Below, in pieces: positions 1-54,766 of a stretch of DNA of 54,766 nt (position 1 is the first letter of the stretch; each line of letters starts with the position of its first letter). The stretch comes from an uncultured Alphaproteobacteria bacterium (GTDB lineage Bacteria > Pseudomonadota > Alphaproteobacteria > RF32 > CAG-239): assembly GCA_944389095.1 (NCBI GenBank), contig CALXLC010000017.1:1-54766 (forward strand). Reading direction: 5' to 3'. The notes under the pieces are model-generated. The model saw only the letters and a program-made list of their open reading frames with translations. It was not told where the DNA came from and did not search any database. Both the position numbers and the translations under genes were made by a program.

Positions 1-1433
1 CCAATTGCAGCGGAAATTATAAGCCGAGCGGAACATCCTGCGGCGACAAATATGAGAGCTGTGTTTGTGCCTCAGGATACAAACTTTGTAACGGAAAGTG
101 TATTTCCAACTCGTCCTGCTGCACCAATTCCGACTGCGGCACCAATCAAAGCTGCAACAACGGCGTTTGCAGCTGCGCTTCGGGATACAAGTCCTGTAAC
201 GGAACATGTATACCCAATTCTTCCTGTTGTACCAATTCAGACTGCGGCACTGACGAGATTTGTTCCAACGGAACTTGTGTAACAACCTGCACCTATACCA
301 TAACTGCGGCCGACTGCAGTTCGGAATGCAAAAGTGCCGGTACAAGCTCCTGTGTCCGGGATGGCATCACATATTATGCCTCTTGCGGCGCATCCAAATG
401 TGGCAGAGATCAAAGTTGCAGCAACGGAACATGTGTGGACAACTGTACCTATACCATAACTGCGGCCAACTGCAGTTCTGAATGCAAGAGCGCCGGGTCA
501 AGTTCCTGTGTCCGGGACGGCACGACCTATTATGCCTCCTGCGGTGCGTCCAAGTGCGGCAGCGACCAAAGCTGCAGCAACGGAACATGTGTGGACAACT
601 GCAAACCGTTGAGCGATGAAGAAAACTGCAAATGGGGAACCAAAAACTGTTCGGACAACTGCGGGGGTTATCGCAGCTGCTGCAAAACGGCGGCGGAATA
701 CTGCATTGAAAACGGCTACAAATCAGGCATAGTTTGTGAAAAGGGTCAGACAACGGAAACTTGTCCGGCGGACAGCAATTACAAGAAATGCAGCGGTGAC
801 GGATGTCCGGCTTCACAAACCTGTACTTACGGATGCAAGACTTACAGCAGTCAGAGCGGCTGCAGCGATGTTTGCACGGTCTGTTACGATGACAACTGTC
901 ACAACCGGACGGCGGTCAGTGTTCCGGCCAATGCCAGCTGCTCAAGCTACTTCAGCGACTGCCCGAGCAAATGTTCGGCCTGGACCTGCAAGTCCGGTTA
1001 CAATAAATCCGGCAGCAGCTGTGTCTGCGCCACGACTTGTAAAGATACGGCCACGGTTCCGGCAAATGCCACGGCTGTCAAATCAAACTGCACGGCCTGC
1101 GGTCAGACTTATTCCATCGTAACCGGATTTACCTGTAACTCCGGATATACAAAGTCAGGTAACAGCTGCGTTTGCGCCACAACCTGCACGGACAGTGTCA
1201 CCAGCAAACCGGCCAATTCGTATTATACGACTAAATCCTGCACGGCCTGCGGTGTGTCCAAAACCATTAAAACCGGTTGGGCCTGTAATTCGGGTTATAA
1301 AAAATCTGGAAGTTCCTGTATTTTAGATATTTCCGGAGCCTTTAACTGTCCCGGAGGAGAGCCCGGAAGTATATGTATGTGCGGAGGAACACATGCTCCC
1401 ACTATTAAGGCTAATGCTCATATTTGCCGTTAA
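1..1433 (+). CDS. Cys-rich tandem-repeat surface-type protein, 5' end outside window
   Basis: The frame is open from base 3 to the TAA at 1431-1433, so the N-terminus, including any signal peptide, lies outside the window; about 476 residues are visible. Cysteine is extremely frequent and falls in short CxxGYxxCNGxC and CSNGTC patterns that resemble EGF-like or keratin-like disulfide modules. Two copies of a 36-residue unit are followed by two copies of a 52-residue unit, then by looser GYxKSGSSCVCATTC modules. Many cysteines and no hydrophobic segment suggest an exported, disulfide-stabilised protein. I do not recognise a named family. An internal ATG at 435 lies in mid-repeat and is not a plausible start. 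A strong hairpin terminator follows. The role is unknown; surface adhesion or host contact is only a guess. Confidence 0.8.
   Translation, partial: NCSGNYKPSGTSCGDKYESCVCASGYKLCNGKCISNSSCCTNSDCGTNQSCNNGVCSCASGYKSCNGTCIPNSSCCTNSDCGTDEICSNGTCVTTCTYTITAADCSSECKSAGTSSCVRDGITYYASCGASKCGRDQSCSNGTCVDNCTYTITAANCSSECKSAGSSSCVRDGTTYYASCGASKCGSDQSCSNGTCVDNCKPLSDEENCKWGTKNCSDNCGGYRSCCKTAAEYCIENGYKSGIVCEKGQTTETCPADSNYKKCSGDGCPASQTCTYGCKTYSSQSGCSDVCTVCYDDNCHNRTAVSVPANASCSSYFSDCPSKCSAWTCKSGYNKSGSSCVCATTCKDTATVPANATAVKSNCTACGQTYSIVTGFTCNSGYTKSGNSCVCATTCTDSVTSKPANSYYTTKSCTACGVSKTIKTGWACNSGYKKSGSSCILDISGAFNCPGGEPGSICMCGGTHAPTIKANAHICR
66..281 (+). repeat. Two tandem 108-bp coding repeats
   Basis: Units at 66-173 and 174-281 encode 36-residue copies that share CASGYK, CNG and the NSSCCTNSDCGT segment. 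The copies differ at a few codons, so this is an in-frame duplication inside the Cys-rich protein. Confidence 0.85.
288..599 (+). repeat. Two tandem 156-bp coding repeats
   Basis: Units at 288-443 and 444-599 encode nearly identical 52-residue copies beginning CTYTITAA and ending in CSNGTCV. The high nucleotide identity suggests a recent in-frame duplication. Confidence 0.88.
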
Positions 1434-1451
1434 TGAATTATTCCTTTCATT

Positions 1452-1490
1452 ACCCCGGGACATTAAACCGTCCCGGGGATTTTATTTTCA
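1452..1490 (+). terminator. Rho-independent terminator of the Cys-rich gene
   Basis: A GC-rich stem (CCCCGGGAC paired with GTCCCGGGG) with an 8-nt loop is followed by an interrupted T-rich tract, 18 bases after the stop codon. Confidence 0.85.
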
Positions 1491-1538
1491 AGATAGTTTT
1501 CTATTGAAAGAGATAATTCCCTAACATCGGCTGTTCTA

Positions 1539-1577
1539 AAAACCCCTGGAAAATATTTTCCAGGGGTTTGTTTTTTT
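1539..1577 (-). terminator. Bidirectional terminator after accD
   Basis: A perfect 30-bp inverted repeat with arms AAACCCCTGGAAAAT and its complement (1540-1569) has T tracts on both sides. It sits directly after the accD stop codon and can also stop transcription arriving from the left. Confidence 0.85.
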
Positions 1578-2457
1578 ATTTTTGTTCAATAGAAAGGATG
1601 TTTAGCTGGGGTTTGCGGTGAGTCAGAATGCTGATGACCTTGACCAGCTCGTTTTTCAGCTCCGGCCGGCGAACCACAATATCTACCATGCCGTGCTCTT
1701 TCAGGTATTCAGCGCGCTGAAAACCTTCCGGCAATTTTTCACGAATTGTCTGTTCAATCACGCGAGCGCCGGCAAAACCGATGACACAGCCTTTTTCGGC
1801 AATGTGAACATCACCCAACATGGCAAAAGACGCCGAAACACCGCCGGTGGTCGGATCTGTCAAAACAGAAATAAAGGGCAACCCTTTTTCTTTTACCTGG
1901 TTAACAGCTGCGGAAGTACGCGCCATCTGCATTAAAGACAAAATACCCTCCTGCATGCGAGCACCGCCGGAAGCCGCAATCGTAATCAGCGGATAATTGC
2001 CGCGCATGGCTATTTCGGAAGCTTTGACAATGCCTTCGCCGACGGCCGTTCCCATGGATCCCCCCATAAAGCTGAAATCCAGCGCCGCAATTACGCAAGT
2101 GATGCCGCCGATTTCACCCTGAGCGACCAAAATCGCATCATCATTTCCGGTTGCCCGGCGGTAACTGCGCAAACGATCCGTGTATTTTTTGGAATCTTTG
2201 AAGTTCAACGGATCTTCAACCAATTTCGGCAAAGTAACCAGTTTGTAATTCCCGCCGTCAAAAAGCATTTCAAACCGCTTTTTGAGCGGCAGCCGCAAAT
2301 GATGGTCACAAGTGGTGCAAATAAAATTGTTTTTTTCCAATTCCTTGGTAAACAGCATTTGACCACACTGAGGACACTTTGTCCACAAATTGTCGGCAAT
2401 CTCCTTGGTGGTGATTTTTTTGATTTTTGGACGGACGAAGTCGGACAACCAATTCAT
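1576..2457 (-). CDS. accD: Acetyl-CoA carboxylase carboxyltransferase subunit beta
   Basis: AccD is the beta half of the carboxyltransferase that moves CO2 from biotin to acetyl-CoA to make malonyl-CoA, the first step of fatty-acid synthesis in the cytoplasm. The 293-residue product has the N-terminal zinc ribbon (CPQC at about residue 33 and CTTC at about 52) and the crotonase-fold carboxyltransferase domain with the GGSMG and ASGGARMQEG oxyanion segments. Length is normal for the family. The partner gene accA lies 2 kb away on the same strand, separated by three other genes. The LapA-like gene ends 22 bases upstream, so accD may be the last gene of an ihfB-led operon. Confidence 0.97.
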   Translation of the reverse strand: MNWLSDFVRPKIKKITTKEIADNLWTKCPQCGQMLFTKELEKNNFICTTCDHHLRLPLKKRFEMLFDGGNYKLVTLPKLVEDPLNFKDSKKYTDRLRSYRRATGNDDAILVAQGEIGGITCVIAALDFSFMGGSMGTAVGEGIVKASEIAMRGNYPLITIAASGGARMQEGILSLMQMARTSAAVNQVKEKGLPFISVLTDPTTGGVSASFAMLGDVHIAEKGCVIGFAGARVIEQTIREKLPEGFQRAEYLKEHGMVDIVVRRPELKNELVKVISILTHRKPQLNILSIEQK

Positions 2458-2479
2458 GTTTAGTACCTTATGATGTTAA

Positions 2480-2911
2480 TTAATTTTTAGAAACCGGAGA
2501 AAAGAATCCGCCTTCCGCGGCAGGTTCTTTCTTTTTGCGCCAAAACAGATTTTTAACCCTTTCTCTGAAAGTCGGTTTGGGTAGTTTGGCCTCCCGTTCT
2601 TTCAGTGTCTCAATATTCTCATGCAGGGACTCCATTTCTTTCACCAGTTTCTGCTGCTCTTTATTGAGCTTTTTGTTTTCTTTTTTCTGGCTGCGCAGAG
2701 CTTTGCGCACCGGCGAATAAGACAGCCACGAGAAAAATTCGCCGAGAATAAAACCCAGCAAAATAAAAAAGACTATCGCCACACTCAGCGAAACGGTAAT
2801 TTCTATATAAAAAGGCCACAGGTTAAACGTTGCCAAATCGTTATTCACAAAGGCAAAAACCAGAATAACCATCAGCAAAGGCACGCCTATCAGCATTTTT
2901 ATAAATCCCAT
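2480..2911 (-). CDS. LapA-domain (DUF1049) inner-membrane protein
   Basis: The 143-residue protein has two hydrophobic segments near the N-terminus (about residues 5-23 and 38-60), then a Lys/Glu-rich coiled coil (about 75-115) and a basic tail. This is the layout of LapA/DUF1049 proteins, which in enterobacteria work with LapB in controlling lipopolysaccharide synthesis; that role here is family knowledge only. I chose the ATG at 2911 because AAGGAG sits 8 bases upstream, whereas the in-frame GTG 6 bases earlier has almost no room for a ribosome site. The position just downstream of ihfB is typical of alphaproteobacteria. Confidence 0.82.
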   Translation of the reverse strand: MGFIKMLIGVPLLMVILVFAFVNNDLATFNLWPFYIEITVSLSVAIVFFILLGFILGEFFSWLSYSPVRKALRSQKKENKKLNKEQQKLVKEMESLHENIETLKEREAKLPKPTFRERVKNLFWRKKKEPAAEGGFFSPVSKN

Positions 2912-2950
2912 GAGCACGGCTCCTTTTTATGTTTTATTCCGCCTTGCGGC

Positions 2951-3232
2951 TTATTTTTTATTTAACAATTCAAACAGCTGTTTACCAGTCTTAAAATGAG
3001 GAATATTGCGTTCTTCAACCTTAACCTGCTCGCCGGTGCGGGGATTTTTGGCAATGCGCGGCGTGCGGGTGCGGACGGAAAACGCGCCAAAGCCGCGGAA
3101 CTCTACCCGGTCACCGTCGGCCAGCGTTTTGATGATTTTATCCAAAACAACTGAAACAATCCGCTCCACATCCTTAATCATCAGGTGGGGGTTTTTGTTG
3201 GCAATTCTTTCAATTAATTCTGACTTTGTCAC
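2951..3232 (-). CDS. ihfB: Integration host factor subunit beta
   Basis: This 93-residue member of the HU/IHF family bends DNA and, with IhfA, acts in replication initiation, recombination and transcription. The sequence begins MTKSELIERIA, carries the GFGAFSVR arm region and the RNPRTGE-type DNA-intercalating loop (here KNPRTGEQV with the conserved proline), and ends in the helix typical of IHF-beta. The start is GTG or ATG-like at 3232 and follows an AGAGG-like ribosome site. A good sigma-70 promoter lies about 30-60 bases upstream. Confidence 0.96.
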   Translation of the reverse strand: MTKSELIERIANKNPHLMIKDVERIVSVVLDKIIKTLADGDRVEFRGFGAFSVRTRTPRIAKNPRTGEQVKVEERNIPHFKTGKQLFELLNKK

Positions 3233-3262
3233 TTTTTTATACCTCTTACTGTGTTTTGTATT

Positions 3263-3291
3263 AAGTTATCCGTTTTTGTTTTAATTATCAA
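3263..3291 (-). promoter_or_regulatory. Predicted promoter of ihfB
   Basis: On the minus strand TTGATA (3286-3291) and TAACTT (3263-3268) are separated by 17 bases, 31 bases upstream of the ihfB start. Confidence 0.5.
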
Positions 3292-3344
3292 TATAGCAAT
3301 TTAAAAAAAACCGAAATTTAATTATTTAGTTATCCAAAGGCTTT

Positions 3345-4493
3345 TCAGTCGTCGTTAGCCAGCTGCGGCAGAGCCTGATGCGCGGCGGCCTCGCCAAGTT
3401 CGATATTCTCTATCCGCTGGATGCGGCGGCCGATTTTTGACGAAGAAACTTTTATGTTATCAATATCTTCCCCGGCCTGTTTAAAATGGCGCCCCAGACT
3501 CTCTATGCGACTGTCCAGCCGCGAGATGTCCTCAATCAGCGTTCCGACTTCTTTTTGAATAACCCCGGCCTGTTCCCGCATACGGGCATCCTTCAAAACG
3601 GCGCGAACCGTGTTGAGCGTGGCCATAAGGGTGGTCGGCGATACAATCCAGACTTTGGAACGATACGAAACTTCAACCACATCGGTAAAATTGGCATGAA
3701 GTTCGGCATAAATCGCTTCACTGGGCAGAAACATTAAAGCAGACTCCGCTGTTTCGCCCTGAATGATGTATTTTTCGGCAATATCTTTAATATGTTTGAG
3801 CACAGAGGCGCGAAAAAAACGTTCGGCTTCGGCTTTTTCCCGGTCATCCGATGCATTGCGCAAGGCCTGATAACTTTCCAGCGGAAATTTGGAATCGATG
3901 ACGATGGTTCCCGGCGGGTTGGGAAGTTTCAATACGCAATCCGCCCGTTTGCCATTAGAAAGAACCATCTGAAATTCATAGGCATTCGGCGGCAGAATCG
4001 AGGTGACCAAATCGTTCAGCTGGATTTCTCCGAAAGCCCCGCGCGCCTGTTTGTTGGACAAGACTTCCTGCAAAGAAACAACCTGTTCCGACAAAGACGA
4101 GATTTTTTGTTGGGCAACATCAATCTTGGCCAGGCGTTCACGCAAGTCCGTCAACGTCTCCGCAGTTTTTGCGGTATTTTGCTGCAGCCCCTCGCCGACG
4201 CTTTTGGTTACAGCCAGAAGCTTTTCATCCATAATTTTGAGCACGGCAAGCTTTTGCTCGTTAATTGCAGCGGCAATTTTGTTTTGCTCACGGGCGCTGT
4301 ATTCTCCGAGTTGGGTCAAACGGCCGGCCAATTCTGCTTGTCCGCGCAGCAAAACATCTCCGAAAACGCGCATGTCGCTTTGTCCGCCGCGGCGAAATAT
4401 CAGCAAACAGGCGTTGAGAACAAACAAAAGAAAAATAATCCCCAGCGCAATTGCTTCAAAATGGCTGCCGATAAAATTACTTAGACTCTGCAA
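3345..4493 (-). CDS. rmuC: RmuC family protein
   Basis: RmuC proteins are membrane-anchored, coiled-coil proteins with a restriction-endonuclease-like fold that limit inversions at short inverted repeats; the molecular activity is not well defined. The 382-residue product has one N-terminal transmembrane segment (about residues 15-33), a long helical region, and the conserved RmuC domain with GAFGE, IDSKFPLE and FLPSEAIYAE segments. The only start that keeps the membrane anchor is a TTG at 4493, which overlaps the end of accA by 17 bases and suggests translational coupling. Next methionine would remove the anchor. Confidence 0.93.
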   Translation of the reverse strand: MQSLSNFIGSHFEAIALGIIFLLFVLNACLLIFRRGGQSDMRVFGDVLLRGQAELAGRLTQLGEYSAREQNKIAAAINEQKLAVLKIMDEKLLAVTKSVGEGLQQNTAKTAETLTDLRERLAKIDVAQQKISSLSEQVVSLQEVLSNKQARGAFGEIQLNDLVTSILPPNAYEFQMVLSNGKRADCVLKLPNPPGTIVIDSKFPLESYQALRNASDDREKAEAERFFRASVLKHIKDIAEKYIIQGETAESALMFLPSEAIYAELHANFTDVVEVSYRSKVWIVSPTTLMATLNTVRAVLKDARMREQAGVIQKEVGTLIEDISRLDSRIESLGRHFKQAGEDIDNIKVSSSKIGRRIQRIENIELGEAAAHQALPQLANDD

Positions 4494-5454
4494 AATGACG
4501 CCCCATTCTGAAGAATTTTTCGGTCCGGCGTTTTTTCAGCTCTTCACCGCTCAAAGGCATCAGTTCTTTGAGGTGTTTCAGAATACTTTCTCCGACACGT
4601 TCAATCGCGGCCTGCGGATCGCGGTGCGCCCCGCCGAGCGGCTCAGCAATAATCTCGTCGATAACACCGAGTTTGCGCAAATCCTGCGCCGTCAGACGCA
4701 GGGCTTCCGTCGCTTCTTTGACTTTATCGGCCGAGCGCCAGAGAATCGAGGCGCAGCCTTCGGGCGAGATAACCGAATAAATGGAATGTTCCAACATCAA
4801 AACCCGGTTGGCTGTTGCAATGGCAATGGCGCCGCCGGAACCGCCTTCACCGATGACAACAGAGACTATCGGCGTTTTTATCTGCAGGCATTTTTCTATA
4901 GATGAGGCAATCGCTTCCGCCTGACCGCGGGCTTCGGCGTCAACCCCCGGAAAAGCTCCGGAGGTATCGACAAACGCAATAACCGGCATTTTGAACTTGT
5001 CGGCCATATCCATCAGGCGTTGCGCTTTGCGGTAGCCTTCCGGTTTGGCCATGCCGAAATTATATTTGATGCGGGATTCTATATCGTGTCCCTTTTCCTG
5101 CCCGACCACGACAACCGAGATTCCCTTAAAGCGGCCTATGCCGCCGATCATCGCTTCATCATCTCCGAACAAGCGGTCGCCGCACAGAGGCGTAAAATCT
5201 TCTATCAGCGCATGGACATAGTCCAGACAATGCGGACGCTGCGGGTGGCGTGCGACCTGAGATTTCTGCCACGGCGTCAAATTGGAGTAAGAAACTTTTA
5301 TCTGTTTTTCAAGCTTTTGCTGAAGGCGGGCAACTTCTTGCGAAATATCGACATCCTGACTGTCCGCCAGATATTTGAGGCTTTCAATCTTTGATTCTAT
5401 TTCAAAAATATTCTTTTCAAAATCCAAAACCAGCGTATTGGCGTTTGCGTTCAT
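4477..5454 (-). CDS. accA: Acetyl-CoA carboxylase carboxyltransferase subunit alpha
   Basis: AccA forms the carboxyltransferase with AccD. The 325-residue product has an N-terminal helical segment, the RHPQRPHCLDY motif, and the acetyl-CoA-binding crotonase region with DTSGAFPG and GEGGSGGAIAI. I chose the ATG at 5454 because AAGAGGA is 6 bases upstream; the ATG 6 bases earlier abuts that ribosome site. rmuC overlaps its 3' end, so the two form one unit. A TATAAT-like -10 element lies just upstream. Confidence 0.96.
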   Translation of the reverse strand: MNANANTLVLDFEKNIFEIESKIESLKYLADSQDVDISQEVARLQQKLEKQIKVSYSNLTPWQKSQVARHPQRPHCLDYVHALIEDFTPLCGDRLFGDDEAMIGGIGRFKGISVVVVGQEKGHDIESRIKYNFGMAKPEGYRKAQRLMDMADKFKMPVIAFVDTSGAFPGVDAEARGQAEAIASSIEKCLQIKTPIVSVVIGEGGSGGAIAIATANRVLMLEHSIYSVISPEGCASILWRSADKVKEATEALRLTAQDLRKLGVIDEIIAEPLGGAHRDPQAAIERVGESILKHLKELMPLSGEELKKRRTEKFFRMGRHFAESK

Positions 5455-5471
5455 AAGCATTCCTCTTAAAA

Positions 5472-5477
5472 ATTATA
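5472..5477 (-). promoter_or_regulatory. Possible -10 element for accA
   Basis: TATAAT on the minus strand lies 18 bases upstream of the accA start. No good -35 element is present at the usual spacing, so this is a weak call. Confidence 0.3.
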
Positions 5478-5621
5478 CAGTTTTGAGCATGGTGTAACAT
5501 ATTTTTTTGAAAATTTCGACTCTTATTTTTTCTTTTTGTGCAAGAAGCCCTATTTTTTGTTGGAAAAAAGCGAGATATTGACTATGATAACTTAACTTAT
5601 GAAAATCCAAGGAGCAGAAAC

Positions 5622-6908
5622 GTGCTGGCTATTTCGTTTTTTACGCTGATTTTTTCGTCGCTGCTGTGGCTGATTGTTTCAATCCGTTTTGTGGCAGACA
5701 ATTTGAACGGCATTTCCTTTTTGGAGGCCGGAACCGTCAATCTGCTGATGTATGTGCTGCTGGTGTGCCTGCCCATTCTGATTATGTGGATGGTTTTCGG
5801 GTTTATCAATCAATACCTCAACAACCGTACAACTCTTTTCCAGATGCAGAAGCTGTTTGCCCAAATGAAGCGGAATCAGGATTATTCCGATTTGTTATCC
5901 CGAATTCTGATTGAAACGGAGCAACAGGTTAAAGACGGCTTTGTGCTTTGGAAGTTTGACCTTCTGATTGCCGACATGAACGAACTGCTGGCCGAAATTA
6001 TTCACGGCAGCAAGCTGGCCTCGGGCGAACAAATCGAACGCCTGTGGAATAAGGTACAAAACGGCGGCAAATGGTCTTTCGGAAAAGTTATTATCGAAAT
6101 AAACAACAGCCAGCCGAACTTTCAGATGCGGATGTATGAGAAATCCGTAAGAGATTCCGTTTTGGCGGGAACGGTCATGGAATTTTGCGCCCGCTATCAG
6201 TCCGTTGTCTCCTTATTGGAAAAACACGACAAAGAGAAAACTTTTCTCACCATGATTGAAACCGGCGTAATGGGCAAAGTTTTTTCAATCTTTGCTCCGG
6301 TTGCCGACGAATTGCAGAAAATCCGCGGCGCCGGATTTGTTTCTGCAAAACCGGCTCCTTCGGCTTATCAGTCGCAGCCGGAACCGAGAACCGTTCCCCT
6401 GCCGCCCCGTCCGGCTCCGATGCCTGCCGGAGCGCTCAATGACGACGATGATGAAGATATTTCACGGCCGTCTTTGCTGGGTAAGTTGAAAGTTTTTGGA
6501 AAAAAGGTTGAAAACAAGCCGAGAATCGAGCCTGAAATTGAAGAGAAAGATCCGTTTTCAGAAGCTTTGGAACGCAGTTTCGGAACCACGGAAGAAGAAA
6601 CACCCCGGCTGCGGCTGAGCGAAGCTGCTTTGGAAGAAGAAAAACCGCTGCCGACAATCGGTCTGCCGGCTAATGAGACGGAATTCTTTGAAAATTCAGA
6701 AACGGTGCGTGAGGAAGAGGCCGCTCTTAAAGAAGATGAACCGGTCAAAAAAGAGGACGCCGAGACGGAAACGCTGACCGATACGCAGAAAACGCTCAAT
6801 TCTCTGCGCAAAGAGTGGAATGATTTTAAGACGGACAGCCGTTCCGAAGAAGAGGAAAACATCGCTTATCCGTTCGGCGGCTGGACAAATGAGCAAAACT
6901 ATAAGTAA
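5622..6908 (+). CDS. Unknown inner-membrane protein with acidic C-terminal tail
   Basis: Two hydrophobic segments near the N-terminus (about residues 2-22 and 40-62 of a 428-residue product) are followed by a helical cytoplasmic domain (to about residue 240), a Pro-rich linker, a DDDDED stretch and a long Glu-rich, probably disordered tail. I do not recognise the family. I chose the GTG at 5622 because AAGGAG lies 7 bases upstream; an upstream GTG at 5538 would add 28 residues but has no ribosome site. yejA starts 12 bases after the stop, so co-transcription is likely. A scaffold or regulatory role in the envelope is possible but unsupported. Confidence 0.75.
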   Translation: MLAISFFTLIFSSLLWLIVSIRFVADNLNGISFLEAGTVNLLMYVLLVCLPILIMWMVFGFINQYLNNRTTLFQMQKLFAQMKRNQDYSDLLSRILIETEQQVKDGFVLWKFDLLIADMNELLAEIIHGSKLASGEQIERLWNKVQNGGKWSFGKVIIEINNSQPNFQMRMYEKSVRDSVLAGTVMEFCARYQSVVSLLEKHDKEKTFLTMIETGVMGKVFSIFAPVADELQKIRGAGFVSAKPAPSAYQSQPEPRTVPLPPRPAPMPAGALNDDDDEDISRPSLLGKLKVFGKKVENKPRIEPEIEEKDPFSEALERSFGTTEEETPRLRLSEAALEEEKPLPTIGLPANETEFFENSETVREEEAALKEDEPVKKEDAETETLTDTQKTLNSLRKEWNDFKTDSRSEEEENIAYPFGGWTNEQNYK

Positions 6909-6920
6909 GCGGAAACGCGC

Positions 6921-8720
6921 GTGAAAAAAATTGCGGTAATCATTGCCTGTTTTATTTGTTGGAATTTTCCGGCGGCAAATGCCGGGATTGTTTCCAGTAT
7001 TCCGATGTACGGCACGGCCAAATATGCTGACGGCTTCAAAAATTTTGACTATGTCAATCCGCGGGCGCCGCAGGGCGGAAAGCTGGTTTTACCGGAATAC
7101 GGCGGTTTTGATAATTTTAATCCGTTTATCTTTAAGGGAATCGCCGCAGGAGAAGTGGCTGCCTTGACGCTGGAGAGCCTCGGTATATCTCCGGCGGACG
7201 ATTCCTCAACGGTTTATCCTCTGCTGGCAGAAAAATTTGAAGTTTCCGATGACGGTTCGTTTATCGGCTTTATCTTAAATCCGCAGGCCAAGTTTTCGGA
7301 TGGGTCGGCCGTTACTGCCGATGATGTTATTTTCAGCTTCAACGCCTTAATTGAAAAAGGCGCGCCGTTGTACAAAGTTTATTACGGCGATGTTGAACGT
7401 GTCGAAAAAGTCAATGACCGCCACGTTCGTTTTTATATAAAAAAAGGCGTTAAGAATCGCGAACTTCCCCTGATTTTGTCACAAATCAGAATTTATTCGG
7501 CAAAAGACTGGAAGGACAAAGATTTCAGCGTGCCAAATCTGACGCCGCCGCTGGGAAGCGGTCCGTATCTGCTGGAGAAGTTTTCGCCGGGGAAATACCT
7601 TGTCTTCAAAAAAAATCCCGGTTATTGGGGAAAAAATCTGCCCGCAAGGCGCGGTTTTTTTAATTTTGACGAAGTGCGTTATGACTTTTATCAGGATACA
7701 ACCGTTACGCTGCAGGCGCTGTTTGCGGGGAGTATTGACGCCAGGGAAGAATATATTGCCAAAATATGGGTCAGCGGTTATGACAATGATTTGGTTAAAA
7801 ACGGGACTGTCATCAAAGAGGAACTGCCGCATAACCAGCCGGCCGTTTTACAATACTTCGGTTTTAATACCAGACTTCCGAAATTTGCCGATGCCCGCGT
7901 CCGGAAGGCTATCGGTCTGGCCTTTAATTTTGATTGGGCAAACGAAAAGCTTTTTTATAACCAATACCGGCGGATATTCAGCTATTTTACCAATACCGGC
8001 ATGGAGGCGACCGGCCTGCCGAAGGGCAAAGAACTGGCCGTCCTTAACCGGTATCGCCGCTTTTTAAAACCGGAAGTGTTTAGCAAAGCGCCTGAACTTC
8101 CCAGCCATAAGACACAGCAGGAAACCCGGAAGAATCTTCGCCGTGCCGTCAAGTTGCTGCAGGAGGCCGGTTATGACTTTGTCAACGGCAAAATGACAAA
8201 CCTGAAAACCGGTGAACCGCTGGAAATAGAGGTTCTCAGCAACTCGGCAAACGGATCTTCCTTCACGCGGGTTATGCTGCCTTTTATTGAAAATCTCAAA
8301 AAAATCGGCGTTAAGATGACTTTTCGTAATTTGGAAGTCAATGTTTTTAAAAACCGGCTGGATAATTTTGATTTTGAAATGGCTATTCTGGCTTATCAAA
8401 TGAGTGAAATGCCGGGAACGGAACAAAAAGAATTCTGGGGCTCGGCAGCTGCCGACATCCGGGGCAGCTATAACGTTATGGGAATTAAAAATCCTGCGGT
8501 AGACGGAATTGTCGCCGAACTGATTAAAGCCGAAGAAAAAGAAGATTTTGAAGCGCATGTCCGGGCTCTTGACCGGGTTTTGCTCAGCGAACACTACATT
8601 ATTCCCCAGTGGTATTCTCCGCATAAACGGGTTGCCTATAATAAAAAACTGGCGCATCCGCAAACTTCCGTCAAAGCCGGTTTTGATCCGTTTACCTGGT
8701 GGATGAAGGAGGCGCAGTGA
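6921..8720 (+). CDS. yejA: ABC transporter substrate-binding protein, YejA type
   Basis: This is a 599-residue periplasmic solute-binding protein of family 5, which binds peptides or oligopeptides. An N-terminal signal peptide (about residues 1-21, ending in AANA) is followed by the SBP_bac_5 fold. Features that point to YejA rather than OppA are the start [18 protein letters not shown] and APQGGKL, the FDNFNPF segment and the [13 protein letters not shown] segment. A GTG at 6921 is the start. The permease gene yejB overlaps its stop codon by 4 bases. In other bacteria YejABEF imports antimicrobial and other peptides; the substrate here is unknown. Confidence 0.9.
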
Positions 8721-9793
8721 GAAGTTACATCATAAAAAGACTGTTGCTTATTCCCCTGACGCTGCTGGGTATTCTTACCCTGAATTTTTTCATTATTCAA
8801 TTTGCACCGGGCGGCCCGATTGAGCATACCCTGGCAAAATATCAAGGTATGAATGTCGACAGCAAAGGGCAGTTTGCCGGAACCGCCGGCATGAATATGG
8901 CCAATGCGGGCAGCAGCAAATATCAGGGAGCACGCGGTGTGCCGGAAGAGTTGATTAAAGAACTTGAAAGACAGTTTGGTTTTGATAAACCGTTGTATGT
9001 CCGTTATTTTAAAATGTTGGCGGATTATGCCCGTTTTGACTTCGGCAAAAGTTTTTATCAGGATAAAACCGTCGGACAGCTGATTGTCGAGCGTATGCCG
9101 GTTTCAATTTCTTTGGGATTATGGTCTACCCTGATTATTTATCTGATTTCCATTCCGCTCGGCATAAAAAAGGCCGTGAGAGACGGCTCCAGATTTGATG
9201 TCTGGACATCTTTCGCGGTGATTCTGGGCTCGGCCATTCCGGTTTTTCTGCTGGCGGTCTTTTTAATCGTCTTTTTTGCCGGCGGAATTTATCTGCATTG
9301 GTTTCCTTTGCACGGACTTACCTCCGACAACTGGGAAAGCCTGAACTGGTATCAAAAAATCGGCAATTATTTCTGGCATATAACTTTGCCGGTGTTTACC
9401 ATGGTCGCGGGCGGTTTTGCCAGTCTGACCATGCTGACAAAGAACTCTTTTCTTGATGAAATAAACAAGCCTTATGTTTTGACGGCTCGCGCCAAAGGCC
9501 TCAGCGAAAACAGGGTCTTGTACGGACATGTCTTTCGCAATGCCATGTTGATTGTGATTGCCGGTTTTCCGAGCATGCTTATTAAAATGCTGTTTACCGG
9601 CTCTCTGCTGATAGAAGTTATTTTTTCGCTCAACGGTCTCGGCCTTTTGGGGTATGAAGCAATCATGACCCGGGATTATCCGGTTATTTTCGGCACCATG
9701 TATATTTTTGCTTTGCTCGGGCTGGTGCTGAAACTTCTTTCGGACATTACCTATTCGCTGATTGATCCCCGAATTAATTTTGAAGCAAGATAA
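8717..9793 (+). CDS. yejB: ABC transporter permease, YejB type
   Basis: The 358-residue inner-membrane permease has about six transmembrane segments, starts [15 protein letters not shown] as family-5 importer permeases do, and carries the EAA-type loop ([20 protein letters not shown]) that contacts the ATPase. I chose the GTG at 8717, which overlaps the yejA stop in GTGA and has AAGGAGG 4 bases upstream. The second permease (YejE) and the ATPase (YejF), normally next in the operon, are not here: the following gene is convergent. They must be encoded elsewhere or be missing. Confidence 0.9.
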
Positions 9794-9821
9794 GATTTCC
9801 CGACTTTTACCCTGCTTCAAA

Positions 9822-11282
9822 TTATTCTATATGGCCGTGCCGAAGTTTTTGAGATTTGTGCTGCAATAAAGAGATTAGAGCTTCATCACCGGCAGCTTCG
9901 GCATATTCACAAGCTTTTTGCAGCGTTTCTAATGCCTGAACGGTCAATCCGCGGCGGCGGTCGACTTCGGCGAGATTGGCATAATCAATTGCCGCGCCGC
10001 GGTTGCGGGAAGCGGACATTTCGCAATCCAGCGACTGCTGAAAAAAACCTTTGGCGCGTGCCAAATCATTGCGCTGCAAATAAATCAGCCCCAAAAAATT
10101 ATAAATGTTACCCATATTATAGCATCCGGCATCGTCATGGTGTTTCTCAAGCATTTGACGAAGCACTTTTTCGGCGTCTTGTTCTTTTCCCTGCCGCCAC
10201 AAGGCGTCTGCCTCTATCATTGAAGTTTCCAGCCAGGCCGGAACATTGTTTTCTAAGTCATAAAGTCCGGCTGCGGCGGCGGCAAGTTCGGCGGCGGCCG
10301 GCCAATTTTCTTCTTCCTGCGCAATCCGACTTAATATTTCCGTCGAAAAGGCTTCTCCCTGGCGATTGGACAATTTCCGGTGTTTTTTCAACGCTTCCCC
10401 GGCCGTGTGGCGCGCGGTTTTAAAATCTTTGCAGATTAAGGCCGATAGGGCCTGCTGATTGATGATTTCTGCCTGTCCTCTGATGTCTTCGGCCTGTTCA
10501 TATATTTTCAGGGCTGATGAAAAATCGGCGGAAGCTTCTTCCCACAGGCAATCCATGACTTTGAGCATGCCGAGATTGCCCCAGGCAGCAGCCTCTTCCC
10601 GAAAAGCCTCCAAATGATGAAAAAGTTTTTGCGCCGTTTGCAACATAAAACGCGATGTATCGGAAACGGCGCTGACACGATAAATCGTACCCAGCAGCAG
10701 GTGGGCCTGCGCTTCTTCGTAATAATCCCGGCTGCGGACAAATAATCGTACGGCCCGGGAGGCCTGTTCCGATGCCGAAAGCAAATCGCCTCCGTACAGA
10801 GAATCCCAGGCGCCGAGCAACAGATATACCCCTTTTAACGAGCGATTGAATTTTTCCGCGTTAACGGTCTCAAGTTTTTGCGACATTTCCGCCAGGCGGC
10901 CCTCATAACAAAGCGCCAAGGCCTGCAACAACTTATCCGAATCCGTGCTTTTTTCCGGCGTTACCGGCGGCATATCTTTTTTGCAGAGCATTTTTTGAAA
11001 CCAGGAATTTGTTTCCGGCAGATGTGCCGCAACATATGTTTCCAACGGCTGTGTTTTGCCGTCGCAAAACGCTCTGACTATCTTTGCCGGAGCCCGCCGC
11101 ACAATTTTTCGCGCCGCCCAGGTTGCGTAAAAATATCCGTTTTTTTTCTGTTGAAAACGGCGGACGGCCCGGCTGAATATTTTAAGCATGAAATCTGCTC
11201 TCAGCCGGTGCAGAAAATGCCAGACCAGACCGGCCGGAACAAGAAATAATGCCGCCAACAGCAAGACTTGAAAATATTTCAT
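9822..11282 (-). CDS. Membrane-anchored TPR-repeat protein
   Basis: The 486-residue product has one N-terminal transmembrane segment (about residues 5-24), a basic region, and then a series of helical repeats with the TPR pattern, clearest at about residues 235-260 (AAAWGNLGMLK), 385-415 (GCYNMGNIYNFLGLIYLQRNDL) and 425-450. TPR repeats bind protein partners; no enzymatic motif is visible. The large middle part matches no family I recognise. The gene is convergent with yejB and monocistronic. The function is unknown. Confidence 0.8.
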   Translation of the reverse strand: MKYFQVLLLAALFLVPAGLVWHFLHRLRADFMLKIFSRAVRRFQQKKNGYFYATWAARKIVRRAPAKIVRAFCDGKTQPLETYVAAHLPETNSWFQKMLCKKDMPPVTPEKSTDSDKLLQALALCYEGRLAEMSQKLETVNAEKFNRSLKGVYLLLGAWDSLYGGDLLSASEQASRAVRLFVRSRDYYEEAQAHLLLGTIYRVSAVSDTSRFMLQTAQKLFHHLEAFREEAAAWGNLGMLKVMDCLWEEASADFSSALKIYEQAEDIRGQAEIINQQALSALICKDFKTARHTAGEALKKHRKLSNRQGEAFSTEILSRIAQEEENWPAAAELAAAAAGLYDLENNVPAWLETSMIEADALWRQGKEQDAEKVLRQMLEKHHDDAGCYNMGNIYNFLGLIYLQRNDLARAKGFFQQSLDCEMSASRNRGAAIDYANLAEVDRRRGLTVQALETLQKACEYAEAAGDEALISLLQHKSQKLRHGHIE

Positions 11283-11375
11283 AAATTTATAATTTCTTTA
11301 CGCAATGTTAGTTTTTGTCGCTTATGCTGTTCAACATAGCTTATCCGGAATTTATTGTATAGGGATTTTTTTATT

Positions 11376-13811
11376 ATGACTATTTCCAAACTCACCAGCA
11401 AGGACCTTTATACCCGATGCGACCCAAAGAAATTTAATTTCGCTTCCACCGCCGAGCTGGAAGAACGTCTTTCCGCTCTGGGACAGGATCGCGCATTGAG
11501 CGCCGTGGAGATAGGCATAAATATTCAGTCAAAGGGTTATAACCTGTTTTGTCTGGGCCCGGAAGGAACCGGAAAAACCAGTCTGGTTAAACGCGTTTTG
11601 GTCGAAGAGGCCAAGAACCGCCCGACTCCCGATGACTGGGCCTATGTTTATAATTTTGACGAGCCATACAAACCTCAGGCCATCAGTTTTCCGGCAGGCA
11701 CCGCGGCCGAATTTGCCAAAGATATTGATAAACTGATTGAAGAACTCTCTTCCAATATTCCGATGATTCAGGACAGCGACGAGTATAAAGCCGGACTGAA
11801 CATCGTGCAGGAAAAATACAAACAAAAAAAAGAAGAATACATTAAAATTCTGCAAAAAAAGGCTAAAGGCAAAAACGTTTCGCTGCTGCATATGCCCGTG
11901 GGGCTGGTGGTTGCGCCGGTTAAAAACGGCGAAGTGCTGAGCCCGGACGCTTTTGACGAATTGCCGGAGGAAGAAAAGAAACAACTGCTTGAAGATCTTA
12001 ACCAAATGCAGGCAGAAATCGAAAACACAGCTCAGGATATGCCTCAATGGGAAGACAAGCAACGCAAGGAAATCAACTCCCTGCGGGAAAGATTTTTGAA
12101 AATCGCCGTCAAAAATCCGATAGATGCCCTGCATCAAAAATACAAAGGTCATAAAGCGGCGAATGATTTTCTGAAAAAAATCCAGAAGTATATTCTTTCC
12201 AATACCGAAGAATTTTTGCCCAATCAGGAAAACAACAGCAATGACGGCGGCGAGGACGCTTTGTCGGCCTTGTTTTCCAGAATGAAGCAGCCGGAAGAAG
12301 ACAAATATGCCAAATTTAAGGTCAACGTTATTGTCAAAAACGAAAAAGATTCCGGTGCACCGATTATTTTGCTGGATCACCCGACACAGGGAAATTTGGT
12401 CGGAAAAGTTGAAAGAATTCAACAATACGGCGCCTTGCTGACCGACTTTACCTTGATTAAGGCCGGCGCCCTTCATAAAGCCAACGGCGGCTTTTTGCTG
12501 ATTGATGCCCGTAAGCTGCTGCTGCAGCCTTTTGCCTGGGATTCCCTGAAGCGAGCTCTGGCCTCCAAAACGGTTAAAATTGAGGCGCCGAATGATGAAA
12601 CAACGTTTACAACCATTTCGTTGGATCCGGAGCCTATTCCGCTGCGCGTCAAAGTCATTCTGACCGGCGACGAGGAACTTTATGAGCTGTTGAGCGAAAA
12701 AGATCCTGATTTTTCGGATTTCTTTAAAGTGGAGGCCGATTTCGGCGTCTTGATGGACCGGACGGAGGAAAACGAAATCGAATACGCAAAACTTATCGGT
12801 TCGCTGTCCAAAAAGAAAAAACTGCGTTCGCTCAACCGTCAGGCCGTGGCCCGGGTGATTGAGTATTCTTCCCGGCTGGCCGAAGACTCCGAAAAACTGA
12901 CGGCGCATATTGCCTCCATCGGCGATTTATTGAGAGAAGCCGATTATTGGGCCCGCAAGTCCAATTCCAAGCAAATCGGCAAAAATCATATTGAACAGGC
13001 CATTCAGGCGCAAATCTACCGCAGCGACCGTATCAAGCAAGCCATGCTTGAACAAATCGACAAAGGTACGATTTTGATGGACGTTACCGGCAAACGCGTC
13101 GGACAGATTAACGGATTGGTCGTATATAATTTTTCCCGGACCTGTTTTGGAAAGCCGGCACGGATTACCACGCAAGTCCGCATCGGGAAAGGAGAATTTG
13201 TCAATATTGAACGCGAGGTCGAAATGAGCGGCCCCATTCATACCAAGGGTGTGTTGATTTTGTCGAGCCTGCTGGCGAATCGTTTTGCCAAAGATTCTCC
13301 GCTGTCACTCAGCGCCTCCATTGTCTTTGAACAATCATACGGCGGCGTTGACGGCGACAGTGCCTCTTCAACCGAATATTACTGCCTGCTGTCGGCAATT
13401 TCCAATATTCCGATTAAGCAAAGCATTGCCGTGACGGGCTCGGTCAATCAATTTGGCGAAATTCAGCCTATCGGCGGCGTTAACGAAAAAATCGAAGGAT
13501 TTTTCGACGTCTGCGCTCATCGCGGACTGACGGGAGATCAGGGCGTGATTATTCCGAGAACAAATGTTAAGGATTTAATGCTGCGCGAAGATATTCAAGA
13601 AGCCGTTGACGAAGGACGTTTCCATGTTTATGCCATTGATACCGTTGACGACGGAATTGAAATTCTGACCGGCATAAAGGCGGGAAAAGCCGACAAACAC
13701 GGCCGCTATAAAAAAGGCACCGTTAATTATGCCGTGCAGCAGGGACTTGAATATTTTTATAAACGCTATGTTAAATTCGCCAAGGAAACTCACGGCTGTT
13801 TAGGCAAATAA
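11376..13811 (+). CDS. Lon-family ATP-dependent protease (LonB-like, COG1067)
   Basis: This 811-residue protein degrades proteins using an AAA+ domain fused to an S16 protease domain. Walker A is GPEGTGKT at residues 61-68. A long helical insertion (about 100-290) follows, then the Walker B segment GGFLLIDARKLL and a sensor region. The protease domain holds the catalytic serine in GDSASSTE (Ser662) and the catalytic lysine in the GGVNEKIEG segment (Lys705); the 43-residue separation matches Lon. It lacks the N-terminal Lon domain, so it belongs to the LonB-like group rather than classical Lon. The ATG at 11376 is preferred over an in-frame TTG 21 bases upstream, which would add only seven unconserved residues. 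It is a monocistronic gene ending in a strong terminator. Confidence 0.93.
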   Translation: MTISKLTSKDLYTRCDPKKFNFASTAELEERLSALGQDRALSAVEIGINIQSKGYNLFCLGPEGTGKTSLVKRVLVEEAKNRPTPDDWAYVYNFDEPYKPQAISFPAGTAAEFAKDIDKLIEELSSNIPMIQDSDEYKAGLNIVQEKYKQKKEEYIKILQKKAKGKNVSLLHMPVGLVVAPVKNGEVLSPDAFDELPEEEKKQLLEDLNQMQAEIENTAQDMPQWEDKQRKEINSLRERFLKIAVKNPIDALHQKYKGHKAANDFLKKIQKYILSNTEEFLPNQENNSNDGGEDALSALFSRMKQPEEDKYAKFKVNVIVKNEKDSGAPIILLDHPTQGNLVGKVERIQQYGALLTDFTLIKAGALHKANGGFLLIDARKLLLQPFAWDSLKRALASKTVKIEAPNDETTFTTISLDPEPIPLRVKVILTGDEELYELLSEKDPDFSDFFKVEADFGVLMDRTEENEIEYAKLIGSLSKKKKLRSLNRQAVARVIEYSSRLAEDSEKLTAHIASIGDLLREADYWARKSNSKQIGKNHIEQAIQAQIYRSDRIKQAMLEQIDKGTILMDVTGKRVGQINGLVVYNFSRTCFGKPARITTQVRIGKGEFVNIEREVEMSGPIHTKGVLILSSLLANRFAKDSPLSLSASIVFEQSYGGVDGDSASSTEYYCLLSAISNIPIKQSIAVTGSVNQFGEIQPIGGVNEKIEGFFDVCAHRGLTGDQGVIIPRTNVKDLMLREDIQEAVDEGRFHVYAIDTVDDGIEILTGIKAGKADKHGRYKKGTVNYAVQQGLEYFYKRYVKFAKETHGCLGK

Positions 13812-13840
13812 AAAAAACCGGCTCAGCCGGTTTTTTTTTA
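13811..13840. terminator. Bidirectional terminator
   Basis: A CCGGC/GCCGG stem with a three-base loop is flanked by A and T tracts. It separates the convergent protease and membrane-nuclease-like genes and can serve both. Confidence 0.88.
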
Positions 13841-14611
13841 ATAAAATTCGACTACCGTTTCAACTTCCCGCAGACGATGTCTGAATTTTACATCAATATC
13901 TTCAACGCCGACATTGTTGAAAGCCAGCACATAATACTGCGGAACGGCCAGCGGATTAAAAACGCTGCGGCGGCCGCTTAAAACAAGCCTGTTTTTTACC
14001 TGAAGCATGGTATCGGCCAAAAATTTCTGCATAACCGGTTTCCAGACCGGAACGCCAAAATCACCCAAAACAATAACCGGATCATCCTGCATTTTTATAA
14101 AGCGTCCCAGATTTTTCAGCGCCGTTTGCCGCTGAGACGCATTCAGCTGCCGTAAATCTATTTTGACAATCGTAAAAACATGAAGATTTTTTTCAAACGT
14201 ATAAAATAGTGCCGGTTCGTTATGTCCGAGATTCAGATGTCCGGAACGTAACTTTACCATTCCCGTCCCTTCAATTTCCGGCGGGCGCCTTTCAATATCC
14301 CGGACCAGGACACGATGTTCCGCAACGACGCGCTGATTGAAAAACAAATTGGCCGACGCTGCCAGATGCGCATAGTTAATCAGCAAAAAGACGGCAAACG
14401 CCGTGCTGAACCATATTCTTTTTTTGCAGACAGAAAAAATCAACACCAACAGATTGACAATGTAAATCTGAAACAGAAAATCGTCAATAAATCCGGGAAC
14501 ACGCTCTGCCGGAAGAAACAGCAACAGACATTGCACGCCTAAAACGGCGAGCATAATCTGCATAAAGATATTTTCTCTCTCGTGCCGTTTTCTCTGACTA
14601 AAGTAACCCAT
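13838..14611 (-). CDS. Membrane protein with a degenerate endonuclease/exonuclease/phosphatase-like domain
   Basis: The 257-residue product has two or three hydrophobic segments in the first 90 residues, then a soluble part. The layout and the segment PVIVLGDFGVPVWKPVMQKFL (residues about 175-195) resemble EEP-superfamily membrane proteins, where the motif is GDFN followed by a tryptophan; here the asparagine is glycine. The usual C-terminal catalytic Asp-His is not visible, so nuclease or phosphatase activity is doubtful. Start ATG at 14611. It is divergent from the next gene, with a 115-bp gap. Confidence 0.72.
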   Translation of the reverse strand: MGYFSQRKRHERENIFMQIMLAVLGVQCLLLFLPAERVPGFIDDFLFQIYIVNLLVLIFSVCKKRIWFSTAFAVFLLINYAHLAASANLFFNQRVVAEHRVLVRDIERRPPEIEGTGMVKLRSGHLNLGHNEPALFYTFEKNLHVFTIVKIDLRQLNASQRQTALKNLGRFIKMQDDPVIVLGDFGVPVWKPVMQKFLADTMLQVKNRLVLSGRRSVFNPLAVPQYYVLAFNNVGVEDIDVKFRHRLREVETVVEFY

Positions 14612-14638
14612 TTTTAAACTATTTTTTTTAATATCTAG

Positions 14639-14667
14639 TTGTTTTTTCGGAATGCAGCCGTTATACT
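14639..14667 (+). promoter_or_regulatory. Predicted promoter of the coiled-coil/TPR gene
   Basis: TTGTTT and TATACT are separated by 17 bases, about 60 bases before the ATG at 14727. Confidence 0.6.
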
Positions 14668-14726
14668 GCGGTTATGGCTGTTATCTTAATGCTTAATTTA
14701 TAATTTGTAAATGGTCTGAAACAAAT

Positions 14727-16139
14727 ATGTATGAACAAATCATAGAGATGTTTTCAGCAAGCGAAATTTTAAGCTCAGTTTCAAATAATATTGATATGCT
14801 GGCAAGTTCAATCGACGGCTATTTATCCGGTGCCAACAATTTGCGCATCGCCTCCATTATCCTGATGCTGCTGGCATTTGTTCTGTTTTTGTTTCTAATC
14901 ATAATCATTTATGTCAAATCACTGATTTCCTTTATGAAGAGCGACAATAAACATGCGGCCGGAGAACAACCCGAAGAAGACGATATTTTGGATGATGAAG
15001 ACGAATTGCGGCTCAGCCAGATTCTTGAAGACAGCGAAAGAGAAAAAGAACTGGAAAAAGAACTGCAGAAAGAGTTGGAACTGGCCCGGATAGAAAAAGA
15101 AATGTTTGAGCAAAAGGAGCAACTCGAAAAACAGGAAAAGCTCGAAAAGCAAAAAAAGGAAGAGGAACAAAAAAAGGCCGAGAAATCCGAAAAAGAAGAA
15201 CGTTCCAAAGAAAACAAAACGCCGGCTCAGGTCATAGATTTGGATTGGAAGAAAGGAAAACTCCGGGAATTGGACCAAACGGCTCCCGAGACGGAAATGC
15301 CGCAGGAAATTCTTTCGTATCATCAGACAACCAAAGAACTTCCCGAACTTCTGGGACTGATTATTGATATGCTCAGCCGCGGCGTCGATGATTTGAAAAT
15401 TGCACAAACGGTCATGTTCCGCAATCAGGGGAAAAATTCCGAAGACGATATTCTGCAACTGATTGATGCCGTCAAAGACTTTATCGGTCTGTGCGTTAAC
15501 CAGCATTTTGACGTTATGCCGAATGCGGAACAACTGCCGTCGGAGGAAGATGCCCTGCTGCATCTGGCACAAGGCGACCCAAGCCCGTCTCTGGCCTTGC
15601 TGGAGGGACTGATGGATTATAACATCGACCGCAGTACCATGGCCGGCGCCGATGCAAAAAAAGATCAGCTTTATCAAGAAATTTCCAACCAGTCCTGCAC
15701 CTTCGGCACACTGGCCTCAATTCATGACGTTCATCTGGCAACCGGCGCCTTTGAACTGGCAATTGAACTCAATCCTTCAAACGTCAATGCCTGGGGGCGG
15801 CTGGCCGATATGTATGCCCGGGCAGAATCAGACAACAAGGCCATCTGGGCTTATCAAAACGTTTTGAAACTGGCCGACGAGGATATTTATGCCCGGCAAG
15901 TGGCCAATGCAAATAAAATGATGTCTCAGCATTTATACGCTCAGGGCAACAGCCTGCAAGCCGCCAAGCTGTATAACAGCAGCAAGCAATACTATGATTC
16001 TCTCGGAATTAACCGTCGGCCGGATAAGCAGGAAGTTGAAATTATCGAAATTATTGAAGCGCATCAAAAAGATGATTTGACCGCGGCAATCCAAAAACTT
16101 TTAAACAAAGGTGCGACCCGGGCTTACAGCCTGGCTTAA
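14727..16139 (+). CDS. Membrane-anchored coiled-coil and TPR-like protein
   Basis: The 470-residue protein has one transmembrane segment (about residues 40-65), a highly charged Glu/Lys coiled coil (about 90-160, made largely of EKE and KEE repeats), a linker, and a C-terminal helical region with a TPR-type pair at about 335-375 (AFELAIELNPSNVNAWGRLADMY). I do not recognise the family. The repeats suggest an inner-membrane scaffold that binds other proteins. Its stop codon abuts the convergent tsaB stop codon with no spacer. Confidence 0.8.
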   Translation: MYEQIIEMFSASEILSSVSNNIDMLASSIDGYLSGANNLRIASIILMLLAFVLFLFLIIIIYVKSLISFMKSDNKHAAGEQPEEDDILDDEDELRLSQILEDSEREKELEKELQKELELARIEKEMFEQKEQLEKQEKLEKQKKEEEQKKAEKSEKEERSKENKTPAQVIDLDWKKGKLRELDQTAPETEMPQEILSYHQTTKELPELLGLIIDMLSRGVDDLKIAQTVMFRNQGKNSEDDILQLIDAVKDFIGLCVNQHFDVMPNAEQLPSEEDALLHLAQGDPSPSLALLEGLMDYNIDRSTMAGADAKKDQLYQEISNQSCTFGTLASIHDVHLATGAFELAIELNPSNVNAWGRLADMYARAESDNKAIWAYQNVLKLADEDIYARQVANANKMMSQHLYAQGNSLQAAKLYNSSKQYYDSLGINRRPDKQEVEIIEIIEAHQKDDLTAAIQKLLNKGATRAYSLA

Positions 16140-16802
16140 TCAGGCTTTGGGGGCAGAGACATCCGGCGCTCTCAGATAAAGCGGCTTCGGAAAATCCGTT
16201 CTTTTATCAAGATATTGCAGCAAAGCGCAATCGGCCAGTTTGTCAACAGGCAAGGCATCCTGCATTTTGATGCAGTGCAGACTGAGACCCGACGGCCGGC
16301 TCAGAAAACGTTCGACCCCGTCTCCGGCCAGAGAAACTTTATGATTCCGCAGCTCGGCAATAACATCTGCGTAGGCTGCGGCACGGGGAGCCGTTATTTT
16401 GCGGCGCTTTTCGTCAAAAAGCTGAAAATAAAAATCTTCCCTTTTGGTTTCGATAATCACGGCATTAACCGCTGCCAATTCAGAAGCATCAAAACTGCGG
16501 AGATAAGCATCAAACGCAGAAACGCCGGTCACCGTTAATGACGGACAGGCAATTGAAAAAGCCCGAGCTGCGGAAATTCCGGCGCGGACGCCGGTAAAAG
16601 ATCCCGGACCGGTACAAACCCCCAGCAGACCGATGTCCGCAAACCGAAGCCGGTGATGAAATAAAAGCTCATCGATTTTGGGGATAAGCACTTCGGCCTG
16701 GCCAAATTCCATTGACTGCACGAATTTTTCCAAAACCTTGTCATCCTGCCGTAAAATGACAGCACATTGCGCTGCCGTCGTATCAAAAGCCAATATATAC
16801 AT
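16140..16802 (-). CDS. tsaB: tRNA threonylcarbamoyladenosine biosynthesis protein TsaB
   Basis: TsaB is the non-catalytic partner of TsaD in making the t6A modification at position 37 of ANN-decoding tRNAs. The 220-residue product has an ASKHA-type fold with the start MYILAFDTT, the motif GPGSFTGVRAG at about residues 65-75 and the usual family length. I chose the ATG at 16802 because MYILAFDT is the conserved N-terminus; a GTG three codons upstream is possible. The related genes tsaE, tsaC and tsaD are not in the window. Confidence 0.93.
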   Translation of the reverse strand: MYILAFDTTAAQCAVILRQDDKVLEKFVQSMEFGQAEVLIPKIDELLFHHRLRFADIGLLGVCTGPGSFTGVRAGISAARAFSIACPSLTVTGVSAFDAYLRSFDASELAAVNAVIIETKREDFYFQLFDEKRRKITAPRAAAYADVIAELRNHKVSLAGDGVERFLSRPSGLSLHCIKMQDALPVDKLADCALLQYLDKRTDFPKPLYLRAPDVSAPKA

Positions 16803-16870
16803 TTTTTCCACTTATTTGAAAAATTGAGTTTGATTAATGCTGTTTATATAATAAAATCTGCAAACAAACA

Positions 16871-18586
16871 ATGTTTTTTTATAATGCTTTTCGGGCCTTC
16901 CGCATGTTTGACTTTGAACTTTTGACAGATATGTATTACGCCGCACCGGAATTATGGTATGCGATTGCCGGTATTTTCGGGCTGCTGCTGGCCCTTTTGG
17001 TCTGGGAATTGTTTAAAATTCTGAAGCTCCGTCAGCGCAACTATTTTCTCAACCGCGACAGAGAACGTTATGCGGAAACTCTTTATGCTTCGCGCGACGG
17101 ATATTTTGCCTTTATCTATCCCGACCAAAAAATCAACGACCCGCGAAAGCATATTGTCGAACATTGCTCCAGACGGCTGGCAGTTATGATGAACCTGCCG
17201 AACGGAACAAAATCCGTTTTTGATGATTTGCTGAAGAATTTTTATAAAGACGATGTCAAAAAAATTCAAAAATATACGGCGTTGCTCCGGGACGAAGGGG
17301 TTTCTTTCGAAGATGAGTTTTCTCTTAAACAACCCGGAAAAATTTTGCGACTGTCCGGTGCCCGCATAAACGGCAGCGACGGTAACATCTATTGTGACAT
17401 GATCTGGTTCCGGGATATCAGTTTTGAGGCGGCGCGAATTTCGGAACTGAGCCGTCAGACGGAACTGGCCGCAGCCAAAACGCTTCAACTGGAAGATTTG
17501 CTGGATAATATTCCCTATCCGGTGTGGGTTCGTGACGAAAAACTGCGTTTGCAAAATTTTAATAAAAAATATCTCGACTTTGCCGACAACAAAAGTAAAG
17601 ATTATATTCTGGAAAACAACCTTGAACTGACGACGGTAAACGGTGAGCCGGTGTCGCAAAGGCTTGCCGAAGAAGCTCATGCCACCAACCGCCCCAAAAA
17701 AGCGGTCGTTAACCTGGTTAAAAACGGAGAGCGTTTTGTTATGGAGGCCGTAGAAACGCCTTTTCACGCAGAAGGATGCCTGGATAAAATCAGAACGGCG
17801 GGCGCTCTGATTGATATTACCGAACTGGATGACCTGAAACGTAATCTGAAACTCCATCAGAACGCGCAGCTGGAAATTCTCGGCACACTGGGAACCGCTT
17901 TTGCCGTTTTTAATCAGCAGCTGAAGCTGGCCTTTTACAACAAAGCATTTGCCCAATTGTGGCACCTGGAAGAAAGCTGGCTGGAACAACAGCCCAATTA
18001 TTCTTCTTTCTTGGACAGTATTCGGGAAAAACGGCTCCTGCCGGAAGTGCCCGATTATATTTTATTCAAAAACGAAGAACAAAAAGAGTTCAGCAAAATC
18101 ATCGAGCCCCGGGAAGACATGCTGCATCTGCCCAACGGCAAAACTTTTCGCCGCGTGCGGGCCCCGCATCCGATGGGCGGTTTGATTTTTGCTTATGAAG
18201 ACATTTCGGATAAACTTGCCACGACCAGCGCTTACAATGCTCTGCTTTCGGTTCAGCAGGAAATGCTTGAAAATTTGCTGGAAGCGGTCGTTATTTTCGG
18301 AACCGACGGTCGTTTAAAATTTTATAATCAGGCTTATCTTAAACTTTGGGAAGCGCCGCAACGCCTTCTTGACAACGAACCCAGTCTGGACGAGTTTTTG
18401 GATACGCAGAAAAAATTCTTCCGAACTGACGGAGACTGGGCAGCTTTGAAAAAAGAAATAACGACTCATCTTTTGTCCGTAACGACTAAAACCTTTATTT
18501 TGACCCGGAACGAAACCGATGATATTGAGGTGACGGCCGTCAACCTTTCCGACGGGGCCCTTATGGTTGCCTATAAAAAGATTTAA
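16871..18586 (+). CDS. PAS-domain protein without kinase domain
   Basis: The 571-residue protein has one transmembrane segment (about residues 27-48) followed by at least three PAS-like units (about 60-180, 205-320, 330-440) and a fourth partial one (about 455-570). The pieces LLDNIPYPVWVRDEKLRLQNFN and GGLIFAYEDISDK are typical PAS segments. In alphaproteobacteria such N-terminal regions normally lead into histidine kinase HisKA and HATPase domains, as in DivL-like proteins. Here the frame ends at GALMVAYKKI with TAA and no kinase follows before the next gene. Either it signals through a partner or it is a shortened derivative. A run of seven C residues lies directly after the stop. Confidence 0.85.
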   Translation: MFFYNAFRAFRMFDFELLTDMYYAAPELWYAIAGIFGLLLALLVWELFKILKLRQRNYFLNRDRERYAETLYASRDGYFAFIYPDQKINDPRKHIVEHCSRRLAVMMNLPNGTKSVFDDLLKNFYKDDVKKIQKYTALLRDEGVSFEDEFSLKQPGKILRLSGARINGSDGNIYCDMIWFRDISFEAARISELSRQTELAAAKTLQLEDLLDNIPYPVWVRDEKLRLQNFNKKYLDFADNKSKDYILENNLELTTVNGEPVSQRLAEEAHATNRPKKAVVNLVKNGERFVMEAVETPFHAEGCLDKIRTAGALIDITELDDLKRNLKLHQNAQLEILGTLGTAFAVFNQQLKLAFYNKAFAQLWHLEESWLEQQPNYSSFLDSIREKRLLPEVPDYILFKNEEQKEFSKIIEPREDMLHLPNGKTFRRVRAPHPMGGLIFAYEDISDKLATTSAYNALLSVQQEMLENLLEAVVIFGTDGRLKFYNQAYLKLWEAPQRLLDNEPSLDEFLDTQKKFFRTDGDWAALKKEITTHLLSVTTKTFILTRNETDDIEVTAVNLSDGALMVAYKKI

Positions 18587-18682
18587 CCCCCCCGTTTGAT
18601 TGACAAGAACGCTTTTATATGCCACCATAAAAGCAGTACAGGCACAGAAATTGCCTCATGACAAATGTTAACGGAGAATTAT

Positions 18683-19498
18683 ATGGCTGAAGACAATTCG
18701 GATTCAAATCTGGAATGGAAAAAAAGCAGTTTCGGGGAAAAAGAAACTTTGACCCGCAAAACAAACATCAAAAAGGCTTTGGAATATGAGGCCAAAGAAA
18801 AAAAGCCCGTTAAATCCGTATTTACGCTTCAACCGGGAGAGCTTCCCAAAGGCCTGAAAAAAATCCGTAAAAAAATCCGCGATGTTTATGATGATGAAGA
18901 TGAAGACGAAAACGATTTTATGGATTTTCCGCTCAGTGCCGACAATTCGTTATTAAACGCCTTGCACGAAGACGAAAAACGCCAACTGCAACAGCAGGAA
19001 ACTATCAACACGACCAGAATGCTTGAAAACGCGGGAAAAATGGAGGCTCTGATTATGGCCGACAAGACAACGCGCCAGCTGGGCATGAAAGGACTTAAGG
19101 CCGAAACAATCAATGATAACATGCAGGATGTTACCCTGAATACGGCGACTTATGAAAAAGCCATTAAGGAAGATGTTGCCAAACGACTGAAACTTAAAGG
19201 GAAAGCCTTGTCAGAAAGGGATACTATCACCCTTCTGCGCGGTATAAAGAGAATTCAAGACATGGCTACGGCTGCGGACGAATCGAGATTAAAAGCCATA
19301 GAAGGGCTACGGATTGAAGAAATTGTCGATGCCGGCAAAAAAAGCACCCGGGATGAACAGGTGGCGGAAATTATTTTGAGAAAATCCGGGCGCAAAAACA
19401 AGAAGGAAACTGAAAAAATAGTGCAAAAAAGCCGCAGTAAGTCTCGTTCCTCCAACAAAAAGGAGCTTTATCAAAATAAAGAGCTGTACCGCGGATGA
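18683..19498 (+). CDS. Unknown highly charged protein
   Basis: The 271-residue product has no transmembrane segment or signal peptide. It is rich in Lys, Glu and Asp, with an acidic DDEDEDEND stretch at about residues 77-86 and a basic Ser/Arg/Lys C-terminus (SRSKSRSS). I recognise no family. I chose the ATG at 18683 because GGAG lies 7 bases upstream; an in-frame ATG at 18665 lacks a ribosome site. A TTGACA element at 18600-18605 may be part of its promoter, but no clear -10 follows. It converges with the J-domain gene, with a 3-base gap. Confidence 0.75.
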   Translation: MAEDNSDSNLEWKKSSFGEKETLTRKTNIKKALEYEAKEKKPVKSVFTLQPGELPKGLKKIRKKIRDVYDDEDEDENDFMDFPLSADNSLLNALHEDEKRQLQQQETINTTRMLENAGKMEALIMADKTTRQLGMKGLKAETINDNMQDVTLNTATYEKAIKEDVAKRLKLKGKALSERDTITLLRGIKRIQDMATAADESRLKAIEGLRIEEIVDAGKKSTRDEQVAEIILRKSGRKNKKETEKIVQKSRSKSRSSNKKELYQNKELYRG

Positions 19499-19501
19499 TT
19501 T

Positions 19502-20050
19502 TTATGAAAGTCTGGCTAACAGGCATTTATAAGCCGCGCCGAGAATTTTAAATTTTTCTTCTGCCTCTTTGTCATCCTGATTGACGTCAGGATGATATTT
19601 TTTGACCATTTTTTTATATTGCTTTTTCAACAACTCCAGCGTAAGCCCTTCCGCAGGAAGCTCCATGATTTTGAGTGCCTTCATTTCTTCCGCATTAAAA
19701 TACGGTTTGTCAAAGGAAGAAAAATCCGGATTGTAGTCATCAAAAAAATCAAAATTTCCGTTAAAATCGAATCCGAAATTATATTTAATCCGGCCGTTGA
19801 AACTAAAACGGCGGCGTTGTCTGCTTTGACCGGTATTTTCCGTTTCTTCGTCAAGGCCTTCGTAATAATTCCAGCGGGCATTATATTCCTGCACATGTTT
19901 AAGGCAAAACCAGTAATATTCCTTTAAGCGGCGATCCTTGGGTGCACGGTATTCTCCCGCTTCTTTACAGCCGGGATGATCGCACGGCCTGCGGGTTCCC
20001 TCGTTTTGGGGCGCAAAATATTTGCTGCGGCGTTTTGTTTGTCTTTTCAT
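19502..20050 (-). CDS. J-domain protein with N-terminal zinc-binding region
   Basis: J domains stimulate the ATPase of DnaK-type chaperones. In this 182-residue protein the J domain is at the C-terminus, with the HPD motif in KKYHPDVNQDD (about residues 147-157). The N-terminal part carries CDHPGC and CLKH, which could bind zinc, within the GEYRAPKDRRLKEYYWFCLKHV pattern known from alphaproteobacterial J proteins. The ATG at 20050 is preferred; an in-frame TTG 30 bases upstream is an alternative. The client protein is unknown. Confidence 0.87.
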   Translation of the reverse strand: MKRQTKRRSKYFAPQNEGTRRPCDHPGCKEAGEYRAPKDRRLKEYYWFCLKHVQEYNARWNYYEGLDEETENTGQSRQRRRFSFNGRIKYNFGFDFNGNFDFFDDYNPDFSSFDKPYFNAEEMKALKIMELPAEGLTLELLKKQYKKMVKKYHPDVNQDDKEAEEKFKILGAAYKCLLARLS

Positions 20051-20123
20051 TTCCGGCTTTATCTTCGTGAATTTAAACAATTGATTTAATATATACTATC
20101 TTACCGGCAAGCGCAAACAAAAT

Positions 20124-21221
20124 CTAGCCGAGCAGCAGCCATGCACCAAGGATTGCCAGTACCAGCAAAAGAATGTACCGCGACGCGGATTTTGCAAACT
20201 GCGGATCTTTTTTTACCTGACCGGCGTTTAACAACCCTACGGGTTTACGGCTGCCGCGGTTTTCCATTTGAAAAGACGGCGACAAAAGCATTCCGTGGTC
20301 GGCATAAAGGGACAAAGTCTGTTCTTCAAAAACTTCCGGCGCCATGACCGGACGGGGATGTTCCCGGGCGAATCCGTCAAAAAATTTTTCTCCCGTCAAA
20401 TGACGGAGGCGGTTCAATGCAAGAACCAGCTTGTGCTCCAAATAATTTTTGGGCTGCCTTCCCTGTTTCAGGTGCTGCCACAAAAAATCCTGCAGAGAAG
20501 AATCGACCGGATACAAACCGTCAAAAGCTGCCGGACAGACTTCCTGCCGGCGGTTGACCCATACGCCTTCCAAATCGGCCGGAAAAATGTGCTTCTCATA
20601 AAACAGTCCGAACCAGAGAGAAAGAAGATTGGCGGCAGCCTGCCGTGACGGCGCCGCCGTGAGAACGACGGAATTTACCAGACTTACCATCAAATTTTCG
20701 CGGTCGGTTTTAATCCAGTCGATGTCAAAAGAAAAACTCCCCGGAAAAGAGGCCGCATGCTCCTGCAGAAGTTCAAGTTCCGATGCGTATAACCGCATAT
20801 CGCCGTTTAAATCCAAACGCTTTTTCAAATACGGCAGCCCTTCCGGCAAATGAGGGTAGCGCGGCGCTGCCCGGCGGCAGACATCCCACAAAAACCCGGC
20901 GTCACGGAATCCGGCAGAACTTTTAAGACAGACGTTTCCCAGTACTTCCCTTTCTTCCGGAAAAGGCAGTTTATCCATCCACTGCTGAAAGGCCCCCGTA
21001 AATTCACGATAAATGACCTCCAGCGCCGGATTTTGCTCCTCTTTGAGAAGAGCCGCTATTTTCTCTTCCGGTGATGCCGAGCTGCGGCGAACCAACGGAC
21101 GACTCAGCCAACCGGCCAATTCGAATCCTTTCACCCCCTGAATGATAAACAACGAATCGAACCGAGCCAGCAAACGGCCGAAATTAAATTTTTTTATAAA
21201 TTGTAATCTGTCTTTTTTCAT
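20124..21221 (-). CDS. Unknown tail-anchored protein
   Basis: The 365-residue protein is mostly soluble and helical, rich in Leu and aromatic residues, and has one hydrophobic segment at the very C-terminus (about residues 346-363, YILLLVLAILGAWLLL), like a tail anchor. No conserved motif is recognisable. The start is ATG at 21221. The gene is divergent from mutM with a 39-base gap, so the two promoters must overlap. Confidence 0.75.
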   Translation of the reverse strand: MKKDRLQFIKKFNFGRLLARFDSLFIIQGVKGFELAGWLSRPLVRRSSASPEEKIAALLKEEQNPALEVIYREFTGAFQQWMDKLPFPEEREVLGNVCLKSSAGFRDAGFLWDVCRRAAPRYPHLPEGLPYLKKRLDLNGDMRLYASELELLQEHAASFPGSFSFDIDWIKTDRENLMVSLVNSVVLTAAPSRQAAANLLSLWFGLFYEKHIFPADLEGVWVNRRQEVCPAAFDGLYPVDSSLQDFLWQHLKQGRQPKNYLEHKLVLALNRLRHLTGEKFFDGFAREHPRPVMAPEVFEEQTLSLYADHGMLLSPSFQMENRGSRKPVGLLNAGQVKKDPQFAKSASRYILLLVLAILGAWLLLG

Positions 21222-21260
21222 TTATAATGCTTTGCAATTACCAACATTAACGAGATTGTC

Positions 21261-22100
21261 ATGCCGGAACTTCCTGAAGTTGAAACCATTAAAACCGCTT
21301 TGAGCCGGTCCGTCGGCTCTTGTAATATAGCCGATGTCATTATAAACAACAATAAGCTGAGAGAAAAAATCCCCGATGATTTGCGACAAAAGGTTGTCGG
21401 CGCCAAAATAACCGCTTATCGGAGAATCGCCAAATACATCATCATGGACCTTGATAACGGCCTAAGCCTTATCTGGCACATGGGAATGAGCGGAAAAATA
21501 AAAATTACCGATACGAAACCGACTCCGCCCCAAAAACATGACCATGTTATTCTGGAAACCTCCAACGGCTTTATTACTTTTAACGATCCGCGACGCTTCG
21601 GCCTGCTGACCTATACGGAGACCTCAAAACTGAAGGAACACCCGCTTCTTTGTCGGTTGGGACCGGAACCGCTGGAAAAAGCATTTTCGACCGACTATCT
21701 TTTTGAACGACTGCAATGTAAAAAAGTTCCGATTAAAACGGCGCTGCTGGATCAGGAAATTGTATCGGGAATCGGAAACATCTATGCTTCAGAGGCCTTG
21801 TTTGAAGCGGGAATTTCACCGCTGCGGCCGGCCGATAAACTTAAACGGCGGGAATGTTCCGCGCTGATCAAAAGCATTCGCGACGTTCTTCTCAAGGCCA
21901 TTGCCGCCGGCGGATCGACCTTGAAAGATTATCAAAAACCGGACGGAAATCTGGGGTATTTTCAAAATATGCATTGCGTTTATAACAAAACCGGGCAAAA
22001 ATGTCCTTGTTGCACTTGTGATATCAACCGGACGGGCGGTATTCAAAAAGTTGTCCTGGCTGGACGCTCAACGTATTTCTGTCCCGTCAAACAAAAGTGA
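21261..22100 (+). CDS. mutM: Formamidopyrimidine-DNA glycosylase
   Basis: MutM removes 8-oxoguanine and formamidopyrimidines in base-excision repair. The 279-residue product keeps the catalytic N-terminus PELPEVE (Pro2, Glu3), the conserved lysine in the WHMGMSGK loop, and the H2TH region with IGNIYASEALF. The C-terminal zinc finger is odd: the first pair (CPCC) and Cys274 are present, but the fourth ligand position, normally Cys in a CPxCQ motif, is Lys277 (CPVKQK). Zinc binding may be altered. The gene starts the mutM, exported protein, crotonase, rpsT run that precedes dnaA. Confidence 0.95.
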   Translation: MPELPEVETIKTALSRSVGSCNIADVIINNNKLREKIPDDLRQKVVGAKITAYRRIAKYIIMDLDNGLSLIWHMGMSGKIKITDTKPTPPQKHDHVILETSNGFITFNDPRRFGLLTYTETSKLKEHPLLCRLGPEPLEKAFSTDYLFERLQCKKVPIKTALLDQEIVSGIGNIYASEALFEAGISPLRPADKLKRRECSALIKSIRDVLLKAIAAGGSTLKDYQKPDGNLGYFQNMHCVYNKTGQKCPCCTCDINRTGGIQKVVLAGRSTYFCPVKQK

Positions 22101-22477
22101 AAAAAATCATGATGAAGCGTTTATTTATTGCCATTGTTTCTCTGTTGTTTATGAGCCTGCCGCTGAAGGCTGCCGGTTTTATCGAGGGACTCGAAGATGT
22201 TCCCGTTCTGGAGGGCATGACCCAGATTCCGAGTGACAGCATTTCCTTCGGTAACGAAGAGAGCCGCCTGGTGGAAGCCGTGCTGACCAGCAATAAAGTC
22301 GGCTTTAAAAAAGTTGAAAAATTCTATCAGGATACACTGCCGCAAATGGGATGGACCTATCAGGGCAAACGCGACAACACCCTGATTTTCGAACGAGAGG
22401 GCGAAGTTATCGAAATCTCAAGAGAATCGATTAAACCCCTGATGGTGCGAATTACCGTCAAAAGCAAAATCGAGTAA
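22097..22477 (+). CDS. Small exported protein of unknown function
   Basis: The 126-residue product has a clear signal peptide (about residues 5-26, ending near KAAG) and a short mature domain with the segment FYQDTLPQMGWTYQGKR. The GTG start overlaps the mutM stop by 4 bases; two ATGs 12 and 15 bases downstream are alternatives. No catalytic motif is visible. The crotonase gene begins 10 bases after it, so the four genes from mutM appear to be co-transcribed. The product is likely periplasmic. Confidence 0.8.
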   Translation: MKKIMMKRLFIAIVSLLFMSLPLKAAGFIEGLEDVPVLEGMTQIPSDSISFGNEESRLVEAVLTSNKVGFKKVEKFYQDTLPQMGWTYQGKRDNTLIFEREGEVIEISRESIKPLMVRITVKSKIE

Positions 22478-22486
22478 GAGGCGGCA

Positions 22487-23248
22487 ATGGAAGAAAACAG
22501 CAATATCCTTACGGAAGTCCGCGGCAATGTCGGAATTATTACTTTAAACCGGCCGGAGGTTCTGAACGCCGTCAGCTTAGAAATGCTTAACGATATTTCT
22601 TATCAGGTGCAGACCTGGGATTATGACGAAAATATCCGGGTTATGATTCTACAGGGAAACGACAAGGCTTTTGCAGCGGGAATCGACGTAAAAGAACTGA
22701 GTTTTGAAATCAGCCAGCAAAGTTTTGCCCTCAAAACCTGGCAGGAAGAATTTTCCAAAATTGCCAACTGCAGCAAGCCCCTGGTAGCTGCGGTTTCCGG
22801 TTATGCTCTGGGACTCGGCTGCGATCTGGCTTTGGCCTGCGACATTATTCTGGCAGCAGAATCCGCCAGGTTTGCTTATCCGGAAACCAGCATCGGCGTT
22901 ATTCCGGCCTTCGGAGGCTGCACCCGTCTGGTTCATACCATCGGACGGGCACAGACGATGGAACTCATGCTTACCGGTAAAGCCCTGACGGCAGAAGAAG
23001 CCGCCGTTAACGGTCTTATCAGCCGCGTTGTCCCGCTGTCCGACCTGAAAGAGGAAGCGGTTCGGGTGGCCATGAGAATCGCCGAACAGCCTTTTCAGGC
23101 CGTGATGCAGGCAAAAGAAACCGTCAAGCAGGCCGAGAATATGTCTCTGCAAAACGGAATCGAATTAGAATCGAAAAGCTGCCGCCTGACCATCAATACT
23201 CAGGAATTTCGCGATTTGCTGGCGCAATTTATGCAAAAAAACGGCTAA
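22487..23248 (+). CDS. Enoyl-CoA hydratase/isomerase family protein
   Basis: The 253-residue crotonase-fold protein has the oxyanion-hole segments KAFAAGID and GYALGLGCDLAL, and PETSIGVIPAFGG. Family members hydrate or isomerise enoyl-CoA thioesters. The first catalytic glutamate position (GCE in typical hydratases) is Asp here (GCDLAL), whereas the second, in PET, is kept. The substrate cannot be told from sequence. GAGGCGGCA upstream provides the ribosome site. Location between mutM and rpsT is conserved in alphaproteobacteria. Confidence 0.93.
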   Translation: MEENSNILTEVRGNVGIITLNRPEVLNAVSLEMLNDISYQVQTWDYDENIRVMILQGNDKAFAAGIDVKELSFEISQQSFALKTWQEEFSKIANCSKPLVAAVSGYALGLGCDLALACDIILAAESARFAYPETSIGVIPAFGGCTRLVHTIGRAQTMELMLTGKALTAEEAAVNGLISRVVPLSDLKEEAVRVAMRIAEQPFQAVMQAKETVKQAENMSLQNGIELESKSCRLTINTQEFRDLLAQFMQKNG

Positions 23249-23273
23249 AAAGCCTTTGAGAGCAAAATTATTA

Positions 23274-23303
23274 TTGACTTTGAAAGGGGTTAGAGTTTAT
23301 AAA
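23274..23303 (+). promoter_or_regulatory. Predicted promoter of rpsT
   Basis: TTGACT (23274-23279) is followed by TTATAA or TATAAA (23297-23303) at 17 or 18 bases, about 55 bases before rpsT. Confidence 0.65.
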
Positions 23304-23356
23304 CTGAGTACATTTAATAAATTTGGTAATAACTTTTGTAGAATGGAATAAGAAAA

Positions 23357-23617
23357 ATGGCCAATCATAAATCGGCAAAAAACAGAATAAACCGCAACAA
23401 CAAAAGATGCATCATTAACGGTGCCCGCAAAAGTCGCGTTCGCACTTTTGTAAAAAAAGTTGAGGCTGCTATTGCCGGCGGTAATAAAGAACAGGCTGCC
23501 GAAGCTTTCAAGATTGCAGAATCCGAAATGATGTCTGCCGCCCGTAAAGGTATTTTCAAACGGAATACCGCTTCGCGTACCGTTTCGCGCCTGTCAAAGA
23601 AAATTAAAGCTCTCTAA
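23357..23617 (+). CDS. rpsT: 30S ribosomal protein S20
   Basis: The 86-residue basic protein starts [12 protein letters not shown] and shows the S20 pattern KSAKNRI and [12 protein letters not shown]20 binds 16S rRNA in the small subunit. It has its own promoter and terminator, and dnaA lies 1.27 kb downstream on the same strand. Confidence 0.98.
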
Positions 23618-23635
23618 TTTACGCTTTAACTTTAA

Positions 23636-23700
23636 TATAAAAAGACACAAATCGACTCTCTTTTTTACTTGACAAGAGAATTTTCGGTTTGTGTTTTTTT
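23636..23700 (+). terminator. rpsT terminator
   Basis: An outer stem pairs AGACACAAA with TTTGTGTTTTT around an inner hairpin (CTCT...AGAG), ending in a long T tract. A GANTC site lies inside the loop at 23654. Confidence 0.7.
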
Positions 23701-23933
23701 GTGCCCAAAGCAAAGGAATCTGGGCGACTCTGCAAAGAATCTGTGTCAAGAAAATTAATTTAAATGTTCTTAAAATGTTCTGTTGTAATTCATGAATGAA
23801 GCTTTTAGTATTCGAATCACTTTTTGAGAGTTTGTTAAAACGACTCAGTCGGAAGATTGAAAATAATCTGGCAAACAGTTTTGAAAAGTTTTTATGTTTT
23901 CAGAACAAAAAAATGCCTCACTGATTTTGAATC
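23654..23933. promoter_or_regulatory. GANTC site cluster upstream of dnaA
   Basis: Seven GANTC sites begin at 23654, 23716, 23726, 23737, 23814, 23842 and 23929. About one is expected by chance in 280 bp. GANTC is the CcrM methylation site in alphaproteobacteria. Confidence 0.7.
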
Positions 23934-24865
23934 GTTTTTAAGAAACTGCCTGAAAAGCGGACGGTGTCATGTCCAGGGTTGTCAGATAAAATCTGCGCGG
24001 ATACAGACAACCGGGGATGAAAAAAAATTTGCAGTGCGAGACAGTTTGAAAAAAGCTGAGACGATATCGCAAATGATTTTCAAAACCGGAAAGGGGTTCG
24101 TGAGGTCCGACAATCAGCGCAATTTGCGGATGATATGTCTCCCGAGGAAAACGGCGGACAAATATCAGAACAGCAAAAGGCCACGGGGTGATGCCCAAAG
24201 CGAAGAGATTGAAAAAACGGGGAAACATATTAACGCGCCCTGTCATCCGGCTGAAGAACCGGGGAGGTTCGTCAGAAGCAGCAGAATCAAGCGGATTCTG
24301 CAACGAGAAGAGGGTATCCGGGGAGGATATTCTGACCGGAGAATTCGGCGAAAGGCCAAACCGATACGGTTTTTGCGGCGTTCTGATAAAAACAGTTTTG
24401 TTGCAAAGATGAACGGTTCGGGTAAAGAAATATCTTCGGTACGGCGGGAAAAGAAATTTCCTGAAGATTCCGCAGAGGAAGCGGAGACCGCGAGACCGGC
24501 ACAGAAAAAATTCTTAAAAGAATCCCGAGTGCCGCAGCGGGACAGGACCGATCAGGAGCAGCGTTTATTTTCAATCCTACGGCAGGCTTAAAAAATCCCG
24601 CTGAGAAGAAACAAAAGGGAAAACAGTTGCGTGAACATTCCGTTGGTCTTTTGGGCAAATGATAGTAAAGATAAAGAACAATCGGATTGTGACCGGAAAA
24701 GGGTCGTGCGGCAGTCGTTCTTTGTTTTTTGGAAAGTATGATGTTTTCATTTTTTTCAAAAGAGCGTTGTTGCATGGAGAAACCCAACGGCACGGAAAGT
24801 TGTCGAAATGGTTTGTAATTTCGGCGGAGAGTGCCGGTGCGTAATTTGTTTATGGTTTAACTTAT

Positions 24866-24871
24866 TATAAT
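24866..24871 (+). promoter_or_regulatory. Possible -10 element close to dnaA
   Basis: TATAAT lies 16 bases before the dnaA start codon, with a GGGGAG ribosome site in between. The -35 is poor, so transcription may start further upstream. Confidence 0.3.
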
Positions 24872-24887
24872 TAATTGGGGAGTAAAA

Positions 24888-26327
24888 ATGGCTGAAGAAG
24901 CAATAAAAGACAACAATTCTGTTCAGGATCAATGGGGACAGATTTGCAGCCAATTAAAAAACGAAGTCGGGGAAACAGCCTTTGACAGTTGGTTAAAACC
25001 GTTAACTCTGGGGTCTTTTAATGACGGCGTGATGAATATCTGCGTTCCGACCCGCTTTATGAGAAACTGGGTGATTACGCATTACAGCGACCGTATTCAC
25101 AAAATTTGGGAAAAGAAAAATCCCGCCATTAAAAACGTCAATTTTGTAGTTCAAGCGGTTCAGGAAGACGGTCACGGCCTTTACAGCCCGACCTGCCGCT
25201 CCCTTCTGAAAAAGATTTCTTCAACGCCGGCTCCGCAAAACATTTATCAGTCCGGTCTGAATTCTCTGGCGGCAAATGCCAACGAAACGGCTTTGAACGA
25301 TACATTGTCGGTTCCGCTTAATCCTCAATATACTTTTGACAATTTTGTTGTCGGCAAAACCAATGAATTCGCTTATGCCGCGGCGCGCAAAGTTGCCGAA
25401 TCCAGAAACGTGTCTTTTAATCCGTTGTTTTTGTATTCCGGCGTCGGTCTCGGAAAAACGCATCTGATGCATGCCATTGCCTGGCACATCAAACAACAGG
25501 ATCCGACCCGCAACATCGTTTATCTTTCGGCAGAAAAATTTATGTATAAGTTTGTCCGGGCGCTGCGCTACAAAGATACGACGGCATTTAAAGAGCAGTT
25601 TCGCTCGGTTGACGTGCTGATGGTGGATGACGTTCAGTTTATGGGCGGCAAAGACACTACGCAGGAGGAGTTTTTCTATACGTTCAACTCCCTGATTGAA
25701 GAGGGACGGCAGATTATTATTTCCGCCGACAAGTCCCCGGCGGATCTGGAAGGCATCGAAACCCGTCTGAAGTCCCGTTTGGGCTGTGGTTTGGTGGCGG
25801 ACATTCATCCGACAGATTTTGACCTGCGGATGGGAATCCTGAATAACAAAGCGCGTCAGCTCGGCATTGAGCTTCCGGAAAAAGTTGCCGAATTTTTGGC
25901 TCAGAAAATTACGTCAAATATTCGCGAACTGGAAGGCGCCCTGCGCCGGGTTATTGCCCACTCCCAGTTGCTCAGCGACAAGGAAATCACGCTGGATATG
26001 ACACAGGACGTTTTGAAAGATATGCTGCGTTCTTATGACAAGCGGACAACCATTGACGAGATACAGAAAAAAGTTGCCGAACATTTCAATATTTCGGTCA
26101 AAGAAATGCAGTCTTCCCGTCGGGCCCGCACGGTTGCCAGACCGCGCCAGATTGCCATGTATCTGGCCAAGCAGCTGACCTCCCGTTCTCTGCCCGAAAT
26201 CGGTCGTAAATTTGACCGCGACCACACAACGGTCATGCATGCCGTCCGTAAGGTGGAAGAATTGATTTTGGAAGATTCCTCACTGGCAGAAAACGTTGAC
26301 GCCCTGAGAAGAATTTTGGAAGGTTAA
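24888..26327 (+). CDS. dnaA: Chromosomal replication initiator protein DnaA
   Basis: DnaA binds and melts the replication origin. The 479-residue product has the N-terminal helicase-loading domain (about residues 8-75), a linker, the AAA+ domain with Walker A GVGLGKTH at 185-192 and Walker B VLMVDDVQF, and the C-terminal DNA-binding domain with the signature DRDHTTVMHAVRK near residue 445. All key residues are present. ATG at 24888 has GGGGAG 6 bases upstream. dnaN and recF follow on the same strand, the classic replication cluster. Confidence 0.98.
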   Translation: MAEEAIKDNNSVQDQWGQICSQLKNEVGETAFDSWLKPLTLGSFNDGVMNICVPTRFMRNWVITHYSDRIHKIWEKKNPAIKNVNFVVQAVQEDGHGLYSPTCRSLLKKISSTPAPQNIYQSGLNSLAANANETALNDTLSVPLNPQYTFDNFVVGKTNEFAYAAARKVAESRNVSFNPLFLYSGVGLGKTHLMHAIAWHIKQQDPTRNIVYLSAEKFMYKFVRALRYKDTTAFKEQFRSVDVLMVDDVQFMGGKDTTQEEFFYTFNSLIEEGRQIIISADKSPADLEGIETRLKSRLGCGLVADIHPTDFDLRMGILNNKARQLGIELPEKVAEFLAQKITSNIRELEGALRRVIAHSQLLSDKEITLDMTQDVLKDMLRSYDKRTTIDEIQKKVAEHFNISVKEMQSSRRARTVARPRQIAMYLAKQLTSRSLPEIGRKFDRDHTTVMHAVRKVEELILEDSSLAENVDALRRILEG

Positions 26328-26357
26328 AAACGTTCCGAATCCTTTAAAAAGTTGTTG

Positions 26358-26429
26358 ACGACTCATCGTTTTGTCTTCTGATTTGCGCAGTTTATGCTAG
26401 AATCGGAAGAAAATAAGACGATGAGTCGT
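26358..26429. repeat. 12-bp inverted repeat with GANTC sites flanking the dnaN promoter
   Basis: ACGACTCATCGT at 26358-26369 and its exact complement at 26418-26429 are separated by 48 bases. Each arm contains one GANTC site, and a candidate dnaN promoter lies between the arms. Confidence 0.8.
26371..26398 (+). promoter_or_regulatory. Predicted promoter of dnaN
   Basis: TTGTCT (26371-26376) and TATGCT (26393-26398) are separated by 16 bases, about 60 bases upstream of the dnaN ATG and inside the inverted repeat. Confidence 0.5.
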
Positions 26430-26459
26430 TTTTGTATTAAGAATTCGGATGGAATAAAG

Positions 26460-27578
26460 ATGAAATTTACTATTGAACGCGCAAAACTGCTTAAAACTCT
26501 CAGCCATGTGCAGAGTATTGTCGAAAAGAGAAATACAATTCCGGTACTTTCCAATGTCAGAATTGAAGCCATGGAAGACGGCATCAGCTTTAAGGCTACC
26601 GACATGGATACCGAAATTACGGAAATTGCCGATGCCAAAACGGCTGAAACAGGGGCAACCACGGCACCGGCGCATATGTTGTATGATATCGTCCGCAAGC
26701 TTTCCGACGGTTCTCAGGTTGAAATTACGTTTCCGGACGACAAAGGTCAGCTGACAATTGCTTCCGGACGGTCGAAGTTTTCGCTGTCAACCATCGGCGT
26801 AGAAGATTTTCCGGTTATTTCCGGCGACAAACTGCCGACCAGTTTTGTTATGCCCCGCGATGAACTGAAAGATGTTATTGACCGGACGCAATTTGCCGTT
26901 TCCACCGAAGAAACCCGTTATTATCTCAACGGAATCTATGTTCATGCCAAACAGGAAGGCTCTTCGAACGTTCTGCGTGTGGTTGCGACCGACGGACATC
27001 GTCTGGCCTGCGTCGAATCGCCGCTGCCGCAGGGAGCCGAAAATATGGCCGGCGTGATTATTCCCCGCAAGACGGTAACCGAAATCCGCAAGTTGTTGGA
27101 CGATACTTCCGTTGAAAATGTTAATATCGAAATTTCAGAAAACAAAGTTCGCTTTAATTTGGAAGATGTTACGCTGACATCAAAGCTGATTGACGGCACT
27201 TATCCTGATTATGAAAGGGTTATTCCGACCGACAATGACAAAAATCTGGAGCTGAATGTTAAAGAACTGGCGGCGGCGGTTGACCGTGTTTCGGTTGTGG
27301 CGGAAAGAACTCGCGCCATCAAAATGCTGACTCACGAAAACCGGGTGACGATTACGACTTCAAGTCCGGATTTGGGCAGCGCTTCCGAAGATTTGGAAGC
27401 AAAATATGAAAGCGAATCGCTTGAAATCGGCTATAATTTCCGTTATTTGCTGGACATTTTGGCAGAGGTTAAAGGCGACACGGTGAGAATTTCTTTTGCC
27501 GATGCGGCTTCTCCTTCGGTTATTCATGATACCAGCGATGCCAGCGCGATTTATGTTTTGATGCCGATGAGGGTCTAA
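26460..27578 (+). CDS. dnaN: DNA polymerase III sliding clamp (beta subunit)
   Basis: The 372-residue protein forms the ring that tethers the replicative polymerase to DNA. It starts MKFTIERAKLLKTL, has three repeated clamp domains, and ends in the conserved YVLMPMRV tail that forms part of the partner-binding pocket. An in-frame ATG 66 bases upstream would add 22 unconserved residues, so the ATG at 26460 is used. recF begins 11 bases after the stop and should be co-transcribed. Confidence 0.97.
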   Translation: MKFTIERAKLLKTLSHVQSIVEKRNTIPVLSNVRIEAMEDGISFKATDMDTEITEIADAKTAETGATTAPAHMLYDIVRKLSDGSQVEITFPDDKGQLTIASGRSKFSLSTIGVEDFPVISGDKLPTSFVMPRDELKDVIDRTQFAVSTEETRYYLNGIYVHAKQEGSSNVLRVVATDGHRLACVESPLPQGAENMAGVIIPRKTVTEIRKLLDDTSVENVNIEISENKVRFNLEDVTLTSKLIDGTYPDYERVIPTDNDKNLELNVKELAAAVDRVSVVAERTRAIKMLTHENRVTITTSSPDLGSASEDLEAKYESESLEIGYNFRYLLDILAEVKGDTVRISFADAASPSVIHDTSDASAIYVLMPMRV

Positions 27579-27589
27579 GAAGGATACTG

Positions 27590-28819
27590 ATGAACAATCT
27601 GGCTTATAAACCGGAATTTTTTGAGCAGTTAAAGTCAGGCGTTACGCGCCTGACTTTAACTGATTTCAGGAACTATCCGTTTTTGCGGATAAACGCGGCG
27701 GCCCGTCCGATTGTTATTACCGGAGAAAACGGTTCCGGAAAAACCAATATTCTGGAAGCCGTTTCTTTTTTGACGCCGGGGCGAGGTTTGCGCGGTGCCC
27801 GTCTGGCCGACATCAAGAGAATTGTGCCGAGACCGCTGAATGATGAATACATGCCGACGGCTATCTCTCCCGTCAACTGGGCCATCTCCGCAGAAGTCAC
27901 CAGAGGCGGCGAAATTGTGGAAATCGGCACAGCTGTCGAAAAAACGGCCCGGGAAACGGAAGATGAAGACGGATTGCGCAGTTTTGAACGGCGAATCGTT
28001 AAAATTGACGGCAACAAAATAAGTTCGCAATCGGAATTAGGAAAATATATTTCCGCTGTCTGGCTGACTCCGCAAATGGACCGCTTGTTTCGGGGCGGCA
28101 GTCAACCGCGGCGCAGTTTTTTGGATCGGCTGGTTTATGCTTTTGACGTTGAGCATGCCAAGCGGACCGCTAATTTTGAACATATTTACAAAGAATGGTA
28201 TCGTTTGCTGAAAGACGGACGCACGGATGACCACTGGCTGTCTACTCTGGAGGAAAATATGGCGGCGCTCGGCGTGGCTATTGCCGCCGCACGGCGTGAA
28301 CAAACGGCCCGGCTGAACACTTTTATTGCCAATGAACCCGATGATGTCTTCCCGGGGGTTGTGATGGAACTGGACGGCTGCGTTGAAAAATGGCTGGACA
28401 GCATGCCGGCGGTGGAAGCCGAAGACCGTTATGCCGCCCTGCTGAAAAAACAGCGCAGGAATATTCTTTATAACGACAGCATTGACGGGGTAAACCGTAC
28501 GGACTTTAAGGTTTATTACCGTAAAAAAAACATGCCGGCGGAATTATGCTCCACCGGTGAGCAGAAGTCGCTGCTTGTCAGCATTATTCTGGCCCAAAGC
28601 CGGTGCCAGACGCTGCATAAAGGGTTTGCGCCGGTGTTGCTGCTTGATGAAGTGACTGCGTATCTGGACGACGTAAAGAGAGAAGCTTTGTTGGAAAAAA
28701 TTCGTGATTTGGGCGTTCAGGCCTGGATTACCGCTACCAATCCGGAATTATTCGACAGCCTGCACGGCAACGCGTTGTTTTTTGAGGTAAAAAACAATAC
28801 GATAAACCGGGTTTCGTAA
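27590..28819 (+). CDS. recF: DNA replication and repair protein RecF
   Basis: RecF is an SMC-like ATPase that helps load RecA at gaps through the RecFOR pathway. The 409-residue product has Walker A GENGSGKTNILEA at about residues 44-56, the signature region STGEQKSLLVS at about 322-332 and Walker B PVLLLDEVTAYLD at about 345-357. AAGGAT precedes the ATG. It ends the dnaA-dnaN-recF run and converges with the next gene with a 7-base gap. Confidence 0.95.
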   Translation: MNNLAYKPEFFEQLKSGVTRLTLTDFRNYPFLRINAAARPIVITGENGSGKTNILEAVSFLTPGRGLRGARLADIKRIVPRPLNDEYMPTAISPVNWAISAEVTRGGEIVEIGTAVEKTARETEDEDGLRSFERRIVKIDGNKISSQSELGKYISAVWLTPQMDRLFRGGSQPRRSFLDRLVYAFDVEHAKRTANFEHIYKEWYRLLKDGRTDDHWLSTLEENMAALGVAIAAARREQTARLNTFIANEPDDVFPGVVMELDGCVEKWLDSMPAVEAEDRYAALLKKQRRNILYNDSIDGVNRTDFKVYYRKKNMPAELCSTGEQKSLLVSIILAQSRCQTLHKGFAPVLLLDEVTAYLDDVKREALLEKIRDLGVQAWITATNPELFDSLHGNALFFEVKNNTINRVS

Positions 28820-28826
28820 AAAAAGC

Positions 28827-29921
28827 TTAGTGTTGTTTGCCCGAAATTGCTTTGATTTTCATAATTTTTATGTCATCGCTATTCAGCGGACGATTTAACT
28901 TTTCTGCTTGTTTGGCGGCGGCTTTTTGGTTTTGTTCGTTGGAAAATTCATCTTTGATTAATTGCTCCGCAGCATCTTTTTGCCGTTCTTTTTCCTTTAA
29001 GGAATCGTCGTTCTGCTCGCGATAAACGTTTCCATCTTCTTTTTGGCGGACAGATTTATTTTGATTTTCTTCCGGATAAACCTTCTTGTTTTGTTCTTCT
29101 TCCGTCAGTCCGCGCAGTTCGTTGATTTTTTGATTATCCTGGCGGCTGCGGTTTTCGTCTTTAACCCAGGTGCGGGTGAACTCTTCTTTATCCGTCGCCA
29201 TATTATGTTCTGCTATAACGGAATTCCAATAATCTCCTCCTTCTATAACTCCTGCGGCGCGCATTTTGTTTTGAAGCAGGGACAATGTATCTACCGTCTG
29301 TTCCCGACGGGGCATCCGGCGCCGCGGACGATTTTGCTCCGCCGTCTTTTTCAGCCTGGCATCTTTACTTAAAAAATTCTCTATTTGTTTGAAAAAATTT
29401 ATTTTTTCATCTGTTTGCAATGTGTTTGGATTCCGGCGGCGAAGATTTTCCTGAATACCGACAGCCATCAAACGCAGACCGTCAATATCTTCCGATGAAT
29501 AGCGGCTGATATTGGCCAGCAGTTCACTTTCGGGCAGGCGGCTGGGTTTTAAACGACCGCCGGCATCACGTCCGTTGCGAATTTCAAAATAAACGGCTAT
29601 CCGGCGAAAACTTTGTTGTTCCAGAAGGTTTATCCAGTACTCCAGTTCTTCTTCATCTTCTATATTTAATCCCAAAGAGACCAGAATCAACAATAATTTG
29701 GCTATGCTTTGATTGCTCAGACTGTCTAACCGCTCCTGAAATTTTTGTAAAAATGAAACGGCGTGATGATAAATTGTTTCATTAAATGCTTTTTGACCGC
29801 AGACATACTTTTCTCCGGCATTCTTTCCGGCGGCTTCTGCTTCCTGCTCGGCTTTTTTTTGCATGGCTTCGGCCAAAGCCAATGCTTCATCTTCATTATA
29901 TTCGAAGATATCGTCCTCCAC
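28827..29921 (-). CDS. Unknown acidic, Gln/Glu-rich protein coupled to an ABC exporter
   Basis: The 364-residue product has no signal peptide or membrane segment. The first 35 residues are acidic, the middle (about 60-190) is helical, and the last third is low-complexity and rich in Gln, Asn, Lys and Glu (EEEQNKKVYPEENQNK). I do not recognise it. It begins with a GTG that overlaps the exporter's TAG stop by one base, with GGAGG about 9 bases upstream, so translational coupling is likely. A link to exporter function is inference from that coupling. Confidence 0.75.
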   Translation of the reverse strand: MEDDIFEYNEDEALALAEAMQKKAEQEAEAAGKNAGEKYVCGQKAFNETIYHHAVSFLQKFQERLDSLSNQSIAKLLLILVSLGLNIEDEEELEYWINLLEQQSFRRIAVYFEIRNGRDAGGRLKPSRLPESELLANISRYSSEDIDGLRLMAVGIQENLRRRNPNTLQTDEKINFFKQIENFLSKDARLKKTAEQNRPRRRMPRREQTVDTLSLLQNKMRAAGVIEGGDYWNSVIAEHNMATDKEEFTRTWVKDENRSRQDNQKINELRGLTEEEQNKKVYPEENQNKSVRQKEDGNVYREQNDDSLKEKERQKDAAEQLIKDEFSNEQNQKAAAKQAEKLNRPLNSDDIKIMKIKAISGKQH

Positions 29922-31663
29922 TAAACGAAACCTCCGGCCTGCATTTTGTAAAGTCTGGCATAGACGCCTTTTTTGCGCAGCAGACTTTCGTGTGTCCCTT
30001 CCTCCACGATTTTGCCGTTTTTGAAAACCAGAATCCGGTCCATTTCGCGAAGTGTGGACAGACGGTGGGCTATCGCAATAACGGTTTTATTCTTCATCAG
30101 ACGGCTGAGCGATTTTTGAATATGTTTTTCGCTTTCACTGTCCAGCGCCGACGTTGCCTCATCAAAAATCAGAAGCGGCGCATTTTTGAGAATGGCCCGG
30201 GCAATGGCTATCCGCTGACGTTCTCCGCCGGACAAAATGACTCCGCGATCGCCGACACGGGTCTTGTATCCGTCGGGAAATTTACGGATAAATTCATCGG
30301 CGGACGCTTTTTTGGCGGCGGTAATGACTTCCTGCTCGCCGGCATTGGTTTTACCGTAACGGATATTGTCAAACAGTGTCCGGTTAAACAAGCAGACGTC
30401 CTGCGGAATTGTGGCAATATTTTTATGCAGCGAATCCTGTTTCAGGTCACGAATATCAATGCCGTTGATTTTTACGGCACCGCCGGTAACGTCAAAATAC
30501 CGGGCCAGTAATTTAATAAAAGTTGATTTTCCGGCACCGGAGGCTCCGACCAGACCGACCTTTTCTCCAGGCCTGATTTCCACATTTAACCCATTGAAGA
30601 TTTTGCGGTCATCTTTATAAGAAAAGCTGACATTTTCAAAACTGACGGAAACTTTTTTGGCTTTTAATTCACCCGCGTCCGGACGATCAACAATTTCCGG
30701 TTCTACCGAAAGCGTACTCAAGGCAGAATCAAGCTGTCCGAAAATTCTGGTTACATTGCTATACTGCCAGGTTGTGGCAAAAACCGTGTGCGCAATATCC
30801 ATAAACAACGTATTGGCATAAATAAAACCGACCGTGTCAATCTCTCCGGCCTTCAGCATGAAAATGGAAATAAACACAAACATCATTATCGAAAACACGC
30901 TGATAAACTGCAGACTGAGATGTATCCATACGCGCAGACGAGCCTCCCGGCTTTCGGCTTTGCGCAGAATCCGCAGATATTTGAGCAGGTTGAGTCTTTC
31001 AAACCTAAAGTTGGCAAAACTTTTGATTTCACTGTAGTTGGCCAGACTGTCCACCACCATTCCGGAAGCCTGGCTTTCGGAACGGCTGCGTTCTTTGGAA
31101 AGCGCGGCACGTTTTTTACCCAGGTAAAGGCTCAACACAATGATAATTACCAGCCATACGCTTAAAACAACAAAAAACCAACCGCTGACGAAGCTTAAAA
31201 CGATAATTGTTATTAAAATCCTCAAAGCGGTGTGGGTTATGTCAAAACACCCAAAGAAAAAATCTCCGACACCGCGGCTCAACAAGTTGACTTTGTTGGC
31301 AATGTTGCCTGACATCTCGTCGTTAAAATACGCAATGGAGTGGCGATTGACGTAATCAAAGGCATCGCGAATCACCAGCGTGTTGCACTGCGGCGCAAAA
31401 ACAGAGTGCAGCAGCATCGGAATATTATTGAAAACAACATTGCCCATTCCCAAAATCAAGGCCAGAAAAGCAAAATGAAAAACCTGTGTCCAGATTTCGG
31501 GATTGTTGAACTGCGAGGAAACCAGATTATAGATTTCCGCAAGGTAGTACGGGTAAAAACGATTGCAAACGATTGCCGCCACAATGGAAAAAAAACCGCC
31601 TAAAAAAAAGTATTTGAAAATTTTCACATAATACCAAAGATATTTCAGGGGTGTTTTTTCCAT
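29921..31663 (-). CDS. ABC transporter, fused permease/ATPase (MsbA-like)
   Basis: This 580-residue exporter half-transporter has about six transmembrane segments in the first 320 residues followed by a nucleotide-binding domain with Walker A GASGAGKST (about residue 375), the signature LSGGERQRIAIARA (about 480), Walker B LLIFDEATSALDSE and the switch histidine in AIAHRLS. Half-transporters of this type export lipids, drugs or peptides, and the substrate here is unknown. The promoter region is shared with the divergent PTS operon. The unknown gene at 28827-29921 follows with a one-base overlap. Confidence 0.92.
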   Translation of the reverse strand: MEKTPLKYLWYYVKIFKYFFLGGFFSIVAAIVCNRFYPYYLAEIYNLVSSQFNNPEIWTQVFHFAFLALILGMGNVVFNNIPMLLHSVFAPQCNTLVIRDAFDYVNRHSIAYFNDEMSGNIANKVNLLSRGVGDFFFGCFDITHTALRILITIIVLSFVSGWFFVVLSVWLVIIIVLSLYLGKKRAALSKERSRSESQASGMVVDSLANYSEIKSFANFRFERLNLLKYLRILRKAESREARLRVWIHLSLQFISVFSIMMFVFISIFMLKAGEIDTVGFIYANTLFMDIAHTVFATTWQYSNVTRIFGQLDSALSTLSVEPEIVDRPDAGELKAKKVSVSFENVSFSYKDDRKIFNGLNVEIRPGEKVGLVGASGAGKSTFIKLLARYFDVTGGAVKINGIDIRDLKQDSLHKNIATIPQDVCLFNRTLFDNIRYGKTNAGEQEVITAAKKASADEFIRKFPDGYKTRVGDRGVILSGGERQRIAIARAILKNAPLLIFDEATSALDSESEKHIQKSLSRLMKNKTVIAIAHRLSTLREMDRILVFKNGKIVEEGTHESLLRKKGVYARLYKMQAGGFV

Positions 31664-31689
31664 TTTATTGCCTTCTTATTAACTCAAAA

Positions 31690-31718
31690 TTGACAGTTTG
31701 CTGTTATTGTAATAGTAT
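31690..31718 (+). promoter_or_regulatory. Predicted promoter of the PTS/methylase operon
   Basis: TTGACA (31690-31695) and TAGTAT (31713-31718) are separated by 17 bases, about 47 bases before the first start codon. It lies in the gap shared with the divergent ABC exporter. Confidence 0.65.
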
Positions 31719-31764
31719 AACTTTAATATTTTATAAACCCGCTTTATGAACCTGAGGCGCTGAC

Positions 31765-32184
31765 ATGGAAACACAATATTACACTCTTATCGAGAAACAG
31801 GATTTTTATGAAATAATCGAAAACAAGTACGGCGAACTGGCCATTTTTATTGACGCCCGCGACGGGGCGCCCGAAAATCCGGTGCTGCAGTTTGACGGCA
31901 AAAAAACGGCTTTGTTGAAACGGGACGCTCATCTGGCCGTGCGGCTTGACGATATTCATGAAGAGACCGTTGCACCGCTGGCGGAAGCCGAGTTTGTCAT
32001 GATTGTGGAGCTTAAAGGCAAAATGGTGGAACGCGTTTACGGCGTGCCGGTTGACAATGTCGAGGAAATTGTTTTTGAAGGACATCAGACCCGCGCGGAC
32101 GAGTTGGTAAAAGCCAAAAGCAAAGATGAACTGCTCAAAAGTTTCGGTGCCGTTAAGGTCTGGAGCAGCGGTTCGGCAAAATAA
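31765..32184 (+). CDS. Unknown protein at the head of a PTS operon
   Basis: The 139-residue soluble product, starting METQYYTLIEKQDFY, has no P-loop and no other motif I know. It takes the position where alphaproteobacteria usually have hprK and rapZ, upstream of EIIA and HPr, but it is not HPr kinase: it lacks the Walker A and HprK signature. The EIIA gene begins 19 bases after its stop, so one transcript is likely. A role in PTS signalling is inferred from position only. Confidence 0.75.
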   Translation: METQYYTLIEKQDFYEIIENKYGELAIFIDARDGAPENPVLQFDGKKTALLKRDAHLAVRLDDIHEETVAPLAEAEFVMIVELKGKMVERVYGVPVDNVEEIVFEGHQTRADELVKAKSKDELLKSFGAVKVWSSGSAK

Positions 32185-32203
32185 CTTTTTAAGGTGAAAA
32201 GCA

Positions 32204-32602
32204 ATGATAGGTTTGGTGTTGGTTACCCACGGTAATCTGGCAAATGAGTTTATTTCGGCCATGCAACATGTGGTCGGCAAACAAGAACAAGTTGACGGTG
32301 TTTGCATCGGTCCGGAAGACGATATGGAAATGCGCCGCACGGAAATCCTGAATAAAGTTGAAAAGGTCAACAGCGGCGAAGGGGTTGTCGTTTTGACCGA
32401 CATGTTCGGCGGCACACCGTCCAATTTGGCAATTTCAATCATGGACCGCGCCAAAGTAGAAATTATCGCCGGCGTGAATCTGCCGATGCTGATAAAAATT
32501 GCCAGCCTGCGCAAAGAAAAAGATCTGAAAGCGACGGTTGAAGGGGCTCAGGAAGCCGGAAAAAAATATATTAACGTTGCCTCACAGTTATTGGGAATGT
32601 AA
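32204..32602 (+). CDS. PTS system EIIA component, mannose family
   Basis: The 132-residue cytoplasmic protein carries the phosphorylatable histidine at position 9 in LVTHGNLA, and the conserved DMFGGTPSN segment at about residues 66-74. Such stand-alone EIIA proteins in alphaproteobacteria receive phosphate from HPr and act in regulation rather than sugar uptake; no EIIB or EIIC gene is here. The HPr gene begins 3 bases after the stop. Confidence 0.93.
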   Translation: MIGLVLVTHGNLANEFISAMQHVVGKQEQVDGVCIGPEDDMEMRRTEILNKVEKVNSGEGVVVLTDMFGGTPSNLAISIMDRAKVEIIAGVNLPMLIKIASLRKEKDLKATVEGAQEAGKKYINVASQLLGM

Positions 32603-32605
32603 AAA

Positions 32606-32884
32606 ATGGCGAACGAAATCTTAGAAAAAGATTTGGAAATCAAAAACAAGAAGGGACTTCATGCCAGAGCGGCCGCAGCTTTTGTAAAAACCGTCGAGCC
32701 GTTTGACGCTACCGTGGAAGTGGAAAGAATCGGACAATGCGTCAGCGGTTGTTCTATTATGGGGTTGATGATGCTGGCAGCGTCCAAAGGAACGACTATT
32801 CATGTCAAAACATCCGGCAAGCAGGCCAAGGAAGTGATGTCTGCTCTGGAAAAACTGCTGGATAACAAATTCGGCGAAGAATAA
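32606..32884 (+). CDS. ptsH: Phosphocarrier protein HPr
   Basis: The 92-residue HPr has the active histidine in KKGLHARAAAAF (His19) and the regulatory-serine region SGCSIMGLMML, the site that HPr kinase phosphorylates in species that have it. It passes phosphate from enzyme I to EIIA. Enzyme I (ptsP or ptsI) is not in this window. A DNA methyltransferase gene starts only 5 bases downstream. Confidence 0.95.
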   Translation: MANEILEKDLEIKNKKGLHARAAAAFVKTVEPFDATVEVERIGQCVSGCSIMGLMMLAASKGTTIHVKTSGKQAKEVMSALEKLLDNKFGEE

Positions 32885-32889
32885 CCGCC

Positions 32890-33810
32890 ATGAAAAAGAA
32901 GGCGCCCCGCAATAAAACTATTGAGCTGTCTGCCGTTGAGACGGCTTTTTATGCGGCGCAGACATTGAAGCTTTCTCAAAAAAATTCCGATGCCGTCGTG
33001 ATTAACCGGGTCATTTGGCAGGATTGCCTCAAGGCAATGAACTATATGCCGGATGCCTGTGTCGATTTGATGATTACAGATCCGCCGTATAATCTGACTA
33101 AAAACTTCGGCAAAACAACTTTTCGTGAAAGAGATTTTGATACATATAAAAAATGGTTGGATTCCTGGCTGCAAAAGACGGTGCGCCTCCTGAAGCCCGA
33201 TGCTTCGATTTATATCTGTGCCGATTGGAAAACCTCTATCGCCATTCCCGAAATTGCCGGCAAATATTTTATTCTGCAAAACCGAATTTCCTGGGAAAGA
33301 GAAAAGGGCCGCGGCGCCACCAATAACTGGAAAAACTGTCTGGAAGACATCTGGTTTTTTACCAAAAGCAAAGATTATAAATTTAATCTTGATGCCGTTA
33401 AAATCCAGCGGCCGGTTTTGGCGCCTTATCGTGACGACAAAGGCAATCCCAAAGACTGGCAGGAAAAAAACGGCACAAAATTCCGGCTGACTCATCCCTC
33501 AAATTTCTGGACGGATATCTCTATTCCGTTCTGGTCCATGCCGGAGAATACGCCTCACCCGACGCAAAAACCCGAAAAGCTTGCCGCCAAACTTATTCTG
33601 GCATCAAGTGATGAGGGCGATGTGGTTTTTGACCCCTTTCTCGGTTCGGGAACCACCGCCGTCGCCGCAAAAAAACTCGGCCGGCGCTTTATCGGTATTG
33701 AGCGAGAGAAAGAATATGCCGCGCTGGCTATGAAGCGGCTGGCTCTTGCTGATGAAAACAAAGAAATTCAGGGCTTTGAAAACGGCATTTTCAAAGCGCG
33801 CAACAGTTAA
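32890..33810 (+). CDS. Site-specific adenine-N6 DNA methyltransferase (beta class)
   Basis: The 306-residue enzyme has the catalytic DPPYNL motif (motif IV, about residues 64-69) before the AdoMet-binding motif I, DPFLGSGTTAVAA (about 254-266), the order of beta-class enzymes. HPTQKP precedes motif I. The family includes CcrM and YhdJ. It lacks the roughly 80-residue C-terminal RAMA-type domain of CcrM, and the DPPYNLTKNFG segment looks closer to YhdJ-type enzymes, so I do not assign a recognition site. No restriction gene is adjacent. It sits 5 bases after ptsH in an operon with PTS genes, which is unusual. Confidence 0.9.
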   Translation: MKKKAPRNKTIELSAVETAFYAAQTLKLSQKNSDAVVINRVIWQDCLKAMNYMPDACVDLMITDPPYNLTKNFGKTTFRERDFDTYKKWLDSWLQKTVRLLKPDASIYICADWKTSIAIPEIAGKYFILQNRISWEREKGRGATNNWKNCLEDIWFFTKSKDYKFNLDAVKIQRPVLAPYRDDKGNPKDWQEKNGTKFRLTHPSNFWTDISIPFWSMPENTPHPTQKPEKLAAKLILASSDEGDVVFDPFLGSGTTAVAAKKLGRRFIGIEREKEYAALAMKRLALADENKEIQGFENGIFKARNS

Positions 33811-33921
33811 TTTTTCATCTTAATAACTTTGGTTAGGTTCTATTGTTTTTGAATCCGCCTTTATTAGATTTAAGGTGCGGCACAATGTTGGTGCCCTGTC
33901 TTTTAATTTAGGAGAAAATAT

Positions 33922-34014
33922 ATGGTTAAGTCCAAGAAGGAACGTGAAAACGTCAAGTCTTCCGCCGCTTCATCGGAGGAAAGATCCGAACAATCTTCGC
34001 GTAACTCAAAATAG
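33922..34014 (+). CDS. Small Ser/Glu/Lys-rich protein A (30 aa)
   Basis: An ATG at 33922 with GGAG 7 bases upstream opens a 30-codon frame that starts MVKSKKERENVK and contains KSSAASSEERSEQSS. The composition is low-complexity and charged, with no hydrophobic segment. It resembles the next small gene in its KxSAAxSEE segment. A strong terminator follows the pair. The ribosome site and the resemblance support expression, but no family is known to me. Confidence 0.55.
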   Translation: MVKSKKERENVKSSAASSEERSEQSSRNSK

Positions 34015-34041
34015 TAATATCTATCAAAGGAGTAAAAAATC

Positions 34042-34212
34042 ATGAGTTGTAACGATATGAGAGACAAAGGCAGCAAAATGTCTGCCGCTGCTTCGGAAGA
34101 AAAGAAAACGATGAGTTCTGCCGAATCCAACAAAGATAATTCAACGAAATCTTCCGAAAGTGCCTCTACTCAGAAAAACAGCGGCGGCTGCGGCTGCTCC
34201 CGCAACTACTAA
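34042..34212 (+). CDS. Small Ser-rich protein B with Cys tail (56 aa)
   Basis: An ATG at 34042, with AAAGGAG 9 bases upstream, opens a 56-codon frame starting MSCNDMRDKGSK and ending GGCGCSRNY. It is rich in Ser, Lys and Glu, lacks hydrophobic segments, and shares the MSAAASEEKK-type stretch with small protein A. The Cys-Gly-Cys tail could bind metal or form disulfides. A strong terminator begins 17 bases after the stop, which supports a real transcription unit of two small genes. Confidence 0.6.
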   Translation: MSCNDMRDKGSKMSAAASEEKKTMSSAESNKDNSTKSSESASTQKNSGGCGCSRNY

Positions 34213-34228
34213 CTTCCGGACACTTATG

Positions 34229-34262
34229 AACACCCTTCGTCAACACGAAGGGTGTTTTGTGT
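34229..34262 (+). terminator. Terminator after the small-protein pair
   Basis: A 12-bp stem (AACACCCTTCGT with its complement) around a CAAC loop ends in a T-rich tract. Confidence 0.88.
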
Positions 34263-34325
34263 TTACTATTTGAATTATTTGATTATATTAAAAAAAGCTT
34301 GAATAATCTCGGTAAGGATAAAAAT

Positions 34326-34937
34326 ATGAAAAAATGGCTGATTGCCGCCGTTCTGTGTTTATGGAGCCAGAGCGCCCACGCTCAAAGCGCCGAAAACCTG
34401 CGCAAAATTGAAACTTATCTGAACAACATCAGAAGTCTTGAGGCTACTTTTGTGCAGATGTCCAGCAACGGAGGAACCGCAGAAGGCCGGCTGTTTATCG
34501 AAAAGCCCAACAAAATCCGCATGGAATATGCCAGCCCGACCAATGTGTTGATTGTCGGTGACGGCAATTACATCGTTTATAACGATACCGACCTTGATCA
34601 GGTAACTCATATTGATTATGACGATATTCCGGCAACCTTAATTTTGGCTGACGATATAAAAATTGACGGGAAGAAAATAAAAGTTACCGATTTTTATCAG
34701 GATTCCGGCTCAACGACCATTACGCTTGAATATACCGAAAAAGGAGATTTAGGGCCGATTACGCTGGTGTTTTCAAACAACCCGATGGAACTTAAACAAT
34801 GGAAAATCGTCGATCCGCAAAGCGTGGAAGTAACCGTTTCGCTCTATGATACGCAAAAGGACAAAGATTTGGACGAGCGGTTATTCAAATTTAAAGATTC
34901 CAAAGCCGGACCGTTGAACTATAAAAAGAGAAGATAA
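34326..34937 (+). CDS. lolA: Outer-membrane lipoprotein carrier protein LolA
   Basis: LolA carries lipoproteins across the periplasm from LolCDE to the outer membrane. The 203-residue precursor has a signal peptide (about residues 1-19, ending AHA) and the LolA fold with NIRSLEATFVQ, GRLFIEKPNKIRMEY and a late LYDTQKDKDLDERLFKF segment. The ATG at 34326 with AAGGA upstream is used; upstream in-frame ATG would bury the signal peptide. xthA begins 3 bases after the stop, a pairing I know from alphaproteobacteria. Confidence 0.93.
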   Translation: MKKWLIAAVLCLWSQSAHAQSAENLRKIETYLNNIRSLEATFVQMSSNGGTAEGRLFIEKPNKIRMEYASPTNVLIVGDGNYIVYNDTDLDQVTHIDYDDIPATLILADDIKIDGKKIKVTDFYQDSGSTTITLEYTEKGDLGPITLVFSNNPMELKQWKIVDPQSVEVTVSLYDTQKDKDLDERLFKFKDSKAGPLNYKKRR

Positions 34938-34940
34938 AAA

Positions 34941-35747
34941 ATGTCTTCTTTTAAGCTGATTACCTGGAACGTCAATTCCGTCCGCATTCGACTGGAATTG
35001 CTAAAAAAACTGGTTGAAACCGAGCAGCCGGATATTGTTTGTCTGCAAGAAGTTAAAGCAAGGGAGGAAGATTTTCCGTTTGATACCGTCCGGGATGCCG
35101 GGTTTGCACAAATTGCCTTATACGGCATGCCCGGTTATAACGGCGTGGCCATCTTGTCAAAACATCCTCTGCAAAACATCTGTCGTGTCGACTGGGTCGG
35201 TAAACATGATGCCAGACATATTAAAGCCACGGTTTTTGACGATATTGAAATAAACGATATTTATATCCCGGCGGGCGGCGATATTCCGGATCCGGTCGTA
35301 AATTTGTCTTTTGGCCATAAACTTTGTTTTATGGATGATATTTCCGAATATTTTGAGCTGCACAAAAAAGATTTTGTTTCAAAAAAAATGCTGATTTGCG
35401 GCGATTTTAACGTTGCCCCTTCGGAAAATGACGTGTGGAATCATAAGCAGCTTTTGAAAATTGTTTCGCATACGCCGATAGAAGTTGAAAGGCTGACACG
35501 GTTGTTTAAGTCTCTTGATTTTACGGATGCCGTCCGCAAATTTTATCCGGAACCGGAAAAAATCTTTTCCTGGTGGAGTTATCGCAATCCGAACTGGCAA
35601 ACAAACAACAAAGGCCGGCGGCTGGATCATGTCTGGGTCACGCCACCGCTGCGGGACAGGCTTCTTTCGGCCCGAATATTAAAGGAAGCCCGGGCCTGGG
35701 AGCGTCCGTCCGACCATGTACCGGTAGCCGTCGAAATAAGGCTTTAA
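34941..35747 (+). CDS. xthA: Exodeoxyribonuclease III
   Basis: The 268-residue endonuclease/exonuclease/phosphatase-fold enzyme cuts at abasic sites. It has all family motifs: TWNVNSVR at about residues 8-15, LQEVKA at about 37-42, GDFNVAP at about 154-160, and the C-terminal LDHVWV and SDHVPV with the catalytic histidine. It is co-transcribed with lolA and its last bases overlap the convergent response-regulator gene by 4 bases. Confidence 0.95.
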   Translation: MSSFKLITWNVNSVRIRLELLKKLVETEQPDIVCLQEVKAREEDFPFDTVRDAGFAQIALYGMPGYNGVAILSKHPLQNICRVDWVGKHDARHIKATVFDDIEINDIYIPAGGDIPDPVVNLSFGHKLCFMDDISEYFELHKKDFVSKKMLICGDFNVAPSENDVWNHKQLLKIVSHTPIEVERLTRLFKSLDFTDAVRKFYPEPEKIFSWWSYRNPNWQTNNKGRRLDHVWVTPPLRDRLLSARILKEARAWERPSDHVPVAVEIRL

Positions 35748-36358
35748 AATTTAAGCCGATATCCGCCGTCCAAGGTTATAATCAGTTGCGCCGACGCGTC
35801 ATCATGCTCTACTTTCTGGCGCAGGCGATAAATGTGGGTTTCAATGGTATGAGTGGTAACTTCCGGAGAATATCCCCAGACTTCTTGCAGCAATTCGTTT
35901 TTGCCGACAATACGTTCGCCCGCCTTATACAGATATTTTAACACGGCAACTTCCTTTTCGGTCAGCTTGACGACTTCATTGTTGCGCAGATTGATAATAT
36001 CCTTCTTTATCGGCCGGACAACATACCGGTTAAAACACAAGTAGCCTTCTTCGCTGTTTTCAAACAAATTTATGCCGGCACGCACTTCATCCAAAAATTC
36101 GCTAAGATGCATCGGTTTGGCCAAAACGCGGCAAACAATATCTTTACGAACACTTTCGGGATGCGTTGTCAAAAAAAGCAGCGGCGCTTTTAAATTACGG
36201 GCATGCAATTCTTCCAGCTTGTCAAAATCCTCATCCACAATAATGATATCTGCCGGCGCGTCGTCGTTAAACGCAAAGCCTTCGGCATGATGCTCTATTT
36301 GATCTCGCAAATCTTTGGCAAAAACCTCATCATCGGAAAAAAGCAGTATGTTCGGCAT
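35744..36358 (-). CDS. Winged-helix response regulator, OmpR/PhoB family
   Basis: The 204-residue protein has a receiver domain (about residues 1-110) with the acidic pair SDDE at 8-11, the phospho-acceptor aspartate in IIIVDED, the threonine in FLTTH and the lysine in LAKPM. The C-terminal winged helix contains LTEKEVAVLKYL, the transactivation loop VWGYSPEV and the recognition helix THTIETHIYRLRQKV. No histidine kinase is next to it. ATG has AAGGA upstream. It is not obviously CtrA, whose gene order and sequence differ. Confidence 0.92.
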   Translation of the reverse strand: MPNILLFSDDEVFAKDLRDQIEHHAEGFAFNDDAPADIIIVDEDFDKLEELHARNLKAPLLFLTTHPESVRKDIVCRVLAKPMHLSEFLDEVRAGINLFENSEEGYLCFNRYVVRPIKKDIINLRNNEVVKLTEKEVAVLKYLYKAGERIVGKNELLQEVWGYSPEVTTHTIETHIYRLRQKVEHDDASAQLIITLDGGYRLKF

Positions 36359-36368
36359 TTTCTTATCC

Positions 36369-37490
36369 TTAAAAATTTAGTCCCAAACCGGTTACAAAGG
36401 CATATCCCTTATTGCTGCCGTTAGTCGTTCCATCCGCACCTTCAAAGTCAACATGCGCCGCGGCCAGGTAAATATCAATATATTTATTCAACCGGTACTG
36501 ATTGGAAAAGGCGATGATTTTGTCCTGATTATCCGTATTGTGCGCTTTAGATTCAAAATACGTCAATGCGGCTTTATAAGGGCCGATTTCATATCCCAGG
36601 CCGATATTCCAGGCCCGGCCTTCGCGATAACCGTCAAAATATTCGGGCAAACGGTCTGACGGACGGTTTAAAGACATGCGGGTATCCCGACCGTCAATAT
36701 AGGTTTTGCGCCAGCCGCCGCCTAATGTCCAGTTTCCGCGCCTGAGGCTGAGGCTGGCCGACATTTCTTTGTCATCGTCATGAAAAGCGCCATAGCCCAA
36801 AGTTGCGGTTAAATCGGTAAAACCCAGCTCCTGTGCCGTATAAAGCGAAACAATATACGCATCGTCTTTTTCGTAAGAGGCAAATTTATTAATCAGTCCC
36901 CGGCGGTTATAAGCATCCGGTACATAAGACACACCCAAAACAGTATTATAAAAATCAGGCGATATATAGCTGATTTTGGGTGCAACACCATCCGTATTGA
37001 TGTAAGTTGTATTTAAAGTGGCAAATTTGGCCGTATGCGCATTGCGTTTCCAGTTGGGATTGACAATAAAATCGACAATCTCGCTGTTGCTGCTGCCCAA
37101 AGCTCCCGCCGCGGGTGCTCCTTCATGAAACTGGGCATCAACGTTAAACGTTTGTCCAAGCATCAGCCGGCCGTAAGGACTGTCGGCAATCGCGTAGGCC
37201 TCTTCTCCCCAGCGGCCCTGATTATAATTTTGCAGTTCCTGATTAATGCCGCCCATTAAATCCAGGTTTAAGCTGAAACCGTATTCGTCATTAAAAGCAT
37301 AAGCGGCGCTGAAATTTACCTCGGCGCGGCCGGAACCGTCATTGTTGCGGTCCTGTTTTTCAAAACGTTCCGAAACATCGCTGTACCCATACAATCCGGA
37401 AGCATATCCCGATACATCAAAAGACCACTCCCCGGCAGCAGCGCCGCAAGGTATTAAGGCCAACAGCATGACGGCTGGAATAATTTTCAT
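36369..37490 (-). CDS. Outer-membrane porin
   Basis: The 373-residue precursor has a signal peptide (about residues 1-19, MKIIPAVMLL to AAAG), then a beta-barrel pattern of alternating residues with many Gly, Tyr and Asp, and ends in phenylalanine (GLGLNF), as outer-membrane proteins do. The PYGRLMLGQTFN segment resembles the Rhodobacter-type porin L3 region. ATG at 37490 with AGGAT upstream is preferred to an earlier in-frame ATG that would add 19 residues before the signal peptide. Substrate specificity cannot be read. Confidence 0.85.
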   Translation of the reverse strand: MKIIPAVMLLALIPCGAAAGEWSFDVSGYASGLYGYSDVSERFEKQDRNNDGSGRAEVNFSAAYAFNDEYGFSLNLDLMGGINQELQNYNQGRWGEEAYAIADSPYGRLMLGQTFNVDAQFHEGAPAAGALGSSNSEIVDFIVNPNWKRNAHTAKFATLNTTYINTDGVAPKISYISPDFYNTVLGVSYVPDAYNRRGLINKFASYEKDDAYIVSLYTAQELGFTDLTATLGYGAFHDDDKEMSASLSLRRGNWTLGGGWRKTYIDGRDTRMSLNRPSDRLPEYFDGYREGRAWNIGLGYEIGPYKAALTYFESKAHNTDNQDKIIAFSNQYRLNKYIDIYLAAAHVDFEGADGTTNGSNKGYAFVTGLGLNF

Positions 37491-37519
37491 TTTTTTATCC
37501 TGCGTTGTGTTTGTTTTTA

Positions 37520-37547
37520 AGTTTAGAAGAAACTTATGATTAGTCAA
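37520..37547 (-). promoter_or_regulatory. Predicted promoter of the porin gene
   Basis: On the minus strand TTGACT (37542-37547) and TAAACT (37520-37525) are separated by 16 bases, 30-57 bases upstream of the porin start. Confidence 0.5.
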
Positions 37548-37611
37548 TATAAATTAGATTTGCTTTTTTGCAACGGCTGTGACAATCTAAACAAAAAGGA
37601 AGGGAGGGAAA

Positions 37612-38145
37612 ATGGCTTATTTATACCGGCACGGACTCGCCGTTATGCGCGCCCAGCCGCTTCATATCGGACATGAACGGGTTATCCGGCAGATGCTTGA
37701 GCAATGCGGCTACGCAACGATTATCCTCGGCTCCATTCAGGAACAGGGAACGCCGCGCAATCCTTTTACCTATCTGCAGCGCAAACAAATGATTCTTAAT
37801 TGTTTCGGGACGGCCCAAAAGAGACTGCGGGTGATGGGTTTGTTTGATATTTGCAATCCGGTTCAATGGGCTGATTTTGTTCTTGATTTTATGCGCGAAA
37901 ATATGCCGGAACGCGGTGATCCCGATGTTTATTATGCCGGAAGCCGGTATGATGCCCAATGGTTTGAAAAATGCTTTGAACATATTATCTGCATTGACCG
38001 CACGGATGAAAGTTTTCCGTATGTTTCAGGAAGCATGGTGCGGGACATGATGACCATCGGCGACCGGCGCTGGAAAAACTTTGTCAGCCCGTGCAATTAT
38101 GAAATTGTTGAAAATTATCTGAGCCCTAAAGAAGGAGAAATTTAA
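37612..38145 (+). CDS. Nicotinamide-nucleotide adenylyltransferase-like protein
   Basis: The 177-residue nucleotidyltransferase has the HIGH-type ATP motif in QPLHIGHERVI at about residues 16-26 and the late SGSMVRDMM segment at about 140-148, which matches the ISGTxIR motif of NadM-type enzymes. These join NMN and ATP to make NAD. It lacks the Nudix domain fused to many bacterial NadM proteins. Its TAA stop overlaps the nadE ATG, so the two last steps of NAD synthesis are probably encoded as a pair; NadE amidates NaAD, so substrate preference here needs testing. Confidence 0.85.
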   Translation: MAYLYRHGLAVMRAQPLHIGHERVIRQMLEQCGYATIILGSIQEQGTPRNPFTYLQRKQMILNCFGTAQKRLRVMGLFDICNPVQWADFVLDFMRENMPERGDPDVYYAGSRYDAQWFEKCFEHIICIDRTDESFPYVSGSMVRDMMTIGDRRWKNFVSPCNYEIVENYLSPKEGEI

Positions 38146-38930
38146 TGGAAAAAGTCTGGCTGAAACTGAAGAACGGCTTGAAAAAATATTGCGATGACAA
38201 CGGTTTTGATGATGTTGTTTTGGGGCTTTCCGGCGGACTGGATTCCGCGGTTACCGCCGTTTTGGCCTGTGATGCGCTGGGGAAAAAACATGTGCACGGC
38301 GTGATGATGGCAACAAAATTTACTTCGCCGCTCAGCTTGCAAATTGCCCGCAAAATTGCTGAAATGAACGGCTTTGATTTTACCGAAACGGATATTCAGC
38401 CGCTGGTAGACGTTCATGAGACATTTTTGAAGCACTTATGGAAAAATCCGCCCAAAAACATCACGCTTGAAAATTTGCAGGCCAGACTGCGCGGTCAATT
38501 GCTGATGGCCTATGCCAACCAGTACAACTACCTGTTGCTGGCCTGCGGCAACAAATCGGAAATCGCCATGGGTTATTGTACCTTGTACGGCGATACCTGC
38601 GGCGGACTGGCTCCTATCGGCGACGTTTATAAAAGCGATATTTTTGAACTGGCCAAATGGCGGAACGGCATAAATCCGGTTTTGCCGATGGAAGTTATTG
38701 TCAGAGCCCCGAGTGCGGAACTGGCTGCCAATCAGAAAGATGAAGACTCTCTTCCTCCTTATGCTCTGTTGGATAAAATTCTTAAGGCTTATATTGATGA
38801 AAAACAAACACCGGCTCAACTTGCTGCCGACGGATTTGACGCGGTAACGGTGGAGGAGGTTATCCGCCGCTATCATGCTCAAGCTTTTAAACGGCGTCAG
38901 ATGGCTCAAATACTCAGTTTGCGCCCCTGA
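38145..38930 (+). CDS. nadE: NAD synthetase
   Basis: The 261-residue N-type ATP pyrophosphatase turns nicotinate adenine dinucleotide into NAD. The P-loop-like SGGLDSA is at about residues 29-35 and GNKSEIAMGYCTLYGDTCGGLAPIGDVYK carries the substrate-binding region. It has no glutaminase domain, so it should use ammonia. It overlaps the preceding adenylyltransferase gene by one base. Confidence 0.94.
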   Translation: MEKVWLKLKNGLKKYCDDNGFDDVVLGLSGGLDSAVTAVLACDALGKKHVHGVMMATKFTSPLSLQIARKIAEMNGFDFTETDIQPLVDVHETFLKHLWKNPPKNITLENLQARLRGQLLMAYANQYNYLLLACGNKSEIAMGYCTLYGDTCGGLAPIGDVYKSDIFELAKWRNGINPVLPMEVIVRAPSAELAANQKDEDSLPPYALLDKILKAYIDEKQTPAQLAADGFDAVTVEEVIRRYHAQAFKRRQMAQILSLRP

Positions 38931-38936
38931 TAAGAG

Positions 38937-38965
38937 TTGACAAAATTTTCTTAAAATGTTAATTT
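38937..38965 (+). promoter_or_regulatory. Predicted promoter of first paralogue
   Basis: TTGACA (38937-38942) and TAATTT (38960-38965) are 17 bases apart, 44 bases before the start at 39010. Confidence 0.5.
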
Positions 38966-39009
38966 TAGAACGATAGTAAATTTATTATGTTTAATTAAAA
39001 ATACTTATT

Positions 39010-39573
39010 ATGAAAAATGAAGATTTATTCAGAATTTTTGATGCCTGCAAGCCGACTGTTGAACAAGTCAGACAGTATCTTGAAAGAATTTCAGGCAATG
39101 CGGCGTTTGATTTGTTTTTCAGCAAAGGCGGAAAAAAGTTTTTAACCAGAAAAATTGAGCCCGGTTTGGGTGAGTTGGTCGGGGTTGTCATAGAAAAAAC
39201 GCTTTTTCTTGCCAAAGGATTGTCTTTTGAGGATTTTTCCGGGACTAACAAAAACGACCGCCTGAAATTGACACAAAAAGATATTTTTGAAGAGGGAAGG
39301 AATTGTTACCGCAACGCTTTTCCGTTAGATGAAAAGGCTTTGGAAATTCTTGAAAGACATGCCGAAGAATATGAAAATCTAACGGACATGCTTAAAACTT
39401 TCGGGTATTACCTTCTGCCTCTGCAAGAAAGATATCTTATGCTTGACAAAGATTCTGAGAAAACCTGCGCGGATTATCGCATGCTTGACGGATGTTTTCT
39501 CGGAAATGCAAACCTCGGGTACTTTTTGCGGACAGAAATAATCCCGCTTTGCGCTGAAGCACCTGTCGTATAA
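39010..39573 (+). CDS. Unknown protein, tandem paralogue 1
   Basis: The 187-residue soluble protein begins MKNEDLFRIFDACKPTVEQVRQYL and resembles the next gene at the N-terminus (EDLF, DA, V-QYL spacing) and in the segment GVVIEKTLF versus GIVIETTIF. No known domain or catalytic motif is visible. It has its own promoter and terminator. The ATG has only a weak ribosome site. Family and function unknown. Confidence 0.75.
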   Translation: MKNEDLFRIFDACKPTVEQVRQYLERISGNAAFDLFFSKGGKKFLTRKIEPGLGELVGVVIEKTLFLAKGLSFEDFSGTNKNDRLKLTQKDIFEEGRNCYRNAFPLDEKALEILERHAEEYENLTDMLKTFGYYLLPLQERYLMLDKDSEKTCADYRMLDGCFLGNANLGYFLRTEIIPLCAEAPVV

Positions 39574-39578
39574 ATCGG

Positions 39579-39612
39579 AAAAAACCGAAAGTCTGAGGCT
39601 TTCGGTTTTTTT
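39579..39612 (+). terminator. Terminator of paralogue 1
   Basis: AACCGAAAG pairs with CTTTCGGTT across a 7-base loop, followed by a T tract. Confidence 0.88.
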
Positions 39613-39639
39613 CATATAATCTTTCGTCCCAACTTTACC

Positions 39640-39669
39640 TTGACAAAACCTTCCGAAAAAAGCTATAAC
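39640..39669 (+). promoter_or_regulatory. Predicted promoter of second paralogue
   Basis: TTGACA (39640-39645) and TATAAC (39664-39669) are separated by 18 bases, about 48 bases before the start codon. Confidence 0.65.
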
Positions 39670-39716
39670 TTTTTTCAATAAAATATTTTTGTTAAACTAT
39701 TAATTTTTTTAATTTT

Positions 39717-40322
39717 ATGACACAAGAAGATCTTTTCAAAGTAATGGATGCTCTGCAGTTAAGCGTTGATGATGTCCTGCAGTATCTAAAAAAAATGTGT
39801 AAGACAACACCGCTCAAACTAGCGTTTAAGTCTCGGAACGGCAAGACATATTGCACCAATCATCCAGAAGAGCGCAAAGATTCCGATATTTTTTTGGGCA
39901 TTGTGATTGAAACGACTATTTTCAGTCCGGCAGAATTTGATATTCGAAGCTTGAAAAAGAAAAACGGAACTTCTTTTAAATTCCATGAGGGCTTTTTGGC
40001 CGAGGAAATTTACAGTTGCGACATTTTTGACTGGGCCATGCATGTTGGCTGTTATCCGGCCCGGGAAGAACAAATGGAACTCCTCTATAAATTCCGTTTT
40101 GAATATGATGAAACTCAGAAAATTCTGGATTATCATCATATTGCGGCCCGTCCGCTGGAGGCTAAGGCTCTTTGCTCCCAAAAATATAATGGTGCTTATA
40201 CCTCCTGTGACATCTATGATTTGAAAGAAGGCGCGTTAAGCCGCAATCATCGTTTGTCAAGCGTCGTGGGAAACCCTGCCGCACAGATTAAGCCCTATGC
40301 CTGGTGTCCGTTGATATTATAA
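39717..40322 (+). CDS. Unknown protein, tandem paralogue 2
   Basis: The 201-residue protein begins MTQEDLFKVMDALQLSVDDVLQYL and is a diverged copy of the preceding gene. The middle contains two Cys-rich spots (SCDIFDWAMHVGC) that the first copy lacks, and the C-terminus ends CPLIL. No known domain is visible. Each copy is transcribed separately, which suggests different regulation. Confidence 0.75.
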   Translation: MTQEDLFKVMDALQLSVDDVLQYLKKMCKTTPLKLAFKSRNGKTYCTNHPEERKDSDIFLGIVIETTIFSPAEFDIRSLKKKNGTSFKFHEGFLAEEIYSCDIFDWAMHVGCYPAREEQMELLYKFRFEYDETQKILDYHHIAARPLEAKALCSQKYNGAYTSCDIYDLKEGALSRNHRLSSVVGNPAAQIKPYAWCPLIL

Positions 40323-40330
40323 TGGGCATG

Positions 40331-40366
40331 AAAAAACCGAAGTTTTGAAAACTTCGGTTTTTTTTG
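40331..40366. terminator. Bidirectional terminator of paralogue 2 and gyrB
   Basis: The stem AAAAAACCGAAGTTTT with its complement around 2-3 bases has T tracts on both sides, between the convergent paralogue 2 and gyrB. Confidence 0.88.
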
Positions 40367-40377
40367 CTTTTTCCGTT

Positions 40378-42855
<2,478 letters not shown>

Positions 42856-42921
42856 TTAAAAACATACAACAAATTGTGTTTTTCACCAAGCAAAAAAGCA
42901 AAGTTTTCCAACGTCCGGGGC

Positions 42922-42927
42922 ATTATA
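42922..42927 (-). promoter_or_regulatory. Possible -10 element of gyrB
   Basis: TATAAT on the minus strand lies 100 bases upstream of the gyrB start, flanked by AACGTCC repeats. The -35 is unclear. Confidence 0.35.
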
Positions 42928-42969
42928 ACGTCCCTCTTAAACGGCATATTTTAACCTTTGTTTTTATCC

Positions 42970-43135
42970 GAGTCCCGTCCGAGTCTGTTTTTGAAGACGA
43001 GTGAATAAAAAATTTTTTCAGAGGTCTCAAAACGAATCTGAGTCTTGATTTGCGGCGAATCGCCTGTTTCCCTTTCGGGAATCGGAAATACTTTATTAAC
43101 CTTTTGGGTTTTAGAATCTTCTCAAACAGCGATTC
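42970..43135. promoter_or_regulatory. GANTC site cluster upstream of gyrB
   Basis: Eight sites start at 42970, 42981, 43034, 43040, 43057, 43079, 43114 and 43131. Fewer than one is expected by chance in 166 bp. Confidence 0.75.
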
Positions 43136-43319
43136 TGCAGGTTGTTGTTTACAAAGCTTTGGTATTAGATTGGGCAATTATTGGTTAAAACGTTTATTTG
43201 GGGAATTGTGTCATCCGCAAATATCGGTTGATGCGGCAAGAGCGCCCAGAACAGGCATTGAACTGTCAAGGAATGACTGCCGCCGCTTTACTATTATGTC
43301 GCTATATTTATCTTTGAAC

Positions 43320-46073
43320 TCAGTGTGCTTCGGCCCAATCCGTGCCGACGCCGACTTCGGCCACAAAGGGAACTTTGAGGCTGACAACGTTTTCCATGAT
43401 TTTTTTGAGCAGACCGCTCACCTCTTCCACCTCATTGTCCGGCACTTCAAGGACCAGTTCGTCATGGACTTGCAGCAACATACGGCCTTTTAGTCCGCGG
43501 GCGGACAATTCTTTTTCCACCCGATTCATTGCCAGTTTGATGATATCCGCCGCACCGCCTTGTATCGGCGCATTGATGGCCGCTCGCTCTGCATTGGACG
43601 CAAGACGCTTGTTTTTATCATTAATTCCGAGAATTGAACATTTGCGGCCGAACGGCGTCAGGACATAACCGTGACTGCGGGCGAATCTGACTGTTTCATC
43701 CATATAAGTTCTGATTTCCGGCATCTGACGAAAATAAGCATCAATGTATTCTTTGGCTTCCGCTGTGCTGACATTAATATTTTTGGCCAGTCCGTACGGA
43801 GAAATTCCGTAAACAATTCCAAAATTAATTGCTTTGGCGTGGCGACGCAGATTGGCGTCTACCTGTTCCAGAGGAACGCCAAAGACATGAGACGCCGTGG
43901 CCGCGTGAATATCCAAACCGGCGGCAAAAGCCTTTTGCAGATTTTTGACATCTGCCACGCTGGCCAGCAGGCGCAGCTCCACCTGGGAATAATCGGCTGA
44001 AATCAATTTATATCCCGGACGGGCAATAAAGCAGGCACGGATTTTTTTGCCTTCTTCGCTGCGGATAGGAATATTCTGCAAATTCGGATTATTAGATGCC
44101 AAACGGCCGGTATTGGCAACAATTTGCGTGTAAGTGGTATGAACCCGGCTATCTTTATCCAACAGCTCATAAAGCGCATCCGTATAAGTTGACTTCAGCT
44201 TGCTGAACTCACGCCACTCTAAAATCCGGCCGGCGATTTCAATTCCGTTTTCGGCCAACTGCTCCAGAACATCCGCGCCGGTCTGCCAGGCACCCGTCGG
44301 TGTTTTTTTGCCTTTAAACCCTTGTTTGTCAAACAAAATTTCGCCTATCTGTTTGGGGGAACCGATGTTAAACTCCTGTCCGGCAAGCTGATAAATTCCG
44401 GCTTCTATTTCATGAATCCTTTTATCAAAATAAGCGCTCAGCTCTTTTAGAGCAGCGGCATTCACCATAATTCCGCGCCGCTCCATTTGATAAAGAGTGT
44501 TAATCAACGGCCGGTCAAAATTTTCGTAAACGGCCGTTTTCTTTTCGGCAACCAGACGCGGTTTTAACAATTTGTAAAGGCGCAGGCAATAATCCGCCCG
44601 CCGGCACATATACTGCCCGGCAATTGCGCTGTCCAACGAAGAAAAAGCTATTTTGTTTTTTCCGCTTCCCACGAGCTCTTCAAGCTTTTGAGATTTCATC
44701 TCCAACATGGTTTCGGCAAGTTCATCCAAAGAATGGCCGTGGTCGGAGCTGTCTAAATCATAAGACATTACCGCCGTATCCTCCAACGGGAAGAAAACGG
44801 GTTCACCGGGCATTGACCTACCGATAAAATGCAGGGCGGTTTTGATGCCGTGACCGATTTTCAGAATCGATTTATCCGATAACAACGGAAAAAAATATTT
44901 ATTCAAAACATCCAAGGGAAGCCCCGGCTTTTTTTCGGCGGCGGCAAACAAATCAAAATGCTCGCTTTGCTTTTGGGTATTCAGCGGAATATATGCGGCA
45001 ACCCCGGGTTCAACAGCCAAAGAAAGACCGCAGACATTGTCTGTCCGGGGATTTAAACCGTCAGCAGCCACCGCAAACGCAAAAGCGCCCGCAGCCTTTA
45101 TTTTCTCAATCCACTGCCGCAGGGCGGCTTCGGTTTCAACTTGTTCATAATGGATTTCGGGTTGTTTAAATACAGTGTTTTCACCCTGCATCCCTTCAAC
45201 ATCAGAACACCGTTCACCCAGCCATTTATCTATCTTTGAGCGAAGCGAACGAAAATCATATTCGGCGACAAATTTTTGCAAAACCTCCCGCTCGGGGCAA
45301 CGGCATTCGTATTCTTCTATTGAATGTTCGACGGGAACATCTTTGCGCAGTGTTACCAGCTTGAGAGAAACGCGGGCATTTTCAATATTTGCCAAAATGC
45401 TTTCGCGGCGTTTATTTTGTTTGATTTCTCCGGCACGGGACAGAACCCCCTCCAGGGAACCGTATTCATTAATCAACTGTGCGGCCGTTTTCAGTCCGAT
45501 ACCGGGAACACCGGGCACATTATCTATGCTGTCGCCGGCCAGTGCCTGTACGTCAACAACTTTATCAGGATAAACTCCGAATTTTTCATAGACATCGTCC
45601 GGCGTAAAAAATTTATCTTTCATCGGATCGTAAAATTCCACGCCGGGGCGTATCAGCTGCATCAAATCTTTATCTCCGGAAACAATAACCGCTTCCAATC
45701 CCCGGGCCAGTGCCTTCTCGACGTAGGTGGCTATCAAATCGTCTGCTTCATATCCTTCCATTTCCAAATAATGGAGATTGAGCGCTTCCACCGCTTTGCG
45801 GATTATCGGAAACTGAGGAATAAGCTCCTCCGGCGTTTCTTTACGGGTTCCTTTATAATCAGGGAAAAAATCATTCCGGAAATTCTGCCTTTTGGCATCA
45901 AACAAAACCAGACAATATTTGCAGGGAATTTGATGCGTCAGTTTCAAAAACATGCTGGTAAAACCGTAAACCGCATTTACCGGTGTTCCGTCCGGCGCCG
46001 TCAACGGCGGAAGCCCGTAAAAAGCTCTGAAAATATATCCCGAACCATCAATAAGACAGATTTTATCAGCCAT
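43320..46073 (-). CDS. polA: DNA polymerase I
   Basis: Pol I fills gaps and removes RNA primers. The 917-residue product has the N-terminal 5'-nuclease (residues about 1-290, with GYEADD and SGDKDLMQL), a central proofreading-like domain (about 305-500) and the polymerase domain with DYSQVELR, the O-helix RRHAKAINFGIVYG and the metal-binding VHDELVLEV. The proofreading domain has lost its catalytic residues: the DxE motif is Ala334 and Ala336, the second aspartate is Ala413 and the last is Arg492. So it should polymerise and cut flaps but not proofread. ATG at 46073. Confidence 0.96.
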   Translation of the reverse strand: MADKICLIDGSGYIFRAFYGLPPLTAPDGTPVNAVYGFTSMFLKLTHQIPCKYCLVLFDAKRQNFRNDFFPDYKGTRKETPEELIPQFPIIRKAVEALNLHYLEMEGYEADDLIATYVEKALARGLEAVIVSGDKDLMQLIRPGVEFYDPMKDKFFTPDDVYEKFGVYPDKVVDVQALAGDSIDNVPGVPGIGLKTAAQLINEYGSLEGVLSRAGEIKQNKRRESILANIENARVSLKLVTLRKDVPVEHSIEEYECRCPEREVLQKFVAEYDFRSLRSKIDKWLGERCSDVEGMQGENTVFKQPEIHYEQVETEAALRQWIEKIKAAGAFAFAVAADGLNPRTDNVCGLSLAVEPGVAAYIPLNTQKQSEHFDLFAAAEKKPGLPLDVLNKYFFPLLSDKSILKIGHGIKTALHFIGRSMPGEPVFFPLEDTAVMSYDLDSSDHGHSLDELAETMLEMKSQKLEELVGSGKNKIAFSSLDSAIAGQYMCRRADYCLRLYKLLKPRLVAEKKTAVYENFDRPLINTLYQMERRGIMVNAAALKELSAYFDKRIHEIEAGIYQLAGQEFNIGSPKQIGEILFDKQGFKGKKTPTGAWQTGADVLEQLAENGIEIAGRILEWREFSKLKSTYTDALYELLDKDSRVHTTYTQIVANTGRLASNNPNLQNIPIRSEEGKKIRACFIARPGYKLISADYSQVELRLLASVADVKNLQKAFAAGLDIHAATASHVFGVPLEQVDANLRRHAKAINFGIVYGISPYGLAKNINVSTAEAKEYIDAYFRQMPEIRTYMDETVRFARSHGYVLTPFGRKCSILGINDKNKRLASNAERAAINAPIQGGAADIIKLAMNRVEKELSARGLKGRMLLQVHDELVLEVPDNEVEEVSGLLKKIMENVVSLKVPFVAEVGVGTDWAEAH

Positions 46074-46147
46074 ATCTCACCTTAGAAACGCAAATTGCCG
46101 CAATAAAACACAACGTCAACGGCAGATTAAATTTATGAAACAAACGC

Positions 46148-46348
46148 CTATTCGCCAATAGATAAAAAGAAGGCCCGCTCCAATTTGTCGACGGAACACA
46201 AATCGGTTTTATAGACATCCTCATAATTTTCGACATAATCGCGGAGAGCCAGGGCAACGCAATCCTCAACGCTGCGGCCGCTTTTGACGGCAACGGCGGA
46301 AATTCTTTTCTGCAAATCATCCGATATTGAAACAGAAATATTGCCCAT
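46148..46348 (-). CDS. Orphan ribbon-helix-helix protein, antitoxin-like
   Basis: The 66-residue product begins MGNISVSISDDLQKRI, with a short beta strand and two helices (KSGRSVEDCVALALRDYVENYED), the layout of CopG/ParD-type DNA-binding antitoxins. A toxin gene is not adjacent: polA is downstream on the same strand and the PBP gene is divergent. It could be a solitary transcription regulator or an antitoxin remnant. ATG with TAAGGAAAA upstream. Confidence 0.7.
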   Translation of the reverse strand: MGNISVSISDDLQKRISAVAVKSGRSVEDCVALALRDYVENYEDVYKTDLCSVDKLERAFFLSIGE

Positions 46349-46435
46349 AAAATTTTCCTTAACTTATTTATGTTATTGATATCACAGTTTTAAAACATTT
46401 GATGACTCGTGGCAAGCACTGATTGGCAGGGACTC

Positions 46436-48217
46436 GTGGCAAAAGCTCAGAAAAAAGTTAAAAGGACTAAAAAAAGAGAGTCAAAACAACGTCTTAAGAA
46501 TCGGCGGAGACTCTTAAAATTTTTTGGCGCGCTGGTGATAACTTTGTTAACCTATCTGGCCTATTGTTTTTTGACTCTCCCGGATATGGAAGAAGCCGTC
46601 AACCGCACCCGGCAGCCGTCAACGTCGATTATTGCGGAAAACGGCAATGACGTTCAGACTTTCGGCACGATTTATTCCGAGGTTGTGCGTTCGGAGGAAC
46701 TGCCGCAATATGTTATCGACGCCATTGTCTCCACTGAAGACCGGCGTTTTTACAGCCATTTCGGATTTGACATTATTTCCTTTACCCGGGCAATGATTGC
46801 GAATCTTTTTGCGGGGAGGTACGTTCAGGGCGGCAGCACAATAACGCAACAAGTCGCCAAAAACCTCTTTTTAACCTCTCAAAAAAGCATTAAACGAAAA
46901 ACGCAGGAATTGTTGCTGGCCTTTTGGCTGGAATACAAATTCAGCAAAGAACAAATTTTAACACTCTATCTCAACCGGGTTTATCTCGGCGCCGGCACCT
47001 ACGGCATTGAAGCCGCCAGTCAAAAATATTTTCAGAAATCTTCCCGCGACTTAAACCTGCTGGAGGCCGCTGTCATTGCCGGAATGCTTAAAGCACCGTC
47101 GCGATACAATCCCGTTGCCTCCAAGCAGCGGGCTCTGGACAGAGCCGCCGTCGTTTTGCAGGTGATGGTTGAAAATCAAACCATCAGCAAGGAGGACAAG
47201 GATGCCGCTTTGCAATTATCACTGGGACCGGAAAGAAGTTATAAGGTCGAAAACGCCAATTATTTTGCCGACTGGGTTTATAATGAGGTTAACGATTATA
47301 TCGGCGAACGCGACAACGATATTTATGTTATGACGACGCTGGACCAGGATTTGCAGGAAAAAGCGGCTCAGGCATTACAGGATACCCTGGCCCGCAACAA
47401 AGACCGCAATGTGACCCAGGGAGCTATCGTCGTGCTGGATTATTCTGGTGCCGTGAAGGCCATGGTCGGCGGTGCAGACTATTCAAAAAGCCAGTTTAAC
47501 AGGGCAACACAGGCGCTGCGGCAACCCGGTTCGGCGTTTAAACCTTTTGTTTATCTGACGGCTTTGCAACAGGGCTGGGAACCCGATGACAAAATTATGG
47601 ATGTTCCGCTTTCCATCGGTAAATGGAAACCCGAAAATGCCGACAAAAAATACTACGGCGAAGTTACGCTGGAATATGCGCTGGCCAAATCACTCAACTT
47701 GGCAACCATTAATCTGGCCGAGCAGCTGCCTAAAAACAAAATCATTAAAAACGCCAAACGGATGGGGATTACCACGTCGATTATCAATACCCCTTCCCTG
47801 ACTCTCGGCAGTTTTGAAGTGAAAGTCATAGATATGGCCACCGCTTATACGACCATTGCCAACGGCGGTTTTGCCGTATGGCCGCACGCCATCAAGGAAA
47901 TTTACACCAGAGACGGCTATCAGCTTTATCAACGCGGAATTGACGATGAAAACCGGATTTTAAGCAAACGGGACGTGAAAAAGCTGACCGATATGCTGGA
48001 GAAAGTCATTGACTACGGAACCGGACGCCGTGCCGCCATCGGCCGTTTTGCCGCCGGAAAGACCGGAACATCTCAGGATAACCGCGATGCCTGGTTTGTC
48101 GGATTTACTGACGATTATGTCGCGGCGGTTTGGCTCGGAAATGATGACGACACACCGATGAAACGGGTTTCCGGCTCCAACCTTCCCGCGGAAATCTGGA
48201 AAAAAATCATGCAATAA
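46436..48217 (+). CDS. Class A penicillin-binding protein (bifunctional transglycosylase/transpeptidase)
   Basis: This envelope enzyme polymerises and cross-links peptidoglycan. A basic N-terminus and one transmembrane segment are followed by the GT51 domain with STEDRRFYSHFGFD and GGSTITQQVAKN, then the transpeptidase domain with the active serine in GSAFKP, the SLN motif and KTGTS. About 593 residues, shorter than classical PBP1a because the OB-like insertion is missing. Start is uncertain: GTG at 46436 has AGGGA just upstream, while GTG at 46409, nine codons earlier, has none. Confidence 0.93.
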   Translation: MAKAQKKVKRTKKRESKQRLKNRRRLLKFFGALVITLLTYLAYCFLTLPDMEEAVNRTRQPSTSIIAENGNDVQTFGTIYSEVVRSEELPQYVIDAIVSTEDRRFYSHFGFDIISFTRAMIANLFAGRYVQGGSTITQQVAKNLFLTSQKSIKRKTQELLLAFWLEYKFSKEQILTLYLNRVYLGAGTYGIEAASQKYFQKSSRDLNLLEAAVIAGMLKAPSRYNPVASKQRALDRAAVVLQVMVENQTISKEDKDAALQLSLGPERSYKVENANYFADWVYNEVNDYIGERDNDIYVMTTLDQDLQEKAAQALQDTLARNKDRNVTQGAIVVLDYSGAVKAMVGGADYSKSQFNRATQALRQPGSAFKPFVYLTALQQGWEPDDKIMDVPLSIGKWKPENADKKYYGEVTLEYALAKSLNLATINLAEQLPKNKIIKNAKRMGITTSIINTPSLTLGSFEVKVIDMATAYTTIANGGFAVWPHAIKEIYTRDGYQLYQRGIDDENRILSKRDVKKLTDMLEKVIDYGTGRRAAIGRFAAGKTGTSQDNRDAWFVGFTDDYVAAVWLGNDDDTPMKRVSGSNLPAEIWKKIMQ

Positions 48218-48258
48218 CGGTAAACCGCGAAGATTAAATTTTTCAAAAATAGTGCTTT

Positions 48259-48283
48259 TATAATATGTTTTATTATATATAAT
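48259..48283 (+). promoter_or_regulatory. Possible -10 elements upstream of gpmI
   Basis: Two TATAAT elements (48259-48264 and 48278-48283) lie in an AT-rich gap 40-65 bases before gpmI. No clear -35 is present. Confidence 0.35.
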
Positions 48284-48323
48284 ACGAGAAGATTTTTTTA
48301 GATAAACGATAAGGAAAAAAAAG

Positions 48324-49865
48324 ATGACACAAAAACCTGTTTTGCTGATGATTTTAGACGGGTGGGGTTATCGTGAGCCCAAATCTCCCGATAACGCCAT
48401 TGAAATGGGACACACGCCCAACTGGCACCGTATGTACGATGAGAATCCTCATTGCCTGATTCAAACTTCCGGTCTTGATGTCGGGTTGCCGGACGGACAA
48501 ATGGGCAACTCGGAAGTCGGCCATACAAATTTGGGCGCCGGCCGGGTCGTCATGCAGGATTTGCCGAGAATCGACCAGGCCATCAAGGACGGTTCCCTGG
48601 CAAAAAATCCGGTTTTGGTCAAAACAATCGATATCTTAAAAAACAACGGAAAAACGGCTCATGTGATGGGACTGATGTCTCCGGGCGGCGTTCACTCCTC
48701 GCAGGAGCATCTTGTTGCCCTGTGCAAGATTTTATCCGACAACGGCATAAAAGTCCGGGTACATGCTTTTTTGGACGGCCGTGACACACCACCTTCTTCC
48801 GCCGTCAATTATCTGGCCGATTTCGAGAAATCAGTCGCCGGAATGAAAGACGTTAAACTGGCCACAATCGAAGGACGTTTTTATGCCATGGACCGCGATA
48901 AACGCTGGGATCGTGTCGAGGCCGCCTATGACAATATGGTCATGGCCGCCGGTAAACGTTTTGCCACCGCGGATGAGGCAATTAAGGCATCTTATGCCGA
49001 CAAAGTAACCGATGAATTTGTGGTTCCGGCCGTTATCGGCGACTATCAGGGTATGGAAGACGGCGATGTTATTTTGATGGCCAATTTCCGTGCCGACCGG
49101 GCCCGGGAAATTCTTTATGCTTTGGCCGATGCCTCTTTTGAGGGGTTTGCCCGTAAAAAAACCGTCAAATTTGCGGCTCATCTCGGCATGACGGAATATT
49201 CCGTTGACCATAATCGTTTCATGCAGACAATGTTTCCGCCGGAGCAGCTGACCAATATTTTGGGCGAAGTTGTCGCAAAACACGGTCTGACCCAGCTGCG
49301 TATTGCCGAAACGGAAAAATATGCTCATGTCACGTTTTTCTTTAACGGCGGTGAGGAACGGGAATTTGAGGGCGAGGAAAGAATCCTGATTGCCAGCCCG
49401 AAGGTTGCCACTTACGACCTTAAACCGGAAATGAGCGTTTATGAAGTGACGGAACAGCTGGTTAAGGCCATCGAAGACAAGCGTTTTGACGTGATTATCT
49501 GCAATTTTGCCAACGGAGACATGGTCGGCCATACCGGTATTATGGAAGCGGCGCTTAAGGCCGTGGCTGCGGTTGACGAATGTCTGGGCAAAGTTGAAAA
49601 GGCTATCAAAGATGTCGGGGGCGTCATGATTGTTGCCGCCGATCACGGCAATGCCGAAAAAATGGTCGATGAAAAAACCGGCCAGCCGTACACGGCGCAT
49701 ACCGTCGGAAAAATTGCCGCCATTTTGGTCAACAGTCATAACGGCGTTTGCCGGATGAAAGACGGCCGGCTTGCCGATATTGCTCCGACCATGCTGGATT
49801 TGCTAAATATTGAAAAACCGGCCGAAATGACCGGTCAGTCCCTGCTGGTGAAGACTCCCTGCTGA
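48324..49865 (+). CDS. gpmI: 2,3-bisphosphoglycerate-independent phosphoglycerate mutase
   Basis: The 513-residue enzyme interconverts 3- and 2-phosphoglycerate in glycolysis using two metal ions. It has the metal-binding start LLMILDGWGY, the catalytic serine in QMGNSEVGHTNLGAG (about residue 60) and the metal histidine segment ADHGNAEKM (about 440). AAGGAAAA precedes the ATG. The EnvC-like gene starts at its TGA with a one-base overlap, which begins the wall cluster. Confidence 0.97.
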   Translation: MTQKPVLLMILDGWGYREPKSPDNAIEMGHTPNWHRMYDENPHCLIQTSGLDVGLPDGQMGNSEVGHTNLGAGRVVMQDLPRIDQAIKDGSLAKNPVLVKTIDILKNNGKTAHVMGLMSPGGVHSSQEHLVALCKILSDNGIKVRVHAFLDGRDTPPSSAVNYLADFEKSVAGMKDVKLATIEGRFYAMDRDKRWDRVEAAYDNMVMAAGKRFATADEAIKASYADKVTDEFVVPAVIGDYQGMEDGDVILMANFRADRAREILYALADASFEGFARKKTVKFAAHLGMTEYSVDHNRFMQTMFPPEQLTNILGEVVAKHGLTQLRIAETEKYAHVTFFFNGGEEREFEGEERILIASPKVATYDLKPEMSVYEVTEQLVKAIEDKRFDVIICNFANGDMVGHTGIMEAALKAVAAVDECLGKVEKAIKDVGGVMIVAADHGNAEKMVDEKTGQPYTAHTVGKIAAILVNSHNGVCRMKDGRLADIAPTMLDLLNIEKPAEMTGQSLLVKTPC

Positions 49866-51121
49866 TGAAACTGCCGACTGTTCTGCATATTGCCGTTCTG
49901 GGTGCCGCAATCTCGGTTGCGGCAGTCGGTTCGGTGTCGGCGGCCACAGTCTCAAAAGAAGAACTTCAGCAAATGGAGCAAAAGGTTCAGCAGCAGGCGC
50001 TGGAACATAAAAAGCTTCAGGCTCAGGCGACGCAGATTAATCTGGAACTGACGGAAGTCAGCCGCGAAATGGTTAATGCCGCAAAAAAAATTCAAAACAG
50101 CGAAGAAAGATTGTCTGCCATGGAACGCCAGCTGGAAACGCTTAAAAGCGATCTTGCAGAGGCGGAAAGCGGTTTTACACAAGAAGACGATAATCTGATT
50201 AAGACGCTCTCCGCTTTGCAGAATTTGGCGCTGAAGCCAACCGAAGCTCTGTTTGTTCAGCCGCTGACGCCGGTGGAAATTATCCGCAGCGCCATGCTGC
50301 TGAGAGAAACCGTCCCTTATCTTCAGGAAAATGCCGAGAGAATCCGCAAAGAGCTTGAGGCTATTTCCCGCAAAAAGGCTTTGGTCGAAAAACAGTTTGC
50401 CCAAATCTCCAAACAAAAAGAGATTTTGGAAAAAGAACATGAACGTATGCGCGCCCTGGTCAGAAAAAAATCAAAAATCCGTAATCAGGTGGAAATCAAG
50501 AGCGAGCGCGCCAAACGCAACGTTGATAAACTGGCCTCCCAAGCTCAGGATTTGCGTGACCTGCTGACCAAACTTGAACAGCAGCGGCTGGAAAAACAAC
50601 GCAAGGAAGAACAGCGCCGGCGGGAGGAAGCCCGCAAGGCCGAAGAGGCCCGGCGACTGGCAGAAAAAAATAATGAAGAAAAACAATCTGCTGACTTGAA
50701 TAAATTTAAGCCGGCGGTTATAACTGGAAACAGAAGCAGTTTTAAACAGGCAAAAGGAACGCTGCCGCTGCCGGCAAGGGGACAGATTGTAACTTCTTAC
50801 GGCGAACAAAAGGTGAAGGGCGTGTCGTCCAAGGGTATAATAATCAAAACCCGCGACAATGCGCAGGTAATTTCGCCGTTTGACGGCACGGTTATTTTTG
50901 CCGGTCCGTTCCGCGGATACGGAAACCTGATTATTATTGAACACGGCGAAGGATATTTGTCGCTGCTGGCCGGGCTGAACACCATTGACGTGGAACTGGG
51001 ACAGATGCTGCTGGCCGGCGAGCCGGTCGGACAAATGCCCGATGACGGGGATACGAAGCTTTATGTCGAATTAAGAAAGGATAATCATCCGATTGATCCG
51101 ATGGCCTGGATGAGGCTTTGA
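49865..51121 (+). CDS. EnvC-like murein hydrolase activator (degenerate M23 domain)
   Basis: The 418-residue precursor has a signal peptide (about residues 1-26, ending VSA), long coiled coils (about 30-110 and 155-280) with a Lys/Glu/Arg-rich stretch, and a C-terminal LytM/M23 domain (about 300-415). The domain lacks the metal ligands of active M23 enzymes: the usual GIDI segment with histidine reads KGIIIKT, and the HxH position is LYVEL. EnvC uses such an inactive domain to activate amidases at the septum. ATG overlaps the gpmI TGA. Confidence 0.88.
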   Translation: MKLPTVLHIAVLGAAISVAAVGSVSAATVSKEELQQMEQKVQQQALEHKKLQAQATQINLELTEVSREMVNAAKKIQNSEERLSAMERQLETLKSDLAEAESGFTQEDDNLIKTLSALQNLALKPTEALFVQPLTPVEIIRSAMLLRETVPYLQENAERIRKELEAISRKKALVEKQFAQISKQKEILEKEHERMRALVRKKSKIRNQVEIKSERAKRNVDKLASQAQDLRDLLTKLEQQRLEKQRKEEQRRREEARKAEEARRLAEKNNEEKQSADLNKFKPAVITGNRSSFKQAKGTLPLPARGQIVTSYGEQKVKGVSSKGIIIKTRDNAQVISPFDGTVIFAGPFRGYGNLIIIEHGEGYLSLLAGLNTIDVELGQMLLAGEPVGQMPDDGDTKLYVELRKDNHPIDPMAWMRL

Positions 51122-51153
51122 GTTAAAACACAACGCGAAAATAGGATACTGAG

Positions 51154-52446
51154 ATGTCAAAAAGATTTTTAATTTTAACTGTCGGTGTTTTTTGCCTGGT
51201 GCTGGGAAGCTTTAATGCCCGGGCCGCGAAAGATGACGCCAAGGCAGAAGAAGAAACCGACACTTATGAATTGCTCAACCTGTTTGGCGAGGTGATGGAA
51301 CGCGCCAAAACGACTTATGTTGAGGAAGTGGACGATAAAAAGCTTATCGAATCGGCAATTAACGGTATGCTTGTTTCGCTGGATCCGCATTCGAGTTATC
51401 TGGATGCCCAGAGTTTTAAATACATGAACGAGCAGACTCTCGGAAAATTCGGCGGTCTGGGAATTGAAGTCACCATGGAACAGGGCGTTGTGAAAGTGGT
51501 TTCGCCGATTGATGATACGCCGGCGGCCAGAGCAGGCCTTAAGCCCGGAGATTACATTACCAACATTGACGGCGAAAACGTAGTCGGCATGACGCTTAAT
51601 GATGCGGTCGATAAAATGCGCGGCAAGGTCGGAACCAAGGTCAAACTGACAATTCGCAGATTGGGTGAAAAGCCGTTTGACGTGACGCTGAAACGCGAAG
51701 AAGTTAAAATTCAATCCGTCAAAACAGAGATTTTGGACGGAGACATTGCTTATATCCGGATTACCTCTTTCAGCGGAGACACGGATAAAAACGTGGAAAA
51801 TGCCGTTCGCAAAGCCAAGAAAAAACTGAAAGAAAAACTTAAGGGCGTGGTTATTGACGTCCGTAACAATCCCGGCGGACTGCTGGATCAGGCGGTTAAC
51901 GTTTCGGATTTGTTCTTAAATCAGGGTGAAATCGTTTCCACCCGTTCCCGCAACGAGGCGGACACGGTTCGCTATTCGGCTCAGGAAGGCGATATTGCCG
52001 AAAACCTGCCGATTGTCGTTTTGATTAACGATGGTTCCGCGTCGGCTTCCGAAATTTTGGCCGGAGCACTGCAAGATCATAAGAGAGCCATTATTCTGGG
52101 AGAAAAATCTTTCGGAAAAGGATCGGTGCAAACGGTGGTTCCGCTCGGAAAATACGGTGCCATGCGCTTGACAACGGCCCGTTACTATACACCTTCAGGC
52201 CGTTCCATTCAAGCAACGGGAATCGTTCCGGACGTGGAAGTTCATCCGGCAAAAGTTGAGGAGATTCAGGATGGTTTCGGCCTCAGCGAGGCAGAATACC
52301 GCAATGCTCTGAAAAATGAAAATGCCGAAGAACAAAACCAAAAGCAAAAGGACAAAGAAGGCAGCGATGACTGGAAAAAAGATTATCAGCTGGCACGTGC
52401 CGTTGATTTGGCAAAAGCATTGGCCATCTATACACAGTCAAAATAG
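51154..52446 (+). CDS. ctpA: Carboxyl-terminal processing protease
   Basis: The 430-residue precursor has a signal peptide (about residues 1-24), a PDZ domain (about 90-175) with GLGIEVTMEQG, and the S41 protease core with the catalytic serine in NDGSASASEIL (about residue 295) and lysine in GEKSFGKGSVQT (about 320). It cleaves periplasmic proteins near their C-termini. It follows the EnvC-like gene after 32 bases, an order common in alphaproteobacteria. Confidence 0.95.
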   Translation: MSKRFLILTVGVFCLVLGSFNARAAKDDAKAEEETDTYELLNLFGEVMERAKTTYVEEVDDKKLIESAINGMLVSLDPHSSYLDAQSFKYMNEQTLGKFGGLGIEVTMEQGVVKVVSPIDDTPAARAGLKPGDYITNIDGENVVGMTLNDAVDKMRGKVGTKVKLTIRRLGEKPFDVTLKREEVKIQSVKTEILDGDIAYIRITSFSGDTDKNVENAVRKAKKKLKEKLKGVVIDVRNNPGGLLDQAVNVSDLFLNQGEIVSTRSRNEADTVRYSAQEGDIAENLPIVVLINDGSASASEILAGALQDHKRAIILGEKSFGKGSVQTVVPLGKYGAMRLTTARYYTPSGRSIQATGIVPDVEVHPAKVEEIQDGFGLSEAEYRNALKNENAEEQNQKQKDKEGSDDWKKDYQLARAVDLAKALAIYTQSK

Positions 52447-52455
52447 GAGACGATT

Positions 52456-53628
52456 TTGCTCGACAAGATTCTTCAGTACAAAAATCTGATTTTGGCCGTT
52501 GCCGCAGCCTTGTTGCTGGTCGGCTTCAGCGGATATCTGGTTGCCGACCGGAAAAGCGAGCCGGTTTATCTCTCCAAAATAGACCGACTGATGTTTGACA
52601 AGGAAAATCAATCGCCAAAGTTTGTTATTACTTTGCCGGACAAGAAAAAAGCGGCCCCTCAGCCGATAGATATTCTTCCGGCAATTCCGGAATCTTCCGC
52701 AAACGAATTGCCTCATGCGGCAGACAGAGATTTGACCGTGGAAGAAATCTTGTCGCAGGTTCCCAGTGTTTTAACTCTGCCCCCCAAAGAAGCAACGCAA
52801 AAGCTGCGTTATATCACGATTGAGGACAGCTTGACCGAAAGCAAAGATTCTTTGTTGCTGCCGACTATTTCCAAAAACGGAGCAAAACCCTGGATTGAGT
52901 ACGGAAAGCAAGTGGAAGTGCTGCCGACTTTTAAAAAAGTGGCTGTTGTCATCAAGGGCAGCGGATTTGATCCGATGGCTTTGGATAAAATCAGTCAGGC
53001 TTTTGATTCGGAAATTTCCATGTCTTTCAGTCCCTATGCCGCAGAAGTGGGGACCCGGATTTTGACAGCCCGGCAAAACGGTCACGAGACTTATATGGAC
53101 TTGCTGCTGTCTTCAAAAGATTTTTTGAAATCAGACAGCGGGCCGTTATCCATGAGTTTGACAATCAGCGACGCCGAAAGCATAAAACGTCTGGAAAAAA
53201 CATTGTCGCCGGGCGCGCCTATCGGCGGTGTTGTCATCAATGACGGCATAGCAGACGAAAGCAACCGCTATACATTGACTCAGATACTGGCTGCGATTAA
53301 TCGCCGGGGTCTTTTGGTCATTGACGCAACTCACGGCAACGGAATAGAACAAATTACCATTAAAGGACTGCCGCGGCGCAAGGCAGATATTGTCATAGAA
53401 GATCTGCTGGACAGGAATTTGATTCGTGAAGAAATAAAAAAAGCGGAAAATATAGCCCTAAGCCGGGGACAGGTTTTGCTGGTGGTTGAACCCAAACCGG
53501 TTATCTTAAAAGAAATTTATGACTGGATTAAAACCTTTTCGCCTCAGATTGCTTATGAAGAATCCAAAAATCAGGTTATTGAAAAGCCTTTGGCGTTAGT
53601 TCCGGTGTCAAATCTGGTGGTGGAATAA
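52456..53628 (+). CDS. Divergent polysaccharide deacetylase family protein
   Basis: The 390-residue protein has an N-terminal transmembrane segment (about residues 10-30), a Pro/Lys linker and a C-terminal NodB-like fold (about 150-350) of the divergent polysaccharide deacetylase (DUF610) family; VAVVIKGSGFDPMALDKI and GVVINDGIADES mark it. The metal-binding Asp-Asp and His-x-His motifs of active deacetylases are not obvious, so catalysis is uncertain. A TTG at 52456 with AGGAGA upstream is the start. rppH follows with overlapping stop and start. Confidence 0.87.
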   Translation: MLDKILQYKNLILAVAAALLLVGFSGYLVADRKSEPVYLSKIDRLMFDKENQSPKFVITLPDKKKAAPQPIDILPAIPESSANELPHAADRDLTVEEILSQVPSVLTLPPKEATQKLRYITIEDSLTESKDSLLLPTISKNGAKPWIEYGKQVEVLPTFKKVAVVIKGSGFDPMALDKISQAFDSEISMSFSPYAAEVGTRILTARQNGHETYMDLLLSSKDFLKSDSGPLSMSLTISDAESIKRLEKTLSPGAPIGGVVINDGIADESNRYTLTQILAAINRRGLLVIDATHGNGIEQITIKGLPRRKADIVIEDLLDRNLIREEIKKAENIALSRGQVLLVVEPKPVILKEIYDWIKTFSPQIAYEESKNQVIEKPLALVPVSNLVVE

Positions 53629-54108
53629 ATGGATTTATACCGCAAAAATGTCGGAATTGTTGTTTTTAACGCCAACAAAAAAGTTTGGATGGGAGCCAGA
53701 ACAGATCGTCCAGGATTTGAATGGCAATTTCCTCAGGGCGGTATTGAAGACGGAGAAGATTTCCGTGACGCCGCCTATCGGGAACTTCGGGAAGAAACGG
53801 GAATTGTTTCCGTAAAACCGGTTGCGGAAATCAGTCAACCGATAAAGTATGACTTTCCTCCGGAGGTTCTGAAAAAATTTCGAAAATTGGGCCGGACAAA
53901 TATCGGGCAGGAACAATATTGGGTTCTTTTTTATTTTACCGGCAACGATACCGAGATAAACTTGCGGACAAATCCGGAAGAAATTGAATTTAAAGCTTAT
54001 GAGTGGGTTGAACTTGAGGAAGCGCCCTGTCGCATTGTGACATTTAAACGGCAGGTTTACGAAAAAGTTGTTAAAGAATTTCAACCTTATTTGAAATCCC
54101 GGACTTAA
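53629..54108 (+). CDS. rppH: RNA pyrophosphohydrolase
   Basis: The 159-residue Nudix enzyme removes pyrophosphate from the 5' end of mRNA to start decay. The Nudix box GGIEDGEDFRDAAYRELREETGI is at about residues 38-60 and the segment YRKNVGIVVFNANKKVW at the N-terminus is typical. Length is normal. It ends the wall cluster and is followed by a terminator. Confidence 0.95.
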   Translation: MDLYRKNVGIVVFNANKKVWMGARTDRPGFEWQFPQGGIEDGEDFRDAAYRELREETGIVSVKPVAEISQPIKYDFPPEVLKKFRKLGRTNIGQEQYWVLFYFTGNDTEINLRTNPEEIEFKAYEWVELEEAPCRIVTFKRQVYEKVVKEFQPYLKSRT

Positions 54109-54126
54109 AAATCCGGGATTTCTGTT
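54094..54126 (+). terminator. rppH terminator
   Basis: AAATCCCGGA pairs with TCCGGGATTT around an 8-base loop that contains the rppH stop codon, followed by a T-rich tract. Confidence 0.8.
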
Positions 54127-54131
54127 TCAGA

Positions 54132-54332
54132 TTAAAACGCGAGGACACAACGAACGCTGTAAGTGTTAGTCTTATAGCCGTAGTTGTGCATACTGCCGTC
54201 GTCCAGATCGACCGTCCAGGCGGTATTGTTACTGTACTCGGACAAAGACCAGTAATAATCTTTGCCGTTTCGGGCTGCTTTAAGACATGTCTTTGGCGGT
54301 CCGGCGTTATGATAATAAAAATCCCGGAAGTT
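54132..54332 (-). pseudogene. C-terminal relic of a DUF1566 (Lcl C-terminal) protein
   Basis: A 66-codon frame on the minus strand ends in the classic DUF1566 tail, reading YYWSLSEYSNNTAW, then SVRCVLAF and stop. It has no start codon, and a stop codon lies in frame directly upstream at 54333-54335, next to a terminator. Only the last part of a family-typical domain is left, so it is a gene relic. DUF1566 domains are common on surface proteins. Confidence 0.75.
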
Positions 54333-54354
54333 TTAATAAAATTTCCGGGATTTT
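54317..54354 (-). terminator. Terminator of the right-edge Cys-rich gene
   Basis: AAAATCCCGGAA and its complement (54317-54328 and 54343-54354) flank a 14-base loop. The minus-strand hairpin follows the stop codon at 54362 and ends in a T-rich tract; it overlaps the 5' edge of the DUF1566 relic. Confidence 0.8.
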
Positions 54355-54361
54355 TTGCGGA

Positions 54362-54766
54362 CTAAATTTCTTTGACGCAGATACAGGTCCCCTCAATCCA
54401 ATCTTCGTCATAATGACCCACAATACCATTAGCACATGCAAAGTATGAATATGAGTAACCAGTTCCCCCTACACCTAAATCATATACCCAAAATCCGACT
54501 ACGACAGAACACAGCGCCATATGATTCGGAAATCCGGGAATATGCATTCCTTTTGAACGACATTTGGTGTCGCACTCGCTTTCCGTTAAATCTCCCATTT
54601 TTTCATATAAAAACCAATGTCCGCTTTGTTTAACACAGTTTCCGTTACATTCGGCGGGCATTGATGAAGATGATGACCCGCCAGCACCACCGGAAGAGGC
54701 GGTTCCGGCACAGAAGACCGCGGAGGCGTCAAACGGACAGACCAATGTCGGTTGTCCCGAACAGTC
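54362..54766 (-). CDS. Cys-rich secreted-type protein, 5' end outside window
   Basis: The minus-strand frame is open to the window edge and ends at 54362; 134 codons are visible. It has regularly spaced cysteines (DCSGQP, CPFD, ECNGNC, ECDTKC, CVKEI), a Gly/Ser linker (SSGGAGGSSSSS) and Tyr/Phe-rich segments. A TTG at 54745 could be a start, but the upstream residues fit the protein, so the start probably lies beyond the edge. It resembles the left-edge protein in Cys richness only. Function unknown. Confidence 0.65.
   Translation of the reverse strand, partial: DCSGQPTLVCPFDASAVFCAGTASSGGAGGSSSSSMPAECNGNCVKQSGHWFLYEKMGDLTESECDTKCRSKGMHIPGFPNHMALCSVVVGFWVYDLGVGGTGYSYSYFACANGIVGHYDEDWIEGTCICVKEI

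Follow-up and report, generated by a model that had tools for sequence, protein, structure and literature searches.

A conserved GANTC array between gyrB and polA, a probable methylation-responsive regulatory region in an uncultured alphaproteobacterial lineage

GANTC-dependent control and the array of this genome

What is known of control by CcrM and GcrA comes mostly from a few model species, in promoters that carry one to three GANTC sites. Regions bound by GcrA have a mean of 1.8 GANTC sites per kb, and the GANTC-bearing examples that were tested hold one to three (PMC3667746). The gene for DNA gyrase subunit B, gyrB, was reported to belong to the GcrA regulon of both Caulobacter and Brevundimonas, and this membership was predicted to be conserved across the Caulobacterales (PMC7987155). 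GANTC control at gyrB therefore has precedent, and an earlier note on the DNA analyzed here, which knew of no described role for these sites at gyrB, is outdated on this point. No array as dense as the one described below was found in the CcrM/GcrA literature cited.

The array lies in a stretch of 54,766 nucleotides (the window), which is one entire contig of a ~1.55-Mb assembly from an uncultured alphaproteobacterium (Table 1). The eight GANTC sites claimed earlier were re-found exactly where they had been placed (starts 42970, 42981, 43034, 43040, 43057, 43079, 43114, and 43131), as was GGCGAATCGCC, the claimed near-palindrome around one of them, at 43054-43064. The length of 497 bp given for the polA-gyrB gap is correct with the gyrB start MSSEMT (42822); counted from the first ATG (42840), the gap is 479 bp. 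A mean of 1.3 sites is expected in the 479-bp gap, and eight or more were obtained in 0.02% of 5000 dinucleotide shuffles; when the 166-bp segment was shuffled on its own, eight were never reached. Cluster density was then compared over 965,913 bp (62%) of the 1,554,758-bp assembly, scanned in stretches. Within this sample the eight-site cluster is the single densest case and the runners-up are three 166-bp clusters with five sites (starting at 23654, 26274, and 46404), all four being located at replication genes inside the window. The window as a whole is depleted in GANTC (154 sites vs 201 expected), with 6.1 sites per kb in intergenic and 2.6 in coding DNA, and it thereby agrees with the overall depletion and intergenic enrichment published as the signature of CcrM-bearing Alphaproteobacteria (PMC3973325). 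The rpsT-dnaA gap (23621-24887) is unusually long at 1.27 kb, and contains 11 GANTC sites and no recognised gene.

Table 1. Positions of the array, the module, and neighbouring features in the window
Feature	Position	Strand	Basis or remark
gyrB (DNA gyrase subunit B)	40378..42840	-	likely start 42822
gyrB promoter-like pair CTTGGT, 17 bp, TATGTT	42862..42890	-	contains no GANTC; direct reading, alignments
Array of eight GANTC sites	42970..43135 (166 bp)	.	direct count, shuffles
Conserved module	43008..43161	-	profile R1 match, E 3e-34; relatives carry it at polA-gyrB, behind recF, or ahead of autotransporter genes
TTAA-N7-TTAC-like element (CtrA full-site-like)	43085..43099	-	between GANTC sites
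CTGCAG and CAAAGCTTTG, invariant motifs that flank the gyrB-type module	43134..43161	.
Putative structured-RNA element	43230..43290	+ (inferred)	stem 43233-43238/43278-43283
Hairpins inside the RNA-like element	43244-43256 and 43265-43277		AGAAY-type loops; stems covary across species
polA (DNA polymerase I)	43320..46073	-
GANTC cluster, seven sites	23654..23933	.	rpsT-dnaA gap
GANTC cluster, five sites	26274..26427	.	dnaA end / dnaN start
Second GANTC cluster, six sites	46404..46577	.	between polA and class A PBP gene

The methylase and the regulators that would act at such sites are encoded in this genome. A 367-aa ORF matches CcrM (chain 6pbd, E 5e-155, residues 13-362) and the RAMA domain; GcrA (Pfam PF07750, E 7e-39) is present here and, with this genome counted, in 31 of the 34 genus members searched; and CtrA was identified with the NCBIfam equivalog (401 bits vs a cut-off of 350). 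Four of the eight array sites (42981, 43040, 43057, and 43131) match YGAKTCK, the extended GcrA motif as defined in PMC7987155, where about two are expected by chance. The CtrA-like element has a second half that is decayed to TTTC in this genome and intact in most relatives, among which both halves are kept and the 7-bp spacer is variable.

Conservation and distribution of the module

The gyrB neighbourhoods were compared across the genus and family, in which the relatives are MAGs. The records of those bearing the module name uncultured Alphaproteobacteria or "Azospirillum", and where the isolate name reveals a source it is animal gut. A module of ~150 bp was identified in the polA-gyrB gap of 11 of ~34 genus members and of an outgroup genome from another genus (G044). 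In the remaining genus members the gap is mostly ~100 bp long, with only the gyrB promoter inside. As array-bearing members are found in more than one clade of a GyrB tree, and in the outgroup as well, the position beside gyrB is probably ancestral. Outside the family, the regions upstream of gyrB hold at most three GANTC sites per 166 bp, and a scan for the module resulted in five hits outside the group, which is about chance level.

Retention of the sites was assessed in a nine-species alignment, with the close relative G027 excluded and the reference compared with seven species. The eight alignment windows that hold GANTC in the reference were kept in 59% of comparisons vs 16% for other windows of the module (permutation p < 5e-5), and per-base identity over the same seven relatives was 76% vs 58%. 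Across the gyrB-polA gap of relatives, where the earlier note had proposed to look for conserved sites, GANTC is thus retained well above the surrounding sequence. Within the array RNAalifold gives almost no covariation, on which ground a structured RNA there was rejected and the array is taken to act as DNA. Taken as sequence, the array is real and conserved, and is probably a methylation-responsive regulatory region.

The module has no single fixed place. Profile R1 located it after recF in eight genomes (G002, G005, G010, G011, G022, G023, G030, and G031) and at further loci in four (G003, G008, G013, and G014), with two copies in G012 and three in G003; weaker copies are found ahead of rpsJ. 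After recF and at these further loci, the module is usually immediately upstream of a gene for a large exported protein, with G022 an exception, and in the cases read these genes have the same orientation relative to the module. AIDA stalk and/or autotransporter domains were identified in four of the four genus examples tested, and the gene at the equivalent place in G044 is without them. In several relatives a surface gene is preceded by a cluster of methylase sites, which is not the case for the window copy. Of 16 autotransporter genes checked, the two linked to the module carry seven GANTC sites and the rest zero to three; the rule that every autotransporter has an array was rejected on this count, and since most of these genes lack one, the link to adhesins is restricted to about one gene per genome.

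Several other arrangements were observed. In two MAGs (loci L113 and L125) the module borders a gap of 840 bp that holds no long ORF and lies downstream of a DnaJ-like gene. In the present genome, four GANTC sites are located ~45-95 bp ahead of a TTGCTTG...TATGAT promoter upstream of rpsJ (S10 operon; L176:1056-1220), and related arrays upstream of rpsJ occur in G002, G017, and G021. The rpsL promoter of the relative G024 (L074; G024:C2 about 385223-385420) has eight to nine GANTC sites in ~200 bp, one of which adjoins the -10 element of a TTGACT-N17-TAGTAT promoter. A GANTC cluster together with several DnaA-box-like sequences was also seen upstream of a ribonucleotide-reductase-like gene, called by eye (L196:9139-9540).

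Transcription units beside the array

On the polA side, the direction that matches that of the module-linked genes in relatives, the window module is followed by no protein gene and instead by an RNA-like element. In the nine species compared, a pair of neighbouring hairpins was found, whose loops are conserved and whose stems change; 90% of cells are paired. Both sides changed in six of nine pairs, and the observed score was reached in 0 of 500 shuffles, a statistic biased upward because the hairpins were picked by eye; slid controls all scored far lower. The distance from hairpins to module was 136-190 bp in the ten species measured. A search of the gap against Rfam gave no match, a tRNA reading was not obtained, a covariance model built on the hairpins recovered no other copy of the element, and no significant thermodynamic folding was obtained for the gap (z -2.2 to +1.5). 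Identity with 6S RNA was rejected, as 6S RNA is located elsewhere in the genome. Neither a canonical promoter nor a terminator was found on either strand of the gap, so the proposed transcript remains putative. We read it as probably a small RNA, or another RNA element, that the array would drive.

On the gyrB side, ~80 bp separate the promoter-like pair from the closest GANTC site, and species without the array have this pair as well. In G012, G001, and G006 the module is 1.0-1.7 kb from gyrB, with inserted DNA between the array and the gyrB promoter; the inserted ORF was seen directly in G012. By this comparative anatomy the array is not the gyrB promoter itself, which is separate, and the gyrB-promoter reading was downgraded. 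Coiled-coil membrane-type ORFs (~250-270 aa) that are lineage-specific occur in the polA-gyrB gap of G012 (L010) and G019 (L008), and the two insertions are on opposite sides of the array.

We estimate a probability of roughly 0.55 that the array forms a distinct cis-regulatory module within the CcrM/GcrA circuit, probably involving CtrA too, which likely drives a unit oriented away from gyrB. Late in the cell cycle the eight sites would be methylated by CcrM, and a fork from an origin that, judged by a relative, is only tens of kilobases away would render the array hemimethylated at an early point of S phase. How strongly GcrA is recruited together with sigma70-RNA polymerase would then depend on the methylation state. 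The most likely direct client would be the transcription unit on the + strand of the window, which here is the short structured-RNA element next to the polA 3' end and, in relatives with the module elsewhere, mostly an autotransporter adhesin gene. The array might also help gyrB to some extent, which the reading does not require. Several observations count against this reading: two thirds of the genus get by with no module at gyrB, the gap yielded no canonical promoter or terminator, the hairpins were picked by eye and the RNA was seen at no other place, most autotransporter genes carry no array, and the fit to YGAKTCK is only about twice chance.

Alternative explanations and comparison with known systems

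The earlier note had suggested a methylation-sensitive gyrB control region, of which the regulatory region stands and the choice of gyrB as the controlled gene is in question. That the array is a GcrA/CcrM-dependent upstream activating region which tunes gyrase to the cell cycle is possible, though we doubt it. The place of gyrB in the GcrA regulon agrees with such a role, the module is directly upstream of gyrB in 9 of the 12 array-bearing genomes, and the rpsJ promoter of this genome is laid out alike, with an array and then a promoter. However, the gyrB promoter is itself free of GANTC, is kept without the array in most of the genus, and is split from it by the inserts in three species, and homologous modules elsewhere serve unrelated genes. 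Rather unlikely, in our judgment, is a portable CcrM-methylation switch, in which the GANTC-array module would exert replication-coupled or bistable epigenetic control at different loci, with adhesin genes as clients in some species and a structured RNA in others, as a GANTC counterpart of Dam/agn43 in gut Alphaproteobacteria. An improbable reading would make the array a heritable ON/OFF phase-variation switch, with CcrM and a binding protein competing over the clustered sites as Dam and OxyR do at agn43 of E. coli and at opvAB of Salmonella. It would suit the location of the module directly ahead of AIDA-type autotransporter adhesins in relatives, the gene class of agn43, and in opvAB the promoter is preceded by four GATC sites (PMC3350482). 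The window copy, however, has no attached surface-protein gene, the CtrA-like box is the sole competitor-type site identified, and the timing of CcrM by the cell cycle in Caulobacter would fit a clock better than a stable switch. A literature search found no paper that joins autotransporters, phase variation, and GANTC.

A role as part of the chromosomal replication origin, or as the second candidate origin proposed earlier, was rejected as highly improbable. GANTC sites are present in the Caulobacter origin (PMC3973325), the module is often within ~45 kb of gyrB, and the gap is AT-rich with a CtrA-like box, but the window contains no cluster of DnaA boxes (no 400-bp stretch holds more than two), the place of the module differs among species, and G012 has two copies of it and G003 three. 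In G024, which has a 388-kb contig, ten DnaA boxes are found in 400 bp of the rho-coaE gap, 48 kb from gyrB, and cumulative GC skew is flat from 50 to 200 kb and rises steadily only after ~200 kb, near rho-coaE. This locus (L065; G024:C2:204351-204640) is the likely oriC of that relative. That the array is probably near the origin is relevant for one reason alone, namely that it would pass into the hemimethylated state early in replication. Least credible of all is chance clustering, or an effect of composition in AT-rich intergenic DNA: intergenic DNA of this genome is generally rich in GANTC, yet the shuffles of the gap, the lack of a second such cluster in the 966 kb sampled, and the selective retention of the sites over deep divergence all argue against it.

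An uncultured gut lineage with small genomes is shown to possess the core circuit of cell-cycle methylation, with a concentration at replication genes. A conserved eight-site array that is separable from the neighbouring gene, and that lies upstream of adhesins in sister species, would provide a natural test of whether, through the number and spacing of its sites, CcrM methylation becomes a dose-reading clock or a phase-variable switch.

Among described systems, the Caulobacter origin (Cori) shares a CtrA-like TTAA-N7-TTA box and GANTC sites with the array, which is probably origin-proximal; unlike Cori, the array has no DnaA boxes, and in a relative the DnaA-box cluster is in the rho-coaE gap. 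Dam-dependent phase-variation regions (agn43, opvAB, and gtr) resemble the module in having a cluster of methylase sites upstream of surface genes, and the module-linked gene of relatives is an autotransporter adhesin, as in agn43. The present system differs from these in its use of GANTC and CcrM, in its larger number of sites, and in having neither a known competitor nor a surface gene in the window. With the Caulobacter promoters controlled by CcrM and GcrA (mipZ, ctrA P1, and podJ, with gyrB in the regulon), the array has in common GANTC sites in an intergenic regulatory region, a genome that encodes CcrM, GcrA, and CtrA, and replication genes as targets. The Caulobacter targets have one to three sites (PMC3667746), whereas the array has eight in 166 bp and, unlike them, belongs to a module that is separable from the promoter of the neighbouring gene and is found at other loci in relatives.
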